NCBI GenBank assembly: GCA_016124585.1
Contig: WGNL01000009.1
Span: 1 to 64,000, forward strand
Source of the DNA: Bacteroidota bacterium
GTDB lineage: Bacteria > Bacteroidota > Bacteroidia > Chitinophagales > Saprospiraceae
Length of the DNA stretch: 64,000 bases
Reading direction: 5' to 3'
Both the position numbers and the translations under genes were made by a program. How positions within the stretch are numbered: the stretch's first letter is position 1; each line of letters opens with the position of its first letter. Positions 1 through 64,000 of the stretch are shown here, piece by piece. A model generated the notes under the pieces. It did no database searches and was not told the origin of the DNA. It worked only from the letters and a program-made list of their open reading frames with translations.

Positions 1-132
1 GCAGGCGTGAGGGCCAGGGTCAGTAGGCTTGTACGAAAGGGGCTTTCATTCTCCAAGAAACTGGAAAACCATGTGGCTGCTTTACGATATTTCTTTTGGA
101 GATATAATTTAGAAAGGCAGCCTTACATTTGA
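1..132 (+). CDS. IS1-family transposase, C-terminal fragment
   Basis: An open frame enters from the left edge and stops at 130-132 (TGA). It encodes about 43 residues, including RLVRKGLSFSKKLENH and then an aromatic-rich tail (ALRYFFWRYN). This matches the conserved C-terminus of IS1-family (InsAB-type) DDE transposases, where a basic RLxRKxLxFSK motif precedes a short hydrophobic tail. No start codon is visible because the gene begins outside the window. Whether the whole transposase is intact cannot be judged. Its 3' end overlaps the last codons of the opposing gene by 10 bases. Confidence 0.7.
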   Translation, partial: AGVRARVSRLVRKGLSFSKKLENHVAALRYFFWRYNLERQPYI

Positions 133-138
133 TACACC
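1..138 (+). mobile_element. Right end of an IS1-family insertion sequence (partial)
   Basis: The first 132 bases encode the last part of an IS1-type transposase and the element appears to end just after its stop codon. The sequence near 127-138 ends in CACC, so the complementary strand would begin GGTG, as IS1-family termini often do; this boundary is an inference. The left end and most of the element lie outside the window, so no target duplication can be checked. The neighbouring minus-strand gene has its stop codon inside the element, which suggests insertion into that gene. Confidence 0.6.
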
Positions 139-605
139 GCCGAATATGCTTGATCTTTCATATTGATATGCCATAATTTTCTCGCTAAAGCTATATTCTT
201 TATTTCGCCATTTTTTGCTTCATATTTCTTTGTTTGAAACAGTTCAAATGCCCGCCATTCCTGTGTTTCCAGCATTGGATAAAAATAGTCATCCGTCAAT
301 ATGGTTAAGCTGCTATCCAACTCGGCAGCTTTGTAAAGCCATACAAAAGTTGAGTCTTGGGATTGAGCAATGGCGTATAGTTTTGCAATTTCATAAGCAT
401 TCCAATGGTCTTTGGTAATTGCATAATCTTGTTTCCAATGTTCAATTGCTTGATTGATTTTGCCATACTTCGCTAGTTTTTGAGCTTCAATGGCGAAAGA
501 GGTTTGCGCTTTCGTACTTACGGGAATAATAATTAATAAAGTGCAAAATAGACTTCTGGTTATTAGTTTTAAATTGACGCTCATAAATATTTTATTATTG
601 AACAA
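123..605 (-). CDS. Small exported protein, probably truncated by the IS element
   Basis: 160 residues from the ATG at 605, or 153 from the ATG at 584, which leaves a cleaner signal peptide. A hydrophobic segment (FCTLLIIIPVSTKAQ) ends in a typical signal-peptidase site, so the protein is likely periplasmic or outer-membrane. The body is TPR-like (AQKLAKYGKINQAIEHW). Near the end LARKLWHINMKDQAY resembles the opening of DUF6624-type domains, whose remainder is missing; that match is from memory and tentative. The last four codons and the stop seem to come from the IS1 end, so this is probably a broken gene. Function unknown. Confidence 0.5.
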   Translation of the reverse strand: MFNNKIFMSVNLKLITRSLFCTLLIIIPVSTKAQTSFAIEAQKLAKYGKINQAIEHWKQDYAITKDHWNAYEIAKLYAIAQSQDSTFVWLYKAAELDSSLTILTDDYFYPMLETQEWRAFELFQTKKYEAKNGEIKNIALARKLWHINMKDQAYSAVYQM

Positions 606-681
606 ACTAAATTTGAAATTTTTTAAGGCTTAATGCTTTGAACCTAATTAGCCACTAGTTGCACCAATAAAATAAATCAAC

Positions 682-1728
682 GTGTCCAAAATCCTATCCC
701 GCACCAAGCAATTCCTCAGCCGAGCAGCCAATGTTTTCGACTCCGATGACCCGCTTGTGATTGTGCCATACCGGGGCTTTGCCAGTCAAGAAAAATTTTA
801 CCTGAAGGGTAGAGTGCTGGAGAACAAGGGCATTTTCGAAGGGAAAAGCGAAAGTAAAATTCGCAACCTGATAGATATGCTGAAACGCTTCGAGAGCGAT
901 GAGGTGCCTGGCGCAAGACTGACGGTGCAGTTGATGGGAAGTGAACATTTGGTGACCACGGATGAAGAGGGCTATTTTACCTTGGAACGCAACTGGGATT
1001 CGCCCTTGCCCCCCACCGAAAACCGCTGGTTGACAGCGACCACCCGACTGACGGAAATTCCCAAAGGCGGCATTTTAACAACCCCAGATTTTCCAGCGGA
1101 GATTTTGTTGCCTTCCGGCAATGCCAGCTTCGGCATCATCTCTGACATTGACGACACGGTGATGCAAACGCATGTAACTTCCCGTTTTAAACTAAAAATG
1201 CTCTACGCCACCCTTTTCAAGGATAGCCACCAACGGCTGCCGATGGAGGGTATTCCTGAACTGCTGCGAGCATTGGAGAAAGGCGGCGACCAGCTTCGGG
1301 AGAATCCGGTTTTCTATGTTTCCGATTCCCCTTGGAATATCTACGACCTGCTGGTGGAGTTCATGGCGCTGCAAAATTTGCCGAAGGGGCCTATCCTGCT
1401 GCGTGACTACGGCCTGCAAATGCTGAAACGCAACGCCGACAAGCCTATTCACAAAATCGAATCCTTCCATCAAATCATGAAAATGTACCCCGACTTGCCC
1501 TTCGTCATGCTTGGCGACACGGCCAGCAAGGACGCTGATTTTTATCTGCAAATGGCAGAGGAATTTTCAGAACGGGTGTTGGCGATTTACATCCGGGAGA
1601 CGAGGGACACGAAAAATGCCCGGCGCATCGAGAAGCTGATTGAGGCGAATTCCAATATCGCTGCGGTTCGGGTACACAGTACCAAGGAAATCTGGGAGGA
1701 TGCGAAGCGGCGGGGACTTTTGACCTAG
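682..1728 (+). CDS. App1-like phosphatase (DUF2183, phosphatidate phosphatase APP1 domain)
   Basis: 348 residues with a GTG start at 682. The C-terminal half carries HAD-type phosphatase motifs: SDIDDTV at 154-160 (nucleophile Asp155, acid Asp157), YVSDSPWN near 212-219, a conserved lysine in KPIHKIESF, and MLGDTASKDADFY near 276-288 with the metal-binding acidic residues. The first 130 residues form a beta-rich domain usual for this family. Yeast App1 dephosphorylates phosphatidic acid; bacterial members are uncharacterised, so the substrate here is unknown. No signal peptide or membrane segment is seen, so it is probably cytoplasmic. It stands alone between the IS-disrupted gene and nhaD. 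Confidence 0.85.
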   Translation: MSKILSRTKQFLSRAANVFDSDDPLVIVPYRGFASQEKFYLKGRVLENKGIFEGKSESKIRNLIDMLKRFESDEVPGARLTVQLMGSEHLVTTDEEGYFTLERNWDSPLPPTENRWLTATTRLTEIPKGGILTTPDFPAEILLPSGNASFGIISDIDDTVMQTHVTSRFKLKMLYATLFKDSHQRLPMEGIPELLRALEKGGDQLRENPVFYVSDSPWNIYDLLVEFMALQNLPKGPILLRDYGLQMLKRNADKPIHKIESFHQIMKMYPDLPFVMLGDTASKDADFYLQMAEEFSERVLAIYIRETRDTKNARRIEKLIEANSNIAAVRVHSTKEIWEDAKRRGLLT

Positions 1729-1865
1729 ACGTTTTTTACATTTTAACATCAAATTGGGAAGCTACATAAGACGTCATTTGGGAAAGATTATTCTGAAATT
1801 AATGTCCTCCATGCAGTAAAATCCGGTTGGCTTTGTTTATTTTGCCCATCACCAGATACTAACCT

Positions 1866-3149
1866 ATGGAATTATTGCTTGCTGCTGTTTTTGTGTTAGG
1901 CTACGCTGCCATCGCATTTGAACACCCTATAAAAATAAACAAAGCTGCTTCTGCGCTCATCACTGGGGTACTTTGCTGGACCATTTTGGTCATTTTCGGG
2001 CATGGGGCCCACGACATCACCCACGAACTGGAGGAGCACATGGGCGAACTCTCTGGCATCCTGTTCTTTTTGCTGGGTGCCATGGTCATTGTGGAATTGA
2101 TTGACGCACACGACGGCTTCCAAATCATTACCGACCGAATCAAAACGGACAGTCCCACAAAATTACTCTGGATGGTGGGGCTCATCACTTTTTTCCTATC
2201 CGCTGCGCTCGACAACCTGACCACCACCATCGTCATGATTTCCTTGCTCCGCAAAATTTTGAGCGACCAAAAAGACAGGCTGTTTTTTGCAGGCATCATT
2301 GTCGTGGCAGCCAATGCAGGGGGAGCTTGGTCTCCACTGGGTGACGTCACCACAACCATGCTGTGGATTGGCAACCAGGTGAGTGCAGGTTCCATCGTAT
2401 TGAAGGTGTTTCTGCCTAGTCTTGCCTGCCTTGCTGTGCCATTGTTGTACTTGAACTGGACGATGAAGAAAAATGCGCCCAAACTTCCTCAGGTTGATTC
2501 ATCCGATGAAAAATCAAATACCACGGCCAAAGAACGAAACATCGTTTTTTTCCTTGGCGTGGGTGGCCTACTTTTCGTTCCTGTTTTCAAAACGTTGACT
2601 CACCTGCCACCATTCATGGGAATGCTGCTTTCGCTTGGCGTACTATGGGTGGTAACCGAACTTTTGCACCACGAAAAAGACGACGAGGAAAAAAGTGTGC
2701 TGTCCGTGGTGCATGCCCTTCGGAAAATAGACGCTGCAAGCGTGCTGTTTTTCCTTGGAATCCTAGTCGCTATTTCAGCCCTGCAATCAGCAGGCATGTT
2801 GAAGGAACTGGCTGTGTGGCTGACCGAAACTATCGGCAATGAGAACATCATTGTCGTGGCCATTGGCCTGCTTTCCTCCATCGTGGATAATGTACCACTG
2901 GTGGCTGCGACCCAAGGCATGTATTCTTTGGAACAATATCCTACCGATCATACTTTTTGGGAATTCCTAGCTTACTGTGCTGGCACAGGTGGATCCGCAC
3001 TCATCATAGGCTCTGCGGCTGGCGTAGCTGCAATGGGCATGGAAAAAATTGATTTTTTCTGGTACTTGAAAAAAATCAGTCTATTGGCGCTACTGGGCTA
3101 TTTCGCAGGTGTAGCGGTCTATCTTTTACAGGTACAAATCTTGGGCTAA
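1866..3149 (+). CDS. nhaD: Sodium/proton antiporter, NhaD type
   Basis: 427 residues with about a dozen hydrophobic segments in the inner membrane. The NhaD signature is clear: an acidic/histidine loop (GHGAHDITHELEEHMGEL, about residues 45-62), DNLTTTIVMISLL with the ion-path Asp/Thr residues, and NAGGAWSPLGDVTTTMLW. A second SSIVDNVPLVAA half-repeat follows near 340. The family exchanges Na+ or Li+ for protons and supports pH and salt homeostasis. Another antiporter gene begins 35 bases downstream on the same strand, so the two are probably cotranscribed as a cation-homeostasis unit. Length is normal for the family. Confidence 0.9.
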   Translation: MELLLAAVFVLGYAAIAFEHPIKINKAASALITGVLCWTILVIFGHGAHDITHELEEHMGELSGILFFLLGAMVIVELIDAHDGFQIITDRIKTDSPTKLLWMVGLITFFLSAALDNLTTTIVMISLLRKILSDQKDRLFFAGIIVVAANAGGAWSPLGDVTTTMLWIGNQVSAGSIVLKVFLPSLACLAVPLLYLNWTMKKNAPKLPQVDSSDEKSNTTAKERNIVFFLGVGGLLFVPVFKTLTHLPPFMGMLLSLGVLWVVTELLHHEKDDEEKSVLSVVHALRKIDAASVLFFLGILVAISALQSAGMLKELAVWLTETIGNENIIVVAIGLLSSIVDNVPLVAATQGMYSLEQYPTDHTFWEFLAYCAGTGGSALIIGSAAGVAAMGMEKIDFFWYLKKISLLALLGYFAGVAVYLLQVQILG

Positions 3150-3184
3150 CCAACTACCTTGCACCCTGAAAACGACATTTCCCA

Positions 3185-4450
3185 ATGAGTAGCTACGATA
3201 TTATCATCATTCTTTGTGGGTTGGTTATCTTCTCCTACCTATTTGACATTTTTGCGAAGAAAACCAAAGTACCAGCCGTGTTACTGCTGTTGGCGACAGG
3301 GGTTGGTTTAAAGTTTTTGTCAGATGCACTGGGCTTCCGTAGCATCGATTTTTCAACGGTTTTGCCCATTCTCGGCACTTTCGGGCTGATTCTGATTGTA
3401 CTGGAAGGGGCTTTGGAATTGCATTTCACAGCTGACAAAAAGAAGGTGATTCTCAAATCGCTGCTGGCTTCACTGGTTTTGCTCGTCATCACTTCAGTGG
3501 CAATTGGGTTTTTCATCCAATATATCACCGATGCGCCCTTCAAAACCTGCCTCATCAACGCCGTACCGTATGGCACCATCAGTTCCGCTATTGCCATCCC
3601 GTCCGTGGCCAATTTAGTGGATTCAAAAAAAGAATTCATCGTTTACGAGTCCACATTTTCGGATATTCTGGGCATCATGCTTTTCAATTTTTTACTCTAC
3701 AATGAAAAGGTTTCCGCTTTTTCCTTCGTGGATTTGACCCTGGAAACACTATTGCTGTTGCTGCTGTCAGGGTTATTTTGCTTTTTCTTGCTTTACCTTT
3801 TGGGGCGCATCACGCACCACATCAAGTTCTTCCTGATTCTGGCCATTTTAGTATTGATTTATGCAGTGGGAAAACAATTCCACTTGTCCACGCTGATTAT
3901 TGTCCTCATTTTCGGATTGTTCCTGAACAACACTTCACTGCTTGATTTTAAGTGGTTCAAGCGCTATTTTGACTATCCTAAATTTGACAAAGACCTTGCT
4001 CAACTCCAGGTACTCACTGCTGAAAGTGCTTTCTTGATTCGCACATTTTTCTTCGTCGTATTCGGCTTTACAATGGAACTGACCGAGCTGGCCAATATTC
4101 CCGTGTTGGCTAACGGGCTAGGAACCATAGCGATTATTTACGGATTGCGGTGGATTTACCTTCGCTTTTTCAACAAAGGTGGACTGACACCAGAAGTTTT
4201 TATCAGCCCAAGGGGGCTCATCAGCATCCTTTTGTTTTACAGCATCCCCACTAATGAAAGGCTATGGGGTATCGGGAGTGGCCTCTTGTTGTTCGTCATT
4301 TTGGCCACCAGCCTCATCATGACGTATGGCTTAATGCGGATGAAAGTGTTACCAGAAGGTGGCCTAGGATTGGAGTTTACGGAACTGGAGGATATTGACC
4401 CAGAGCCAACCACGAAGCTGCCACTCAAGCCCATCGATGACAACGATTGA
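3185..4450 (+). CDS. Cation/proton antiporter, CPA (NhaP-like) family
   Basis: 421 residues, strongly hydrophobic, with the N-terminal Na+/H+ exchanger fold: FDIFAKKTKVPAVLLLLATG (helix 1-2 region) and LILIVLEGALELH, the characteristic 'LExxLE' stretch of monovalent cation:proton antiporters. The C-terminus is a short acidic tail (ELEDIDPEPT) without the RCK/TrkA domain of KefB-type proteins, so NhaP-like Na+ or K+ exchange is more likely than glutathione-gated K+ efflux. It follows nhaD by 35 bases and is probably in the same operon. Ion specificity cannot be read from the sequence. Confidence 0.75.
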   Translation: MSSYDIIIILCGLVIFSYLFDIFAKKTKVPAVLLLLATGVGLKFLSDALGFRSIDFSTVLPILGTFGLILIVLEGALELHFTADKKKVILKSLLASLVLLVITSVAIGFFIQYITDAPFKTCLINAVPYGTISSAIAIPSVANLVDSKKEFIVYESTFSDILGIMLFNFLLYNEKVSAFSFVDLTLETLLLLLLSGLFCFFLLYLLGRITHHIKFFLILAILVLIYAVGKQFHLSTLIIVLIFGLFLNNTSLLDFKWFKRYFDYPKFDKDLAQLQVLTAESAFLIRTFFFVVFGFTMELTELANIPVLANGLGTIAIIYGLRWIYLRFFNKGGLTPEVFISPRGLISILLFYSIPTNERLWGIGSGLLLFVILATSLIMTYGLMRMKVLPEGGLGLEFTELEDIDPEPTTKLPLKPIDDND

Positions 4451-4515
4451 GTATAGATATGTAAAAAACTAGAAAAAAACTTTGACAAGCTTTCATTTTC
4501 TCAACCTGAAAACCC

Positions 4516-4523
4516 TATCTTTG
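4516..4523 (+). promoter_or_regulatory. Bacteroidota -7 promoter box before rpsT
   Basis: TATCTTTG fits the TAnnTTTG consensus used by the Bacteroidota primary sigma factor. It lies about 70 bases before the rpsT start. A TTTGAC at 4481-4486 is somewhat far upstream for a canonical -33 box, so only the -7 element is called. Confidence 0.5.
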
Positions 4524-4592
4524 CCGTCCATTTGAAAAAGGTGTCTTAAAATGCCTTTTCCAACTAGCTAAAATTTCATTTTCAATTTAGAT

Positions 4593-4844
4593 ATGGCACA
4601 TCATAAATCTTCGAAAAAGCGTATCCGCCAAGACGAAAAGAAGCGTACCCGCAACCGTCACAGCAAGAAAACAACCCGTACTGCCATCAAGGCGTTGCGT
4701 GAGTTGAGCGAAAAATCAGAAGCAGAAAAATTCTTGCCGAAGGTGGTCAGCATGATCGACAAATTGGCCAAAAAGAACACTTGGCATCCAAATAAAGCTG
4801 CAAACCTCAAGAGCAGCTTGATGCACCACATCGCCACGATGTAA
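4593..4844 (+). CDS. rpsT: 30S ribosomal protein S20
   Basis: 83 residues, very basic, beginning MAHHKSSKKRIRQDEKKRTRN, with the S20 pattern of lysine/arginine-rich helices and the KNTWHPNKAANLKSSLM segment near the C-terminus that packs on 16S rRNA. S20 binds 16S rRNA early in 30S assembly. It is monocistronic: a -7 box lies about 70 bases upstream and a hairpin with a T tract follows the stop codon. Length is normal. Confidence 0.95.
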   Translation: MAHHKSSKKRIRQDEKKRTRNRHSKKTTRTAIKALRELSEKSEAEKFLPKVVSMIDKLAKKNTWHPNKAANLKSSLMHHIATM

Positions 4845-4863
4845 TTTTTGGCTTCGCTTTTAT

Positions 4864-4904
4864 AAAAAAAAGTGCATCCTCCACGCCGGGGCATGCACTT
4901 TTTT
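4864..4904 (+). terminator. Rho-independent terminator after rpsT
   Basis: AAGTGCAT and ATGCACTT form a stem around a short GC-rich loop, flanked by a run of A on the left and T on the right, 20 bases after the rpsT stop. The A/T symmetry would let it work in both directions. Confidence 0.75.
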
Positions 4905-4960
4905 AGTTTCCCTAAAATCCTGCTTCCTAATCACCAATCACCATTCACGAATCACCAACT

Positions 4961-5737
4961 ATGTCCATCATTGACACCATACTCACCGCCATCGTCGAAG
5001 GTCTGACGGAGTTTCTGCCAATTTCTTCCACTGGCCACATGATTCTGCTGAACGCCGTGCTCGGCAATGGCGAGGATGAATTCACCAAAACCTTCGAGGT
5101 GGTCATTCAGCTTGGTGCCATCATGGCCATCGTGCTGCTGTACGCCCGCCGCTTCATTACGCAGTGGGATATTTATGCTAAACTCTTGGTGGCGTTTCTG
5201 CCCGCCGCTGTGCTGGGCTTCCTTTTTCATGATTTCATCAAGGAAAAACTCTTCAATCACTGGGTAGTGGCCATTTCCCTCATCGTAGGTGGGGTGGTGC
5301 TCATACTCCTTGACCGTATCATTAAGCCAAAAGAAGAAACGCCGGAGGAGTTGACCAATATCAGTTACAAGCAATCGCTGCTCATCGGCTGCTTTCAGTG
5401 TCTAGCGATGGTGCCGGGTGTGTCACGGGCTGCAGCGACTATCATCGGTGGGATGTTCAACGGCCTTTCGAAGAAAAGTGCTGCGGAATTCTCCTTCCTG
5501 CTGGCCATCCCGACCATGTTCGCCGCCTCTGGTTATGACCTGCTCAAATTCGAAGGAACCATCAGCGGGGGGCAGTGGACGATGATTGGCATCGGCTTCG
5601 TCATTGCTTTTTTGACCGCCCTGCTGGCAGTGAAATGGTTTGTGAAACTGCTCGAAAAGCACGGCTTCACAGGCTTCGGCTGGTACCGCATTGCGATTGG
5701 CCTGTTGTTTTTGATATTTGCCTATTACCATCTTTGA
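4961..5737 (+). CDS. uppP: Undecaprenyl-diphosphate phosphatase
   Basis: 258 residues, about eight membrane segments. It has both BacA/UppP signature regions: EGLTEFLPISSTGHMIL at about 13-29 (catalytic Glu and Ser-rich loop) and PGVSRAAATIIGG near 152-164 (catalytic Arg). The enzyme hydrolyses undecaprenyl diphosphate to the monophosphate and so recycles the lipid carrier for peptidoglycan and surface polysaccharides; overexpression is known to raise bacitracin resistance. The start at 4961 is preceded by a run of ATCACCA-like words (about 4928-4955) rather than an obvious Shine-Dalgarno, as is common in this phylum. Confidence 0.95.
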   Translation: MSIIDTILTAIVEGLTEFLPISSTGHMILLNAVLGNGEDEFTKTFEVVIQLGAIMAIVLLYARRFITQWDIYAKLLVAFLPAAVLGFLFHDFIKEKLFNHWVVAISLIVGGVVLILLDRIIKPKEETPEELTNISYKQSLLIGCFQCLAMVPGVSRAAATIIGGMFNGLSKKSAAEFSFLLAIPTMFAASGYDLLKFEGTISGGQWTMIGIGFVIAFLTALLAVKWFVKLLEKHGFTGFGWYRIAIGLLFLIFAYYHL

Positions 5738-5831
5738 CCATATTTGGCGGCCTTGCTTACTTTTGCCCGCCGTTTTGGGGAAACATTTCACCTAAAATTC
5801 GTTAAGTAACCTTCAATCATAGCTTCGGTAC

Positions 5832-5864
5832 AACGTCGGCGAGGTTTTGAACCTCGCCGACGTT
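5832..5864. repeat. Perfect hairpin repeat, copy 1
   Basis: Two perfect 15-base arms (5832-5846 and 5850-5864) around a TTG loop. A 29-base stretch (5833-5861) is identical to 62912-62940. Both copies lie a few dozen bases before a start codon, here 33 bases before glyS. There is no T tract, so it is not a plain terminator; it resembles a REP-type element. Confidence 0.8.
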
Positions 5865-5897
5865 CAAGCCCACAACAAGCATCAAGCATCAAGCACC

Positions 5898-7454
5898 ATG
5901 TCTCAACCAGTTGACTTATTCAAGAAACTCACCGCTCACTGCAAAGAGTACGGCTTTATTTACCAATCCTCAGAAATTTATGACGGCCTGAGTGCCGTGT
6001 ACGATTACGGGCCGTATGGTGTGCTGCTTAAAAACAATATCAAGGAATATTGGTGGAAAAGCATGGTGCAGATGCATGAGAATATCGTCGGTCTTGATGC
6101 TGCCATCTTCATGCACCCACTGACTTGGAAAGCTTCTGGCCACGTGGATGCATTCAACGACCCGCTCGTTGACAACAAAGATAGCAAGCGCCGCTATCGG
6201 GCCGACCAGCTTATCGAAGGGGCCATTGAGAAATTCCAAGAAAAAGCCGAGAAGGAAGTAGAGAAGGCGAAGAAGCGTTTTGGCGATAGTTTCGATGAAA
6301 AACTCTACCGGGAAACCAATCCCCGGGTGGTGGAATACCTGAAAAAAGCCACCGATACCAACGACCGCATGAACGAGGCGCTGCGTAACGGTGACATGGC
6401 CGGACTCGGTGCGCTCATTGCGGAGCTGGAAATCGCTGACCCAGATACAGGCAGCCGCAACTGGACGGACGTGCGCATGTTCAACCTCATGTTCAACACG
6501 CAGCTTGGCAATATCGCTGGGGAGGAGGGCAAGCTCTACCTCCGCCCGGAGACTGCGCAGGGTATCTTCGTCAACTTCCTGAACGTGCAGAAGACCACCC
6601 GCCAGAAGCTACCTTTCGGCATTGCGCAGATAGGTAAGGCGTTCCGCAACGAAATCGTGGCACGGCAGTTCATCTTCCGGATGCGGGAGTTTGAGCAGAT
6701 GGAGATGCAGTTCTTCATCAAACCCGGAACCCAGCAGGAGTGGTACGATTACTGGAAACAGGCCCGCCTAAAATGGCACCTTGCCCTCGGCACCGATGCT
6801 GGCAAGCTCCGCTTCCACGACCACGAAAACCTCGCCCACTACGCCGATGCCGCTGTGGACATCCAGTTCGAGTTTCCGTTCGGCTTCCGTGAGTTGGAGG
6901 GCATCCACTCCCGCACCGATTTCGACCTGTCGGAGCACCAGAAGCTGTCCAACAAGAAACTACAATACTTCGACCCAGAGTCGAACGAGAACTACGTGCC
7001 GTATGTCATCGAAACTTCCATTGGCTGCGATCGCATGTTCCTCGCCATGATGGGCAATGCGCTCGTAGAAGAAGCCGTCGGTGAAAACTCAGACGGTGAG
7101 GGCAATACCCGTGACGTGTTGAAACTGCACCCAGCTTTGTCTCCACTCAAATTTGCCGTGATGCCGCTCAAGCGCAACGAGCAGGGCCTGGTGACAAAAG
7201 CCAAGCATATTTTCAACGAACTGAAATTGCACTTCCCCGGCCTCTACGACGATACGGGCAGTATCGGCAAGCTCTACCGCCGCCAAGATGCTGTGGGTAC
7301 GCCGTTCTGCATCACCGTTGATTTTGATACACTGGAAAATGATACGGTGACCATCCGGGAGCGGGATAGCATGGCGCAGCAGCGGGTGAGCATTTCAGCT
7401 TTGGAGGGGATGATTCGGAAGGAGGTGGATATGTCACGCCTGTTCAAGGGATGA
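5898..7454 (+). CDS. glyS: Glycyl-tRNA synthetase, alpha2 type
   Basis: 518 residues from the ATG at 5898 (MSQPVDLFKKLTAHCKEYG). A longer reading from TTG at 5847 would begin inside a palindrome and is rejected. It is the single-chain dimeric form: YDYGPYGVLLKNN near the N-terminus, class II motif 2 with FRNEIVARQFIFRMREFEQ, motif 3 with SIGCDRMF, and an anticodon-binding domain at the C-terminus (LKFAVMPLKR to the end). It charges tRNA-Gly with glycine in the cytoplasm. Short AAGCATC-like words lie directly before the start codon. A GC-rich hairpin follows the stop. Confidence 0.93.
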   Translation: MSQPVDLFKKLTAHCKEYGFIYQSSEIYDGLSAVYDYGPYGVLLKNNIKEYWWKSMVQMHENIVGLDAAIFMHPLTWKASGHVDAFNDPLVDNKDSKRRYRADQLIEGAIEKFQEKAEKEVEKAKKRFGDSFDEKLYRETNPRVVEYLKKATDTNDRMNEALRNGDMAGLGALIAELEIADPDTGSRNWTDVRMFNLMFNTQLGNIAGEEGKLYLRPETAQGIFVNFLNVQKTTRQKLPFGIAQIGKAFRNEIVARQFIFRMREFEQMEMQFFIKPGTQQEWYDYWKQARLKWHLALGTDAGKLRFHDHENLAHYADAAVDIQFEFPFGFRELEGIHSRTDFDLSEHQKLSNKKLQYFDPESNENYVPYVIETSIGCDRMFLAMMGNALVEEAVGENSDGEGNTRDVLKLHPALSPLKFAVMPLKRNEQGLVTKAKHIFNELKLHFPGLYDDTGSIGKLYRRQDAVGTPFCITVDFDTLENDTVTIRERDSMAQQRVSISALEGMIRKEVDMSRLFKG

Positions 7455-7512
7455 TGGATTAGGGATGAATGGGGGCTTCGTTTTTCCATTTACCTGATTC
7501 GACAACATAAGA

Positions 7513-7542
7513 GCGGGGCAGTGCCGGGTGGTGCTGCCCCGC
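7513..7542 (+). terminator. GC-rich hairpin after glyS
   Basis: GCGGGGCAG pairs with CTGCCCCGC around a 12-base loop, about 60 bases after the glyS stop. The following TTGTGTTT is only a weak T tract. Confidence 0.55.
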
Positions 7543-7580
7543 TTGTGTTTAGACGCTATTCGGTGGGCACATGCATTATG

Positions 7581-7811
7581 AAAATTAGAAATTGGTATGT
7601 GAGTTCCATCAATTAGTATGGTAGTTCCATTAAATGGGATTCAAGTTTTGTCAAGTGGGAAGTAAGTTCCATCAATTAGTATATCAGTTCCATTAGTAAG
7701 TGTGCAGGTTGTATCAATTGTGAGGGCAGTTCAATCAGTTGGTATTTGGGTTCCATTAGTTGGGATTCAAGTTTAATCAATTGGGATGCGAGTTCCATCG
7801 CTTGGCATTTA
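7581..7811. repeat. Phased 21-bp repeat array, ten units plus a decayed one
   Basis: Ten units start at 7602, 7623, 7644, 7665, 7686, 7707, 7728, 7749, 7770 and 7791, with no insertion or deletion between them; a degenerate unit precedes at 7581. The consensus is roughly AGTTCCATCAATTGGTATGNN; individual units differ at several positions. On the plus strand all frames are interrupted. On the minus strand the period equals seven codons and reads as leucine heptads with two in-frame TAA codons. 21 bp is also two turns of B-DNA. It lies between the glyS hairpin and the terminator of the next minus-strand gene, and accounts for most of the gene-free stretch 7455-7872. Confidence 0.9.
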
Positions 7812-7815
7812 TACA

Positions 7816-7850
7816 TAAAAAAGCCGCCCACAATGGCGAGCGACTTTTTC
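7816..7850 (-). terminator. Hairpin terminator of the minus-strand gene ending at 7873
   Basis: AAAAAAG-CCGCC pairs imperfectly with GGCGAGCGA-CTTTTTT. It lies 23 bases past the stop of the minus-strand gene, and minus-strand transcripts would end in a U run. It separates that gene from the 21-bp array. Confidence 0.6.
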
Positions 7851-7872
7851 ATACCTTATATGGATAGGCAAA

Positions 7873-8610
7873 TTATTTCTTCTTCTTTAGCCGGACGAAT
7901 TTGACGCCCTTCACCGCATTGTATTCCGGTGAACCGGTGCCGAAATCACTCTTGACCGATTTTTTGGAACCGAGCGCAACGTCCACGAGGCCCGTATCCG
8001 GGGCGAAAAAGATATTGTTTCGGGTGCTCAATGCGGTTTTATAGGCCACCAGCGGCGGCCCCACTTCGAGGTTCTTGGCCAGCATCGTGGCTAGGAGGGC
8101 ATCCAGCGCCGGGAGCTTGATGTCGTCCTTGCCCGGCAGGTAGGTCGGCTCCGCCCGCAGTATTTCGATGAAAAGGCCAAAATTCTCCGCTATCATCCCA
8201 TAGGATTGCTGACTGGTCGAGTAGGCGTCTTCCTCTGGTTCGCCCGGGGCGGGCGGTGGCGGCGGCGTGCTCGTGTCCACGCCCCTGATTTTGTCGGCCA
8301 AGGTCTTCGCCCTGTCTTTTGTGGGGCTTAGTGCATCCGAGTTTTGGAAGCCATTGAGGCAGCGGGTCACCAATTTGTCGAGCGGGGCGAAGACCGCCTC
8401 CCGCCCTGCTGCGACAAGGCTGTACGCCTGCTCCTTGTCCCCGACGGCCTTGTGGGCGAGGGCAGCGTTCGCTTTGAGGGTGATGAGTGCCGGGAGTTTC
8501 TGGGATGCCTTGCCGGGGTTGTAGTCCGTCCCCATCTCCGTGTACTTGGCGATGAGCTTGTCGAGGCTGGTGAGGTTGCTGCCGATCGTTGCTTCTGAGG
8601 TACTTGCCAT
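7873..8610 (-). CDS. Uncharacterised protein with a proline-rich linker
   Basis: 245 residues, start ATG at 8610, no signal peptide or membrane segment. Residues 1-110 are predicted helical (repeated KLPALITLKANAALAHKAVG-like segments). A linker of consecutive prolines (TPPPPPAPGEP) follows at about 115-125. A second helical half resembles the first in layout (KLPALDALLATMLAKN), hinting at an internal duplication. The end is strongly basic (KFVRLKKKK). I do not recognise a family. It is GC-rich like the housekeeping genes, unlike the AT-rich pair upstream. It is transcribed alone, with its own terminator, next to the 21-bp array. Confidence 0.75.
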   Translation of the reverse strand: MASTSEATIGSNLTSLDKLIAKYTEMGTDYNPGKASQKLPALITLKANAALAHKAVGDKEQAYSLVAAGREAVFAPLDKLVTRCLNGFQNSDALSPTKDRAKTLADKIRGVDTSTPPPPPAPGEPEEDAYSTSQQSYGMIAENFGLFIEILRAEPTYLPGKDDIKLPALDALLATMLAKNLEVGPPLVAYKTALSTRNNIFFAPDTGLVDVALGSKKSVKSDFGTGSPEYNAVKGVKFVRLKKKK

Positions 8611-8702
8611 TGGGAGTTAGTTTAAAGGTGATATGATATGGTGAATTGTTGCATTGTTCTATTGTTTTATACTCGGTGGTATGTGCTACTGCCGGAAGCT
8701 CA

Positions 8703-8855
8703 CAAGTTGCAAACTTGCGAGAGCAAGGGATTTTAGATTCTGGTTTGACCATACTTGCCGCAACGAGGGCGACTTTATTTGGATTCTGCGTTAATCATAC
8801 TTGCGACAACTGGTAATTCCTACAAGTCACGCTTCGCTAAAGACTTGCGGGAATT
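8703..8855. repeat. Direct and inverted repeats between the unknown gene and the HEPN gene
   Basis: Within 153 bases there is a CAAGTT/AACTTG hairpin (8703-8717), a 29-base direct repeat (8736-8764 and 8782-8810, 24 of 29 identical), and an inverted repeat AATTCCTACAAGTC / GACTTGCGGGAATT (8815-8828 and 8842-8855, 12 of 14 paired). The last ends two bases before the HEPN-gene stop. CTTGC words recur throughout. Confidence 0.6.
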
Positions 8856-8856
8856 G

Positions 8857-9390
8857 TCATTTCATATTCATATAATCCATTGTTTGACTAATCATTTCGT
8901 CTACAAATCCTATGGCATTATTTAAGCTAGGCCTATAAAGAGTTGGATGAGCACATTGATTTCTTTTTGAAAGTTGCCCCTGTAATATCTTTAAATCGGC
9001 TTTGTTAATGAATGTCACTTCCTTTGCCACGTCTAATATTTGAGATTCTGGGTAATTTTCTTTAAGTTCTATCAAGTCAGAAAATTTCCAATTTTGTCTC
9101 TTGTATCTAATATCAGCTTCATGTTTTTTGAATAGCTCCTCTGATAATACATGAAAATGACCTGCCCATGAGAAAACGATAGCTGACCTGCAAACTCCTA
9201 TCTCCAAACATTTAATGGCTTCAATGAAGTAATCTTGAACATCAACAGGACTTCCAGAAAGCTTCTTTGTTAAATCTTCCAGAAGAATCACTCTTGATTT
9301 AGATGATTCATGTTGAGCAAGTATAAAATGTGCTTTTTTTTCTGCCAAAGCGACAGTATTGACCCATTTTGCTAATTCTTTGTCAAGCAT
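8857..9390 (-). CDS. HEPN-like protein with an Rx4H motif, possible RNase toxin
   Basis: 177 residues, all-helical by eye, no signal peptide. RNQCAH (Arg143 to His148) fits the Rx4-6H motif, with a polar residue after Arg, that forms the active site of many HEPN ribonucleases. An upstream helix pair (YFIEAIKCLEIGVCRSAIVFSWAGHFHVL split around residue 70) matches HEPN layout. The gene is clearly AT-rich compared with flanking genes. It starts two bases after the stop of a winged-helix-like protein, so the two are almost surely translated together. Toxin-antitoxin or abortive infection is an inference; a non-catalytic RNA-binding HEPN is the alternative. Confidence 0.6.
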   Translation of the reverse strand: MLDKELAKWVNTVALAEKKAHFILAQHESSKSRVILLEDLTKKLSGSPVDVQDYFIEAIKCLEIGVCRSAIVFSWAGHFHVLSEELFKKHEADIRYKRQNWKFSDLIELKENYPESQILDVAKEVTFINKADLKILQGQLSKRNQCAHPTLYRPSLNNAIGFVDEMISQTMDYMNMK

Positions 9391-9392
9391 TT

Positions 9393-10127
9393 TTAAGAGT
9401 CTTTTGGGTTAATTAACTGTTCTCTCAATGCTTTAAATAGTTTTTCATAAATTGAAGCATCATCTGTAGCAGGAAGTTGAAGTTGAATATTTATAGCAAT
9501 TTGCGGTGTTGTTGTAAAAGACGGCGCAGGTAAAACACCACTTTGTTCTTTACCAATATTATGCGATGAAGGATCGGTATCTTTTCCATCAGAAATTTTT
9601 ATTTCGGGTACAGATAGGACTTCACTGGCGTTTTCTTGTTGAGGCTTACTGACAACAATTTTTCCATTACTTTCCTCAATTAATCCCGCAGATTTCAATA
9701 TTTGAACTATAGCGGTAGAACCTGTCTTATTTCCTTGATTATTCTGTTGGCCAGAAACATATAAAACATGATTTGATAGATCATCTTCTGTCATTCCTCC
9801 TTTTATTCGAACCGTGGTTATTATCTGAGATAAATCTTCATTAGTTTGAACGGCTTCTTTCCAATATTTTTGAGCGTCTTGTTCCTGACTATGTTCAATT
9901 GCTCTGCCAAGTTTCCTTCCTAAATCTGTCACAGATTTTTTGTTTCCACCTGCTATTATTCCTATTTCAGCCAAAAACTTATTATTTCGACTAATTACAG
10001 TTGGATTCATTCCAATTAACTTAGCAAGGTCATCTAACCCTGCCTCTTTTCCAGCATGAGCGTAACCTCTTACAATTTTAACCAATTCATCAAAAGATGA
10101 TTTTGGGGTGCTTAATTTTTCTGCCAT
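9393..10127 (-). CDS. Winged-helix-like DNA-binding protein, partner of the HEPN gene
   Basis: 244 residues starting at ATG 10127. Residues 12-65 read as a helix-turn-helix (LDDLAKLIGMNPTVISRNN, then FLAEIGIIAGG and a beta-turn KSVTDLGRKLG). A second such unit lies at about 105-160 (GGMTEDDLSNHVLY ... ILKSAGLIEESNGKIVVS). A polar linker and a short C-terminal domain (INIQLQLPATDDASIYEKLF) follow. This suggests a regulator or antitoxin with two winged helices and a C-terminal interaction module. It is AT-rich and the first full gene of a two-gene operon. It may control the HEPN protein or act with it; no homologue with known function is recalled. Confidence 0.6.
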   Translation of the reverse strand: MAEKLSTPKSSFDELVKIVRGYAHAGKEAGLDDLAKLIGMNPTVISRNNKFLAEIGIIAGGNKKSVTDLGRKLGRAIEHSQEQDAQKYWKEAVQTNEDLSQIITTVRIKGGMTEDDLSNHVLYVSGQQNNQGNKTGSTAIVQILKSAGLIEESNGKIVVSKPQQENASEVLSVPEIKISDGKDTDPSSHNIGKEQSGVLPAPSFTTTPQIAINIQLQLPATDDASIYEKLFKALREQLINPKDS

Positions 10128-10450
10128 TTTATTATGTTTTTAATTTTTACACTTCATGTGCCCTGTCTCAACAACTAAGGTCTGTTTGCCTTTGGTGCTT
10201 CGGGTATCAACCATCCAAGCCCTACCCGTCCTCGAACAGTCAAAAGCCAAAGCCTCGCTTCCGTTGTTTTCAAGTTTATCCTCAATGTGTAGTTGTAAAA
10301 AGCTGCGGTAAGAAAAGGGTTTCAGGGTCTAATCTTTCCGAGCAAGGTGTTCTCGGCTCAAAAATAATGTAAGGTTTCTACTTTGCAAGTTTTTGAATAA
10401 GCTTTTTTGAGAATATGCCAAACTATTTTTCAACCCAGCCTTCCCCAAAT
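10128..10450. other. Upstream region of the HEPN pair; possible gene remnant
   Basis: No confident gene. On the minus strand a frame of about 60 codons lacking an obvious start ends at 10140-10142, 12 bases before the winged-helix start. Other frames are also fairly open. It may be the decayed tail of a gene or a leader. The operon promoter should be here, but no clean TAnnTTTG box was found. Confidence 0.3.
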
Positions 10451-10495
10451 AAAACGGGTGCAATGCTCTCCTTATCATTCCATTGCACCCGTTTT
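10451..10495 (-). terminator. Terminator after the DUF3857 gene
   Basis: AAAACGGGTGCAATG and CATTGCACCCGTTTT form a perfect 15-base stem. It lies nine bases past the stop of the minus-strand gene that ends at 10504, and A and T runs make it usable in both directions. Confidence 0.8.
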
Positions 10496-10503
10496 AGCAG
10501 CCT

Positions 10504-12492
10504 CTACATTTTCTTGATGACCAGTTGTTCGTCAAATTTTGCGATAGCGAGGTCAAAGAATTCCTTTAGGGCGGCATATTCATCCGGCATGAACCGCAGT
10601 TTGGAGATGTTCAGCCGGGAGGATACCTGTACTTTCTGTTCAATCTGGGAGGTAGCGAAAAAGAAGCTGCCACCACTGCCCGGCAAGGATTTATTGACTG
10701 CCTCCGGCATGCTTTCCACCCGGTAGCCATCGGGCAGGGTCAGCCGGAACATCAGCTGCTCCTGAAAGAGGAATGGGATGTCCACCGGGTAGTTGCGCTC
10801 TTTCATTTTGAACATGTTCTCCCGAAACGAAGTCCAGATAACGGACGGCAGGTACATCATGTCGCCCGATACCTGTGCGGCATTGGGGATGGAAATCTGG
10901 AGGGTATCGTAAAATGGCTTGTCCAAGATGGTGAGGTTGCCAAAACTGGCTACCCCGATTTCCGTGTCCGGGAATTTTTCGATGAGCCTTTTCTTCCAAT
11001 GGGCGGCCATGCTGTCGCTCAAGAACCCACGGCGTTCGGGTATGGCGTTATAGCCTTTGTGCATGCCGCTGATGGTGCCGTTCAGGGTGCCATCTTCGGT
11101 GAGTGCCATGTCAAAGAGGAGGATGTCCATGCCATCTTTTGGCGCAGCGATGTTCATCCAGGAGGGTTCGTCCTTGGCGATGTTGAGCATGAGTCCCCTG
11201 CCATTGAGTGCCTGAGTGCTGGGATACCCAGGCGGCCGCAGGGGTTCGGTAGCGTCGAGGAGGATGCTGTTGCCGTCCACCACTGCCAGCAGCATCAGGT
11301 GGTTGAACTGGTCAATGATGGGGTAATCTTCGTAAATGCGGCCATGTGAGCGGGTGCTGGTGAGTACGGGGTAGGCGGTTATGTCGGCTTCCCGCAGCAG
11401 CACGTAGAGCATGAGGTTCAGCTCGGCGCTGTTGGCTTTTCTTGTGTCAAATATCTCGTCCAGCTTCTTCAGCTGCGTGAAGGCGGAGTAGTTCCCGTTC
11501 CAATCCACATTCAGCGTGAGGTAATTGTAGAAAAACTGGATCTTTTCCATCTTGGTCGGGAGGTCGGCGGCCAGCGGTGCCAGCCCTTCCACCAGTTTTT
11601 TGTAGTTCGATTTTTTCAAAAACTGCTCCCCGAAGACACTGGCATGTTCCAGTTCGGATTGCAGTTCCTTCCAATTGGTGAGTACTTTCTCAACCCTGCC
11701 GTCACGGTGCCTCACCTCGCTCAATTGGAAGCGGATGCGGGCGAGGTAATCGTTCATGGTAGTCACAAAGCCTTCTTCCTTCAGGCCGGGGGCATCAATC
11801 ATGACATAGCGCCTTGGCGACATGATGAACGAGCCATGACTGCCCCTGTAATTCACTACCCCGTTGCCTTCCTCTTGTTTTTCCATGTTGTCGTTGCCTT
11901 GGAAGAAATAGACGTAATGCAAATATTCAGGGAAATCAACCCGGATCTCGCTCCACAGCACGGGTATGTCTTCTTGGAAATACCAATCACGCAGCTCATG
12001 GACGGAACTGGAATTGATGAAATAGGCGTACTCTATCACGCAGCCTACTTCCAGTTTTGGGAAAATGATTTTTGCGACGGACATCCTGTCGCTCAACTTT
12101 TCAACGAAAACATCTTTTTTGGTCAACTTTATGACCTGCCCATCGGGTAGGTAAACGGCGGCTTTGTCAAAGAAAAACTCCTCCGTTTTGTTGTAGCTGA
12201 AAAATGGGATGGTAATATTGGCGTAGTCATAACCCTCTTTTTTTAAAATCTTTATACGCTTTTGATGCTCCCAACGCAGCCTGATGGAGCCAGGCGGGTC
12301 TTCCACATTGGCTTGCCCATAGTTGCACAGCACGACGGCGCTGGCGGCGGTGTCCTGCTCGAAAATGGTCATTTTAAGTTGTTCCTCTGGAATGTTTCCG
12401 AAGTACATCGGTGGTTTTGGCAATTGCTGTGAAAATACAAGCCGAGCACTGCAGAAGGCGAGTATGGCTGTCAAGAGGTATCCGAGACGCAT
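10504..12492 (-). CDS. Exported DUF3857 and transglutaminase-like domain protein
   Basis: 662 residues. A signal peptide covers about 1-22 (cut after ARLVFSQ). Residues 50-230 are the DUF3857 domain, a beta-rich module with the SVHELRDWYFQEDIPV stretch. A transglutaminase-like core follows at about 290-410, but the usual catalytic cysteine appears replaced (RKANSAELNLMLYVLLREADI: Ser-Ala where Cys would be expected), while YPIIDQFNHLMLL supplies the His. The C-terminus is beta-rich. Such proteins are widespread in Bacteroidota and poorly understood; this one may be a binding rather than an enzymatic module. It lies downstream of two TPR genes but behind a terminator. Confidence 0.8.
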   Translation of the reverse strand: MRLGYLLTAILAFCSARLVFSQQLPKPPMYFGNIPEEQLKMTIFEQDTAASAVVLCNYGQANVEDPPGSIRLRWEHQKRIKILKKEGYDYANITIPFFSYNKTEEFFFDKAAVYLPDGQVIKLTKKDVFVEKLSDRMSVAKIIFPKLEVGCVIEYAYFINSSSVHELRDWYFQEDIPVLWSEIRVDFPEYLHYVYFFQGNDNMEKQEEGNGVVNYRGSHGSFIMSPRRYVMIDAPGLKEEGFVTTMNDYLARIRFQLSEVRHRDGRVEKVLTNWKELQSELEHASVFGEQFLKKSNYKKLVEGLAPLAADLPTKMEKIQFFYNYLTLNVDWNGNYSAFTQLKKLDEIFDTRKANSAELNLMLYVLLREADITAYPVLTSTRSHGRIYEDYPIIDQFNHLMLLAVVDGNSILLDATEPLRPPGYPSTQALNGRGLMLNIAKDEPSWMNIAAPKDGMDILLFDMALTEDGTLNGTISGMHKGYNAIPERRGFLSDSMAAHWKKRLIEKFPDTEIGVASFGNLTILDKPFYDTLQISIPNAAQVSGDMMYLPSVIWTSFRENMFKMKERNYPVDIPFLFQEQLMFRLTLPDGYRVESMPEAVNKSLPGSGGSFFFATSQIEQKVQVSSRLNISKLRFMPDEYAALKEFFDLAIAKFDEQLVIKKM

Positions 12493-12572
12493 GTGGTGTT
12501 ATTTTAGGTGAAAAATATTGATTTGCGCCAAATGTAAAGCAGATTGTTAATGTCTCGGTTTTTCAACTAAAT

Positions 12573-12610
12573 AAAAAAGGGTGCGGCTTATTAGCTGCAC
12601 CCTTTTTTTT
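12573..12610 (-). terminator. Terminator after the TPR lipoprotein gene
   Basis: AAAAAAGGGTGC and GCACCCTTTTTT pair around a short loop (GGCTTATTAGCT partly pairs too), 30 bases past the stop at 12643 on the minus strand. It separates this gene from the DUF3857 gene. Confidence 0.8.
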
Positions 12611-12642
12611 GAAAAGAAAACCTTCAGAATGGTTTGAAAACA

Positions 12643-14049
12643 TCAAGGTTTCGCCCTGATGGTCGTAGATTGTTGAATCCAGCAAGGCACAAAATAGGAG
12701 TCACCTTCTTTTTTCAAACGCTGGAAAATATCCTCTTTTGAAGGCATGTACTGGCTATACTGGTTGATGTACCCATTGGCTTTTCCGCTCACACTAGGGT
12801 CAACGGACCTGGCCTTCTGCCACTCATCGATAGCTGGCCATACTACTACTTGGCTGTCCCAGCCCCGGCCTGGACCGCAGAGTGGTCCGCTGGAGGCATA
12901 GAGCAATCCAACAAGGATATAGGGGTCGCCCCAGTTTGGTCGAAGGCGGCTGGCTTCCCGTGCGTACTGGCGGGCTTTCGGGAAGTTCTTCAAGTAGGCA
13001 AAATAGATTTGGGCGATGAGGTAGTTGTACTTTGCCTTGTCGCTGCTGCTGCTGATGTTTGGAATAGCGTCTTCCAAGCATTTCACGGCATCCCGGTATT
13101 TGCCGCTCCGCAAAAGCTCGTTGCAGGTAGGGGCGTCGTCGTCGGGCTTTTTGCAATTGGCTAAGTAGGCATTGTTTACCTCCTGTAGTTTAGGGTCGTT
13201 TTCGTCGCATTTGCCCCATTTCATGCGGCTGTATGTGTTGATGATGACCTCACAGTCGGTTGGATTGGCCTTGAACAGCGGATAATACTTGTCACTGTAG
13301 TAGCTGCATGGGTAAAAATCCTCGATAGATTCCAGCGCTTCCAATCGAGCAGGTGCGTACTCGGCGATGATTTTCCAGTTTTCACAGTCAGTGCCCTCGC
13401 ATTCAGCCAAGCCTTTTTTGATGGCGTCTTGAATGATTTTCTCGTACTGCTGCGCTTCTGCCAGTGGCACTTTCTCCTCCTGGGCCAAGTCAACAAGCAC
13501 AGAGGTAAACGGGTTCAGGATGAAATAGCGAGGTTTGCCGCCGTCCAATTCGATAGATTTTTTGAAAAGATTGTACAATTCCTCTTTTGAAATGCGGGTA
13601 GGGTATTTGAAAAAATAGTCGAAAGCCTTCAAGCCTGTCACATGGCCACCCTCGCCCATGCACTTCTCCATCGCATCGTAAATTTTGAAAATCTCTGAAA
13701 TGTACTGCTCCTTTTTGGTGGTGTCCTCCTCCATGAAATGCTCATAGAACTTGATGCCATCTGTGTACACCGTGGAGCGTTTGCCATCTGCATTGGGCGC
13801 ATTTTTATACACATACTGCCATTTTTCCCAAGCATCGTTCCAATCATTGGCTTTCAGGAAGTCCTTGTACAGCACAAATTCCTCCAGTGCTTTGTCAGGG
13901 TTTGGTGAATCGTCAAAGGTTTTACAGGGCTTGTTCGGATCCTTGACCGGCTTTGTGGTTGGGGTTTCGGTGGTAGCCTTGGGTGTTTTGGGCGTGCAAC
14001 TTGCGAGCAGCGCCAAAATGAAAATTGCGGGAAGTAGTCTGGTCATCAT
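12643..14049 (-). CDS. TPR-type lipoprotein, paralogue of the next gene
   Basis: 468 residues. The N-terminus is a lipoprotein signal (ILALLASC, Cys at about 18), followed by a Thr/Pro/Lys-rich linker, so it is membrane-anchored in the periplasm or at the outer membrane. The rest is helical with TPR-like units, notably at 315-400 (LRSGKYRDAVKCLEDAI, KAKYNYLIAQIYFAYLKNFPKARQY split). Several conserved cysteines suggest disulfides. The end (YMPSKEDIF ... YFVPCWIQ) is shared with the protein encoded at 14173-15558, so the two are tandem duplicates. Function unknown; T9SS or gliding accessory roles would be guesses. Confidence 0.8.
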   Translation of the reverse strand: MMTRLLPAIFILALLASCTPKTPKATTETPTTKPVKDPNKPCKTFDDSPNPDKALEEFVLYKDFLKANDWNDAWEKWQYVYKNAPNADGKRSTVYTDGIKFYEHFMEEDTTKKEQYISEIFKIYDAMEKCMGEGGHVTGLKAFDYFFKYPTRISKEELYNLFKKSIELDGGKPRYFILNPFTSVLVDLAQEEKVPLAEAQQYEKIIQDAIKKGLAECEGTDCENWKIIAEYAPARLEALESIEDFYPCSYYSDKYYPLFKANPTDCEVIINTYSRMKWGKCDENDPKLQEVNNAYLANCKKPDDDAPTCNELLRSGKYRDAVKCLEDAIPNISSSSDKAKYNYLIAQIYFAYLKNFPKARQYAREASRLRPNWGDPYILVGLLYASSGPLCGPGRGWDSQVVVWPAIDEWQKARSVDPSVSGKANGYINQYSQYMPSKEDIFQRLKKEGDSYFVPCWIQQSTTIRAKP

Positions 14050-14102
14050 CAGTGTTGATTTTTGAGCTTTTCAGTTTGATTGAATAATTTTCACAAAAAA
14101 AC

Positions 14103-14135
14103 AAAAAAGCCCCGTTCTTACCTAAAAACGGGGCT
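14103..14135 (-). terminator. Terminator between the two TPR paralogues
   Basis: AGCCCCGTT (14108-14116) pairs with AACGGGGCT (14127-14135). The minus-strand transcript runs into a long U stretch. It follows the stop at 14173, so each paralogue has its own transcript end. Confidence 0.8.
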
Positions 14136-14172
14136 CCGGAAATGTTCATTTCCAGTATCAGACTTTAGAAGT

Positions 14173-15558
14173 TTATTTCAGTCGAAGCTTTACGGTCTCC
14201 CCTATCCAGCATGGTACAGTCATGGTAGAACCTTCTGTGTATTTGCGCATGAATGCGTCCTCTTTGCTGGGGTAGTATGCACTGTACTTACCAATTTTGC
14301 TGTTGGCCTCGCTTGCCACGTCTCCGTCAATGGATTTTGCATAGGAATACTTGTCAATTGCAGCCAAAACGGCCAAAGACGCATCGAATGCATCGTTACC
14401 ACATGAATTGCTTGTGGAGGCGTACATGTCACCGATGAGCATATATGGTTGGCCCCATCCTGGCTTGTATTTGGCAGCTGTACGAGCATCTTCCCGGGCA
14501 GCGGAGTAACGGTTCAGTTGGCGAAACTCTATGGAAGCCATGTAGAAATAATAGTTGGCTAATTTTTCGCTGTCGTTTCCGCCAGCTTTTTCTTGTGCAA
14601 TGCCCGCTTCGAATTTTGTGAGTGCTTCGTTGTATTTGCCTTCTTTGAATAAGGCAATAGCATGATCACCTGGATTGTTGGCATAATGCTCTGCAAGTCG
14701 AGTTTCATTTTCTGCCGCTACAATCGTTTCGTAACGCACTTTCAACTCTGCCACTAGCGGGTCTTCATCCGCACAGCCTTGCTGCTTCAATTTATTGTAA
14801 ACAAACTTGATCACCTCAGTATCATCTGGGTGGGCACGGTAGTCAGGCTCCAGTTTGCTTTTGAAAAAATTGCAATCAAATATTTCATTTTCAATTGCGG
14901 CAAAGCTGGCATTCATGGCCTCTTTAGCTTGCTTGAAATATTCGGATAATTTGGCGTTGTTGGCAATGCCGTAATCTGCAATTTCATTCAGTTTGGTGTA
15001 AACATTACGAGCCTCCTCAGCGGTCATTTGTTTATTCTGGAATTGCCAAACAGCTATGGAAGCATAAGGCTGAAATACCACATAGCTTGTGTTGTTTCCA
15101 CCTGCTTTGATGGCTTCTTCACAAGCTTTTTTGGTGTCAGGGTAAGGCGAGTTGATGGTATAAAACATTTCGTAAGCCTTTAGGCCCAGCGCAGATGCTT
15201 TTTCATCTGGATAGCATTGGCCTTGCTCATCGAACAGGCGGAGCGCCATGGCAGCGTACTCTTTTTTCTTCGCCTCATCTGTCGCATTCTTGAATTTGTG
15301 TAGGTAAATTTTTCGACCATCTGTGAAGTGCAAGGAACGCTGGCCATCGGCAGCAGGGGCGCCTTTGTAGGCTTTCTCCCAATATTCAAAGGCCTTGTCG
15401 TACTCTTCCGTTTTCATAAACTGGCGGTAAAGCACGTGTGCTTCTTCCAGTGCATCTTTCTGGGGCGAATTCAGCCAAGTTTCACACTGGCCAAACGCAG
15501 GCGCAATCCAGGAACCTGCAACAAGAACAACAACAAAAAGCTTTACTAAATTCTTCAT
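14173..15558 (-). CDS. Exported TPR-repeat protein, paralogue of 12643-14049
   Basis: 461 residues with a cleavable signal peptide (VVLVAGSWIAPAFGQ, cut near 23) rather than a lipobox. Opening motif EEAHVLYRQFMKTEEYDKAFEYW matches the sibling's EEFVLYKDFLKANDWNDAWEKW. TPR-like helices cover most of the chain, with the clearest at 300-375. Conserved cysteines and the terminal YYPSKEDAFMR ... VPCWIG motif are shared. Soluble periplasmic scaffold is the likely role. Signal-type divergence after duplication means that one copy is anchored and the other is not. Confidence 0.8.
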   Translation of the reverse strand: MKNLVKLFVVVLVAGSWIAPAFGQCETWLNSPQKDALEEAHVLYRQFMKTEEYDKAFEYWEKAYKGAPAADGQRSLHFTDGRKIYLHKFKNATDEAKKKEYAAMALRLFDEQGQCYPDEKASALGLKAYEMFYTINSPYPDTKKACEEAIKAGGNNTSYVVFQPYASIAVWQFQNKQMTAEEARNVYTKLNEIADYGIANNAKLSEYFKQAKEAMNASFAAIENEIFDCNFFKSKLEPDYRAHPDDTEVIKFVYNKLKQQGCADEDPLVAELKVRYETIVAAENETRLAEHYANNPGDHAIALFKEGKYNEALTKFEAGIAQEKAGGNDSEKLANYYFYMASIEFRQLNRYSAAREDARTAAKYKPGWGQPYMLIGDMYASTSNSCGNDAFDASLAVLAAIDKYSYAKSIDGDVASEANSKIGKYSAYYPSKEDAFMRKYTEGSTMTVPCWIGETVKLRLK

Positions 15559-15678
15559 AATCAGATGTTTACGTTTAAGTTTTGTATTATTGAATGTTCG
15601 CAGCCAGTTTGCCTTTTGGTATTTTTGCGCTGCAAAAAACGCCCAAATTAATTAGCGCTAAAAACTGCTGAACGGATT

Positions 15679-17007
15679 TTATCCGAATTTACGTTTGAAG
15701 AACCAACTGCTATCGTTTAGAGTAAATCCAAGCGACATTTTCACAAAGTTCTCCTTGATGGCACTGTCGGTATCGTACTTGCCAAATTCAAAACCTAAGT
15801 TTACAAACGAAGTCTGTTGCCTTGGCAAAATAACTGGCAAGCCAACGCCAACAGTCAGTGCATATTGCTTGAGGTCATTCAGGCGGGGATCGGTTCGGTG
15901 ATAAAACCCAGCACGGTAGCGGATGCGCTTCAAGTAGTTGTTGTAGGAGGCTATTTCAGGGATATACTCTACACCAACTGCTACACGCCGACTGTCAAAG
16001 AGTGCTTCTGGCTTGGCATCGTTCTCGTATTTGCTCCATTTTCCCATGTAATACTCAATACCCGCCCGCAGTTTGCCAGGGTTCTGGTACATCACGCCAA
16101 GTGTCAACTCAGCGGGCAATTTGCCAGAGCCTGCTTGGTTTTCTTCATACTCCAAGGTATCCCTGTGCAGTGTGGTGGGATTATACCTCATACGCAAAAA
16201 AGTACTCCGAGTATCAAAATTGGTGGCTGTGTTGCCGTAGGCTCCTACAATTAATGATTTGCCATTGTAGGATTCTTGGTCACTTTTCTTAGGCTCCAAC
16301 ATAATCTGCTGCTGGGCACCCAGCGACCATATAAACCCACGAATGCTGATATTGTCTTGGAAAATGTCGGAATAGGAATTGTCCAGATTCAAATAGTCCA
16401 ACTGGCGAGTGCTTTCCAATTGCCCGAAAACAAAGCCGATATTGGCACCAGCAGAGAAATTCTTGTATCGAACTGCATTGCCCCAAATAAACTTATTGGT
16501 GCCACCAGAGCCTTGGTAAAGATTGTTGGTGGTATCTTGATGGGCGCTGACAGCCGTTGTCTGGATATCATATCCAACAACTGAATTGGGGAGCAAGGCG
16601 ATGTTCATGCCCCAATGCAGTTTGCGTTGTTTTTTGGATAAAACATCATTCAGCGAATTGTGCATCGGGAAGGCCAACGCCAAGTGGCTCAAGTTTCCAG
16701 ACCAATTCTTGGAAGATTCATCACCCAGTTTAAGGTTAGCATGTTCTGCGTACATGCCAGCTTCAAAAGTGGCTGTGCCCAACCAAGCATAAGCGGCAGG
16801 GTTTAGCAAATTGATATGGAGGGGGTCATTGTAGGCGGCTGATAGTCCACCGAAGCCAGCGGAGGAAAGCGAATTATAACTACTTTCACCCAATCCGATG
16901 CGAGTGTAAGGGGAATTGTCCTTGGGCTGCGCAAATAGGGCAGTGGCAAAAAACAGGAAAATCAGCGTGTTCAAACAGCCTCTAAAATCCTTCTGAAAGT
17001 TTGGCAT
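15679..17007 (-). CDS. Outer-membrane beta-barrel protein (FadL/PorV-like)
   Basis: 442 residues. Signal peptide ends at about 26 (FFATALFAQ). It begins with NSPYTRIGLGESSYNSLSSAGFGGLSAAY, typical of Bacteroidota outer-membrane barrels that follow coaX, and then alternates beta strands to a C-terminal aromatic end (FFKRKFG). The start codon lies 26 bases inside the end of coaX, so the genes are translationally coupled. The pairing of a vitamin-kinase gene with a barrel is recurrent in this phylum and gives no clear function. FadL-like transport or PorV-like T9SS roles are possible; I cannot choose. Confidence 0.7.
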   Translation of the reverse strand: MPNFQKDFRGCLNTLIFLFFATALFAQPKDNSPYTRIGLGESSYNSLSSAGFGGLSAAYNDPLHINLLNPAAYAWLGTATFEAGMYAEHANLKLGDESSKNWSGNLSHLALAFPMHNSLNDVLSKKQRKLHWGMNIALLPNSVVGYDIQTTAVSAHQDTTNNLYQGSGGTNKFIWGNAVRYKNFSAGANIGFVFGQLESTRQLDYLNLDNSYSDIFQDNISIRGFIWSLGAQQQIMLEPKKSDQESYNGKSLIVGAYGNTATNFDTRSTFLRMRYNPTTLHRDTLEYEENQAGSGKLPAELTLGVMYQNPGKLRAGIEYYMGKWSKYENDAKPEALFDSRRVAVGVEYIPEIASYNNYLKRIRYRAGFYHRTDPRLNDLKQYALTVGVGLPVILPRQQTSFVNLGFEFGKYDTDSAIKENFVKMSLGFTLNDSSWFFKRKFG

Positions 17008-17722
17008 TATGTTGTAAAATTTGATTCAATCCTAAGAGGACTAAATTTTGGTGCGCAAATATCTTGGTTTTGGTGTGTTTAACAAAAAAATCAGCGTCGC
17101 CTCCAGTTAAAACAACCTGAAGTGACCGAAATTTAACCTTGCATTGGCGAATAAAGCCTTCTACTTCCAGCAAAGCACCCAATTCGCCACCATTTCTAAT
17201 GGCATTTTCCGTGCTGTCGCCCAAAGCATCGGGTAGTTCTGGAGTACTTTTCACCAAGGGCAACCTAGCAGTAAAATGATGCATGGCCTTCAGTCTCATC
17301 TCGATTCCTGGCGAAATATTCCCGCCGAGGAATATCCCCTCCTCACTTAGCATATCGAGCGTGATGCAAGTTCCAGCATCAATCACAAGGCAATTCTCTC
17401 CCGGAAACAAATGAAACGCACCCGCAGCCGCTGCTACCCGATCCCTGCCAAGCGTCTCTGGGGTTTTGTACTGGATACGTATCGGCAACGGCGTATCTGT
17501 TGTCAGTTCGAGAAAAGTGGCGTGACTTTTCAAAAAATCCATTACCTCTTCTGACTGCTTGGAAACACTGGAAAGGATGATTTTTTTGACATTTTGGTTG
17601 TATGTCAGCCTTTTTAGTTCAGCTACGCTTAGAACTTCCCAAACTTCTTTAAAAATTAAAGAATCACCTTCAAAAACAGCGAGCTTGGTGCGGGTATTTC
17701 CAATGTCAATTGCGAGGTTCAT
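16982..17722 (-). CDS. coaX: Type III pantothenate kinase
   Basis: 246 residues. The acetate/sugar kinase fold is marked by AIDIGNTRTKLAVF at 4-17 (phosphate 1 motif with catalytic Asp), RDRVAAAAGAFHLF near 94-107, and VIDAGTCITLDML near 114-126 (phosphate 2). The LTGGDADFF motif near 207 is the adenosine site. It phosphorylates pantothenate in the first step of coenzyme A synthesis and, unlike type I and II enzymes, is not feedback-inhibited by CoA in characterised cases. It overlaps the beta-barrel gene that follows. Confidence 0.93.
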   Translation of the reverse strand: MNLAIDIGNTRTKLAVFEGDSLIFKEVWEVLSVAELKRLTYNQNVKKIILSSVSKQSEEVMDFLKSHATFLELTTDTPLPIRIQYKTPETLGRDRVAAAAGAFHLFPGENCLVIDAGTCITLDMLSEEGIFLGGNISPGIEMRLKAMHHFTARLPLVKSTPELPDALGDSTENAIRNGGELGALLEVEGFIRQCKVKFRSLQVVLTGGDADFFVKHTKTKIFAHQNLVLLGLNQILQHNAKLSEGF

Positions 17723-17849
17723 GCTTCAAGTGGTGATGCGATGCATTAGTTTTTGCTTGCGCAATGAGTTACGAGTTATGATTCACTTCGACTTGGTGAA
17801 AACTTGGTAGGCGACTAATTTTTTGTTAAAATTCTATACAAAAACCAAA

Positions 17850-18839
17850 TTAACCTCCAATCGTGGCCATGCTTTCTGAAACTGGCAGACCAAATCGTCT
17901 GCGGGCTTCCGCTTCAAATCCGTCTTTGGCCCGATTGCCCAGTGCTTCGAGAACGGAATGAGCGAGCTGCTCATCCGATGCCCCCGCCCGTAGAAGGTTT
18001 TTGATATTGAACACGCCATCATCGTAAAGGCAGCTTTTCATCAAACCCTGCGGGGTAAGCCGGATCCGGTTGCAAGTGCCGCAAAAAGTACGGCTGTAAG
18101 CTGCAATAATGCCCACCGTGCCCTGATGACCTGGTATTTTGTAATTGTAGGAGGTGGAGGAAGGCGGGTCAGGGATTTTTTCTAAGTCAGGAAAATAGTT
18201 TTTCAGTGTTTCGAGTATACGGCGGTGGCTCCACCATAGCTGATCATAGTGTGCATCGCCCCCATTGAACGGCATTTCCTCGATGAAGCGCACCCCCACT
18301 GGGTGGTCTTTCGTAAGCATTGCCAAAGGCAAAAGGTCGTTGTCGTTTTTGCCCTCCATCATCACAGTGTTTATTTTGGTGGAAATCCCGTGTGATAGCA
18401 ATGCTTCAAAGGTTTTCATCACTTTTTCAAAGTCATCTCGCCGAGTGATTTCCTTGAAAAGCTTTCTGTCCAGAGTGTCGAGGCTGAGGTTCACGGAACG
18501 GATACCCAGTTTTTTCAGGGCAGGAACCAAAGGTGCAGTCACCACGCCGTTGGTAGTGACATTGATTTCGTGAAGCCCATCCAGCCTGCTCATTTCACCC
18601 AGAAAATCCATCATATCACGCCGGATAAACGGTTCACCACCCGTAATACGAAGTTTGCTGATTCCCAACCCAACCATTACCCGAACGATGCGGATCATCT
18701 CCTCATAGCTCATAAGTTCCGCTTTCGGCATGTACTCGATACCCTCCTCAGGCATACAATAAAAACAGCGCAGGTTGCAGCGGTCGGTCACTGCAAGTCG
18801 CAAGTAATTTACTGGACGGTTGTGGTTGTCTTTGAGCAC
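17850..18839 (-). CDS. moaA: GTP 3',8-cyclase (molybdenum cofactor synthesis)
   Basis: 329 residues. Radical-SAM cysteines Cys21, Cys25 and Cys28 lie in DRCNLRCFYCMPEEG. A second cluster-binding set sits near 255-275 (FCGTCNRIRLTPQG, KSCL). ITGGEPFIRRD is the SAM-binding glycine motif. The chain ends in Gly-Gly (MATIGG), the C-terminal tail needed for catalysis in MoaA. It converts GTP to 3',8-cyclo-GTP, the first step to molybdopterin. No other moa or moe gene is in the window; a molybdopterin oxidoreductase is encoded at 38849. A CAACTTTG box at about 18889-18896 on the minus strand may be its -7 element. Confidence 0.95.
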   Translation of the reverse strand: MLKDNHNRPVNYLRLAVTDRCNLRCFYCMPEEGIEYMPKAELMSYEEMIRIVRVMVGLGISKLRITGGEPFIRRDMMDFLGEMSRLDGLHEINVTTNGVVTAPLVPALKKLGIRSVNLSLDTLDRKLFKEITRRDDFEKVMKTFEALLSHGISTKINTVMMEGKNDNDLLPLAMLTKDHPVGVRFIEEMPFNGGDAHYDQLWWSHRRILETLKNYFPDLEKIPDPPSSTSYNYKIPGHQGTVGIIAAYSRTFCGTCNRIRLTPQGLMKSCLYDDGVFNIKNLLRAGASDEQLAHSVLEALGNRAKDGFEAEARRRFGLPVSESMATIGG

Positions 18840-18914
18840 TTTTTGATTTGATGGCCCTGCTGGGCGGTCATGGTAAAACAGCTAGCTTCGCAAAGTTGCG
18901 TTATTTAATTAAAA

Positions 18915-18949
18915 GGAAAAGCCCCGAAATTTTGTTTCGGGGCTTTTCC
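18915..18949 (-). terminator. Terminator after sprA
   Basis: GGAAAAGCCCCGAAA (18915-18929) pairs perfectly with 18935-18949, with a five-base loop. It sits 20 bases past the sprA stop and before moaA, so moaA needs its own promoter. Confidence 0.85.
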
Positions 18950-18968
18950 AATTGCTTTGTAACCAAAA

Positions 18969-21900
18969 TCACAATGCAAAGCGCACAGTAACGCCACTTC
19001 GGATGTTGGTGGTCGGGTATCCAGCTGAGGTTTTAGGTACGTTCTTAGAATAATCGAAAAAGAAACGTAACGACAGCTGGTTGTTCAACTGATAGGTTAT
19101 CGAAGGTGACAAAGTAACCCGGCGGTTTCCACGGTCAGGTTCCACGAGACCAGTGATCAACTCCCGGATGTTCGTCACATCGTCACGCACCGAAAAATCG
19201 CAGGCGAAGTCCATGTCCCCTGGTGTGCTTTGGCTGGCTCGCTGGCCTGGCCGCCCAGAGTTTGGTTTTTTACCCGTATCATTCTTAGGTGTTGTCTTCT
19301 TCTTCTTTTTAGGAGAAAGGAAGCTGATTTTGGTATCCTTCAATTTGTAGCCAAAACCTGCGGTAAATTCCGATGCCTTGGTTTCCCGCAAGCGCCCAGT
19401 ACCGATTAGTTCCAAGCGCAACTGGCGGCTATTTTTGTACTCCGTCTTTACCGACATTTCATTTTTGAAACGGAGGTCAATGCCCAAAAGCGGACTAAAC
19501 TGCTCGTCGATTTGAATATCGGGAATCTCGAACCGGGAGTAATAGTCCAGTGTCGTTTCCTTGAGCTTCGTCAGATCGTTTCTGTCGTACTGGCGATCGG
19601 TGTCATAGCTGTTCACTACCAATTTCCCTTGGTAGCCATGCGTGATGGAAATGCTTTGGAAAACATCGGATAGATTGCCAAGCTTGGCCAGACCGTTGTA
19701 TGTCAAGCGCCAGTTTGGTCGGGGGATGGTTTTGATGATAACATCACCCACGTAATTGTTCGAAACCTTGATTGTGTTGGCATCTTGCCCTGTGTATGCA
19801 GCGATGAATGCAGGCAGCAATACATTTTGACTGAAAGGGCCATAACCTTTAGGATAACCTAGATAGGCCGAGTCTGGGTTTTCATGAACACCTGTGCCAA
19901 GCCGGTGTGCAACAATGAGTTTGTTATCAGAAAACTCCTGGAACAAATCATTGAGGCCCTTGCGATCGTTGATGAACAAGGTCTTTAACGCCGAATAGCT
20001 CGTAGTGAACTGGCCATAATCTGTAATATTGGCGTGTTTCCATTCATCTTGGAAAAACTGACCTTGGATTCCATTATCTTCGAAGCGGCGAAATTCCTCT
20101 GCATGGTTCTTACCTTTTGAACGCTTTGCTTCTACGGTCACACGGAAGTCGGTGTAAGGCTCCAAGTCGAGTTTACCATCAATAACCTGTTCGTAGCTTT
20201 GGGTCACGTTCTTGGGTAGCGCATACTCAAGGTCTGGAGTGATCCATTGCCAGTTTTTATGAAGCCAGTCTTTGTCTGTGTAGTAATCGTCTGGGTTGAT
20301 ATTGGGCTGTTTGCCCGCAATGAAGTCCCAACCAGGCGAAGTAAACTGGTTCATACCCAGCAATTTAGACTGCGGCAAATATCCCGGTATCACTGTACCA
20401 TAATCTTCGGTGTAGCGCACTTTCAGTTTGCGAACGGTCATCAAAGGCCGTATGAGGGCACGTTCGAGCGTGGAAGGTTCCCTATCCTTGTTTTTGTCAT
20501 CTTTGCCGCCGCCCTTTTTGTCCTTGCCTTTTGGATCGTTCGGGTCAGGAGCATCTTTCGATTTTTTGTCCTTTCGGCTAGGTTTCCCATTTACATCACT
20601 AGAATCCACGTCATTTTTGCCACCTTTTGTCCTGACGCCTGGTTTTGGCTTTGAGTTGATTTTCTTGAGATATTTTGAATAATTGTACAATTTTTCAAAA
20701 TCAAGGTCTCCCTCCACTTGTCGTCGTTGACCGTTGGTGATGACGTTGCCAAGCGCCTGAGCATTGGTAGCAAGGCTCGCCGCATCCCAAGAATAGTCAG
20801 CATCATAGGAAAGTTTCACACTGGTCCAGTCCATGAACGGGAACGATTTCAATGGCACGTTGTACGTCAGGGAGTATTGATGCCTGTAGCTCTTCGTACG
20901 ACCAAAATCCCGCATATTTTTATAAATAGCTTCCCTTCGGTAATCCTTGATATTGGAAATGTACTCTGGATCACTTGGGCTCAACTGGTGGCGCCTAATC
21001 ATATCGTTCTCGTCTGGTTCATCCACTACGCCGATGTTGTCCGCATTGAACTTGAACTTGAGATTTTTGGTGAAGTCCCATGCAAAGTCATAGCGGCGGG
21101 TCCAGAGAAACTGCTTGTTATAATAAGTATTGTAAAGCGGATTGTCACCCGAAAAACGGTATTTCGTCGTATTGAACCGTCGGTCCAAATCCGTGGAGAA
21201 ACTGAACGAATTTGGCAGTGGGTTGAAATTGACTTCTTTGATAAACTTTAAGTACTTATCCTTTTTGATCACCTTCTTGAATGGTTCAATATACTTCACA
21301 TTGCGCTGGTAGGAGTAGTCAACCGCACCACGGTTCCGAGTGAGTACATCGTTTTCGATGATGGGGTCTCGGTGGGTCGTTTCCTCATGGCCATACGTGA
21401 AGCTGAAATTTGATAGGCTCCACGGCATCGGTTTGTTCTGTCCATTTGGGTTGTCCCAGCGTACGTTCGTGAAATTGTAGCTTTTGATTTTGGTTGCGGT
21501 TTGCACTAATTTCCTGTATGCCTTGGGGTCGTCCACGATTTTGGCTTTATCGCTCACTTCAATGTCCAAATCATACGGATCGTATTGTGGATTATGTATT
21601 TCGTTGGAGAACTGGAAGTAAAACGGCAATTTCAACCCAAAACCCGTAGGCAAAAACTTGTCGAGCGATAGCTGCGTAGCAATATCGTACTGCGTGATTT
21701 GCTCCCGGCTGCGTTCCTGTGTTTTTTGGTCGAGCGCACCGAAGCCGATACTGCTCGCCTTGCCTGCTAGGCTCAATGTGCCAAGGTCTGCCAATTGGAT
21801 ATCAGCACGAGCAGTGGCTGCCACACCACCTTTTTCATCCAAGCCAAAAGCCCGGAGCTCGTTAACCCAGATTTCCACACTCTTCGAATCGCTTGGGTCG

Positions 21901-24900
21901 CAATCATCACCCTGTTTAGCATTGCGAATACCGACCATCAGCGCTTTTACATTGCCAAGGTTTGGTGCGCCTTTGATGCTGATCCGAGCTTGGCCAAGTC
22001 CATTGTCCCGGTCAACTAATTTTGAAAATGACTGCCCAGCACTGACGGAACTGGCATTTCGTTCCAGTTTCAATTCTTTGAGTTCGTCAAATACGATACT
22101 AATATCATTGTCTTTTGGCCAAACGACCCGCTGGTACTTGGTGTCATTAGGTTGAATCCCGGAGTTGGGGTTAGACAGCGTCAACGGTATCTCGTACTCA
22201 TAGTAATTGTTCTTGAAATCACTACCAAAACGCACAAACACTTTAAGCTCACCATCATCAAGAGGTTGTAGCCCCATGTCGCATTCTGTCTGTTCGCCGT
22301 GTACGAACATTTTCAGCTTGCTGTAGTAGCGCATGTCAAGGTCCAGGTTTTTGAACATACCCCTTGCATCGCCATCTGCCAAATCGCAAACCCGCATCGT
22401 CAATGCCTGCTCATTTTGGTAGGCCTGTAGGTTGACACCCAAAGCCTGCTCCCGAGTAATGCCCGGAGGCAATACATAGTTGAAGGGCTGACGCTGGCTG
22501 TTTTCCTCAATATTTACTTTGTTCAACTCAAACAAAGTTTGACCTTGGAAATCAGATGGGTCAATGGCGAGACATGGCTCACCAATATCCTGCTTGTAAC
22601 GGCGCCATTGGTTGCGCTGCAAGTCGAGCGTTGCGAAGCGGAACTGAACAGGGGCTTTAAAATCCTTGAAATACATCCGCATGAACCTGATGGAGCGGAA
22701 GTCTTCAATGCCACCGACTTTCTTAAAATTGGGATCGGAGGCTGGCAAGTCAAGCGGAATACGGAAACGGTACCAAACACGGTTGTTGGAACCTAATGTT
22801 ACGTCCGTGATAAATGGGTTGTCAAGGTCAATACCTTTGTCTCCATCGTATTTGATAGGAACCCGGTACTGGAAATAACCCTCGGTTTCATTCAGGGTAC
22901 GGTCACCATCCAAGTCCTCAGCATCTGGTTGGAGGGTGGAGGCAGGGGAGGTCTGCTGGCCCTGCAAAATAGGCGTATTGCCCTCCGTTCCGAAGAAACG
23001 GTCATAGCGTTCTAGCAATCGCGTACCACTTGGGTAGCCATAGCGGAAGTGCTTAAAGTCATCGTTGGAGGGGTCAGCAGCAATTTCTTGTTTTGCAACG
23101 GGGTCAGAAATACCTGCGTTGATTGCATTTACATAAGCCTGATAATGTTCTTGCTCCTGTGCATCGGAGAGGCCATCAAGACCAACGTCCTGTGCCGCCC
23201 GGTTTTGTGCATCATTGTCGAATTGAGCGGTAATTTGCTGCGTAAGCGGCACCCGTCCCCAATTGGTATTGGCAGCACGCCGACCCTGTGTATTGGGGCC
23301 AGGCAGGCCATTTTCAAAAAACTTGCGGGAATCGGGCATGATATCCTCGGAAATATTGCCGAGGTTGAAATAAATATACCCGTCCATATCCCCGTTGATG
23401 GCAGCAGGGTTACCCGCATTGGCACCTGTTGTATCCAAAAATGGACTCAACATCCAGAATTCGATGTACTCGATATTGGCAGTTTGGAAATCGTTGGTCG
23501 TGAGCTGTCGCATGATACCTGCCCACCTCGTTTCAGGTTCCAGCAAGCGTGCATTGGAGGTGTTCAAACCTGCCGAAAATGTAGTACCGCCCGGCAAATC
23601 AAAATTGTAGGGGCCCCGCCGGGTTGGGTCATACATCACATCCAGGATTTGGTTGAAGTTGTTCCCAACTTGATTGGTAGGCGTAAAATTCGGGAAAATC
23701 TCCTGCTGTTCGATATTTTGGGTGTAGGGGTTGCGGTCATCGCCCGGCCCCCGAATATCGCCGCCTGTTTCAATACGGAACCAACTAAGGTGTGCCCTGT
23801 TTACACCCGCCAAAATATTGTCCTTCAAGCCTGATTCAGGGAACATTTCATTCTGCGGGATACTGGCCATTACCCATCCATTCGTACCATTGAAGGGCGA
23901 CTGGATGTTGATAGGTTGGGCGCTTCCCTCAAAGTCGTCAATGTAAACCACGGCACCTTTGTCAGCTTCCGAGTTTTCATTGATGGCTCTTGCGTGGCCA
24001 GGTTTAATGGCTGCAGTTTCGGCAGATAGCGTGACATTAGAAGGTGCTTTCGTGGAAATGAACGGCAGTTTGTCCACCATTTTGGTAATCCAAGGCACTT
24101 CGTTGCTGTAGTTCACGTCGAGGCCGAACATGCGGTTGTTGATAGGGTCATCGCCAATGTTCACCTTCTGCGTGTAGGGCCGTTCAAACAACCGAAGATA
24201 GGTGCCACCCACTGTCAGATGTTTGTTTACTTCGTAATCTGCCCTTACGCCGAGCATGGATTTGGTCTGAAACCCAAACAGGGTATTGTCCTCAAATGAC
24301 ACTTTGATGGGCGTTCCAGAATTGAGGATGGCATCATTAAGGATTCGCACCTTGCCGATGGAATAGTCCACCTCGTAATCCTTACCTTCCAACAGGGTTT
24401 GGCCACCTGCCGTAACTACCACTGAGCCTGGCGGGATATTGAATGCACCGAGCGAGATTTCACTGGATACACTGGATTTGTAACTTCCTTTTATGGTGAA
24501 ACGATTCAACTCTGGGAATTCCCTGGCGTTGAACAACGTCTGATTGTAGAGCTGCTTGAAGACATATTTTTTTGCTTCAACAGGATCTGTGATTTGCTTT
24601 TCCAAGGCATCGCCAAAAGGTTCCAACACCGGGAACATGATGCGGCCACTTCGGGATTGAATGGTCAAACCATCCACGAAGTCGAACACCCCATCGGGTT
24701 GTGGGTCATTTTGCACATTGAGCTGGTCAAGGTTGAACACTCTGAGCAGCGGAATGCCAGCAAGGTTACTGGTCGGCAAAAAACGCTTGCTGCCTTGACC
24801 CGGATCGTCATAGAAAATATCAAGTTTAAAATCTTCCTGAGAAACGTTGTAAGCGCCAATATTGTAAACGTTTTTCATCATCAAGTCCCAAGTCGGCAGA

Positions 24901-26546
24901 TTGACGGGCTGCACCGTACTTTTCAGCATTTTCACGAAAAGCACGTTCTGATTTGGAATGGAGGTGGAGGAAGTATCTCCAGTAGCAATTCCTGAGTTTT
25001 GCGCCACGTCTTCCGCCATTTGTCCCACTTGGTACAGCTTGTCTTTGTAGGTGTATTCGAAAGCGACACCGACCACTTGGTCTGGCTGGATATTGAGGTT
25101 GAGCGAAATAAAACCAAGCTCAGGATGGAAAGTAAACTCCGTGGGGGAAAGCAAGCGGGCGGTCACTTTTTCAAAATCACGGCCCTGTTGGAAATTGAAA
25201 GGTGGCGTTTTTAGGACGTTCACCACACGCTCCACCTGCTTGGAACTTGCATTTTCGATGAGTGCTTTGTAGATGGGGTTGGCGTAGTTATCTGGCAAGC
25301 CTTCCCCTTTATTGTCGGGATAAACGGGAGTAGAAGGTGGCTGCATGTCCACCGAAGTGTTGGTCATCCGCTCCGTTTCGCCAATATCCGCAATGGCCAC
25401 AATATCACGAATGTTCTCCGTACCACCTCTGGTGTCTGTCACCCAAACCTGGATTTTTTGGATTTTGAACAGCGATTTAATGACAGGCAAATCAGAGAGC
25501 GAACGCTCGAAATTGTTGCGATTGTAATGCGTGAGCAGGAAGTGACGGTTTTCGTCGTAAGCATCTGCAAACACCTCATATTCCTGAAACTGGCTGCCGC
25601 CTTTCAGCGTCACATCATCCTGCTGGGAGCGTTGTTGCGAAGCAACAAGCGCAAGGTGAAGCTTTGCAAACTGGAGTTCCGTTTTCAAACCAAAAAGGCT
25701 TTGGCTACCCTGAATGAGGGTACTCTTGAGCGGCAAACTCACGTTACCCGCCTCGATTTTCTTGATGATGTCGTCCTCCCCAAAAGCGTCGGTGTTGTAA
25801 TCGAGCTTCATGGTATTGTCGAAATCAAAAGTTGCTTTGGTGTTGTAGTTGGTGCTGAGTTTGAGCTTTTCCCCAATGGAACCCTCCACGTTCATCTGAA
25901 TATCCATGTCGAAGTCAAAGCCACCCCGACGCTGCTGCCGCTTGGTCCAGCTGGGGTTTTGGGTGTTGGAATAGTCCACACCAAAGGTCAAGTCAATATT
26001 TCCTTGCGGTTGGATGTCCACTTTTGTGCCACCAAAAAGCCGCTCGATGAGCTGGTTTTTTACATCTATTTTCCCGATTGGGTCAAGTTTCCCATTGACG
26101 CCACGTTGGCCAGAGCCATTCAGTTCCTTGAAATAATCCTGCTCCTGTTTCTTTGTCTGGTAGTCCAAAAACTCTTCGAAAGTCATGTAAGTCGGCGGCC
26201 GATAGTAGTCGTCTCCTATTTTTTCCGTAATGATATATTGGCCGCTGATAGGGTCGTATTCCACCGATTGCTGTACGTCCTTGGGGTCTTTGAGGTCAAA
26301 TGGATTAGAACTTGGCGTTGTGTAAAAATCACCGGTCCTTGGTTCGAGCGGGATAGTGTCCTGTGGTACGGAGAGCAGCGTAGTGGCCAAAACTTTGGTT
26401 TTGGCGGGGGTGTTCTCATTTCCAGCCAACACATACTCAGGGCTGTAGGGATTTTCAGGAAAATGACTGCTGCCACGCATTGGAGCGGTAAGTGCAAATA
26501 GTCCGATAACCGTTAAAATACCGGGTAGATTTATTCTCTTATTCAT
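18969..26546 (-). CDS. sprA: Type IX secretion translocon SprA (Sov)
   Basis: About 2,525 residues from the ATG at 26546 (MNKRINLPGILTVIGLFAL, a signal peptide); an ATG nine bases upstream is equally possible, and the upstream-extended reading to 26789 lacks a signal and is rejected. SprA is the giant outer-membrane beta-barrel through which T9SS cargo leaves the cell. Features seen: N-terminal repeats of amphipathic strands (FDFDMDIQMNVEGSIGEK near 220), a long central region with conserved WVMASIPQNEMFPES and RMYFKDF stretches, a Lys/Asp-rich low-complexity loop (about 1,990-2,040), and a strand-like C-terminus ending VTVRFAL. Length is typical. It is monocistronic with a strong terminator. 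Confidence 0.95.
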   Translation of the reverse strand: MNKRINLPGILTVIGLFALTAPMRGSSHFPENPYSPEYVLAGNENTPAKTKVLATTLLSVPQDTIPLEPRTGDFYTTPSSNPFDLKDPKDVQQSVEYDPISGQYIITEKIGDDYYRPPTYMTFEEFLDYQTKKQEQDYFKELNGSGQRGVNGKLDPIGKIDVKNQLIERLFGGTKVDIQPQGNIDLTFGVDYSNTQNPSWTKRQQRRGGFDFDMDIQMNVEGSIGEKLKLSTNYNTKATFDFDNTMKLDYNTDAFGEDDIIKKIEAGNVSLPLKSTLIQGSQSLFGLKTELQFAKLHLALVASQQRSQQDDVTLKGGSQFQEYEVFADAYDENRHFLLTHYNRNNFERSLSDLPVIKSLFKIQKIQVWVTDTRGGTENIRDIVAIADIGETERMTNTSVDMQPPSTPVYPDNKGEGLPDNYANPIYKALIENASSKQVERVVNVLKTPPFNFQQGRDFEKVTARLLSPTEFTFHPELGFISLNLNIQPDQVVGVAFEYTYKDKLYQVGQMAEDVAQNSGIATGDTSSTSIPNQNVLFVKMLKSTVQPVNLPTWDLMMKNVYNIGAYNVSQEDFKLDIFYDDPGQGSKRFLPTSNLAGIPLLRVFNLDQLNVQNDPQPDGVFDFVDGLTIQSRSGRIMFPVLEPFGDALEKQITDPVEAKKYVFKQLYNQTLFNAREFPELNRFTIKGSYKSSVSSEISLGAFNIPPGSVVVTAGGQTLLEGKDYEVDYSIGKVRILNDAILNSGTPIKVSFEDNTLFGFQTKSMLGVRADYEVNKHLTVGGTYLRLFERPYTQKVNIGDDPINNRMFGLDVNYSNEVPWITKMVDKLPFISTKAPSNVTLSAETAAIKPGHARAINENSEADKGAVVYIDDFEGSAQPINIQSPFNGTNGWVMASIPQNEMFPESGLKDNILAGVNRAHLSWFRIETGGDIRGPGDDRNPYTQNIEQQEIFPNFTPTNQVGNNFNQILDVMYDPTRRGPYNFDLPGGTTFSAGLNTSNARLLEPETRWAGIMRQLTTNDFQTANIEYIEFWMLSPFLDTTGANAGNPAAINGDMDGYIYFNLGNISEDIMPDSRKFFENGLPGPNTQGRRAANTNWGRVPLTQQITAQFDNDAQNRAAQDVGLDGLSDAQEQEHYQAYVNAINAGISDPVAKQEIAADPSNDDFKHFRYGYPSGTRLLERYDRFFGTEGNTPILQGQQTSPASTLQPDAEDLDGDRTLNETEGYFQYRVPIKYDGDKGIDLDNPFITDVTLGSNNRVWYRFRIPLDLPASDPNFKKVGGIEDFRSIRFMRMYFKDFKAPVQFRFATLDLQRNQWRRYKQDIGEPCLAIDPSDFQGQTLFELNKVNIEENSQRQPFNYVLPPGITREQALGVNLQAYQNEQALTMRVCDLADGDARGMFKNLDLDMRYYSKLKMFVHGEQTECDMGLQPLDDGELKVFVRFGSDFKNNYYEYEIPLTLSNPNSGIQPNDTKYQRVVWPKDNDISIVFDELKELKLERNASSVSAGQSFSKLVDRDNGLGQARISIKGAPNLGNVKALMVGIRNAKQGDDCDPSDSKSVEIWVNELRAFGLDEKGGVAATARADIQLADLGTLSLAGKASSIGFGALDQKTQERSREQITQYDIATQLSLDKFLPTGFGLKLPFYFQFSNEIHNPQYDPYDLDIEVSDKAKIVDDPKAYRKLVQTATKIKSYNFTNVRWDNPNGQNKPMPWSLSNFSFTYGHEETTHRDPIIENDVLTRNRGAVDYSYQRNVKYIEPFKKVIKKDKYLKFIKEVNFNPLPNSFSFSTDLDRRFNTTKYRFSGDNPLYNTYYNKQFLWTRRYDFAWDFTKNLKFKFNADNIGVVDEPDENDMIRRHQLSPSDPEYISNIKDYRREAIYKNMRDFGRTKSYRHQYSLTYNVPLKSFPFMDWTSVKLSYDADYSWDAASLATNAQALGNVITNGQRRQVEGDLDFEKLYNYSKYLKKINSKPKPGVRTKGGKNDVDSSDVNGKPSRKDKKSKDAPDPNDPKGKDKKGGGKDDKNKDREPSTLERALIRPLMTVRKLKVRYTEDYGTVIPGYLPQSKLLGMNQFTSPGWDFIAGKQPNINPDDYYTDKDWLHKNWQWITPDLEYALPKNVTQSYEQVIDGKLDLEPYTDFRVTVEAKRSKGKNHAEEFRRFEDNGIQGQFFQDEWKHANITDYGQFTTSYSALKTLFINDRKGLNDLFQEFSDNKLIVAHRLGTGVHENPDSAYLGYPKGYGPFSQNVLLPAFIAAYTGQDANTIKVSNNYVGDVIIKTIPRPNWRLTYNGLAKLGNLSDVFQSISITHGYQGKLVVNSYDTDRQYDRNDLTKLKETTLDYYSRFEIPDIQIDEQFSPLLGIDLRFKNEMSVKTEYKNSRQLRLELIGTGRLRETKASEFTAGFGYKLKDTKISFLSPKKKKKTTPKNDTGKKPNSGRPGQRASQSTPGDMDFACDFSVRDDVTNIRELITGLVEPDRGNRRVTLSPSITYQLNNQLSLRFFFDYSKNVPKTSAGYPTTNIRSGVTVRFAL

Positions 26547-26878
26547 AAGATGCATGTGCAAAAACAATGATTTCTTTTGAAAGACAATCTGCTTGATAAA
26601 ATGTAACGAGCCGATAAAAGAATTGGAATTAGGCCAAGTACGGCCAAATGCAGGTTTACGAAAAGGACGGTGAATAGTTGGGTTCTTTCTATAAAATATT
26701 AGTTGAAATTCGTCTTCGTAAATGTTCCAAATAATCTCATTCGTCTCGTCAGTTTGCGCTAAAACGCCATTAGTTGTGTTGACCTTCACAGGTTGTTGTT
26801 TTTAACAGTTATTGGGCAATAGTTTACTTAAGTTTTGTAATTACTGCTTAATCTCCAATCACTGAATTCCTCAACAAC
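26547..26878. other. Intergenic region between sprA and ruvA
   Basis: It holds the sprA promoter region. A TACATTTT near 26605 on the minus strand is only a partial -7 match. No repeat, RNA gene or credible ORF was seen. Confidence 0.5.
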
Positions 26879-27469
26879 TCAACTCAGCTGCTTCAATGCC
26901 AACCTGACCAACTCTTCTACGGTTTTTACGCCGGCTTGTTCCCCAAGCACTTTGTTTAGGGCTTTTTGCGCCTGAATTTTGTTCACTTGCAGCGCCAGCA
27001 GGGCAGATAACGCTTCCTCCCGGATGGTATTGTCTGCTGGTAGCAGCGATGGCGCAAACTCGCCGCCAGACTTCATCATTTTGCTCTTCAAATCAAGGAT
27101 GATCTGTTTCGCAGTTTTCTGACCGATGCCCTTCACCTTGCGCAGCGCCGCTTCGTTTTCACCAATAATGGCTGCCCGAATCTCATCAGCGTGCATTTGT
27201 GAGAGCATCACTTGCGCCGTGTTTGGTCCGATGCCGGACACCGAAATCAAGTGCGTGAACAACACCCGTTCCTCGTCCTCAGCGAATCCATACAGCGTAT
27301 GGGCATCCTCTTTGATATGCAAGAAAGTCAGGATTTTGACCTCCTCCAACTTCTCTACTTTGGCGTAAGTGCTCAAGCTGATATTGACATGGTAGCCAAT
27401 ACCGCCCGCCTCCACCACAATGTAGGTAGGCGTTTTATAGGTAATCGTACCTCGAATATGTGTTATCAA
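26879..27469 (-). CDS. ruvA: Holliday junction branch-migration protein RuvA
   Basis: 196 residues if translation starts at TTG 27469 (LITHIRGTITYKTPTYIVVE), which matches the usual RuvA N-terminus and length; an in-frame ATG at 27562 would add 31 unrelated residues and overlap the divergent murF start. Domain I is an OB fold (1-65). Domain II carries two helix-hairpin-helix motifs (LISVSGIGPNTAQVML and KVKGIGQKTAKQIILDL). The C-terminal domain III (EEALSALLALQVNKIQAQKAL) contacts RuvB. RuvA tetramers bind Holliday junctions and load RuvB. A TACCTTCG at 27499-27506 (minus strand) is a candidate -7 box. Confidence 0.92.
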   Translation of the reverse strand: MITHIRGTITYKTPTYIVVEAGGIGYHVNISLSTYAKVEKLEEVKILTFLHIKEDAHTLYGFAEDEERVLFTHLISVSGIGPNTAQVMLSQMHADEIRAAIIGENEAALRKVKGIGQKTAKQIILDLKSKMMKSGGEFAPSLLPADNTIREEALSALLALQVNKIQAQKALNKVLGEQAGVKTVEELVRLALKQLS

Positions 27470-27560
27470 TGCTCGTGAAATTTGATGAAAACGAGCGGCG
27501 AAGGTAAGAATTTTGGATGGGGTAGGTATCTCTGTGCTTTGCTTTACTTTTGCCTTCATC

Positions 27561-30116
27561 ATGCGCTATCCTGTCCAACAAATTGCTGAAATCACGGGCG
27601 GCCAATTTTTAGGCGCAGCCCCTAATACTTCTCAACCGCATACTGTCATCGAGCATCTGCTCCTCGATAGCCGACAGGTCATTTTCCCGGCCAGCTCACT
27701 TTATATTGCCTTGCAGGGCAGGCGCCACGACGGGCATGAGTTCCTTCGGGAATTGTACGAAAGTGGTGTCCGAAACTTTTTGGTTTCAAAACTACCCGCC
27801 CAGACAGCCCATTTTCCGCAGGCCAATTTCATTTTGGTAAAAAACACCCAGATAGCTTTTCAAACACTGGCTACTTGGCATCGTCAGCAGTTCAGCCTGC
27901 CTATCATCGGCATCACTGGCAGCAACGGGAAAACCATTGTCAAGGAGTGGCTCTTCCAACTGCTTTACGAGGATTTCCACATCGTGCGAAGCCCGAAGAG
28001 CTACAATTCGCAAACTGGTGTACCGCTCTCCGTGCTTCAAATCACCGAAGAACACCAACTCGGCATTTTCGAAGCAGGCATTTCGCAGCCAGGTGAGATG
28101 GAAAAGCTGGAGCGGATACTGGCACCTTCCATCGGCATTTTTACAAACATTGGCGAAGCCCACCAAGAAGGTTTCCCTGATTTGGAGACCAAGGTTCAGG
28201 AAAAACTGATTTTGTTCAAAAACTGTAAAAAGCTGGTTTACTGTGTTGACAATGAGCTTGTTGCGGAGCAAGTTGAGGCAAATTTGAAGGGTAAAAACCA
28301 ACAAATCCTTACTTGGTCAGCCTTGGGCAAGCCCGCTGATTTCCAAGTGATTGCAAAACACCAAACCGACCATTCCACACAGATGGAAGTGATTTGGGAC
28401 AAGCACTCAGGGCAAAAAGCTTCCATCATTGTTCCATTTACCGATGCTGCCAGCCTCGAAAACGCAACTCACTGCTGGGTGCTGTTGCACCACCTTGGCA
28501 TCGCCGATGAGCTCATCGCTGAGCGCATGGCCCGCTTGGAACCTGTGGCCATGCGGCTTGAGTTGAAAGAAGGTCTCAACGGTTGTACCATCATCAACGA
28601 CAGCTACAACTCTGACTTGACTTCGCTCGGCATTGCACTGAATTTTTTGGAGCAGCAGGGCAAAAAGCTAAGCCGTACCCTTATCCTCTCCGATATTTTG
28701 CAGAGCGGCCAAGCTGCTGCCCAGCTTTACGGAACCGTAGCGAGGCTGCTTGTTGAAAAGCGGATTGACCGCCTAATCGGCATTGGCAAAAAGGTGGCGT
28801 ATTTGAAAAAAATCCTTCCCATGGATTTTGATGCACGTTTTTACCAGACGACCCAAGCTTTTTTGGAGGATTTTCCCCAACTGATTTTCCGGGATGAAGT
28901 GGTTTTGCTAAAAGGTGCTCGGCAGTTCGAGTTCGAAAGGATAGCCAACCAACTGGCCATCAAGTTCCACAAAACAGTACTGGAAGTAAACCTCGGCGCC
29001 CTGCTCAACAACCTGCGGGTGTACCAAAGCCAGCTTGGCCCAGGCACTAAAATGATGGTGATGGTAAAGGCTGGCGCTTATGGAAGCGGCAGTTCTGAAG
29101 TGGCCAAATTGCTGGAATTTCAGAATGTGGACTACCTCGGCGTGGCCTACGCCGATGAGGGAGTTGAGCTTCGCAAGGCTGGCATCCAACTGCCTATCAT
29201 GGTCATGAATCCTGAAGAGGCAACATTCGAGGCACTGTTGCGCTATCGCTTGGAGCCGGAGATTTACAGTTTGGGGTTGCTCCGCAATTTTCATGATTTT
29301 TTGAAAAGCCAAAATCTTGAAGAAAATAGTGCTGAGACCAAACCTGAAACAAAGCTACTGCCGCAATCCATCCATTTAAAACTGGACACGGGGATGCACC
29401 GCCTCGGTTTCGAAGAGCAAGACCTGGACGAACTGCTGCAACTGCTGCTGCCCGCTGACGGACTGGCATTTTTCACTGTAAAAACTATTTTCTCACACTT
29501 AGCCGCCAGTGAGGCGAACGAGCATGATGATTTCACAAAGGAGCAGTTTACCCGTTTTCAAAGAATGTACGACCAGTTGACAGCTGGCATGGGATACTTT
29601 CCGATACGGCACATCCTGAACAGCGGGGGCATCGTCCGCTTTCCGGAACACCAAATGGAAATGGTGCGGCTTGGCATTGGACTTTACGGCTTGGATAGCA
29701 GTGGCTTGCTCCAAAGTCGTCTTCAAACGGTAAACACGCTTAAGGCAACCATTTCCCAAATAAAAAATGTGGGCATGGGCGAAACTGTGGGCTACGGCCG
29801 TTTGGGCAAGGCACTTCGACCGATGCGAATAGCGACACTCAGCCTTGGCTATGCCGATGGCTTGCTCCGCCGGGCTGGCAATGGCCAGTTCAGTGTCCTG
29901 ATAAATGGCCATCGTGCGCCTATCATCGGCAATGTCTGCATGGACATGACCATGGCGGATGTGACCGACATACCAACAGCCCAAGAAGGGGACGCAGCCA
30001 TTATTTTTGGAAAGGACTTGCCTGTACAAATGTTGGCAGCCAGTCTTGGCACGATTCCGTATGAGATTTTTACTACGATTTCTGAACGGGTGAAGCGGGT
30101 TTATATCCAAGAATAA
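27561..30116 (+). CDS. murF-alr: Bifunctional MurF ligase / alanine racemase
   Basis: 851 residues from ATG 27561 (MRYPVQQIAEITGGQFLG). The N-terminal half is UDP-MurNAc-tripeptide:D-Ala-D-Ala ligase, with P-loop GITGSNGKTIVKEW near 118, SYNSQTGVPLSVL, and INDSYNSD near 347. The C-terminal half, from about 475, is a fold-type III PLP alanine racemase: MVMVKAGAYGSGSSEV holds the PLP lysine, GETVGYGRLG the catalytic tyrosine, and NVCMDMTMADVT the C-terminal site. The racemase makes D-Ala and the ligase adds D-Ala-D-Ala to the peptidoglycan precursor. This fusion is known in Bacteroidota. TACTTTTG at 27545-27552 is a candidate -7 box that would give a nearly leaderless mRNA. Confidence 0.93.
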   Translation: MRYPVQQIAEITGGQFLGAAPNTSQPHTVIEHLLLDSRQVIFPASSLYIALQGRRHDGHEFLRELYESGVRNFLVSKLPAQTAHFPQANFILVKNTQIAFQTLATWHRQQFSLPIIGITGSNGKTIVKEWLFQLLYEDFHIVRSPKSYNSQTGVPLSVLQITEEHQLGIFEAGISQPGEMEKLERILAPSIGIFTNIGEAHQEGFPDLETKVQEKLILFKNCKKLVYCVDNELVAEQVEANLKGKNQQILTWSALGKPADFQVIAKHQTDHSTQMEVIWDKHSGQKASIIVPFTDAASLENATHCWVLLHHLGIADELIAERMARLEPVAMRLELKEGLNGCTIINDSYNSDLTSLGIALNFLEQQGKKLSRTLILSDILQSGQAAAQLYGTVARLLVEKRIDRLIGIGKKVAYLKKILPMDFDARFYQTTQAFLEDFPQLIFRDEVVLLKGARQFEFERIANQLAIKFHKTVLEVNLGALLNNLRVYQSQLGPGTKMMVMVKAGAYGSGSSEVAKLLEFQNVDYLGVAYADEGVELRKAGIQLPIMVMNPEEATFEALLRYRLEPEIYSLGLLRNFHDFLKSQNLEENSAETKPETKLLPQSIHLKLDTGMHRLGFEEQDLDELLQLLLPADGLAFFTVKTIFSHLAASEANEHDDFTKEQFTRFQRMYDQLTAGMGYFPIRHILNSGGIVRFPEHQMEMVRLGIGLYGLDSSGLLQSRLQTVNTLKATISQIKNVGMGETVGYGRLGKALRPMRIATLSLGYADGLLRRAGNGQFSVLINGHRAPIIGNVCMDMTMADVTDIPTAQEGDAAIIFGKDLPVQMLAASLGTIPYEIFTTISERVKRVYIQE

Positions 30117-30250
30117 GGCTTGTTTGGTGGAATATCCGGCATTTTTTTAGATATTAAGGTCGAAAATCACAATACGCATTATTTTTAAGCCAACTTGTTC
30201 TCCTAAATTCCCGACTCCATCTGGCCTTTCACAAAAATCAACTTACCTGT

Positions 30251-33200
30251 ATGAAGCGAATTTTATCCATTTTTCTACTTCTTTTTCTTTCAGCAAATTT
30301 TGTGTTGGCGCAACTTCAGGATGGCACCATTGCCCCAGATTGGACATTGAACGACATCAACAATACGCCATACACTTTGTACAATTACCTAAACAACGAC
30401 AAAGTAGTTTTCCTAGACTTCTCTGCAACCTGGTGCGGCCCTTGCTGGAACTATCACAATTCGCATGCTTTCAAGGGTTTGTACGAACAACATGGCCCCC
30501 CAGGAACTAATAACGTGATGGCTTTTATGATAGAAGCTGATGCCACCACCAACTTGGCTTGCCTGCATGACTGGCCGAATTGTTCTGGTGCCGGCACCTG
30601 GGGAGACTGGGTGACTGGCACGCCCTACCCTATCATTGACTATGCTGGGTTGAACAGCCAATATGCCATCAACTATTTCCCAACGCTGTACGCCGTTTGC
30701 CCTAGCAAAAAGATTTATGAAGTAAGCCAAATGGGTTCAAACGACCTTTGGGAAGTCGCCAAGTGGTGCTCGGCGCCTGATTTGTATTTGGGCAATCTGA
30801 CGAACATCAACTGCTACGGCGAATCGAACGGCGCTATTTCCGTGGACATTTCCGATGGAATGCCACCGTTTACTTTCCTTTGGAACAATGGGGCGACCAC
30901 CCAGAGCATTTCCAATTTGCCAGCCGGGAATTATACGCTAACAGTCACAGGTTCCTTGGGTGGCACAAAAACTTTGGGGCCGATAACCGTAGCGCAACCC
31001 GCCGCACCGCTGAGCATATCCAGCACCACCATCCAGCCGGAAGGCTGCGCAGGTATGGGAGGTGAAATTGAAATTCAGGTAGCTGGTGGTTCTCCCAGCT
31101 ACAATTACCAATGGAGCAATGGTGCCAACGGCCCCATCAACGCCGGGCTTACGGCGGGGACTTACTCGGTCTCCATCACAGATATACACGGGTGCTCGGT
31201 CAATCAAACCAATATGGTAGTAGCCCCACCTGCCTACCCGTTGGCATTTGCCGCCGCTCCCACCACATTGACCTGTAATACTCCGTCTTTTACGCTGAAC
31301 GGCAACGGCAGTTCTACTGGGTCACCGTTCACTTATCTTTGGACAACTTCAGATGGCTATATACTTTCAGGTGCCAACACGCTCAACAATTGCCTCGTAA
31401 ACGCCGCTGGCACGTATCAATTATTAGTGCAAAATGCCAACAATAATTGCATGACTTTTGCCTCTACCGTCGTCACCGCTAATCAAACTGCGCCAGATGT
31501 GACAGCGGGCCCACCAGGCAACATCAGTTGTTCCAATGCTCAAACCACTTTGAATGCAGTTGGTCCGACTGGCCAGAATTTCAACCTACTTTGGACGACA
31601 ATTGGCGGAAATATTGTTTCAGGAGCGACCACATTGAACCCAGTCGTCAATGCTGCGGGCACTTACACATTGACCATTACCAACCTCACCAATGGTTGCT
31701 CCAGCAGCTCTACGACAAACGTCACTTCCAGCATTTCATCACCAAATATCGGCGCATCGGGAGGTGTCCTCACTTGCACCAACAGCAATGTGACATTGAG
31801 TGGCAGCTCATCCACTCCGAATGTGGGCTTCGCTTGGACGGGGCCAAATGGCTTTACCTCTACGCAGCAAAACCCAATTGTTGCTGTTCAAGGCACCTAT
31901 GTTTTGACTGTCACCAACCCAGCGAATGGTTGCACGGCAACTGCATCAGCCACCGTCTCACAAAATACCAATGCACCACAAGCTTCCGCTCAAGGTGGGG
32001 TGATTACATGTGCCAATTCCAACGTGACATTGAGCGGCAGCTCCACAACCCAAAACGTGATCTACAGTTGGGTCGGGCCAAACGGATTCACCTCTTCCCA
32101 ACAAAATCCAGCGGTAAATGTGACCGGAAATTATGTGCTGACTGTGACCGGAAGCAATGGTTGCACCCAAACGGCAACGGGCATTGTTTCACAAAATACT
32201 ACACCGCCTATTGCCAACGCAGGGCCCAGCGGCATACTGAACTGCCATGCCAACCAGGTCGTACTCAATGGCACTTCGTCAAGTTCAGGTAGTCAGTTCG
32301 CTTACCAATGGACGACGTCGGATGGCCATATCGCCGCTGGCGCAAATACGCTCACGCCCACCGTGGACAATGCTGGAAACTATCTGCTAACTGTCACGAA
32401 TAACAATAGTGGCTGTACCAACACAGCCACCACGAGTGTGGTACAGCGCCAATCGGTCGTAGCGGATGTTGCTTCGCAAATCAATGTGACCTGCAACGGT
32501 GGGGCTACAGGATCTGCTACTGCTGCTGGAAATGGTGGCAATGGCAGTTATACCTACGCTTGGTCAAATGGTACGAATGCGGCCACTGCCAATAACCTGA
32601 GTGCCGGCACCTACTCGGTCGTAGTAACGGATGGTGAAAATTGCGAAGCAACCAAAACCGTCACAATCACCCAGCCAAATCCGTTACAAGTCAATGCCTC
32701 CACAACTGCTCAATCTGCCCCGGGCGTCAACAACGGAACGGCTACTGCTAATCCGCAAGGTGGCACCGGGAATTATACTTTTCAATGGAGCAATGGCGAA
32801 AACAGCCAAACCATAACCGATTTGTCGCCCGGCAATTACACAGTGGTGGTCACGGATGAAAATGGCTGTCAAAAAATGCAGACGGTCACAGTTAACGTGT
32901 TTGGTTGTGCTGTTTCTGCAACCATCAATGCCCAAGATGCTACGTGCAACGGCTCAGATAATGGTTCCGCCAGCATCAATTTGACTAACGCTGCCGCACC
33001 CACTACTTTTCTTTGGTCAAACGGCGCACAAACACAGACAGCAACTGACCTTGCTCCCGGAAATTATTCGGTGACAGCCTCTGATGGTAATGGTTGTGAA
33101 GTAGTGGCCGATGTTGAAATATCGGAGCCAAATCCTTTAACCCCCAATGCGACCACTACTGGCTTGACTGCCATCAATGTCAACGATGGAACTGCCACCG

Positions 33201-35284
33201 CAAGCCCTACTGGTGGCACAGCCCCCTTCAGTTTTGAGTGGAGCACAGGCGAAACCTCAGCCAGTATTACCGGACTTTCCTCAGCTAACTACACAGTCAG
33301 CATCGAGGACGCAAACGGTTGCACAGCCGTCCAGACGGTACCCGTTGCGCCGTTCACTTGTTCCTTGGGAGCAAACTTGAGCGCAAACGACATAAGCTGC
33401 TTTGGTCAACATGATGGTCAGGCTACGGTGTCAATTTTGGGCAACCTCACACCATTCACCTATGTTTGGGAAAATGCTGCTGGAGAAAACATTGGCGCAA
33501 CAGCAACCATTGAAGGGCTTTCGGCCGGAACCTACACAATCAGTGTGGCAGACGCTGTCAACTGCGCAGCGATGTTGGAAGTGACCATCTTGGAACCTGC
33601 AGCCCTGGAACTCAGCCTGATTGAAGTTGCAGGCACCGATTGCGGAGCAACCAATGGTCAAGCTACCGTGAGTGCTACCGGTGGAATTGCCGTATCCGGC
33701 TACAATTTTGTTTGGTCAAACGGCATGACAAATGCTGCCATTTCCAACCTTGAAGCTGGCACTTACACCGTGTCTGCCACAGATGACAATGGTTGCGAAG
33801 CTAACCTTGAAGTGGAAGTAAAAATAAACGATGTTGAGCCGCCTGTGGCACTTGCGCAAAACCTTACCATATCCCTTGATGCCGATGGTAAAGCTGAAGT
33901 GGACGCATCCCAAGTGGACAATGGCAGCACCGATAATTGCACTATTGCCAGCATGACCATTGATCAAACCAGTTTTGATTGCAGTCAGCTTGGTACCAAT
34001 CAAATTGTGCTGACCGTGGTGGATGAAGCAGGAAATTCGAACACTGCCACCGCTAATGTTCAAGTGGTGGACAATGTGGCACCTACCATCAACGTGCAGG
34101 ATTTCACAGTCTATTTGGATGAAAACGGTACTGCCAGCATCACCCCACAAATGCTTGACGAGGGCAGCACCGACAACTGCAGTATTGCCGCACAAAGCAT
34201 TGACATCACCAATTTCACTTGTGCAAACCTTGGCCAGAACGCTGTAGTGCTGACCATTGAGGATGAAAGCGGTAACATGGCATCTGGTACCGCCATCGTC
34301 ACCGTGCTGGACAATATCGCCCCGACCATCACTTGTCCAAATGACATGCTACTAGCCTTCTGCGACCCAGTAGGAGTTTTCAACCTAGACGTTAGTGATA
34401 ATTGCGCACAAAACTTGGTGCCAACGCTGTTGACGGGCTTGCCTAGTGGCGAAACTTTCCCAATCGGCACTACCGTCCAGACCTTTGAGGTAAACGACGG
34501 CCACGGCAACCATGCAAGTTGTTCATTCAACATTGTAGTGCCAGCTGCAATGCAGGTGGATTTGACCTCCAACAATATCGCTTGTTTCGGCGAAACGAGC
34601 GGCAGCGCAACCGTAAGCGTCAGTGGTGGCAGCCAGACGTACAACTACGCATGGAGCAACGGGACAACCACCTCCACCGTGGAGAACCTTGAAGCAGGCC
34701 CGATTAGTGTTACGGTGACGGATGCCGCTGGATGTACCATCGTTGAAACTGCCGAAATCACCCAGCCAACTGAAATAACAGCAGTCATGGTTCAAACGAT
34801 ACCCGAAACAGTCGGCCAAGAAAATGGCGCAATCGATATGACAGTGGCAGGTGGCACAGCTCCGCTCAGTTTTGAATGGAGGGACGCATGGGGCAATGTG
34901 GTAGGCAACCAAGAAGACCTCGTAAATGTGGCGGCAGGCATCTACTACCTGATTGTGACGGATGCAAACGGATGCACTCTACACAAGCCATTCGCCGTGC
35001 AGGCCGTCACCCCGGTAACCAATCGACAGTTGGAACGGCGTATCATGTTATTCCCGAACCCAACCAGTCGGCTTGTCACTGTGGCTTTTGATGAAATTGA
35101 TGCACTGGAAGCCAATATCCAATTGTTTGACATGACGGGTAAATTGACCGAAGAATACCCCCATGCAGACGTTTCTTCGGGTATATTCGTACTCGACCTT
35201 GGCGAATTTCCGGAAGGCATGTTTTTGGTCAAGGTAATGATTGAAAATCAAGTAGTTGTGAAACGGGTTGTCGTTCAGAAATAA
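30251..35284 (+). CDS. Giant secreted thioredoxin-like/SprB-repeat protein with T9SS signal
   Basis: 1,677 residues. Signal peptide about 1-20 (FLSANFVLAQ). Residues 25-180 are a thioredoxin/redoxin-like domain with TWCGPCW as its CxxC site. Then come SprB-type and Ig/PKD-like repeats to about 1,230 (recurring NYTLTVT, AGTYSVxxTDxxGC and TYxWSNG), two DN-C repeats (DNGSTDNCTI, DEGSTDNCSI) and an HYR-like unit (APTITCPNDML), two more SprB repeats, and a T9SS type A sorting domain (LFPNPTSRLVTVAFDE to the end). It is probably exported through SprA and attached to the surface. A thiol domain on an adhesin-like stalk is unusual. Redox activity is not proven. Confidence 0.85.
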   Translation: MKRILSIFLLLFLSANFVLAQLQDGTIAPDWTLNDINNTPYTLYNYLNNDKVVFLDFSATWCGPCWNYHNSHAFKGLYEQHGPPGTNNVMAFMIEADATTNLACLHDWPNCSGAGTWGDWVTGTPYPIIDYAGLNSQYAINYFPTLYAVCPSKKIYEVSQMGSNDLWEVAKWCSAPDLYLGNLTNINCYGESNGAISVDISDGMPPFTFLWNNGATTQSISNLPAGNYTLTVTGSLGGTKTLGPITVAQPAAPLSISSTTIQPEGCAGMGGEIEIQVAGGSPSYNYQWSNGANGPINAGLTAGTYSVSITDIHGCSVNQTNMVVAPPAYPLAFAAAPTTLTCNTPSFTLNGNGSSTGSPFTYLWTTSDGYILSGANTLNNCLVNAAGTYQLLVQNANNNCMTFASTVVTANQTAPDVTAGPPGNISCSNAQTTLNAVGPTGQNFNLLWTTIGGNIVSGATTLNPVVNAAGTYTLTITNLTNGCSSSSTTNVTSSISSPNIGASGGVLTCTNSNVTLSGSSSTPNVGFAWTGPNGFTSTQQNPIVAVQGTYVLTVTNPANGCTATASATVSQNTNAPQASAQGGVITCANSNVTLSGSSTTQNVIYSWVGPNGFTSSQQNPAVNVTGNYVLTVTGSNGCTQTATGIVSQNTTPPIANAGPSGILNCHANQVVLNGTSSSSGSQFAYQWTTSDGHIAAGANTLTPTVDNAGNYLLTVTNNNSGCTNTATTSVVQRQSVVADVASQINVTCNGGATGSATAAGNGGNGSYTYAWSNGTNAATANNLSAGTYSVVVTDGENCEATKTVTITQPNPLQVNASTTAQSAPGVNNGTATANPQGGTGNYTFQWSNGENSQTITDLSPGNYTVVVTDENGCQKMQTVTVNVFGCAVSATINAQDATCNGSDNGSASINLTNAAAPTTFLWSNGAQTQTATDLAPGNYSVTASDGNGCEVVADVEISEPNPLTPNATTTGLTAINVNDGTATASPTGGTAPFSFEWSTGETSASITGLSSANYTVSIEDANGCTAVQTVPVAPFTCSLGANLSANDISCFGQHDGQATVSILGNLTPFTYVWENAAGENIGATATIEGLSAGTYTISVADAVNCAAMLEVTILEPAALELSLIEVAGTDCGATNGQATVSATGGIAVSGYNFVWSNGMTNAAISNLEAGTYTVSATDDNGCEANLEVEVKINDVEPPVALAQNLTISLDADGKAEVDASQVDNGSTDNCTIASMTIDQTSFDCSQLGTNQIVLTVVDEAGNSNTATANVQVVDNVAPTINVQDFTVYLDENGTASITPQMLDEGSTDNCSIAAQSIDITNFTCANLGQNAVVLTIEDESGNMASGTAIVTVLDNIAPTITCPNDMLLAFCDPVGVFNLDVSDNCAQNLVPTLLTGLPSGETFPIGTTVQTFEVNDGHGNHASCSFNIVVPAAMQVDLTSNNIACFGETSGSATVSVSGGSQTYNYAWSNGTTTSTVENLEAGPISVTVTDAAGCTIVETAEITQPTEITAVMVQTIPETVGQENGAIDMTVAGGTAPLSFEWRDAWGNVVGNQEDLVNVAAGIYYLIVTDANGCTLHKPFAVQAVTPVTNRQLERRIMLFPNPTSRLVTVAFDEIDALEANIQLFDMTGKLTEEYPHADVSSGIFVLDLGEFPEGMFLVKVMIENQVVVKRVVVQK

Positions 35285-35291
35285 CTAACTC

Positions 35292-35416
35292 AAGTTGCGG
35301 ATAATTTAGAAAAGGCAAGGTTGATGAGGTTGTAGCAGTTTATAAGGGTTGATAACGGTTGATTTTTGCCTACTAATTCGCAAAAATCAACCGTTATCAA
35401 CCAACATCCGCAACTT
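35292..35416. repeat. Nested inverted repeat
   Basis: Inner arms 35347-35369 and 35380-35402 are perfect over 23 bases around a 10-base loop. Outer arms AAGTTGCGGAT (35292-35302) and ATCCGCAACTT (35406-35416) are also perfect. The left side repeats GGTTGAT words. It starts eight bases after the preceding stop and is distinct from the terminator that follows. Confidence 0.85.
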
Positions 35417-35448
35417 AGATTAAATATTAGGATTAATAATTGAATTAC

Positions 35449-35489
35449 AAAAAAAGAGGCACCCTAAAATTCGGATGCCTCTTTTTTTG
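35449..35489. terminator. Bidirectional terminator between convergent genes
   Basis: AAAAAAAGAGGCA pairs with TGCCTCTTTTTTT. It serves the minus-strand esterase gene ending at 35497, and plus-strand transcripts from the giant secreted-protein gene. Confidence 0.85.
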
Positions 35490-35496
35490 TAAAAAC

Positions 35497-37752
35497 TCAT
35501 TTTTTCTTCGAAAACAACCAAGCCAAAAAGTCCGGCTCTGCAAAGGCATAATCCCAACTGTTGTGGTCCACCATCGGATACTCGATGTACTCCGCTGGCC
35601 AGCCGAGGTTTTTCAGCAGGTCGAAGGTATTCCACGAATATTTCACATCCACCACCGAATCGGCGCTGCCGTGGAAGATGCGCATCGGCGTCTTCCGGCC
35701 CTTGTCGGAGAAGGCACGCACATCGCCGCCGCCGCAGATGGGCACTGCCGCAGCGAACAAATCCGGGTTGCGGTACACTGCCTCGAAAGTGCCCATGCCA
35801 CCCATGCTCAGGCCGACCACGTAAACTTGATTCGGGTCGGCTGCACCGCTGGTGATGAACGATTTCGTGAGCTGAATCGCCAAGTCCAGCGGCTGGGTAA
35901 TTTTGCGGGAATAGTCGAAATCCCGCTCCACAGGCGTCTTCGTCCGGTCGGCTTTCATCGTGTTCCAGGAGCTGTCCACGGGGCATTGCGGGAAGATGAC
36001 GATGGCAGGGAAATCACGACGGTTCTCTGGTTTCAGAAACAATTTCGAGCCGTGTACAAGTTGCGATTCGTTGTCGTTGCCCCGCTCGCCAGCACCGTGC
36101 AGGAACAGCACAATTGGGTATTTTTTCGAAGCATCATAATTTTCGGGGTAAAGGATTCGGTACGGCAGTTTTGCCCCATTTGCTTCGAAGACCTTTTTTT
36201 CATACTCTGTCAAATCGGGTTGCGAAGCCTGTTTCCATTTGTCCAAAAACGAAAATTCCGCCTGCTCCAGCCCCGTTTGCATCTCGTTTTTTTTACCAAA
36301 AACCAAAGTGTTTGGCGCTGCGGGATTGAAGGCTTCCCACTTCGACAAGTTCTTCCCGTTGGAGTCGCCCGTCTTGACAAAATTGGCCCAGTAGCTCGAC
36401 ATCTCCTCCGACAACAGTTCGTCCTGTTTCTCCCAAGGCCGCTTCCACATGGGTAGTGAGTGCAGGGCGTAGGCGATTTCAGCGGAGTGGAAAGCGCCCT
36501 CCTCGGCGAGGTCGGGGCGGCCCGGCGGTACCCGGTCGAAGCGGTAGAGCCACGCCTTCGATTTGCCGTGCTCAGTTTGCATTTTTGCCCAAGTGTAGCC
36601 CTGCCAAGCGAAGGCCATGTCCCGAAAAACGTTTTTTTGAGATTGCTTCGCCTGTGCATCGTCAGTGGCAGGGAAAGCTTCCAGAAACTCATTCACCAAA
36701 TCGCCATACTTATTTTTTGCATCGGCCTTGAACTGCTCCGCCGTCATCATTTCCCCAAAAACAAAGCCCTCGTCACGGTTGTAGCCCGTGAGTAGCGGCA
36801 CGTCATTTTGTTTTCCTTCGGCAAAAATCGAGTACACGTCCTTCGGCAGTGCCCAGCCATCAATGACGGGCGAGTAGCGGCCACCGTATTTCAGCAGGGT
36901 GTCGGCAGGCATGGAGCGCAGGGCGGCAATATTGTACTGCCCCAGTTTTTCCACCAGATGGATGCCCTGCAAGCTGGCCTCATACAGCCCCACTCCCCGG
37001 TCGCCGAACATGCCGCCGCTCTCCCCTATCGCTCGTTGGAACAGCCCTTTCGCCAGCGGCGAGGCCATCAGCGAGTTCACGGCGAAGCTGCCCGCCGACT
37101 GCCCGGCGATGGTCACTTGGTCGGGGTCGCCGCCGAAGGCGGAGATATTCTGCTGCACCCATTTCAGGGCGGCAATCATGTCCAGCAGGGCGTAGTTGCC
37201 GCTGGCATTGTGGCCAGATTCCCGGTTCAGTTCGGGGTGCGCAAGGAAGCCAAACACGCCCAGACGGTAGTTGATGCTGACGTAAACGACGCCCTTTTTG
37301 GCCATACCCTCACCGTCGTAGATGGGGCAGGCACCCGCCCCGCTCATGAAGCCGCCGCCGTGAATCCAGACCATGACCGGCTTTTTTTCTGCCACGGAAA
37401 TGGGCGTTGGCGACCATACGTTCAGGTAAAGACAATCCTCGCTGAGGGGCGACAATGGTGCTTGAAACTCCTCCGACCACACGAAGAACGGCAGCGGTGG
37501 CGGCTGCACGGCACTCGGCCCAAACTTGGTGCAGTCCTTCACGCCCGACCAATTGCTCACGGGTATCGGTGCCTTCCAGCGTAGGCCACCCACGGGCGGT
37601 TCAGCAAAGGGAATACCTTTGAAAATGGCTACTTTCCCATCGGCGCTGGTGCTGCCGGAAATGTCGCCGTTTTGGATGTGGAGCGTGGGTTGGGCTTGGG
37701 TTAAACTTGCGGCCAAGAATAGTGGGAAAAGGAGGAATATCAGTTTCTGCAT
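35497..37752 (-). CDS. Exported double esterase: carboxylesterase B plus alpha/beta-hydrolase
   Basis: 751 residues, signal peptide to about 20 (ASLTQAQ). Domain 1 (22-510) is a type B carboxylesterase: KGIPFAEPPVGGLRW, the oxyanion HGGGF at 131-135, nucleophile Ser219 in GQSAGS (217-222), and a catalytic His in GAFHSAEIAYAL. Domain 2 (about 525-750) is a separate alpha/beta-hydrolase of the prolyl-oligopeptidase/phospholipase type, with FLHGAGERG, VGLSMGGMGTFE (nucleophile Ser), FHGSADSVVDV (Asp) and DHNSWDYAF (His). Both active sites look intact. It would hydrolyse ester substrates in the periplasm; the substrate is unknown. Feruloyl- or polyester-type hydrolysis is possible because similar C-terminal domains occur in such enzymes. 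Confidence 0.85.
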   Translation of the reverse strand: MQKLIFLLFPLFLAASLTQAQPTLHIQNGDISGSTSADGKVAIFKGIPFAEPPVGGLRWKAPIPVSNWSGVKDCTKFGPSAVQPPPLPFFVWSEEFQAPLSPLSEDCLYLNVWSPTPISVAEKKPVMVWIHGGGFMSGAGACPIYDGEGMAKKGVVYVSINYRLGVFGFLAHPELNRESGHNASGNYALLDMIAALKWVQQNISAFGGDPDQVTIAGQSAGSFAVNSLMASPLAKGLFQRAIGESGGMFGDRGVGLYEASLQGIHLVEKLGQYNIAALRSMPADTLLKYGGRYSPVIDGWALPKDVYSIFAEGKQNDVPLLTGYNRDEGFVFGEMMTAEQFKADAKNKYGDLVNEFLEAFPATDDAQAKQSQKNVFRDMAFAWQGYTWAKMQTEHGKSKAWLYRFDRVPPGRPDLAEEGAFHSAEIAYALHSLPMWKRPWEKQDELLSEEMSSYWANFVKTGDSNGKNLSKWEAFNPAAPNTLVFGKKNEMQTGLEQAEFSFLDKWKQASQPDLTEYEKKVFEANGAKLPYRILYPENYDASKKYPIVLFLHGAGERGNDNESQLVHGSKLFLKPENRRDFPAIVIFPQCPVDSSWNTMKADRTKTPVERDFDYSRKITQPLDLAIQLTKSFITSGAADPNQVYVVGLSMGGMGTFEAVYRNPDLFAAAVPICGGGDVRAFSDKGRKTPMRIFHGSADSVVDVKYSWNTFDLLKNLGWPAEYIEYPMVDHNSWDYAFAEPDFLAWLFSKKK

Positions 37753-37936
37753 TACGGTTCATTTTAGCGGGGAAAGGTAGGGAAAATGTGGAAACGAGAA
37801 GATTGCAGGATTTTTTGGAAATGTTTTGTGAGATTTATTTTCTTTGCGTGAAGCATACAACATGCTTTAATATGACAACTGTTTTGTACCACAGTGAATT
37901 AGGATACAATTTGATTACAAAATAAATGACAAATAT

Positions 37937-38806
37937 ATGGACATAGCATGGCATGAATTCCTAAAAAATATCTTTTCCCATATCCCAAAAGTGGTTTCAG
38001 CCATTATTGTCGTCATTGTATTTGCTCTAATTGCTAGGTGGGTAAAAAAATTTTGTATCAAGATATATTCCAAGACATTTAAGGACAACAATTTAAACCT
38101 GGAAAACATCATTGCATCCACCTTCTATTTCTTGACCTTTCTGGCAGGTATATTTTGGGCTCTGAATATTTTGGGGCTTGAAGGGCCATTAAGCAAGCTG
38201 CTGACCGGGGCTGGCATCATCGGCATCATTGCTGGCTTTGCCTTTAAGGATGTTGCATCCAATTTATTCGCTGGGCTCCTGCTGGATATACAACGTCCAT
38301 ATAAGGTAGGAGATTGGGTCGAAATTGATGGGACGTATGGCGTTGTCTTGGAAGTAGGCTGGATAACCACTTCGATAAAAACAGTCCCCGGGCAGGAGGT
38401 GTTTGTACCCAACCAAATCATATACAGTAACACGTTTACCAATTATTCCACATGGGGCAAAAGAAGGATTATATTAAAAACGGGTGTCTCATATGGGGAT
38501 GATTTAGACCATGTTCGGGCTGTTGGGCTGGATGAAGTGAAAAATATTAACGACTATCTTCCCGAAGAAGGCGTTGACTTTTATTTCACTGATATTGGAA
38601 GTTCCACTTATGATTTCATGCTGCGTTTTTGGGTCAAGTTTGAATCTAACGACGATTTTTGCCGGGCTATGAACGATGCCATCATGCAAATAAAAAAGCG
38701 GTTTGAGCAAGAAAATATATCCATCGCCTACGCTGTAACCACTCTTGACTTTGGTGTGAAAGGAGGCGTCAACGTGTTTGACAAGCAAATTCAAATAAAA
38801 AACTAA
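37937..38806 (+). CDS. MscS-family small-conductance mechanosensitive channel
   Basis: 289 residues. Three membrane helices span about 15-45, 60-85 and 90-125; the third, pore-lining one is Gly/Ala-rich (GAGIIGIIAGFAFKDVASNL). The cytoplasmic beta-domain begins with RPYKVGDWVEIDG, and VPNQIIYSNTFTNYS is the classic MscS signature. The length matches E. coli MscS (286 residues). It releases solutes during osmotic downshock. The oxidoreductase gene begins 42 bases downstream, so they may be cotranscribed, with no obvious functional link. Confidence 0.92.
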   Translation: MDIAWHEFLKNIFSHIPKVVSAIIVVIVFALIARWVKKFCIKIYSKTFKDNNLNLENIIASTFYFLTFLAGIFWALNILGLEGPLSKLLTGAGIIGIIAGFAFKDVASNLFAGLLLDIQRPYKVGDWVEIDGTYGVVLEVGWITTSIKTVPGQEVFVPNQIIYSNTFTNYSTWGKRRIILKTGVSYGDDLDHVRAVGLDEVKNINDYLPEEGVDFYFTDIGSSTYDFMLRFWVKFESNDDFCRAMNDAIMQIKKRFEQENISIAYAVTTLDFGVKGGVNVFDKQIQIKN

Positions 38807-38848
38807 TTCCAATATCCAATTTGTTTTTACGCTTTAATTGAACAATCA

Positions 38849-41260
38849 ATGGAAAAGAACAAGCACCAAAATGAATTAAAGGAAGCCTCTAAGAATGAGC
38901 CCTCCGCCGAGCCTCCCTACCAACTCCTTGACCTGAAAGTGACCAAACCGAAGGACTGGGCTGCTGGGGTGCCTGCTGTCATGGTCACTTTCAAAAACCT
39001 GATACAGGAAAAAACAGTGATTAGAGGCGGCAAGGCCCTGTTCAAGATGAACCAATTCGATGGGTTCGACTGCCCAAGCTGCGCGTGGCCCGACCCCGAC
39101 GACGAGCGCTCTCCCGTTGCGGAGTATTGCGAGAACGGCGCAAAAGCATTGGCCGAGGAGGCCACTAGCAAGCGGATTACCACCGATTTTTTTAAAAACA
39201 ATTCGGTCTATGACCTCGCCAAGCTGACTGATTATGAAATTGGGCACTTGGGACGCTTGTCCGAGCCGATGTACCTGCCGCCTAACGGCACGCATTACCA
39301 GCCCATCAGTTGGGACAATGCTTTCAAAAAAATTGCGGAGCACCTCAACAAACTGGAATCGCCCGACCATGCTGCATTTTATACTTCGGGCCGCACCAGC
39401 AATGAAGCCTCGTTTGTCTATCAATTATTTGTCAGGGAATATGGCACGAATAATTTCCCAGACTGCTCCAATATGTGCCACGAAACCTCAGGTTTTGCCA
39501 TGCTCCCGACGCTCGGCGTGGGCAAGGGTACGGCCAAACTGGCCGATTTTTATGATACAGATGTGATTGTGATTATTGGCCACAATCCCGGCACAAATGC
39601 CCCCCGTATGATGAGCGCTTTGGCCAAGGGAAAAAAGAACGGCGCAAAAATCATTGCTATTAATCCATTGCCGGAAGCGGGTCTGATGGGCTTTCGCAAC
39701 CCGCAGGAAATACGTGGCATCATAGGCAGCAAAGAGGAACTGGCCGACCTGTACCTGCCCGTGAAAATTAACGGCGATATGGCGCTAATTAAAGCCTTTG
39801 AAAAACTGCTTTATGAGCAGGAAAAAGCTGCGCCGGGCAAGGTTTTCGACCAGGATTTTATCAAAAACAAAACCACGGGATATGATACGTTTATCCAGCA
39901 TTTGGAAAGCCATGATTTGGAAAAACTCGCCAATGATGCGGGTTTGCCGCTCAATAATATAAAGCAAGCCGCCCAGATGATGACAGATAAACAACGCATC
40001 ATAGTCTGTTGGGGAATGGGCCTCACCCAGCAGCACAATGGCGTGGATATTTTAAAAGAAATAATTAACCTGTTATTGTTAAAAGGGAGTATCGGCAAGC
40101 CGGGCACCGGCACCTGCCCCGTGCGTGGCCACAGCAACGTGCAGGGCAACCGCACCATGCTCATCAACAACCACCCGACACAGGAGCAACTCGATACCCT
40201 CCAGAAAGTGTTCGGGTTCAACCCGCCCCGGCAACGGGGTCACGATGTGGTGGACACCATCAAGGCCATCCATGCGGGCAGCGTGAAAGTGTTTTTCAGC
40301 ATGGGCGGCAATTTCCTTTCGGCAACGCCAGACACCACTTATACGGCCATCGCCATGCGCAAGCTGGACCTGACGGTGACGGTTTCCACGAAATTAAATC
40401 GGGGGCATTTAATCCATGGAAAAGAATCGCTCATATTGCCCACTATATCCCGGAGCGAAAAGGATATATTCAATGGAGCGCTACAACATATAAGCACCGA
40501 AAATTCGATGGGTGTGGTGGAATGGTCGAGGGGCGTACTGCAGCCTATATCCGATAAATTAATGAACGAAACGCATATTGCCTGCAATATGGCAAAGGCG
40601 ACTTTGGGTGCCCATTCGGTCGTTAATTGGGACAGATATATAAACAGTTATGATGCAGTGCGGGACGATATTGAGAAATGTATTCCCGGTTTTGAAAACT
40701 ATAATGTCAAGGTAGTGCAAAAAGGCGGTTTTTACCTCCCAAATGCTGCCCGTGACGGGGAATTCCACACAGAAAAATTTGGCAACCGAGCCCCGTTTAC
40801 CCTAACCGACGTGCCGCACAACGAGCTTGCCGATGACGAGTACCTGATGGCCACGACCCGCACGCACGACCAATTCAACACCACCATCTATGGCCTCGAC
40901 GACCGCTACCGGGGCATCCACAACGAGCGCCGGGTAGTTTTGATGAACAAAAACGACATCGCAAAGGCGGGCTTCAAGCCGGGCGACAAAGTGGATTTGT
41001 TCAACCACGACGACGGCATCGAGCGGATTGCGCCCCTTTTTATCATCGTGGAATATCCAATTCCCGAAAAAAATACGGTGACCTATTTCCCGGAAACCAA
41101 TGTATTGGTTTCGGTAAATAATGTGGTAAAAGAGAGCAATATGCCGGCCTCTAAATATGTAAGGATTAAAATAAAAAAACACAGCCCCGACGTATATGGC
41201 AGGATTGATGAGGTATTATATCGGAGCCATGTACTTGGGGAAAACGATAAGGTTGTATAA
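38849..41260 (+). CDS. FdhF/YdeP-family molybdopterin oxidoreductase
   Basis: 803 residues without a Tat or Sec signal, so cytoplasmic. CPSCAWPDPDDE near 75 and SRKI-like lysine-rich text after it match the YdeP group of formate-dehydrogenase-like enzymes. The molybdopterin domain follows: SGRTSNEASFVYQLFVREYG, NMCHETSG near 208 (candidate Mo-ligating Cys), VIIGHNPGTNAPRM, CWGMGLTQQHNGVD and GKPGTGTCPVRGHSNVQG. The C-terminal domain has TTRTHDQFNTTIYGLDDRYRG. E. coli YdeP is linked to acid resistance; the substrate is unknown. It needs the cofactor begun by MoaA (17850-18839). No accessory fdhD is seen nearby. Confidence 0.88.
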   Translation: MEKNKHQNELKEASKNEPSAEPPYQLLDLKVTKPKDWAAGVPAVMVTFKNLIQEKTVIRGGKALFKMNQFDGFDCPSCAWPDPDDERSPVAEYCENGAKALAEEATSKRITTDFFKNNSVYDLAKLTDYEIGHLGRLSEPMYLPPNGTHYQPISWDNAFKKIAEHLNKLESPDHAAFYTSGRTSNEASFVYQLFVREYGTNNFPDCSNMCHETSGFAMLPTLGVGKGTAKLADFYDTDVIVIIGHNPGTNAPRMMSALAKGKKNGAKIIAINPLPEAGLMGFRNPQEIRGIIGSKEELADLYLPVKINGDMALIKAFEKLLYEQEKAAPGKVFDQDFIKNKTTGYDTFIQHLESHDLEKLANDAGLPLNNIKQAAQMMTDKQRIIVCWGMGLTQQHNGVDILKEIINLLLLKGSIGKPGTGTCPVRGHSNVQGNRTMLINNHPTQEQLDTLQKVFGFNPPRQRGHDVVDTIKAIHAGSVKVFFSMGGNFLSATPDTTYTAIAMRKLDLTVTVSTKLNRGHLIHGKESLILPTISRSEKDIFNGALQHISTENSMGVVEWSRGVLQPISDKLMNETHIACNMAKATLGAHSVVNWDRYINSYDAVRDDIEKCIPGFENYNVKVVQKGGFYLPNAARDGEFHTEKFGNRAPFTLTDVPHNELADDEYLMATTRTHDQFNTTIYGLDDRYRGIHNERRVVLMNKNDIAKAGFKPGDKVDLFNHDDGIERIAPLFIIVEYPIPEKNTVTYFPETNVLVSVNNVVKESNMPASKYVRIKIKKHSPDVYGRIDEVLYRSHVLGENDKVV

Positions 41261-41334
41261 TATGCGAGGATGTCTTACCCTTCCCCATTTTATACCATAA
41301 CAGTTATTTTTTGATCAATATTAAAAAAAGAAGA

Positions 41335-41664
41335 ATGGACATTGATATTGAAAAAATAAAAGCGGATGCCCTTCTGGCAATAGGCAAGTTCAAAAGCATT
41401 GAAACCTTTTCGGAAGAAGAAGGCCACGATACCTATGTGGCTGCCGAAATATTGGTCATGCTCATAGATGATAAACCGGTGTCGGAAGAACAGCTTGAGT
41501 TTTTGAAAAAACAATCCATAGACTTTACAAAAGTGCTGGCTCTCATTGGGGTGCAGGCGGTGCCTGGCTCCAGCTTGGCGCTGGTTTTTTTAGAGAAAAT
41601 AGCAGAAAAGCATGGGTTCAGCCTTATTCCCAAGCCTCTTGATGCGCCAGATTTAAAGACCTAA
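41335..41664 (+). CDS. Small uncharacterised protein downstream of the YdeP-like gene
   Basis: 109 residues from ATG 41335 (MDIDIEKIKADALL), preceded by an A/G-rich AAAAAAAGAAGA that can serve as ribosome-binding site; the eight codons upstream lack a good start. It is helical and acidic at first, with a hydrophobic Gly/Pro segment (LALIGVQAVPGSSLALVFL) near 68-87. No signal peptide. It lies 74 bases after the oxidoreductase gene on the same strand and may be an accessory or small membrane-associated protein of that operon. I do not recognise the family. Confidence 0.6.
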   Translation: MDIDIEKIKADALLAIGKFKSIETFSEEEGHDTYVAAEILVMLIDDKPVSEEQLEFLKKQSIDFTKVLALIGVQAVPGSSLALVFLEKIAEKHGFSLIPKPLDAPDLKT

Positions 41665-41720
41665 CATGAATAAAATTAATAAAAAAAGTAGTTACCCTAA
41701 TAGACCATACAGCTATACAA

Positions 41721-41754
41721 AAAAACCGAAGCACCTCAGCGCTCCGGTCTCTTT
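41721..41754. terminator. Weak hairpin between convergent genes
   Basis: AAAAAACCG-AAGC pairs imperfectly with GC-TCCGGT, followed by CTCTTT. It sits between the small-protein gene and the TPR gene ending at 41804. Confidence 0.4.
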
Positions 41755-41803
41755 CTACTTAATGAAATTCATTCAAGGGTAATACATCAGAACATTATCA
41801 TTT

Positions 41804-43111
41804 TCAAAGCCGCTTTAAATCCTCTTTTATCTCCATTGCCGCTACCGGCCCCAGTTCAAAGGAAGCACCAAGCGCTTCTTCGAGGTATTTCTTCGCTTCT
41901 TTTTTATGCCCATTTCCAGCTAGGATAACACCAGTATGGTAAATAGCTTTCGGCTCTTGCGTCTGGTTCATCACATGCTTTTCTATAATGTCCAGTGCTG
42001 CTGCCTTGTCGCCTTTTTGGTACTCTGCCCATGCCAACAGACCATAGGACATCGGGTGCGGACGCTCGGCCACCTCATGTTCGGCGATAGTACATGCCTC
42101 GTCGGCCTGGCCCATTTTCGAGGCTTTCAGGTTGCAGAGATAAGCTTTGTACATATTGCCGTAGGCCGGATTGCTGGCTTTTGCGATGAAGGATTGACGG
42201 TAGGCCATTGCCTCGTCAGGCTTGTTTTCAAAAGCGGCGATGTCCGATAAAAGCAGGTCATAATCGGGCACAGGGTGAACTGTTTGCAGAAAACCCAATA
42301 TGCGGCGAGCCTCCGCCGTGTTGTGGTCATGCGAGAAAGCCACCCAAGCGATGCCTTTCAGGGAGTGCAAATCCGCCGGATTATTGGCCAAGGCTTCGAG
42401 GTAAGTGTCGTAGGACAGCTGGATGCGACCGTCGTGGCCGTACATATCGGCGAGGTTGGAAAGTGCCCAGTTGAGCAACTCTTTCGAGCCGGATTTCCGT
42501 GCCAGGGCAAGCGCATTTTCCATTTTCTCGATGGCTTCCGGCAGGTGCCCGGTCTGGTCGAGCATCTTCATCTCCCGGATGAGGTAATCGAACTGGCTGC
42601 GTGCATCCAAATCCCGCATCAGGATGGAGGCATCGGTGAAATTGCCCCGCTCCAACAGCACATCCGTGAGCATGAGTGAACTGGCATGTTTGCGCTCGCC
42701 CAAGGCCAGTGCCTGGCGCATCAGCCCTTCCGCTTCCGCAAACGAATGGCGGGTAATGGCGTTTGCAGATAGTGCTTGCAAAGTGCCCACCCTATTTGGG
42801 TAGCGCTCATTCACCAATTGCAAAATGCTATCAGCTTGGTAGAGTTTTTCCACTTCGCCGGTCAGCTTGAACCATGCGCTGTACTGGCTCGCCAGTTTGG
42901 ATTGGTAAACAAAATTTTCGGGTTGTTCATCGAGCTTTTTCTCCCAAAAACTGATATGCTCCGCTACGGCTTTTTCGGCTTTTTGAAGATGGTCGGGCGT
43001 CATATATGCCGAATAATCGGCAGTGCGAATAATCGGTTTTTGTTGGTTAAAAAGGGAATATACGCCGAATATGGCGAGCAATGCTATGGCGATAATTGCT
43101 ATCTTTTTCAT
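41804..43111 (-). CDS. TPR protein with an N-terminal membrane anchor
   Basis: 435 residues. One hydrophobic segment near the start (MKKIAIIAIALLAIFGVYSL) without a lipobox acts as a signal anchor, so the body is periplasmic. TPR-like helices cover about 30-430 (AEGLMRQALALGERKHASSL, LLNWALSNLADMYGHDGR, ALANNPADLHSLKGIAWVAF, GNGHKKEAKKYLEEAL). It is the last gene of a minus-strand cluster with two DUF4331 genes, with a large inverted repeat in the gap before it. A scaffold for the DUF4331 proteins is an inference from this order. Confidence 0.78.
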   Translation of the reverse strand: MKKIAIIAIALLAIFGVYSLFNQQKPIIRTADYSAYMTPDHLQKAEKAVAEHISFWEKKLDEQPENFVYQSKLASQYSAWFKLTGEVEKLYQADSILQLVNERYPNRVGTLQALSANAITRHSFAEAEGLMRQALALGERKHASSLMLTDVLLERGNFTDASILMRDLDARSQFDYLIREMKMLDQTGHLPEAIEKMENALALARKSGSKELLNWALSNLADMYGHDGRIQLSYDTYLEALANNPADLHSLKGIAWVAFSHDHNTAEARRILGFLQTVHPVPDYDLLLSDIAAFENKPDEAMAYRQSFIAKASNPAYGNMYKAYLCNLKASKMGQADEACTIAEHEVAERPHPMSYGLLAWAEYQKGDKAAALDIIEKHVMNQTQEPKAIYHTGVILAGNGHKKEAKKYLEEALGASFELGPVAAMEIKEDLKRL

Positions 43112-43183
43112 GTTGGGTAAATTAAAACGGGTGATAGATTTCTTGGGTTATCTAGGATAATTTTTACTTAAACTCATAGAGTC

Positions 43184-43287
43184 TATTTTATTAAACACAT
43201 TAGATACATTAGGCCACAAAGGGAATTCGCCGTAGGCGAATTGAAATAACTATGTGAACTTATGTGCCTAATGTGTTTAATAAAATA
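43184..43287. repeat. 104-bp nested palindromic element
   Basis: Outer arms 43184-43203 and 43268-43287 are perfect over 20 bases. An inner hairpin AATTCGCC / GGCGAATT (loop GTA) lies at about 43223-43241. The connecting segments also repeat ACATTAG/CTAATGT words. It fills most of the 191-base gap between the second DUF4331 gene and the TPR gene. Confidence 0.85.
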
Positions 43288-43302
43288 AATCTTAAATCAT
43301 CA

Positions 43303-43836
43303 TCAGTGCGCTGCGGCCAAATATGGGAATGTGCTCAAAAATGGAACATCATTCGCATCCACGTGATCGTCGGTGAGGGCTGGATTTGCAGTGCCATCTG
43401 GGCCTCCGAAAATTAGCAGCAATTCTACCGAAATCACGTCATCGGCGAGGGCACGGCCTGTGAGCACGTTGGTGCCATCGAAGAAAGTTGTCTTCTTATC
43501 CGTAGCGACGTTCAATACGTCAGTAGCCAATGCGCCACTGAAAGTAGCAGCATCCATGCCGAGTGCATTGGTAGTGTAACCTGCATTCAGCGCCATGAGC
43601 TGGGTCTGGAACTTAGAAGCATATTTGCTACCCATCGCAGAAGGAATAGTCGTATTGAAATCGTCTTTGTCAGCCGTTGTCACGAAAACCGTGTTGATGG
43701 CCGGACGCCCCATTTGGTCTTCCTGCTGATAGGTATTGTCCTTGAACGGATTTGAATCATCGTCTTTTTTGCAGCTTGCGAATAATGCGCTAACAGCTAG
43801 CAAAAGCAGGGCGCTTGCCCGAAATATATTTTTCAT
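43303..43836 (-). CDS. DUF4331-like lipoprotein, second half-type
   Basis: 177 residues from ATG 43836 (MKNIFRASALLLLAVSALFASC); a longer reading from 43878 spoils the signal. The lipobox FASC gives a lipid-anchored protein. The body carries motifs of the C-terminal part of DUF4331: GRPAINTVFV, DDFNTTIPSAMG, TFFDGTNVLTGRALADDVI and the ending DANDVPFLSTFPYLAAAH. The typical DUF4331 N-terminal motif (HxDAP) is in the gene upstream, so a domain usually found on one chain is spread over two. Function unknown; the family is common in Bacteroidota and Proteobacteria. Confidence 0.82.
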   Translation of the reverse strand: MKNIFRASALLLLAVSALFASCKKDDDSNPFKDNTYQQEDQMGRPAINTVFVTTADKDDFNTTIPSAMGSKYASKFQTQLMALNAGYTTNALGMDAATFSGALATDVLNVATDKKTTFFDGTNVLTGRALADDVISVELLLIFGGPDGTANPALTDDHVDANDVPFLSTFPYLAAAH

Positions 43837-44033
43837 GATTGTTTTAATTTTAAAAATTATTGACAAAAAATATAGCAATTAAATGTGCCTTTGAATAAAA
43901 TAGCCAAGAGCTACCCAATTGACAGTCAGCCATTTACCGTCACTATATTTTAAATCCGCTTTTTTTAGTGAAATGTTTTGGGAGAGAAATTCCCGGATAA
44001 TGGTTTTAAATGGAATTAATCCAAAATATAGGA

Positions 44034-44690
44034 TTAAACTTTACGCTTGGTAACTGCCCATGTATTCAAAGTAGCAGCAGAACCCAACATGGATTTTGGC
44101 ACTTCGACCACAACTGCCATGACGTTCGTGCCAGCAAAAGTGTCGGAACCTGGATTGTTGAAGCCAGAAGCCGTGCCTGCCAATACATTTTGGTAAGCCA
44201 CGAGGTCAAAGAAAAATGGGTCGTCACGTGGGCCAGCGAATACTTTGATACCGTTTTTGTTGCCGATAGTTGCAGCGCTGCCATATTTGGAGATATTGGC
44301 AGTTGTGACGGTTGCGTCAGTTTCCACTTTACCAGTTTTTCCAGTAACGGAAGGCTTTGCAGGGCCATACACGCTCATTTTACCATCGTTGAAAACCGCT
44401 TGGATAACGAGGTCTTCCACATTGTCGCCCGTATTGTCGATATTCACCTGAATCATCACGTTTTCATCAAAAGCCGCCGTGGCAGAAGCCGTAGGGTCAA
44501 GCAGACCTTGGGTGTTTACCACAAAAACCATGTTGTCACTGTTTTCGGGGCTTTGGAAGGCATAAAAATCGGTAATATCAGAGCTGGTGTTGGCAACGCC
44601 CGGGGCGTCGATGTGGTCGGCTGCCCAAACGATTCCGATGGAAGCCGAGAGGATGGCGATTGCTGTTAACAGCAGATTCTTCTTTTTCAT
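44034..44690 (-). CDS. DUF4331 protein, first half-type
   Basis: 218 residues with signal peptide (AILSASIGIVWAA, cut near 24). The mature protein opens with the family hallmark ADHIDAPGV and SSDITDFYAFQSPE, and continues with FDENVMIQVNIDNTGDN, NGIKVFAGPRDDPFFFDL and NPGSDTFAGTNVMAVVVEVP. It ends at NTWAVTKRKV, where single-chain relatives continue. It is the first gene of the cluster 44690 to 41804. Periplasmic or secreted; function unknown. About 200 bases separate it from the second half, without a terminator that I can see. Confidence 0.85.
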   Translation of the reverse strand: MKKKNLLLTAIAILSASIGIVWAADHIDAPGVANTSSDITDFYAFQSPENSDNMVFVVNTQGLLDPTASATAAFDENVMIQVNIDNTGDNVEDLVIQAVFNDGKMSVYGPAKPSVTGKTGKVETDATVTTANISKYGSAATIGNKNGIKVFAGPRDDPFFFDLVAYQNVLAGTASGFNNPGSDTFAGTNVMAVVVEVPKSMLGSAATLNTWAVTKRKV

Positions 44691-45056
44691 TTTTTAAATG
44701 ATTTTGGTTAAAAACGTTCGGGGAACCCAGTTCAAGCACTAATTAATTTTATCATTTAACGGGTGATTCAATTGCCTACTCCCTGCGCTGTGCCCCCTGA
44801 TTCTTGATTGATTGAAATTCATCATTACTTACGAGCGGGGGCTCAGGTTCGGATTTCTGTGTTTAAGTTTATTTTTAAAAAAATTAAACAAAAACCTAAA
44901 AAGCCCCTGATTTCACTGGCATTTGAAAATTGATTTTTTTTCGAAAAAACCTTGGAACAAGTGAAGTGTTTCCAAAAATCGAGTCCATCACACTAGCTTA
45001 AAATTGGTGAAAACGAAGGGCAAATCAGAATCATATTTCACGACTAACATCAGCGC
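44691..45056. other. Divergent intergenic region, DUF4331 cluster and yitT-like gene
   Basis: 366 bases without a gene, AT-rich. It must hold promoters for both directions, but no clean TAnnTTTG box was found. TTTAAGTTTATTTTTAAA near 44870 is a loose palindrome. No RNA gene recognised. Confidence 0.5.
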
Positions 45057-46022
45057 ATGAATCAATTCTTTCAGCCCATCGTCACGAGCATCATCGAGCG
45101 ACGTCATCCCGGCCAAAAACTCCCAAAAAAGCAGTTTGAGCGGGAATCCAGAGACCTCCGCTACGACATCAGCCGCCTGCTGAAAGACATCCTGTTCATC
45201 GCCCTCGGCATCAGCGCAGCGGCTTTTGGCCTGCGTGGGTTCCTGCTGCCCAACAATTTCATAGACGGCGGCGTCACGGGCATTTCGCTGCTGGTCGAAG
45301 TGACCACGGGCATCTCGCTCTCCATCCTGCTGCCACTCATCAACCTGCCGTTCCTATTCATGGGAGCTAAGACCATCAGCCGCAGCTTCGCCCTGAAAAG
45401 CGTGATTGCCATTAGCTTGCTAGCCATCTTGGTGCATTTCGTGCATTTCCCCACCATCACCGAAGACAAACTGCTTATCGCCGTTTTCGGTGGGTTCTTC
45501 CTCGGCGCAGGCATCGGCTTGAGCATCCGGGGCGGGGCCGTCATTGACGGTACGGAGGTGCTCGCCGTCTGGCTCAGCCGCCGCACCAGCCTCACCGTCG
45601 GCGACATCATCATGGGCTTCAACCTCATCATTTTTGCCTTCGGCGCCTACATCCTCACCGTGGAAGTGGCCCTGTACGCCATCCTCACCTACCTCGCCGC
45701 CTCCAAGACCGTGGACTTCATCGTGGACGGCATCGAGGAGTACATCGGCGTCACCATCATCTCCCCGCATAGCGAGGAAGTCCGCCTCGCCATCATCGAA
45801 AAACTGGGCCGGGGCGTCACCCTCTACGCTGCCAAGGGCGGCTTCGCAAAACGGGGTGCCGAACTGAAGGCGCAGGACGTGGTCTTCACCGTCGTCACCC
45901 GATTGGAACTCTCCAAACTGAAAACGGAAGTGGACAAGATAGACCCCGATGCCTTTGTGGTGATGAACATGGTGAAGGATGCGAGGGGCGGGGTGATCAA
46001 GAAAAGGCCGTTGGCGCATTGA
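45057..46022 (+). CDS. YitT-family membrane protein
   Basis: 321 residues. A soluble N-terminus of about 40 residues is followed by five or six membrane helices: FIALGISAAAFGLRGFLLP, the YitT hallmark FIDGGVTGISLLVE, INLPFLFMGAKTISRSFALKS, and GGFFLGAGIGLSIRGGAVIDGTEVLA split around 155-180. From about 240 comes the cytoplasmic DUF2179 domain (GVTLYAAKGGFAKRGAELK ... VVTRLELSKLKTEVDKIDPDAFVVM). Function unknown; transport of small molecules is suspected for the family. It appears to stand alone. Length is slightly above the usual 280-300 because of the N-terminal extension. Confidence 0.9.
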   Translation: MNQFFQPIVTSIIERRHPGQKLPKKQFERESRDLRYDISRLLKDILFIALGISAAAFGLRGFLLPNNFIDGGVTGISLLVEVTTGISLSILLPLINLPFLFMGAKTISRSFALKSVIAISLLAILVHFVHFPTITEDKLLIAVFGGFFLGAGIGLSIRGGAVIDGTEVLAVWLSRRTSLTVGDIIMGFNLIIFAFGAYILTVEVALYAILTYLAASKTVDFIVDGIEEYIGVTIISPHSEEVRLAIIEKLGRGVTLYAAKGGFAKRGAELKAQDVVFTVVTRLELSKLKTEVDKIDPDAFVVMNMVKDARGGVIKKRPLAH

Positions 46023-46099
46023 GGGAAGTCGTTGACTGTTGATGAATTCCAGAGATAAGCTATTTCTTAAATGCTTGAATTTTTAATTAAATAATCAAA

Positions 46100-46438
46100 A
46101 TGAGCAAATACACAAGTATAATTCTAATTATTCCTCCTGGAGAACATGAATCTGCGAGATTCCAAGAGGTTTGCGAATTTGAACCTACACCAGGACAAAA
46201 ATTTGGCATGGTAGATTGCAATGATTGGAATAAGTTCCCGGATGCCTTCATCAGATTTACTTATGTTGGCTCGTACAATTATTTTCCATTGGCCGATTTT
46301 CTTCAACATTTGAAAGAAAAGGTCAAATGGGAAGAGCCTGCTTATATTCAGTTATTGGTTAGCGAAGAAGATAAATATGACTGCGACCTGTATGTGGGGC
46401 CAGACTTTCGCCTAGCTTATGAAGCAACTAGGTTTTAA
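46100..46438 (+). CDS. Small uncharacterised acidic protein
   Basis: 112 residues, no signal peptide or membrane segment, rich in Glu/Asp and aromatics (FIRFTYVGSYNYFPLADFL). The compact, acidic alpha/beta look is common in immunity proteins, but I recognise no family and there is no toxin gene beside it. It is AT-rich compared with yitT upstream and the PPC gene downstream, as is the next orphan, which suggests that the pair arrived together. A 65-codon frame at 46419-46616 overlaps its end and is probably not real. Confidence 0.6.
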   Translation: MSKYTSIILIIPPGEHESARFQEVCEFEPTPGQKFGMVDCNDWNKFPDAFIRFTYVGSYNYFPLADFLQHLKEKVKWEEPAYIQLLVSEEDKYDCDLYVGPDFRLAYEATRF

Positions 46439-46637
46439 AAAATACATGATGAAATATTTTTCAATTATCATTGATATATTTTATGGTCATTATGTTTTTT
46501 TTAGCGGTTGGAGCAAATCCGGCGGCAATTTGAATCCACCCGATTTAGTTAAAAATAAGTTTGGGCAAATGATAAGAAGAACGTTGCTTTGTGAATCAAT
46601 GCAGGTGAACCACTGACATTTACTCAACACTCAATAA

Positions 46638-47279
46638 ATGAGCTTAAAAGAAACACGGTCAAGGATAGAAGAAAAAATAAAAGAACATTTCTCTTCTCTG
46701 GGTTTTACATACAAACCTTCCTGGAAAGAATATTGCAAGCAAAGCGATGAACTCCTGTATTCGTTTTATCCCCTAATCACGACATGGACTAAGTTCCTCT
46801 CTATTGATAATCACGCATATATTCGATTTGTCAGTTTTGAGAAATCCTTTAAAAAACTTTGTCCCGGTTACCCCGATATAACCCTAGGAAATTCAATTGG
46901 ACGTATAGCCAACAGTCCTGACGGCAGAATCGTGAATCCGCCTGTAGGCTATGATATATTTGTAGGTGAAGGTGCTGAAGGTGAAGCAATAGAAGTCATC
47001 AAAGCTCAGTTTGAAGAAGTTGCACATCCATTTTATGAAAAATTCAAAAACCCTAACGCTATAGTGAATTATTTCCTGCAAGAGCCTTATGGTACAGTTG
47101 CTTTTCAAGATGAACATTTAATATTTTTGAAAGGGATTCTTATGGCAAAAATGTTTAAAAAGCATGATTACCCTTTAATTGAACGAAAATTTGATGAATT
47201 GGTAAGAGAAAAACTCAATTCAACTTATCAAGCAGATTATTTTGCATTAAAAGAACAAATAGGTCGCTATTTAAAATAA
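46638..47279 (+). CDS. Uncharacterised protein, orphan of an AT-rich islet
   Basis: 213 residues, cytoplasmic by sequence. It begins with a charged helix (LKETRSRIEEKIKEHFSSLGF) and has a mixed alpha/beta middle (KFLSIDNHAYIRFVSFEKSF). A long C-terminal helical part (FDELVREKLNSTYQADYFALKEQIG) closes it. The N-terminal third loosely resembles DUF4304-type proteins (helix, then GFxxK, then strands), which is tentative. It lies 200 bases after the previous orphan on the same strand. No function can be given. Confidence 0.6.
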   Translation: MSLKETRSRIEEKIKEHFSSLGFTYKPSWKEYCKQSDELLYSFYPLITTWTKFLSIDNHAYIRFVSFEKSFKKLCPGYPDITLGNSIGRIANSPDGRIVNPPVGYDIFVGEGAEGEAIEVIKAQFEEVAHPFYEKFKNPNAIVNYFLQEPYGTVAFQDEHLIFLKGILMAKMFKKHDYPLIERKFDELVREKLNSTYQADYFALKEQIGRYLK

Positions 47280-47352
47280 GCATAAATTATTCTGCCTACG
47301 GAATCAAGGCAGGAAGTGACTTGTAAATAAATCCCCTACCTTGCCCCGAAAA

Positions 47353-47835
47353 ATGCGTCACCTCCCAATCCTACTTCTATCCCTCCTCAGCCTCCAATGC
47401 ACCACCACCAAACGCAGCATGACCAACGACGACCTGAAAATACATGCCTTCCGCCTCAAGCCCGGCGATGACCTCCGGGCGGGCATCGAAGCCTTTGCGA
47501 AGCAGGAAAACATCCAGGCCGGCTGGGTGATGTCCTGCGTGGGCAGCCTCACGCAGACCAATATCCGCTTCGCCAACCAACCCAATGGCAGCAAGGCCAA
47601 CGGCCATTTCGAAATCGTAAGCCTCGTCGGCACCGTCAGTGTCAACGGCTGCCACCTGCACCTCAGCGTCAGCGACAGCCTCGGCCAGACCACGGGCGGC
47701 CACCTCCTCCCCGAAAACCTCGTCTATACCACCGCCGAAATCGTGCTGGGCGAGAGCCGCCGCCATGTTTTCACGAGAGAAAAGGATGGGACGACGCCGT
47801 GGGAGGAGTTGCAAATCAAGGTCATTGGACATTGA
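47353..47835 (+). CDS. Exported PPC/DUF296-domain protein
   Basis: 160 residues from ATG 47353; the TTG at 47341 is less likely. Residues 1-16 look like a lipoprotein signal (ILLLSLLSLQC). The PPC (DUF296) domain fills residues 25-158: HAFRLKPGDDLRAGIEAFA, GWVMSCVGSLTQTNIRFAN, LVGTVSVNGCHLHLSVSDS, and the metal-binding-type TGGHLLPENLVYTTAEIVLG. In plants PPC domains join AT-hooks in DNA-binding proteins; bacterial single-domain members are trimeric and uncharacterised. The putative lipobox would put this one outside the cytoplasm, incompatible with DNA binding. Confidence 0.8.
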   Translation: MRHLPILLLSLLSLQCTTTKRSMTNDDLKIHAFRLKPGDDLRAGIEAFAKQENIQAGWVMSCVGSLTQTNIRFANQPNGSKANGHFEIVSLVGTVSVNGCHLHLSVSDSLGQTTGGHLLPENLVYTTAEIVLGESRRHVFTREKDGTTPWEELQIKVIGH

Positions 47836-47837
47836 CG

Positions 47838-47950
47838 TTGTGTCATTGGTCATTAGGCATTGGTCATTTGGGGATAGTGCAATGTCTCTCAATGACCAAT
47901 GTCACGAAGTCAATGGCTCCAATGTCACGAAGTAAAATGACCAATGTCAC
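47838..47950. repeat. CATTGGTCATT/AATGACCAATG word-repeat region
   Basis: Words such as TCATTGGTCATT on the left recur inverted on the right as AATGACCAATGTCAC (twice), and CAATGTCACGAAGT occurs twice as a direct repeat. It begins right after the PPC gene stop, whose last codons (ATTGGACAT) already belong to the pattern. Confidence 0.7.
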
Positions 47951-48009
47951 AAACCGATTGGGCAAGAATTAAGATGTTTGCAGGCGCTGGATAAAATACC
48001 AGCTATATC

Positions 48010-49209
48010 ATGCGACCAATATCCACCATGGCCATTCTTTTTCTACTGCTGGCCCTGACATCGGGCTGCGACCAAGCCTCCCCACTTTCCGGCAAAATCA
48101 AACTGGACGCCAGCAGCGACTGGAAGCCCATCGTTTACCTCCTCGACCCCAAGGCCTGGAACGGCATCGGTGGCAGCTACCTCGGTGCCGTGCTCGATTC
48201 GGCGACAATCCAGCCGGACGGCAGTTTTTCCTTCGGTAAAATGCCTGCGGCCACAGAGCCAAGGCTTTTCGAACTGGCCATTCAGAAAAAGTCAGGCCCA
48301 CAGCATGCTAATCTTTTAGACAACGACGACCCCAGCACGTCCAATTACTTCCCTTTTATTTTCAAAAATGGGGAAACGCTTAAAGTCGAGGCCGAGGCAG
48401 CCCATTTCCAGCGCAGCTTTTCCCTCAAAAAACCTTCGAAGGAAAATGCCGCCCTGCTCCAACTGCGTGACATCCGGCAAGCGGCTTTTGATAAAAATCT
48501 GGCTGGGAAAAACACTGGCGAAGCCCACGACGAGGCCGCTCTCTTGGACGAGGAAGCAGCCAAACTGGCTTTCCAACAGCCAATCATGCAGTTTGCGGAG
48601 CAAACGGAATACCTACTGCCCGCCATCACGGCCATCCGTTGGGTGAGCATTGACGGGGATTACGAGCGGATACCGGAATTCATCGTGGCGCAGGCTGAAC
48701 GCTGGCAAAAGCTAGCACCGGAACACCCTTTTGTAAAGCAGTTAGCGGTCAAGGGCGACCGCAAGACCCTGCCCGTGCTCATCGGCGACCAAATCCCGCT
48801 GGACTACCCGATGCCCATGCTTTCAGGCGATACCGTTCTCTTGAAAACGCTGCTGGGCAAGCGCCTCACCCTGCTCGATTTTTGGGCATCGTGGTGCGCC
48901 CCTTGCCGCAAGGAAAACAAAAAAACCCTCGTTTCGCTCTGGGAAAAACAGCACGACGCAGGCTTCCAAATCGTCGGCTATGCCCTTGATGCCAGCCGAG
49001 GCGCTTGGTCAACTGCTATCGAAAAGGATGGCGTTGGCCGCTGGCCCCATGCCTCCCACCTCCAAGGCGACGATGCGCCACTCTTCAAGGAACTACGCAT
49101 GACCTCCATCCCCGCCAATTTCCTTTTGGATGAAAACGGCAAGGTGCTGGCGAAGAACCTGCATGGGCAGGAGTTGGTGAAGCAGGTTGAAAAAATAATT
49201 GAAAATTGA
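48010..49209 (+). CDS. TlpA-like thiol-disulfide lipoprotein
   Basis: 399 residues. Lipoprotein signal with LALTSGC (Cys about 20). Residues 25-125 are a beta-rich DUF4369-like domain (LSGKIKLDASSDWKPIVYL). A helical middle follows, and from about 255 comes a TlpA/AhpC-type thioredoxin domain with LLDFWASWCAPCRKEN (CxxC near 296-299) and a cis-Pro loop (MTSIPANFLLDENGKVLAK). It would reduce or exchange disulfides in the periplasm. Its last codons run into an A/T palindrome shared with the convergent protease gene. Confidence 0.87.
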   Translation: MRPISTMAILFLLLALTSGCDQASPLSGKIKLDASSDWKPIVYLLDPKAWNGIGGSYLGAVLDSATIQPDGSFSFGKMPAATEPRLFELAIQKKSGPQHANLLDNDDPSTSNYFPFIFKNGETLKVEAEAAHFQRSFSLKKPSKENAALLQLRDIRQAAFDKNLAGKNTGEAHDEAALLDEEAAKLAFQQPIMQFAEQTEYLLPAITAIRWVSIDGDYERIPEFIVAQAERWQKLAPEHPFVKQLAVKGDRKTLPVLIGDQIPLDYPMPMLSGDTVLLKTLLGKRLTLLDFWASWCAPCRKENKKTLVSLWEKQHDAGFQIVGYALDASRGAWSTAIEKDGVGRWPHASHLQGDDAPLFKELRMTSIPANFLLDENGKVLAKNLHGQELVKQVEKIIEN

Positions 49210-49264
49210 AAATTGAAAATTGCAGACATCTCGCTAATTATCAATTTTCAATTTTCAATTATTT
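49193..49264. repeat. AT-rich perfect inverted repeat at convergent gene ends
   Basis: Arms 49193-49216 and 49241-49264 are perfect over 24 bases and consist of repeated AATTGAAA words. The stop codons of both flanking genes (49207-49209 plus, 49259-49261 minus) lie inside it. It may act as a bidirectional terminator, though the stem is AT-only. Confidence 0.8.
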
Positions 49265-50287
49265 CATCTCCTTCGGCCTCACCCCCACCCGTTCCTTCTG
49301 TCCATTGCGGAGCAGGTTGATTTCCACCATTTTGTTAATGGATGTTTCGTCGAGGTGCTTGTGCAAATCGTCAATGGATTGGACGGGCTGGCCTTCGTAG
49401 CCGATGATGATGTCGCCTACCTGAAGCACGCCGCTGGAGGGGCCACCAGCTTCCACGCCCTGCACGAGGATGCCCGTTTTATTGGGCAATTGGTGGTGGT
49501 TGATGGAGCGGGGATTGATGGGCGCCGTCTGTCCGGCGATGCCGATGAGGCCCCGGCGTACTTTTCCTTCGATGAGCAATTTGCCGACCACATACTCCGC
49601 CAGGCTGCTCGACACGGCGAAGCAAAGCCCCTGAGCTGGTAGGATGACCGCCGTGTTCACCCCGATGACGAGGCCGGAACTGTCCACCAGTGGGCCACCG
49701 GAGTTGCCGGGATTGAGCGCCGCATCCGTCTGAATCACGTCGTCAATGAGCCGACCGCTTTCGCTTCGCAAACTGCGACCGAGGGCACTCACCACCCCTG
49801 CCGTCACGGTGTACTGGAAGCCATAGGGGTTGCCGATGGCCACCGCCACCTGCCCCACTTGCAGGGATTTGCTATCGCCGAAGCGGACGGCACGCAGGCC
49901 GTTGCCGCCAATCTGCACAAGTGCGAGGTCGGTGGCGGGGTCTTCTCCGACGATTTGTCCGCTGAACTCCCGGCCATCTTGTAGTACTACCTCGATTTTT
50001 TCGGCGCTGTTGACCACATGGCTGTTGGTCACGATGAACCCATCGCTGGAAATGATGAAGCCGCTTCCCGTACCGAACGGCTGCTGGTTCGGATGTTGCC
50101 GCTGCTGAGGATTGGGCTTTTTAGCCACCTTGATCTGCACCACGGACGGACTGACGGCCTGCGAAACCCCCACGATTGTGCGGGAGTACGCATCTAGTAG
50201 AAGCGCATCGGCGTGGACGGATGGTGTTTGTGGAAATTGGTTATCGGTGTGGTTTTGAGGTGCTGTGACTGAAATGTAATTTGACAT
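49259..50287 (-). CDS. HtrA/DegP-like S1C serine protease with PDZ domain
   Basis: 342 residues from ATG 50287 (MSNYISVTAPQNHTDN); the longer reading to 50416 gives no signal peptide either. The trypsin-like domain has all three catalytic residues: His in FIVTNSHVVNS, Asp in DPATDLALVQIG, and Ser in NPGNSGGPLVD. One PDZ domain follows (GILVQGVEAGGPSSGVLQVGD). HtrA proteases degrade damaged proteins. Without a visible export signal, this one may be cytoplasmic, unlike DegP; some compact S1C proteins share this feature. It is monocistronic and convergent with the TlpA-like gene. Confidence 0.87.
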   Translation of the reverse strand: MSNYISVTAPQNHTDNQFPQTPSVHADALLLDAYSRTIVGVSQAVSPSVVQIKVAKKPNPQQRQHPNQQPFGTGSGFIISSDGFIVTNSHVVNSAEKIEVVLQDGREFSGQIVGEDPATDLALVQIGGNGLRAVRFGDSKSLQVGQVAVAIGNPYGFQYTVTAGVVSALGRSLRSESGRLIDDVIQTDAALNPGNSGGPLVDSSGLVIGVNTAVILPAQGLCFAVSSSLAEYVVGKLLIEGKVRRGLIGIAGQTAPINPRSINHHQLPNKTGILVQGVEAGGPSSGVLQVGDIIIGYEGQPVQSIDDLHKHLDETSINKMVEINLLRNGQKERVGVRPKEMK

Positions 50288-50513
50288 ATCCGGGCGATTT
50301 TGTGCCGGCTTCTTGTTTTGTTTTGGAAGAAAACTTGGCGAGGAAAATCGTTCCAAATGAAGTTTTCGGACAAAATGGCAGGCGTGTAAATTGCAAGTTG
50401 AAGACAGATGCTGCATTTATAAGAACCGCATTTGATTTATTGAGTTTACCAAACTAGTTTTGACAATAATGTATGACATAGTCCAAGCGTGAAAGCCTCA
50501 ATCTATTTTAGCT

Positions 50514-52625
50514 ATGAAAACATATGCAATTGCTTTTATTATCTTGGTCTTCAATGTTTGCGCATCTGGCCAGTCCGGTTTGCCAATTCCTTATCGTTTG
50601 GAAGACAAATGGGGATTTTGCGATGAGAATGGCAAGATCGTTATCGCTCCAATATATGACACAGTTAGCTTCTTTAGCCGCCATCCCATTTTTGAAGCAG
50701 AACCTCCTTATGCAAGGAAAGTAGAGCCAATTTTTAATAAACCTTTTGCTATTGTTGCAAAGGATAGCTGTTATGGGCTGATAAACCAGACGGGCAAAGA
50801 AATGGTAGCAATCGAACATGGTAGACCGCTCGAATTTCGGAAATTGACAGACAGTGTGTTGCTGGTAGATGGTGCATTAAAGTTGAAAAGCAGGAAATAT
50901 AGCCCCAACTTTGAGGCATTGATGGATATGAATGGAAACCTACTCACAGGATTTGATTTTTCAAATAGTTTTACTGACTTTTCTTATCATTATAAATGCG
51001 AATGTTATACTGGTGCTGAGAGTGGCGGAAAAAGGTACGGTATCTTCCAGTATTTCAAAACTTTTTACCATTATGATTACGTGACAGAATTGCCCGGCGT
51101 GGATAGCAAAATATTGAAATTTTCCACAAACAGAGAACAGCATCAATTTCAAGGTTTTATTGATGAAAAAGGCAATGAGCTTTTACCTGCAAAATATGAC
51201 TGGGTTACTTTGTTTCACAACGGCATTGCAATTGCTTCAAAAACATATACAGCAGGAGATGTCCCGAAACGAGAATATTTTACAATTGACAGCAATGGGG
51301 AGCCTCTGAAGAAATTGAATTTTGACTTGATACATTGGGATATGATTGAAGGCTTGGCATTTGTATCCAATGACACTGGCAAGCATTATGGATTGATCGA
51401 TTTGATGGGAAATGAGTTGCTTCCACAGATTTTTGAGGACATATATGGCGTCAAAAATGGCCTTGTTATAACCCGTAGCAAGAAATCAAACTATTCCATA
51501 TTTGACATTAAAGGAAAGTTAAAACTGAATTTCGAGAAATATACAGATTTTATCCCCACTAAAATAGGTTTCTACGCAAAACCTAAAGATGGCAAATGGG
51601 CGCTTTATGACCAACATTGCAAAATTATAAGAAAAATGCGAGTGGATAGCCTTTTGAGCGGACTTTGCCATGATATATCCACAGGAGTCAACTACATCGA
51701 ATTTCAAAAAGATGGTAAATGGGGATTATTGGATGAAAATGGCAAAGTAATTCTTAAGCCAACTTATGACGAACCCTTCGGCTATCAATTAGCTGGTGCT
51801 GGAGACATTCATTATAATCAATTCTACATACAAAAAAAGGATGGAAAATTAGGATTATTAAATACTCGTTTTCAAGAAATACTACCATTTACATTTAATA
51901 AATTGGAGATTAAAGCCATAGACAAGACCCGACATGTTTCAAAATATTGGAGAGATGAATTACCAACTCACAGCCTCTTCTCAGTGAATGGAGATGGTCA
52001 TGTTGGTATCATAGATTCCAGTGGCAACATCATTGTGCCAGTTAAATACAAGTATATATCGCCTCGTTTCTCTGGGTATTCAGACGTTATGTTCTTTGGA
52101 TACTATGCCTCTACAGACGATGGAGAGGTTCAATGGCTTGATAAAAGAGGAAATTTAACTCAAACCAATAGATTGAACGAATATATTGACACATGCAGTT
52201 CTTCCAATTATATTCGAAAATACTCAGAATCATTTTATAAAGAAGATAGCATTATCCGGCAGAAAGGCGTTGATATTTTAGGGATATATCAGGGCCTTTG
52301 CTTTACAGAAACGATGCAACTCAATGATAGCCTGTTCGTCGTCTATAAGTATGACAAATATGGTGTTGCAAAGCCCAGCGGCCAAATGGTGATTCCAATA
52401 AAGTACAATAAATTTGAGTTCTGGGAAAAAGAACAACTATTAATGGTAGAGGTTAGAAAGGAGGGTGAATCCACTTATGGATTAATGGACTTAGAAGGAA
52501 ATGTCATTTTACCTTGTATTTATGATATGATAAATACTACTGACACACCCGGCCTGCTATATGTTGATTTGTATGGGTGCAAAGGTTTTGCCTCTACAAA
52601 GGGGGTTGTATATTTCAAAGAATAA
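50514..52625 (+). CDS. Exported WG-repeat protein
   Basis: 703 residues with a signal peptide (FIILVFNVCASGQ, cut near 20). WG (KWG) repeats run along the chain: DKWGFCDENGKIVIAPIYD, KYGLIDLMGNELLPQIFED-type, DGKWGLLDENGKVILKPTYD and others, roughly ten in all, each with a turn GxxD/NxxG and a strand ending P.YD. The repeats probably form a beta-propeller-like surface for protein binding. The gene is AT-rich (about 38% GC by eye) compared with neighbours. It ends seven bases before the convergent unknown gene. No enzymatic motif is visible. Confidence 0.85.
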   Translation: MKTYAIAFIILVFNVCASGQSGLPIPYRLEDKWGFCDENGKIVIAPIYDTVSFFSRHPIFEAEPPYARKVEPIFNKPFAIVAKDSCYGLINQTGKEMVAIEHGRPLEFRKLTDSVLLVDGALKLKSRKYSPNFEALMDMNGNLLTGFDFSNSFTDFSYHYKCECYTGAESGGKRYGIFQYFKTFYHYDYVTELPGVDSKILKFSTNREQHQFQGFIDEKGNELLPAKYDWVTLFHNGIAIASKTYTAGDVPKREYFTIDSNGEPLKKLNFDLIHWDMIEGLAFVSNDTGKHYGLIDLMGNELLPQIFEDIYGVKNGLVITRSKKSNYSIFDIKGKLKLNFEKYTDFIPTKIGFYAKPKDGKWALYDQHCKIIRKMRVDSLLSGLCHDISTGVNYIEFQKDGKWGLLDENGKVILKPTYDEPFGYQLAGAGDIHYNQFYIQKKDGKLGLLNTRFQEILPFTFNKLEIKAIDKTRHVSKYWRDELPTHSLFSVNGDGHVGIIDSSGNIIVPVKYKYISPRFSGYSDVMFFGYYASTDDGEVQWLDKRGNLTQTNRLNEYIDTCSSSNYIRKYSESFYKEDSIIRQKGVDILGIYQGLCFTETMQLNDSLFVVYKYDKYGVAKPSGQMVIPIKYNKFEFWEKEQLLMVEVRKEGESTYGLMDLEGNVILPCIYDMINTTDTPGLLYVDLYGCKGFASTKGVVYFKE

Positions 52626-52631
52626 AGCCAC

Positions 52632-54029
52632 CTACACTTCCCCCAATAGCCACTCCTTCTCCCCCAAACTTTTAGCCGCTGCTATTTCCTCCCGCAGCGC
52701 CGCCCTTGCCTCTTTGTCGAAGGGGTTGGTTTCCAGCAGTTTACGAGTGAATTGGATAGTGTTCAAGTAGTTCTCCCGATGGTAACCCAGTTCCTTTTTG
52801 CGGAGAAGGAAAGTCTTGAACGCTGAAAGATGTGCTTCCAGCAAATCGAATTCATCCAGTTCAAAATAGATTTTCAGTTGCAAGGTTTTAGCGGCGAGGT
52901 TCAGCAGCAGGTCCTTGTACTCGGCGAGTTGGAGCAGGGGTAGGGCTTTGTCGTACTGCTTTTTCTCATAGGCAAGTCGGGCGAGATTGAAGCTGAAAAC
53001 GCTTTCCCGGTAGGGGCCTGCCAGTTTGTCACGGTATTCGTTGATGAAATGCTCCACCCAGTCGAACTCCCGCATGACGAGGCCGCTGGTCACAGCATTT
53101 TGGTAGGTATAGCGGCTCAGTTCGCCTTCGGTGGTGAAATAACCTTGCCGCAGGCCATCCTTGTAAAAATCAAATTGGTCTCTGAGGTATTCCTGGTTGC
53201 CTGCATTGTAGCGGCGGATGCAAAAATTGATGGCGAGGATGTACAAATCCCGCATTTCCTCAGCGGGAAAAAGCCGGCCATGCGCCAGCACCAGCGACTT
53301 GAAAGTCTGAAAATATTGCGAGGAATCAGGATTCGTCAAAGCCCGGTAACAGTGGTAATAGATAGCAACCACGGGCGTTTCGAGCGCCCCACTCCGCTCT
53401 GCGAACAGCAATGCCTCAGCCAGTAGACCGGAATCGTAGCTGGTATTGGAGACGGCTTCGTGCGAATGAAGGAGACAGGCTTGCCATAGCTTTTGCGCCA
53501 AAAAACTGGTGTCGAGTTCGCTGGAAAGATGCGCCAAATGGGAACTGTCCACTGCCTTTGCATCAAAGGCGTTCCGGTAATTTTCGAGGGAAGCGAGGTA
53601 TTTGTTTTGGTAAAAATCGGCGTTGCGGTAAGGCTGGGCTTCCAGTTTTTGCGCCAAATCACTGGCCGTCTGTGTGACATGATTGCTCAGTTTTCGCTTG
53701 CGCAAACCCTGCCCCAGCCGCAGCAGGGTTTGCGGCTCGTCCGCCAGAAAATCCTGCACGGCGAGGAACTGCCCCGCCAACTGAAATAGCTGGCTCATCA
53801 GCATCCTCAGACGGTGGTCGTCAAATGGGTCGGTGGGGAAAACGGCGGCGTAAGCGACCTCTTTTTCCGGCACTTCCTTGCCATTTTTGAGGTATTTTGC
53901 CAACCAATCGAAAAGGGAGACTACCTCTGCCCGACGATTGAAAAACGGGGATTTGAGGTAGCGCCGGAAGTCCCGGATTTCGGGGCCGGAGAGGCTACGG
54001 AGCAACTGAACAAGCCTTGATTTTTCCAT
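52632..54029 (-). CDS. Conserved helical protein of unknown function
   Basis: 465 residues from ATG 54029 (MEKSRLVQLLRSLSGPEIRDF); the extension to 54083 is leader-like and rejected. There is no signal or membrane segment. The N-terminal 120 residues have charged amphipathic helices (RRYLKSPFFNRRAEVVSLFD). The rest looks like degenerate TPR/HAT helices (LARLAYEKKQYDKALPLLQL), which suggests a cytoplasmic scaffold. Similar long helical proteins occur in Saprospiraceae, but I know no function. It is GC-richer than the WG-repeat gene beside it. Confidence 0.72.
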   Translation of the reverse strand: MEKSRLVQLLRSLSGPEIRDFRRYLKSPFFNRRAEVVSLFDWLAKYLKNGKEVPEKEVAYAAVFPTDPFDDHRLRMLMSQLFQLAGQFLAVQDFLADEPQTLLRLGQGLRKRKLSNHVTQTASDLAQKLEAQPYRNADFYQNKYLASLENYRNAFDAKAVDSSHLAHLSSELDTSFLAQKLWQACLLHSHEAVSNTSYDSGLLAEALLFAERSGALETPVVAIYYHCYRALTNPDSSQYFQTFKSLVLAHGRLFPAEEMRDLYILAINFCIRRYNAGNQEYLRDQFDFYKDGLRQGYFTTEGELSRYTYQNAVTSGLVMREFDWVEHFINEYRDKLAGPYRESVFSFNLARLAYEKKQYDKALPLLQLAEYKDLLLNLAAKTLQLKIYFELDEFDLLEAHLSAFKTFLLRKKELGYHRENYLNTIQFTRKLLETNPFDKEARAALREEIAAAKSLGEKEWLLGEV

Positions 54030-54224
54030 GGAAAGTTTTTTTGCTAAAAATCGGGGTAAAATTGCATAAAAAATCAAAGACAAAATCAGGTTGATTTTTT
54101 CAACAATAAAAGATATATTGAAAATTAATCGCTATTTATTTCAAAGACAAAACCACAAAAATGTTTTTGCCGCCTAGCAGGTGTTTCCTCACTTTTGTAT
54201 CGTCAAAAGTTTTAAGGTTCTTTT

Positions 54225-54288
54225 GGATGTAACCGCAAGCTCCAGCCTGCGGTAGTTTAAGTGCAAGCTGGAGCTTGTGCCTACATCC
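54225..54288. repeat. Imperfect inverted repeat upstream of a T9SS cargo gene
   Basis: GGATGTA / TACATCC (54225-54231 and 54282-54288) and CAAGCTCCAGC / GCTGGAGCTTG (54236-54246 and 54267-54277) form two stacked perfect stems. AAAA/TTTT-like tracts lie further out. It lies about 80 bases before the start at 54367. Confidence 0.75.
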
Positions 54289-54366
54289 TCCCAAAACCTG
54301 ATTGAACACAAATTTTCCAAATCAAAAAATAGAATTCCCATGCGTCCGAACTTATTTACTACCAAT

Positions 54367-56685
54367 ATGAAAAAGTTCCAGTTTTTAATAATGCTCCTGC
54401 TATTTGCGCTCCAATGCTGGTCGCAAGTGACGGTATCGGGTACAATCAGGGACGAAAACGGGTTGCCTGTCTGCGGTGTCACTGTTGGAGTCAACCTCTC
54501 TGGAACCGATGTTGTCACTACTGATTCGACTGGCTTTTATGAGCTAACAGTGGCCAATGGCAGTGATTTTTCGATTGCCCCTTACAAAAACTCTTCTCCT
54601 TTGAACGGGGTGGGCACCTTTGATATGGTTTTGATTTCGAATCATGTTCTTGGAGTCAGCCCACTTGGTTCGCCCTACAAGATCATTGCTGCGGACATCA
54701 ACAAATCCAATACGGTCTCCAGTTTTGACTTGGTGGAATTCAGGGATATGCTCACGTTCGTCACACCGAACTTCCCCAACAACACTTCCTGGCGCTTCGT
54801 GGATGCCAGTTATGTTTTCTCAAATCCATTGAACCCATTCGTCCCAGGCTTTCCGGAGACTATCAGTATCAACAATGCAACTGGCAATATTACGGGACAA
54901 GATTTCGTCGCCATCAAAGTCGGTGACGTAAACAATAACGCCATTAACCAGCTTTGCTCCGACACAGGATCGGTGTCGTTGATAAGTGGAAAAATCTTCC
55001 ATGACCTTGACGGAACTTGCACGGAAACGGCCAGCGACTACGCCCTAAAATATTGGAAAGTGCGGGCCATTGGCGCCAATGAGACCTATTATAGTATTGC
55101 TGACGCAGATGGCCAATACTCCATTTACCTGCCACAGGGCACCTATGATGTTCAAGTACTGCCAGCAAGCCCCCTTTGGGTAGCCTGCACGCCGACTTAC
55201 ACAAGCGTCGTCGTAGGCCCAGTGCCAGTTGGCGGGCTTGATTTTGCGGAGCAAGCCCTACTCGAATGCCCAGCCATGGAAGTTGAGATGAGCACCGGTC
55301 TGCTGCGCCGTTGCTTCCAAAACACTTATTCTGTGCTGTACTGCAACCATGGCACCGCCATGGCCAATGACGCCCAAGTGGTGGTCACCCTCGATTCGTT
55401 TTTCATCAATGTTTCAAGCTCAGCCCCTTTCACAACCGCCCCTGGCAATGTTTACACTTTTGATGTCGGCGATGTAGCACCCAATGATTGTGGCTGGATT
55501 CCCATCGATTTCGAATTGAGCTGCGACGCAGAACTTGGCCAAACGCATTGTTCCTCAGCCCATATCTATCCTGATACTTCTTGCGTGCCGCCCCTGCCAC
55601 TGTGGAGTGGGGCAGACCTTCAGGTGACCGGCGAATGCCTGGGCGACAGCATCGTTTTCACGGTCACCAATATTGGCGACGACATGCCGGAGCCTGTGCC
55701 TTATGTCATTATCGAGGACATCATGATTCAAATGTCGGGCGAAACCCTCCAGTTACAGCAGGGTGAATCCATCACCGTCACGGTACCTGCCAACGGTTCC
55801 ACCTGGCGGTTTGTGGCCAACGAACTGGCGTTCAACCCTTATGACAATTTCGCCAGCGCCACCGTGGAAGGCTGCGGCACCAACAGCAGCGGCGGCGTCA
55901 GCTTTGGCTTCGTCAACCTGTTCCCGCTGCCGGATGGCAGCCCCTTCGAAGACATGGATTGCAAGGAAAGTATCGGTTCTTTCGATCCGAACGATAAAGT
56001 GGGCCTGCCACTGGGCGTGGATGCCGAGCACTTCATAGAACAGAACCAAGACCTGAGCTATACCATCCGCTTTCAGAACACTGGGACGGACACTGCTTTC
56101 AACGTCGTCGTGCTAGACCAACTCCCAGCTTCATTGGATCCCGGAACATTCCGGTTCTTGGGAAGCAGCCACCCCTGCGAATACCAACTGAATGGAAATG
56201 GCTACGCCCGTTTCACTTTTGAAAATATTATGCTGCCGGATAGCAACGTAAATGAGGTAGCATCACATGGCTTCGTGAAATTTGCCATCGCCCAAAAGAC
56301 CGATTTGCCCCTTGGCACCCAAATCGAGAACGAGGCAGGCATCTACTTCGATTTTAATGACCCCGTCATCACCAACCGCACGTTGCACACCGTTGGCAAA
56401 GATTTCTTGATGGAAGTTTCCGCTACGCAAACGTTGGTAAAGGGCTTGGAAATGGAGGTGTACCCTAATCCTACTACGGCTATCGCCAATTTCCGATTTA
56501 AAGGACTGGAATTAAAAGAGGGTCGATTGATGGTCTTCGACCAATTCGGTAAGCAAGTCTCAACGATGAGTTTTACAGGAACAACTTGCCAATTCGACGG
56601 ATCTGGCATGGCAAGTGGCCTTTACTTCTTCAAGGTTGTAAATGCTGACAAACCAATTGCCGCAGGCAAACTGATTGTGAAATGA
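54367..56685 (+). CDS. T9SS-secreted multidomain protein with dockerin-like and DUF11-like parts
   Basis: 772 residues from ATG 54367 (MKKFQFLIMLLLFALQCWSQ, signal peptide); frames from 54277 or 54340 only add leader codons. Residues 22-75 are a carboxypeptidase-regulatory-like beta-sandwich (VSGTIRDENGLPVCGVTV). A dockerin-like stretch follows (AADINKSNTVSSFDLVEFRD). Then come a SdrD-like/prealbumin-like unit (SGKIFHDLDGTC), and a DUF11/DUF7619-type repeat (DLSYTIRFQNTGTDTAFNVVVLD split) ending YFDFNDPVITN. The last 75 residues are a T9SS type A sorting domain (VYPNPTTAIANFRF ... GLYFFKVVN). Export by SprA is inferred. Confidence 0.87.
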   Translation: MKKFQFLIMLLLFALQCWSQVTVSGTIRDENGLPVCGVTVGVNLSGTDVVTTDSTGFYELTVANGSDFSIAPYKNSSPLNGVGTFDMVLISNHVLGVSPLGSPYKIIAADINKSNTVSSFDLVEFRDMLTFVTPNFPNNTSWRFVDASYVFSNPLNPFVPGFPETISINNATGNITGQDFVAIKVGDVNNNAINQLCSDTGSVSLISGKIFHDLDGTCTETASDYALKYWKVRAIGANETYYSIADADGQYSIYLPQGTYDVQVLPASPLWVACTPTYTSVVVGPVPVGGLDFAEQALLECPAMEVEMSTGLLRRCFQNTYSVLYCNHGTAMANDAQVVVTLDSFFINVSSSAPFTTAPGNVYTFDVGDVAPNDCGWIPIDFELSCDAELGQTHCSSAHIYPDTSCVPPLPLWSGADLQVTGECLGDSIVFTVTNIGDDMPEPVPYVIIEDIMIQMSGETLQLQQGESITVTVPANGSTWRFVANELAFNPYDNFASATVEGCGTNSSGGVSFGFVNLFPLPDGSPFEDMDCKESIGSFDPNDKVGLPLGVDAEHFIEQNQDLSYTIRFQNTGTDTAFNVVVLDQLPASLDPGTFRFLGSSHPCEYQLNGNGYARFTFENIMLPDSNVNEVASHGFVKFAIAQKTDLPLGTQIENEAGIYFDFNDPVITNRTLHTVGKDFLMEVSATQTLVKGLEMEVYPNPTTAIANFRFKGLELKEGRLMVFDQFGKQVSTMSFTGTTCQFDGSGMASGLYFFKVVNADKPIAAGKLIVK

Positions 56686-56700
56686 CCTTCATGAAATAAC

Positions 56701-56739
56701 AAAAAAGGCCTCTGACAATATTGCCAGAGGCCCTTTTTT
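56701..56739. terminator. Bidirectional terminator between convergent T9SS cargo genes
   Basis: AAAAAAGGCCTCTG and CAGAGGCCCTTTTTT pair around a short loop. It lies 15 bases from the stop at 56685 and 12 bases from that at 56752. Confidence 0.88.
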
Positions 56740-56751
56740 GTTTTGATAAGT

Positions 56752-57675
56752 TTAAAGCTTTACAATCAGCGATCGTTTTGAAAGCGAACCATTGGAAACT
56801 ACGGCAAGATATTGCCCAGCAGGAAGGGCAGCCAATCCAATTTGGATATTCGCATCGCCAGTGCTGGTTTGCTTTAACAGCAAAGTGCCTTGGAGTGCAT
56901 AGATTGCAATGTTCGTTTCACTGTTTGTAAACTCTTTTGGAAGAAGTACCTGTACGGCGTCAGAAACCACAGTTGGATAAATCAAAATCTCGCCATCTTG
57001 GTGGAAAACTACGGATTTGACCTCCGTGTATTCATAATTTCCATCGAAATCAATTTGCTTAAGACGGTAGTAATTGAGACCTTCAAAAGGTTTTTCATCC
57101 ATGAAGCTATAGGATTGCGCTTCTTGAGTAGTACCCATCCCGGAGACCTCCCCTACTTCACGAAAGCTAGTGCCATCCTCGCTACGCTCCACCACGAACT
57201 TTTGGTTGTTCTGCTCAGTAGCCGTTGTCCACTTTAACATTGTTTCTCTGCCTTTTGCCTCTGCTTTGAACGACGTGAGTTCAACAGGCAATGGAGCAAA
57301 ATATTGGAGTGGGTTGCAGGTAGTGCCACCACAAGCCGCATTGCTATGGCCGCTCCAAAGCAGCGTAATTTCGCCCGAACAGGTACTAATGGTATAAGGG
57401 CCATAACTCACCACCCTCGTCGTAGCCTGTGAAGCTTCGCATTGATTGGTGACAAAATTATACCCACCACAGGCAATGGAAAGATTAACGCTTTTGCTAC
57501 CACCTGAGGTAGCTTGAATGGTTACCGAAAAATTGTAGGTTGAAGTTCCGTTACCGTTGTCTTGAATGGTGTATTTGAAATCTGTAACGTTACCGCAGTT
57601 TTGGGCGACAGCAAAGTAACAGCTTACCAGCAATAACAGAATTGTTGTCAAAAATGTCCTCTTGTGCATGTTCAT
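56752..57675 (-). CDS. T9SS type A sorting-domain protein
   Basis: 307 residues; start ATG 57675 or 57669. Signal peptide ends near 25 (VSCYFAVAQ). Residues 26-120 are a small cysteine-rich beta domain (NCGNVTDFKYTIQDNGNGTS). Residues 130-225 hold the common Bacteroidota stalk LTSFKAEAKGRETMLKWTTA ... FVVERSEDG ... YYRLKQIDFDG. The last 80 residues are the type A C-terminal signal (YPTVVSDAVQVLLPKEF to LSKRSLIVKL). It is likely to be surface-anchored after T9SS export. Role unknown. Confidence 0.85.
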   Translation of the reverse strand: MNMHKRTFLTTILLLLVSCYFAVAQNCGNVTDFKYTIQDNGNGTSTYNFSVTIQATSGGSKSVNLSIACGGYNFVTNQCEASQATTRVVSYGPYTISTCSGEITLLWSGHSNAACGGTTCNPLQYFAPLPVELTSFKAEAKGRETMLKWTTATEQNNQKFVVERSEDGTSFREVGEVSGMGTTQEAQSYSFMDEKPFEGLNYYRLKQIDFDGNYEYTEVKSVVFHQDGEILIYPTVVSDAVQVLLPKEFTNSETNIAIYALQGTLLLKQTSTGDANIQIGLAALPAGQYLAVVSNGSLSKRSLIVKL

Positions 57676-57958
57676 TTGTGAAAGTTTTTATGGATAAAAT
57701 GGAAAATTTGTTTGCTCAAATGCGATAAAGCACATGGCATGGATTAATCAAGCATCAATTTTTTCCGAGTTGTGTCTATTAAAAGTGAGTCAGACCAGGC
57801 AAGAATATTCTACTAGCGCCACGCAGCAGGCAAATGCTGTGCCAATACCTTGAAAGTATTGTTTTAACAACATAATTTTAAAAACAAGCATTTTCTATGT
57901 GTTAATCCGAATATTTGCTGTGCTTTTAGAAGCATTTCATCTTAAAAATCTTTTGTCT
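57676..57958. other. Intergenic region upstream of the T9SS cargo gene
   Basis: 283 bases between two minus-strand genes. It should hold the promoter of the cargo gene and the 3' untranslated end of the regulator operon. No hairpin terminator, repeat or RNA gene was seen. Confidence 0.45.
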
Positions 57959-58717
57959 TCAATCGCCAATAATCCTCCTTATCAGCTCATCCTTCCTCTG
58001 ATTCGACACCATGATTTCCTTCCCATCCTCCATGATGACCGAACCACCTTTTCCTTTTATATAGCGTTTAATAAATTCAAGATTCACAATATGCGAACGG
58101 TGTATTCGGCAAAAACCGAAGGGTTCTAACAGTGGCTCATAATATTTCAAATGTCTGCAAATCAGCGACTTTCGACCATCCATGAAATAAAAACAGGTAA
58201 AATTATCCTCCGCTTCGCAATACAGTATATCCGTCATTTTTACCACATCAAAACCCTCCAATAATGGTAATACGAGCTTGCGGCTTTGGGTAGTTTGCGC
58301 CGCCAAGTTTTCCAATAATATCTTGGCACGAAGCAATTGTTCCTTTTGTGAAAGTAAAGTCACCACATGCGCCACTGCTTTTTCTAGCTCCTCTATATCC
58401 AATGGTTTTAATAAATAATGGGCGGCACTCAAATTAAATGCCTGCACCGCATATTGGCTATAAGCAGTGATGAATATGATTTCAAAATCAATATGCTCCC
58501 CAAATTGCTCCAATAAATCGAAGGCCGTGCCGTGCGGCATTTCTATATCCAAAAAAAGCAGTTGCGGCTTGTGCCGGATGATGGCGTCCCTCGCCTCTAG
58601 GATATTGGCGCACTCGCCAACCAGTGTGACTTGTGGGCAATATTTCCCCACGTAGCTGCGGAGTATTTCCCGGCTGTCTTTTTCGTCGTCGATGATCAAT
58701 GCGGAGATGTTATCCAT
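57959..58717 (-). CDS. LytTR-family response regulator
   Basis: 252 residues. The receiver domain occupies 1-125: ALIIDDEKDS supplies the acidic pocket, LLFLDIEMPHG the phospho-acceptor Asp near 57, and FITAYSQYAVQAF and YLLKPLDIEEL the Thr/Ser and Lys switch residues. The LytTR DNA-binding domain covers about 150-250 (DVVKMTDILYCEAEDNFTCF, CRIHRSHIVNLEFI). It starts four bases after the sensor-kinase stop, so both proteins come from one mRNA. Target genes are unknown; its own upstream region or the neighbouring surface-protein genes are candidates. Confidence 0.92.
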   Translation of the reverse strand: MDNISALIIDDEKDSREILRSYVGKYCPQVTLVGECANILEARDAIIRHKPQLLFLDIEMPHGTAFDLLEQFGEHIDFEIIFITAYSQYAVQAFNLSAAHYLLKPLDIEELEKAVAHVVTLLSQKEQLLRAKILLENLAAQTTQSRKLVLPLLEGFDVVKMTDILYCEAEDNFTCFYFMDGRKSLICRHLKYYEPLLEPFGFCRIHRSHIVNLEFIKRYIKGKGGSVIMEDGKEIMVSNQRKDELIRRIIGD

Positions 58718-58721
58718 TTGT

Positions 58722-60632
58722 TTATGCTGGGATTTTTATAGCAACCAAGGTTCCCACATCATCAGCGTCAGCATCTGCATCCTGCACCTTGATTTCATAA
58801 TTTTTACCGTATAGCTCATTAATTAGCGCAATGCGTTTCGATACATTTTCCAAGCCCTCGCTCTTTTGTTTGCGCTGGTTTTCGGTTTTCTGCGCCTTCG
58901 ATTTTTCCCGACCGATGCCGTCGTCCAGCACGGTTACGAGAATATTTTTGCCTTCTTCGTAAACAGTGACGCTGAGTTTTCCATGCCCATTTTTATACCG
59001 AAGGCCATGCCAAACAGCGTTCTCTATGAACGGCTGAATCAGCATAGGCGGTACTTCTAGGTCGTTGGCAGGGTGGTTGAGTTTGTTTTCAAAACTGAAA
59101 TCAAACTGGTCACGGAAGCGAAAATGCTCCAGGCGCAAGTACAACTCATTCAACTCCAATTCTTCCTCAAAACTGATAAAATCCCGCTGCGAATAATCCA
59201 GCACTTTCCGCATGAGCCGGGAGAAATCGGCAAGGTATTTATTGGCCGCTTTTTCGTCGTTTTTGGCGATGAAATTATTCACGGAGTTGAGCGCATTGAA
59301 GATGAAATGCGGGTTCATCTGTGTGCGCAACGACTTGAGCATCAGCTTCTGGTGCGCCTTCCGACGGGCATTTATATTCTTGTTCAAATAATAGAAAAAC
59401 ACCAGCGAAGCCAGTAGCAGCAAGGAAAGCAACCCGATGGCGATGCGCTGCCGGCTCACCTGAGAGCGCAACAGTTCCCGCTCCGTTTGCTGGAGGTCAT
59501 ATTCTTTTATCTTCACATCAATCCCCTGTTGTCCCTTCACGATTTCGACCTGTTGCGCCAGTTCAGCTTTTGAGTTTTCGATGGCTTTTTCCCGCTCCTC
59601 AATATAGCGCTCCATGTCCGTCAGGGCCGCTTCCAAGTCCCCTTTGCGCCGGTTGTTGGCGGCGGATTTTTCAAAAACCTCGGCTGCAATGACAGCGTCC
59701 GTACTGGCATTTACCAGCGTTTTAGAACGCTCAATGATGCGCTCCGCCTCCTTGAAATTCTTCGATGATTCGTATACCGCCGCCACTTTCAGGTTGCCGG
59801 AAATCTCGTCGTTGTTCGAGCTTGCCACCTCGTATTTCAGGGCATTCAGCTTCGCAATTTCGATTTTTTCACGGGTGGCTACATCTGCATTGGCGAGCAA
59901 TTGCGTCTGCGCCTGCTCAATATTTTCGTAGTCCGCCTTGTCCAGTTTTTGCCCCGAAGGCAGCGAGTTCACCGAGTTCCGATAGGATTGCGACGCCTTG
60001 TCCAGTTCATTTTGCTGGATATATACATTCGAGCGCTTGCCCTCCAACCTCGATACGCTGGCACTGTCCATCGGGTAATTTTTCTGGACTTGGTCAAGTT
60101 GCGAAATGGAGGCGTTGGCATTTCCCCGCAACAACGCCACATCTGCCAACCCTTCCTCACATCGTTGGCGCACGTCTGTATCCCGCCCTACCTGCAGGCA
60201 GATTTTGAAACTGGATTCTGCACTTAGAGCATTTTTCAAATCCAGGTAAAGCTGCCCCATCCGTTGGTGGATTTGGGCGATATTCCCACCGTTTTTAAGA
60301 TTGGAATTTGCCGTGATAGCCTGTTGGTAACGTTGCAGCGCCAGTTCCTTTTGACCTATATCTTCGTAAATATTGCCGAGCAACGCATACGCTTCAGCTT
60401 GTGTGGAAAAATCCTCATCCTTTTTGGCATAGAGCAAGGCTTCTTCCAACAGCTTCACTGCTTGTTGCGGCGATTTCTCCCGCATCAGTTTTGCATCGCC
60501 GATATAATCACGGCGCTGTAAACGCTTGGATTTGCTGGCCGCTTTTTTCTCAGCGCCTCCACCTGTTTGGGAAAAAACAGCGGTAGTAAACACCAGCAAA
60601 ACCAACATTGATATGAAACGAAATCTCTTCAT
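58722..60632 (-). CDS. TPR sensor histidine kinase (LytS-like HisKA type)
   Basis: 636 residues. Signal peptide (VLLVFTTAVFSQ), then a periplasmic TPR domain at about 45-345 (AVKLLEEALLYAKKDEDF, AYALLGNIYEDIGQKELAL). A coiled coil at 345-390 leads to one membrane helix near 395-415 (IAIGLLSLLLLASLVFFYYL). The kinase core follows: RTQMNPHFIFNALNSVNNFI holds the phospho-accepting His near 440, and VPPMLIQPFIENAVWHGL with VTVLDDGIGREKSKA forms the ATP-binding site. It would sense a periplasmic ligand or complex and phosphorylate the LytTR regulator. Confidence 0.92.
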   Translation of the reverse strand: MKRFRFISMLVLLVFTTAVFSQTGGGAEKKAASKSKRLQRRDYIGDAKLMREKSPQQAVKLLEEALLYAKKDEDFSTQAEAYALLGNIYEDIGQKELALQRYQQAITANSNLKNGGNIAQIHQRMGQLYLDLKNALSAESSFKICLQVGRDTDVRQRCEEGLADVALLRGNANASISQLDQVQKNYPMDSASVSRLEGKRSNVYIQQNELDKASQSYRNSVNSLPSGQKLDKADYENIEQAQTQLLANADVATREKIEIAKLNALKYEVASSNNDEISGNLKVAAVYESSKNFKEAERIIERSKTLVNASTDAVIAAEVFEKSAANNRRKGDLEAALTDMERYIEEREKAIENSKAELAQQVEIVKGQQGIDVKIKEYDLQQTERELLRSQVSRQRIAIGLLSLLLLASLVFFYYLNKNINARRKAHQKLMLKSLRTQMNPHFIFNALNSVNNFIAKNDEKAANKYLADFSRLMRKVLDYSQRDFISFEEELELNELYLRLEHFRFRDQFDFSFENKLNHPANDLEVPPMLIQPFIENAVWHGLRYKNGHGKLSVTVYEEGKNILVTVLDDGIGREKSKAQKTENQRKQKSEGLENVSKRIALINELYGKNYEIKVQDADADADDVGTLVAIKIPA

Positions 60633-60800
60633 CAGGGGCTAAAGATACGGGAGTTTTCAAAAGGTTCCACAGGGTAAAAAATGCGGGAATACCTGAAAAC
60701 ACTGCTTACCAAGCCACTTGGCATATTCACCCACTGAAACGGCATATTCCCTCATTATAGATTTTTTTAAAAAAAATTTGGGGAGAGATTTGGAACGAGA

Positions 60801-60880
60801 GGTTTAGAAAGTTTAGCTGGGTTAGAAGTTTTATTCCACGCCCACTAAACCTTCTAAACCCCTCTAAACCATCTAAACTT
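60801..60880. repeat. CTAAACC/GGTTTAG word-repeat element
   Basis: GGTTTAGAAAGTTTAG (60801-60816) pairs with CTAAACCTTCTAAACC (60845-60860) at 15 of 16 positions. A further CTAAACCATCTAAACT follows at about 60864-60879. It lies in the leader, ending nine bases before the start of the VWA gene, and could fold into alternative hairpins. Confidence 0.7.
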
Positions 60881-60888
60881 CATATAAA

Positions 60889-62064
60889 ATGCTCACGACA
60901 AAACAATTCATCGCCACCCTTGCTTTCGGAATGGCCATTTGGTTCGGCACCACTTATGCAAACACGATTTGGCAAAACCTTGCTGGCCTCATCCGAACCG
61001 AAAAACCTGCCACCGAAGACAATCCGAACAGCATCCAAGTCGCCCTATTATTGGATACCAGCGGCAGCATGGACGGCCTCATTGAGCAGGCAAAATCGCA
61101 ACTCTGGAAAATCCTCAACGAATTGAACCGCATGCGAAAAGACCAGCAAATACCGACGTTGGAAGTAGCATTATACGAATATGGAAATACGGGCCGCCAC
61201 CCCAATCATCCGATTGAAATAAACCAGTTGGCTGCTTTTACCACGGATATGGATTTGATTTCAGAAAGACTGTTTTCCCTGACCACCAACGGCGGCGACG
61301 AATATTGCGGGGCAGTGATTCAAGCCTCCTTGGATGAGTTGCAATGGACTCGAAATGATGGGATGCGAGTGATTTATATCGCTGGAAATGAGCCGTTTAC
61401 ACAAGGCCCAACACAGTTTTCAGCGGCTTGCGCCAATGCAGTGGAAAAAGGAATCATCGTGAATACCATCCACTGCGGTGACTGTGAAGAAGGTGTGCGT
61501 GGCTCATGGCAAGCGGGTGCCATCGCTGGCAAAGGCGAATATTTCTGCATTAATCAAAATCAGGAAACGGTCTATATTCAAACACCATATGACGATGAAA
61601 TCAATCGTTTAAATGCGCAATTAAATGACACGTATATCCCGATGGGACGCCGTGGTGAGGAAAAGAAAATGAACCAAAGCATACAGGATTCCAATGCTGC
61701 CAAATATTCCGTAGCAAATGCTTCCGAGCGTGCTGCTTTTAAATCTTCCAAAAATTATAAGGCGGATGATTGGGACTTGGTGGATGCTTATAAACGGGAT
61801 AAAAAAGTCGTGCAAAACAAAGAAGATCTTCCCGAAAATATGCGGGAGATGAGCATTGAGGAAATGGAACGCCAGATTGAAACCATCAGTACGCAGCGGG
61901 AATCGGTTCAACAGCAAATGCAGGAACTGGACGTGAAACGCAGGCTGTACATCGAACAGGAACGCAGCAAACAAACGGGCGATGGCGGCGGCTTGGAAAA
62001 TGCCATTCTGCAATCGGTGCGGAAACAAGCTGAGGCGAAGGGATTTGAGATAGAGAAATTGTAA
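60889..62064 (+). CDS. VWA-domain protein with a signal-anchor N-terminus
   Basis: 391 residues. A hydrophobic N-terminus (FIATLAFGMAIWFGTTYANT) gives export or a membrane anchor. Residues 50-230 are a von Willebrand A domain: the MIDAS motif VALLLDTSGSMDGLIEQA near 52-69 (DxSxS), TNGGDEYCGAV with the conserved acidic residue, and IYIAGNEPF. The C-terminal 110 residues are a long charged helix/coiled coil (EMERQIETISTQRESVQQQM). VWA domains bind proteins through a metal ion; no AAA or Bat partner genes are nearby. Its leader contains the CTAAACC repeat element. Confidence 0.85.
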   Translation: MLTTKQFIATLAFGMAIWFGTTYANTIWQNLAGLIRTEKPATEDNPNSIQVALLLDTSGSMDGLIEQAKSQLWKILNELNRMRKDQQIPTLEVALYEYGNTGRHPNHPIEINQLAAFTTDMDLISERLFSLTTNGGDEYCGAVIQASLDELQWTRNDGMRVIYIAGNEPFTQGPTQFSAACANAVEKGIIVNTIHCGDCEEGVRGSWQAGAIAGKGEYFCINQNQETVYIQTPYDDEINRLNAQLNDTYIPMGRRGEEKKMNQSIQDSNAAKYSVANASERAAFKSSKNYKADDWDLVDAYKRDKKVVQNKEDLPENMREMSIEEMERQIETISTQRESVQQQMQELDVKRRLYIEQERSKQTGDGGGLENAILQSVRKQAEAKGFEIEKL

Positions 62065-62080
62065 ATCCAAATTTAATCAT

Positions 62081-62143
62081 CCGTGTCCAATCCGTGAAAT
62101 CCGTGTTCGATTTTGGCACACGGATTTCACGGATTGGACACGG
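62081..62143. repeat. Perfect 26-bp inverted repeat
   Basis: Arms 62081-62106 and 62118-62143 are perfect complements over 26 bases with an 11-base loop (62107-62117). Each arm contains repeated ATCCGTG words. It lies 17 bases after the VWA gene stop and 27 bases before the next start. Lacking a T tract, it is not a classical terminator. Confidence 0.9.
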
Positions 62144-62169
62144 ATTTTATACTGCAAAAATTCATTATC

Positions 62170-62901
62170 ATGAAAATTAAATCATTTATCGCATTGGTCG
62201 GGCTTTTTAGTTTGGCCATTATTTCTTCTGCTTTCATCCAAAAGACAAACACAGTTAAAACGCCAGTAAATATTAGTACGGAAGGCGAAACTTTTGTAAG
62301 TTTTTTGAGCCAATTCAAAAAAGTGGATTTGCCATATATTTTTGGCGTGGATGATATGGAAGGATATGCAGATTACAAAAACGGTAATCAAAAAAAGGCA
62401 ACTAAAAAATCGGCAAACGCCCATTTGGAGCCTTCTCATTTTATTCCAGAATCCATGCAGGGAAAGTTCAGCCGGATGGGTCCGCCGGAATTGACACCTG
62501 TCGCCCGATTTTATCCGAACCCACAGATGGTGGCGGTTATTTTTTGCTCAAAACTGCCATTCGGTGATGGGGTGAACAGGAATTACAACTTGGTTCTTTA
62601 TGATTTAAAAGGCAATATTTTACCGAAAACCAAGGATAAATCCAGCTATCACCACGCTTTTAATTTAGCTTATTCCAGCGTTGATAAAACCATGACTTTC
62701 AGCATTGATTCCAATGGCAATATTACGCAGCAGCTATTCAATAATCAGTGGCGGAAAAATGTGGCGAATAATGGGATTAACGGCAATACCATACAAAGTT
62801 TTAAAAAAGAAGATACGCTCGCTTTTCAGATTGACAACAAAGGGAATATTGCGGAGCAAAAACAGACTTTGCCTGCAACTGCTTCAAGGGCTGAACCATA
62901 A
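62170..62901 (+). CDS. Exported protein of unknown function
   Basis: 243 residues from ATG 62170 (MKIKSFIALVGLFSLAIISS, signal peptide); the extension to 62113 would start inside the inverted repeat. The mature part has a central domain with RMGPPELTPVARFYPNP and MVAVIFCSKLPFGDG, then strand-turn repeats (LVLYDLKGNILPK, FSIDSNGNITQQLF, FQIDNKGNIAEQ), which resemble propeller or RHS-like turns. No family recognised. It sits between a VWA gene and a DUF2306 gene on one strand, with hairpin elements in both gaps. Confidence 0.7.
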   Translation: MKIKSFIALVGLFSLAIISSAFIQKTNTVKTPVNISTEGETFVSFLSQFKKVDLPYIFGVDDMEGYADYKNGNQKKATKKSANAHLEPSHFIPESMQGKFSRMGPPELTPVARFYPNPQMVAVIFCSKLPFGDGVNRNYNLVLYDLKGNILPKTKDKSSYHHAFNLAYSSVDKTMTFSIDSNGNITQQLFNNQWRKNVANNGINGNTIQSFKKEDTLAFQIDNKGNIAEQKQTLPATASRAEP

Positions 62902-62911
62902 TCCTCCACCG

Positions 62912-62940
62912 ACGTCGGCGAGGTTTTGAACCTCGCCGAC
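62912..62940. repeat. Perfect hairpin repeat, copy 2
   Basis: All 29 bases are identical to 5833-5861. The arms GTCGGCGAGGTT / AACCTCGCCGAC flank a TTG loop. It ends 18 bases before the start of the DUF2306 gene. Confidence 0.85.
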
Positions 62941-62958
62941 ATTTAATTTATCCTTGCC

Positions 62959-63651
62959 ATGAAATTAATCCAGTATATCCGAAATTCATGCTGGCCAATT
63001 GCCATCCTATTTTTCACCTATCAATTCTTTTTAATTATCGCCCCCTATACTTCCTGGCAATTGGACGTTGATTTCCTTATCACCAAGCAGCATATCATCC
63101 ATTTAATTCATTATCGGGCGGCATTTTATGCGCATATATTCAGCAGCATATTCGTATTGGCAAGCGGGGCATTTTTATTCTCAAAATATATCCTCCAAAA
63201 AGCACCAAAACTGCACAGATATGCGGGCCGGATTTATGTCGTGGCGCTGTTGCTCGTTAGTGCGCCAAGCGGCTTTGTCATGTCATTTTATGCCAATGGT
63301 GGCTGGCCAGCAAAACTGAGTTTCATCATCCTCGCTCCGCTGTGGTGGTATTTTACTTGGAAAGGATTCGACACAGCCCGAAAGCGGAAATTTGCGGAGC
63401 ACAAAAAATGGATGCTGCGAAGTTATGCGATTACGCTGTCGGCAGTGAGTTTGCGGGTTTATCAAATGCTGCTAGGGCAGTTCTTATACCTAGACCCTGT
63501 TACACAGTATGTCTTGGTTTCATGGACAGCTTGGCTAGGCAATTGGGCTGCCGTTGAAGCATGGATTTGGTGGAAAACACGCAGCAGTTTCAGCTTTTCT
63601 CCAGCACCACTTCCACGACCGTCGGGCAAAGTATCATCGCTTGCGGCATAG
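62959..63651 (+). CDS. DUF2306 membrane protein
   Basis: 230 residues with about six membrane helices. Family features: AAFYAHIFSSIFVLASGAFLF, HRYAGRIYVVALLLVSAPSG with the conserved His-Arg, GGWPAKLSFIILAPLWWYFT, and AEHKKWMLRSYAITLSAVSLR, where His and Arg recur. The paired His/Arg motifs hint at heme or quinone contact, but the family has no proven function. The hairpin repeat lies directly before its start. Its last 21 codons overlap the end of a convergent methyltransferase gene by 62 bases. Confidence 0.85.
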   Translation: MKLIQYIRNSCWPIAILFFTYQFFLIIAPYTSWQLDVDFLITKQHIIHLIHYRAAFYAHIFSSIFVLASGAFLFSKYILQKAPKLHRYAGRIYVVALLLVSAPSGFVMSFYANGGWPAKLSFIILAPLWWYFTWKGFDTARKRKFAEHKKWMLRSYAITLSAVSLRVYQMLLGQFLYLDPVTQYVLVSWTAWLGNWAAVEAWIWWKTRSSFSFSPAPLPRPSGKVSSLAA

Positions 63652-64000
63652 CTGTTAGGGCCTCCAATTCTGTCAGTGCCCCGGCCACTTCTTCTGCCGA
63701 AATCAAGCCCCGCTCAATGAGTTTGGGCATGTATATTTTCAGGAAGGAATAGGGCCACTCCCAAGTCAAATCAGACGGCCTCGCCAGCTTCGAAATGGAG
63801 CGGTTGCTGAGCAGTTTTATACCCAAAGCTTCAGCAATTGCTGGCATTTTGCGACCCACGTCAATATCGCCGGGCTGCTCGCTTTTCATGGAACGATAGC
63901 AGGCGGCGATGCCCTTTTTCAGTTGCGGAAGTGATGGCTCAGACTGAAAAGTCGTCCAGTCGAAATACTCTTGGATGACCATGCGGCCACCGGGTTTCAG
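63590..64000 (-). CDS. SAM-dependent methyltransferase, C-terminal part (runs off the window)
   Basis: 136 codons are visible; the frame stays open to the window edge, so the gene starts outside. LKPGGRMVIQEYFDW at the edge is the typical class I methyltransferase motif after the SAM-binding fold (LxPGGxxxxxE). The rest is helical with no visible catalytic residue (MPAIAEALGIKLL, WPYSFLKIYMPKLIERGLI) and ends in a strand (MILCPTVVEVVLEKS), as in small-molecule methyltransferases. The internal ATG at 63982 is not the true start. It overlaps the convergent DUF2306 gene by 62 bases. Confidence 0.7.
   Translation of the reverse strand: MKPGGRMVIQEYFDWTTFQSEPSLPQLKKGIAACYRSMKSEQPGDIDVGRKMPAIAEALGIKLLSNRSISKLARPSDLTWEWPYSFLKIYMPKLIERGLISAEEVAGALTELEALTAMPQAMILCPTVVEVVLEKS

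Follow-up and report, generated by a model that had tools for sequence, protein, structure and literature searches.

Why does a row of ten 21-bp units keep exact step while its units differ from one another, and does it belong to one of the genes beside it? The question is raised by a locus in the stretch of Bacteroidota DNA analysed here (64,000 nucleotides, hereafter the window), where the array lies between two convergent genes. The locus is laid out as follows.

5847–7454, + strand: glycyl-tRNA synthetase-like gene (glyS), with class II core and anticodon-binding domains; convergent neighbour
7513–7542, + strand: terminator-like hairpin after glyS, on the far side of the array; stem drawn by eye, with a computed inner stem of 5 pairs at 7526–7539
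7582–7602, no strand assigned: worn terminal unit, in the same register as the ten-unit array
7603–7812, no strand assigned: array of ten 21-bp units, consensus (+ strand) GTTCCATCAATTGGGATGCAA; higher-order period 63 bp
7821–7846, − strand: terminator-like hairpin with a T-run, between the companion gene and the array
7873–8610, − strand: companion gene of 'family 1', 245 amino acids, two tandem helical bundles in the model; the array is on its 3′ side

The name glyS is our own assignment, read from the domains of the product. Because terminator-like hairpins flank the array on both sides, its transcription in the window is doubtful.

The ten units start at 7603, 7624 and so on to 7792, the last ending at 7812, with no internal indel. 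The first-pass annotation had described ten 21-bp units without an indel, and this is confirmed by Tandem Repeats Finder (7590–7799, period 21, 10 copies, 61% matches, 0% indels), which also reports a second row, of period 63 and with 2% indels, that overlaps the first. The array was indeed at the place given for it, 7581–7811, starting at 7582 or 7603 with or without the worn unit, but an end at 7811 drops one base of the last unit. The autocorrelation at lags 21, 42 and 63 is 0.595, 0.593 and 0.696, respectively; the lag-21 value lies above the maximum of 0.417 among 1,000 dinucleotide shuffles (lags 5–70). Pairwise identity among the units averages 0.635 (range 0.38–0.90). Unit columns 1, 2, 3 and 7 are conserved in 10/10 units and columns 6, 9, 12, 14 and 16 in 9/10; for columns 15, 18, 19 and 20 the figure is 4–5/10. 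No other lag-21 cluster (at least 55% identity over 84 bases) occurs in the window. Automatic unit counts, used for the arrays below, run slightly high: this array has 12 units by count and 10 by eye.

Three genomes of the same genus with a common gene order, G000, G001 and G008, carry arrays at this site in strict 21-bp steps and with differing units. The window has 10 units, G001 has 14 and G008 about 8–11. On the glyS side of the G001 array, the first unit matches the window consensus at 18/21 positions and the two after it at 14 and 13; the remaining eleven, towards the gene, belong to a new type (9–13/21), and all units are in step. The glyS-site units of G008 differ again and show a 63-bp pattern; window-like units are present in that genome on another contig (contig 9), beside alaS. 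Comparison of unit number and substitutions between related genomes, which had been suggested as a check, thus shows that both vary while the step stays constant. In a search for the consensus itself in relatives, a two-unit pattern was found in 2/398 genomes, because the units drift.

The gene that travels with the array is the one at 7873–8610. At the glyS site the family-1 gene and the array co-occur in three genomes, and neither was found there in ten other genus members. The possibility that the array is instead a companion of glyS was ruled out. Thirteen genus members have a glyS match; the flank was examined in ten (1.4–2.7 kb each), and these ten, which have no family-1 gene at that flank, also have no 21-bp array there. 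Two of the ten flanks (L070 and L074) exceed the lag-21 threshold through 7-bp simple repeats alone. The glyS-like gene is outside the gene–array module.

The association extends across several Bacteroidota families and is well supported. A lag-21 array, defined as an 84-base stretch with at least 55% identity at that lag and lying no more than 600 bp 3′ of the stop codon, accompanies 76 of 88 distinct family-1 homologs (80/88 if lag 42 is also accepted). The 5′ side has one in 2/88, and each of the other lags (10–60, excluding 21 and 42) was found in at most 3/88. Among control genes in 800 kb of sampled genome sequence, a lag-21 array was found 3′ of 2/499 and 5′ of 6/506. To be counted among the 88, a homolog had to match at E up to 1e-10 with a first matched stretch of at least 150 residues, and each distinct protein end was entered once; for the family of G673 the set comprises up to 30 loci plus 40 further stretches down the match list, fragments skipped. 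The window's own gene is counted among them, and the tally independent of the family's discovery is 75/87. Four open frames stand outside the 88, namely two halves of a split gene, L098 (lag-21 score 0.83, 3′ of the later half), L054 (0.63) and L055 (0.40). The array-bearing homologs form 29 clusters at 30% protein difference. The median number of units in their arrays is about 12 (5–20, a slight overcount), and the median distance from stop codon to array is 71 bases; the next gene past the array is convergent in 46/76, in the same direction in 27/76 and was not found in 3/76.

The array accompanies most compact family-1 members examined, not all. In a Flavobacteriaceae-like set of 28 homologs, some of them weak matches, a 3′ array within 900 bp is present in only 5/28. 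Labels such as Flavobacteriaceae-like are our own assignment. Five members of this set pass on the 5′ side: in L262, L271 and L278, lag or inspection by eye shows simple 7-bp repeats, L269 has a true 21-bp array, and that of L273 is short and weak. One genome, G1168, has eleven family-1 copies (L261, L266, L268, L271, L274, L276, L278, L280, L282, L284 and L285). A 3′ array is lacking in all nine of its copies whose frames exceed 300 codons; L280 has one, and L266 falls just under the threshold (0.548). Family-1 homologs occur in 6/14 genus genomes, most of those loci with a 21-bp array, in 9/395 genomes of a phylum sample, in 72/296 of the family of G673 and in 7/249 of the family of G479. 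Among the relatives are Saprospiraceae bacterium UBA6168, Saprospiraceae bacterium maxbin.051, Bacteroidota bacterium BWSM_97 and Pedobacter mendelii CCM 8939, in the last of which the array lies 3′ of the gene with a lag-21 score of 0.58.

Across these arrays the step is held far more tightly than the letters. The core arrays contain 3,751 differences from the array consensus in 15,842 bases. No phase change is present in 57/76 arrays, and jumps in the other 19 are mostly near an array end, in a count of indels that is biased since the arrays were detected by lag 21. When phase was left free, a scan gave 836 unit matches in phase and 47 out of it, many of these 47 standing alone and far off. 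In L132, L128 and probably L118, several units are shifted by one base. The earlier claim that spacing is fixed despite substitutions thus stands as far as the 21-bp step is retained, in the three genomes and beside 76/88 homologs, but has to admit a few one-base slips. The same step with different letters in many relatives suggests that the step itself matters.

What the units share is a degenerate motif of 5.4 bits (2.16±0.05 in controls). It is stronger in a Weeksellaceae-like set (6.47 bits versus 2.23 in the control) and barely above the control in the other 13 arrays (5.8 bits versus 4.62, maximum 4.85), where it is flipped in 6/13. Divergence of the array correlates with divergence of the gene overall (Mantel r 0.77, p 0.001) and within the Weeksellaceae-like set (r 0.753), weakly in the 13 arrays outside it (r 0.162, p 0.074), although a correlation between gene and array is expected from linkage alone. 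Paralogs in one genome have arrays no closer than matched pairs do (0.611 for same-genome pairs versus 0.612). The arrays track the lineage of their own gene, not the genome. We take the array and the gene at 7873–8610 to form a single inherited module, in which units are replaced over time and the step is kept.

The family-1 protein of the window is modelled as 245 residues in two tandem all-helical bundles (mean pLDDT 88.6). Searches of Pfam and NCBIfam assigned it to no family, and a PDB fold search with the model gave no clear match. Among 18 family-1 members there are scattered weak Pfam and NCBIfam matches, each entry in one or two members (best E about 4e-4); they are inconsistent between members and include no Rep family. 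PADLOC defence models matched 0/18 at E up to 0.01. The member L131, as a single query, was matched by none of 72,556 plasmid records and none of 50,697 phage records, and the family-1 profile confirmed no relative in viral contigs. Net charge is modestly positive (median +4, range −6 to +14).

Arrays of this kind are not confined to family 1. Further examples are as follows.

G000 contig 43, array L203:15131–15450, gene L203:15697–16839: family-2 example, array 5′ of the gene
G000 contig 23, array L191:4040–4250, gene L191:4362–4976: family 3, array 5′ of the gene
G008 contig 9, L049:6721–7066: orphan array with 42-bp higher-order units close to those of the window, between an aldolase-like gene and alaS
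G1043, L176:3389–3556: short orphan array of 21-bp units, between esterase-like and alcohol-dehydrogenase-like genes

Family 2 consists of helical proteins whose C-terminal domain is carboxypeptidase-regulatory-like; it has 12 matches in G000 and 9 in G158, and no detectable homology to family 1 (hhalign probability 0.4%). Of its 21 matches, 20 were scored, L218 being left out at a contig edge; they include L207, the member through whose array the family was found. A lag-21 or lag-42 array lies within 700 bp 5′ of 16/20 genes (14/20 by lag 21 alone) and 3′ of none. Two family-2 genes of G158 depart from the 21-bp step: the 5′ array of L214 has a step of 22/44 bp and that of L222 a step of 43 bp, the latter also passing lag 21 and counted in the 16. 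These steps fit about two helical turns, not seven codons. The family-2 profile matches 229/296 genomes across the phylum, but the spread of the family cannot be read from this figure since the matches listed outside G000 are nearly all to the C-terminal domain in large proteins. Family 3, represented by L191, was found in G000 alone among 150 genomes searched. A 400-kb sample of G000 contained two true arrays, both 5′ of genes that are not of family 1. The 800-kb sample has seven lag-21 clusters, three of which look like true arrays; L178 and L196 are weak and A+T-rich, and the other two, L192 and L194, fall within long open frames whose translations look like coiled coil. No family-1 or family-2 gene was seen within 13 kb of the orphan array on G008 contig 9, and no family-1 gene in the G1043 stretch with the L176 array. 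A 42-bp periodic array also occurs at a contig edge in G006 (contig 460, L013:1–191), a genome in which the family-1 gene was not found.

How might such a module work? Our tentative explanation, which we consider plausible while stopping somewhat short of calling it probable, is that the array is iteron-like, with its sites spaced by two DNA turns, and is predicted to be bound by the linked protein. The array would act as DNA, with putative binding sites that recur at intervals of two helical turns and face the same side of the helix. We infer that the two-bundle family-1 protein, or an oligomer of it, binds there, with a site sequence particular to each lineage. The likely effect would be local: a nucleoprotein patch that represses or times its own gene, or anchors that stretch of the chromosome. 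The site sequence may drift with the protein, but a step off two turns would break side-by-side packing of the protomers. Some evidence pulls the other way. The family-1 model is without a clear PDB match and has only modest positive charge, which would count against the predicted binding; Flavobacteriaceae-like homologs mostly have no 3′ array; and arrays exist without the gene (G008 contig 9 and G1043).

Four other explanations have to be weighed against binding by the linked protein. Similar arrays beside the unrelated family 2 point also to a shared factor, some nucleoid protein or replication protein sensing the 21-bp step, with the linked helical proteins acting on that complex and not on DNA. 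This is the strongest rival because two families without detectable homology carry arrays of the same step, and arrays without either gene also fit it; against it, arrays diverge with their own gene without being homogenised inside a genome, and have only the degenerate motif in common, so that we regard it as rather unlikely, if a serious contender. Passive satellite DNA, made by slippage and recombination beside the gene and keeping its step as whole units are copied, would account for the many Flavobacteriaceae-like homologs without an array. The 42- and 63-bp higher-order periods and the replacement of units from one end in G001 show that copying does take place. What copying leaves unexplained is the same step beside 76/88 homologs despite very different units, together with the rarity of arrays at control genes and the existence of diverged arrays that are still in step; a satellite is unlikely on these grounds. 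That the 21-bp step encodes a heptad-repeat, coiled-coil peptide is extremely improbable. Twenty-one bases are seven codons, and genuine coding lag-21 coiled coils exist in the same genome (L192 and L194), but all six frames of the window array contain stops and open frames through the arrays are at control level (gene-sense strand 25% versus 26.6% in column-permuted controls; opposite strand 21.1% versus 19.9%). The 22/44- and 43-bp steps beside two family-2 genes also speak against codons. Of the two readings of 21 bp that the first-pass annotation had offered, two helical turns is the better fit and seven codons falls away. Its further suggestion of DNA bending found no clear support from phased A-tracts, in a crude test without a shuffled control (power share at the 10.5-bp harmonic 0.049 for A/T, 0.128 for AA/TT and 0.051 for AA/TT/AT, against 0.1 if flat).

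The array could alternatively be active as RNA: the protein would regulate itself by binding a repeated 3′ tail. Its position, mostly 3′ of the gene, would suit such a tail, as would the near-constant gene-sense orientation of the motif in the Weeksellaceae-like set (3/63 flipped). Terminator-like hairpins precede the array in 31/76 cases, which argues against a transcribed tail; they lie inside it in 3 and after it in 5, and none was found in 37, which leaves room for one. Some units can fold: a unit dyad exceeds its own 95% control in 8/76 arrays (about 4 expected by chance), mostly in one subfamily, and RNA folding gives z below −2 on the gene strand in 14/76, the stretch of L131 reaching −4.74 with its terminator hairpin included. 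The opposite strands do so in 10/76 in the same test, however, the mean z over the 76 arrays is −0.6, and the window array folds no better than its shuffles (z 0.65). A hairpin as a general property of the arrays, considered as a candidate, is unsupported by these dyads and by folding near controls. Rfam gave two matches in window positions 7300–8000 (E 0.39 and 0.52), both far under gathering scores. Finally, family-2 arrays sit 5′ of their gene. DNA is favoured over RNA because of the hairpins ahead of the array, folding near controls and the arrays placed 5′ of a gene, and we judge an RNA tail to be decidedly unlikely. As a separate observation, the members of one subfamily (L135, L137, L138 and L139) have a consensus 21-bp unit with the inverted repeat TTACAT ... 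ATGTAA.

Returning to binding of the array as DNA, the wider reading is that Bacteroidota have a kind of module in which unrelated helical proteins are paired with private rows of sites and a spacing code, not a sequence code, is held fixed, with several such modules of differing units in one Saprospiraceae-like genome. That this is so, and has not been described before, is a possibility we hold with some reserve. A search of paper listings found no title that looked related to such 21-bp arrays, but it lay mostly outside subscription journals and so does not show absence from print. The usual explanations for bacterial repeat arrays are CRISPR, control sites of plasmids, and slippage. In the present case, family-1 proteins across several Bacteroidota families are tied to non-coding arrays whose units drift while the two-turn step stays. 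The many natural pairs of protein and array are material for learning how a protein is matched to spacing, and for two protein families left unnamed, or named by the C-terminal domain only, in the libraries searched, they offer a specific function to be tested.

Set beside known systems, the locus resembles several and coincides with none. CRISPR arrays are also regular rows of repeats, but the window units run head to tail and spacers are absent, so the earlier conclusion that this is not CRISPR holds. Bacterial minisatellites and VNTRs consist of tandem units that change in copy number, as window-type arrays do, but here the step is held across strong divergence and is tied to one gene family. 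The centromere-like partition repeats sopC and parC are rows of direct repeats beside the gene for their binding protein. The window array likewise adjoins a gene, whose family-1 product is predicted to bind it, but no partition ATPase was seen among the nearest genes, which encode the glyS-like protein, the companion and proteins of 177 and 244 amino acids, the last two without a Pfam match. Iteron arrays of plasmid replication origins, such as that of R6K, are tandem direct repeats about two helical turns apart that adjoin a protein gene; each system has its own repeat sequence, and the class is defined by a gene for a winged-helix Rep initiator and by its plasmid setting. The linked protein here is instead a helical-bundle model without a Rep match, the array is mostly 3′ of the gene, and the family-1 member L131 was not found in plasmid or phage records. 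Iterons would nonetheless be the nearest working likeness, apart from their defining Rep gene and plasmid setting: the window array, too, is a row of direct repeats about two helical turns apart, in a 21-bp step, beside a protein gene.
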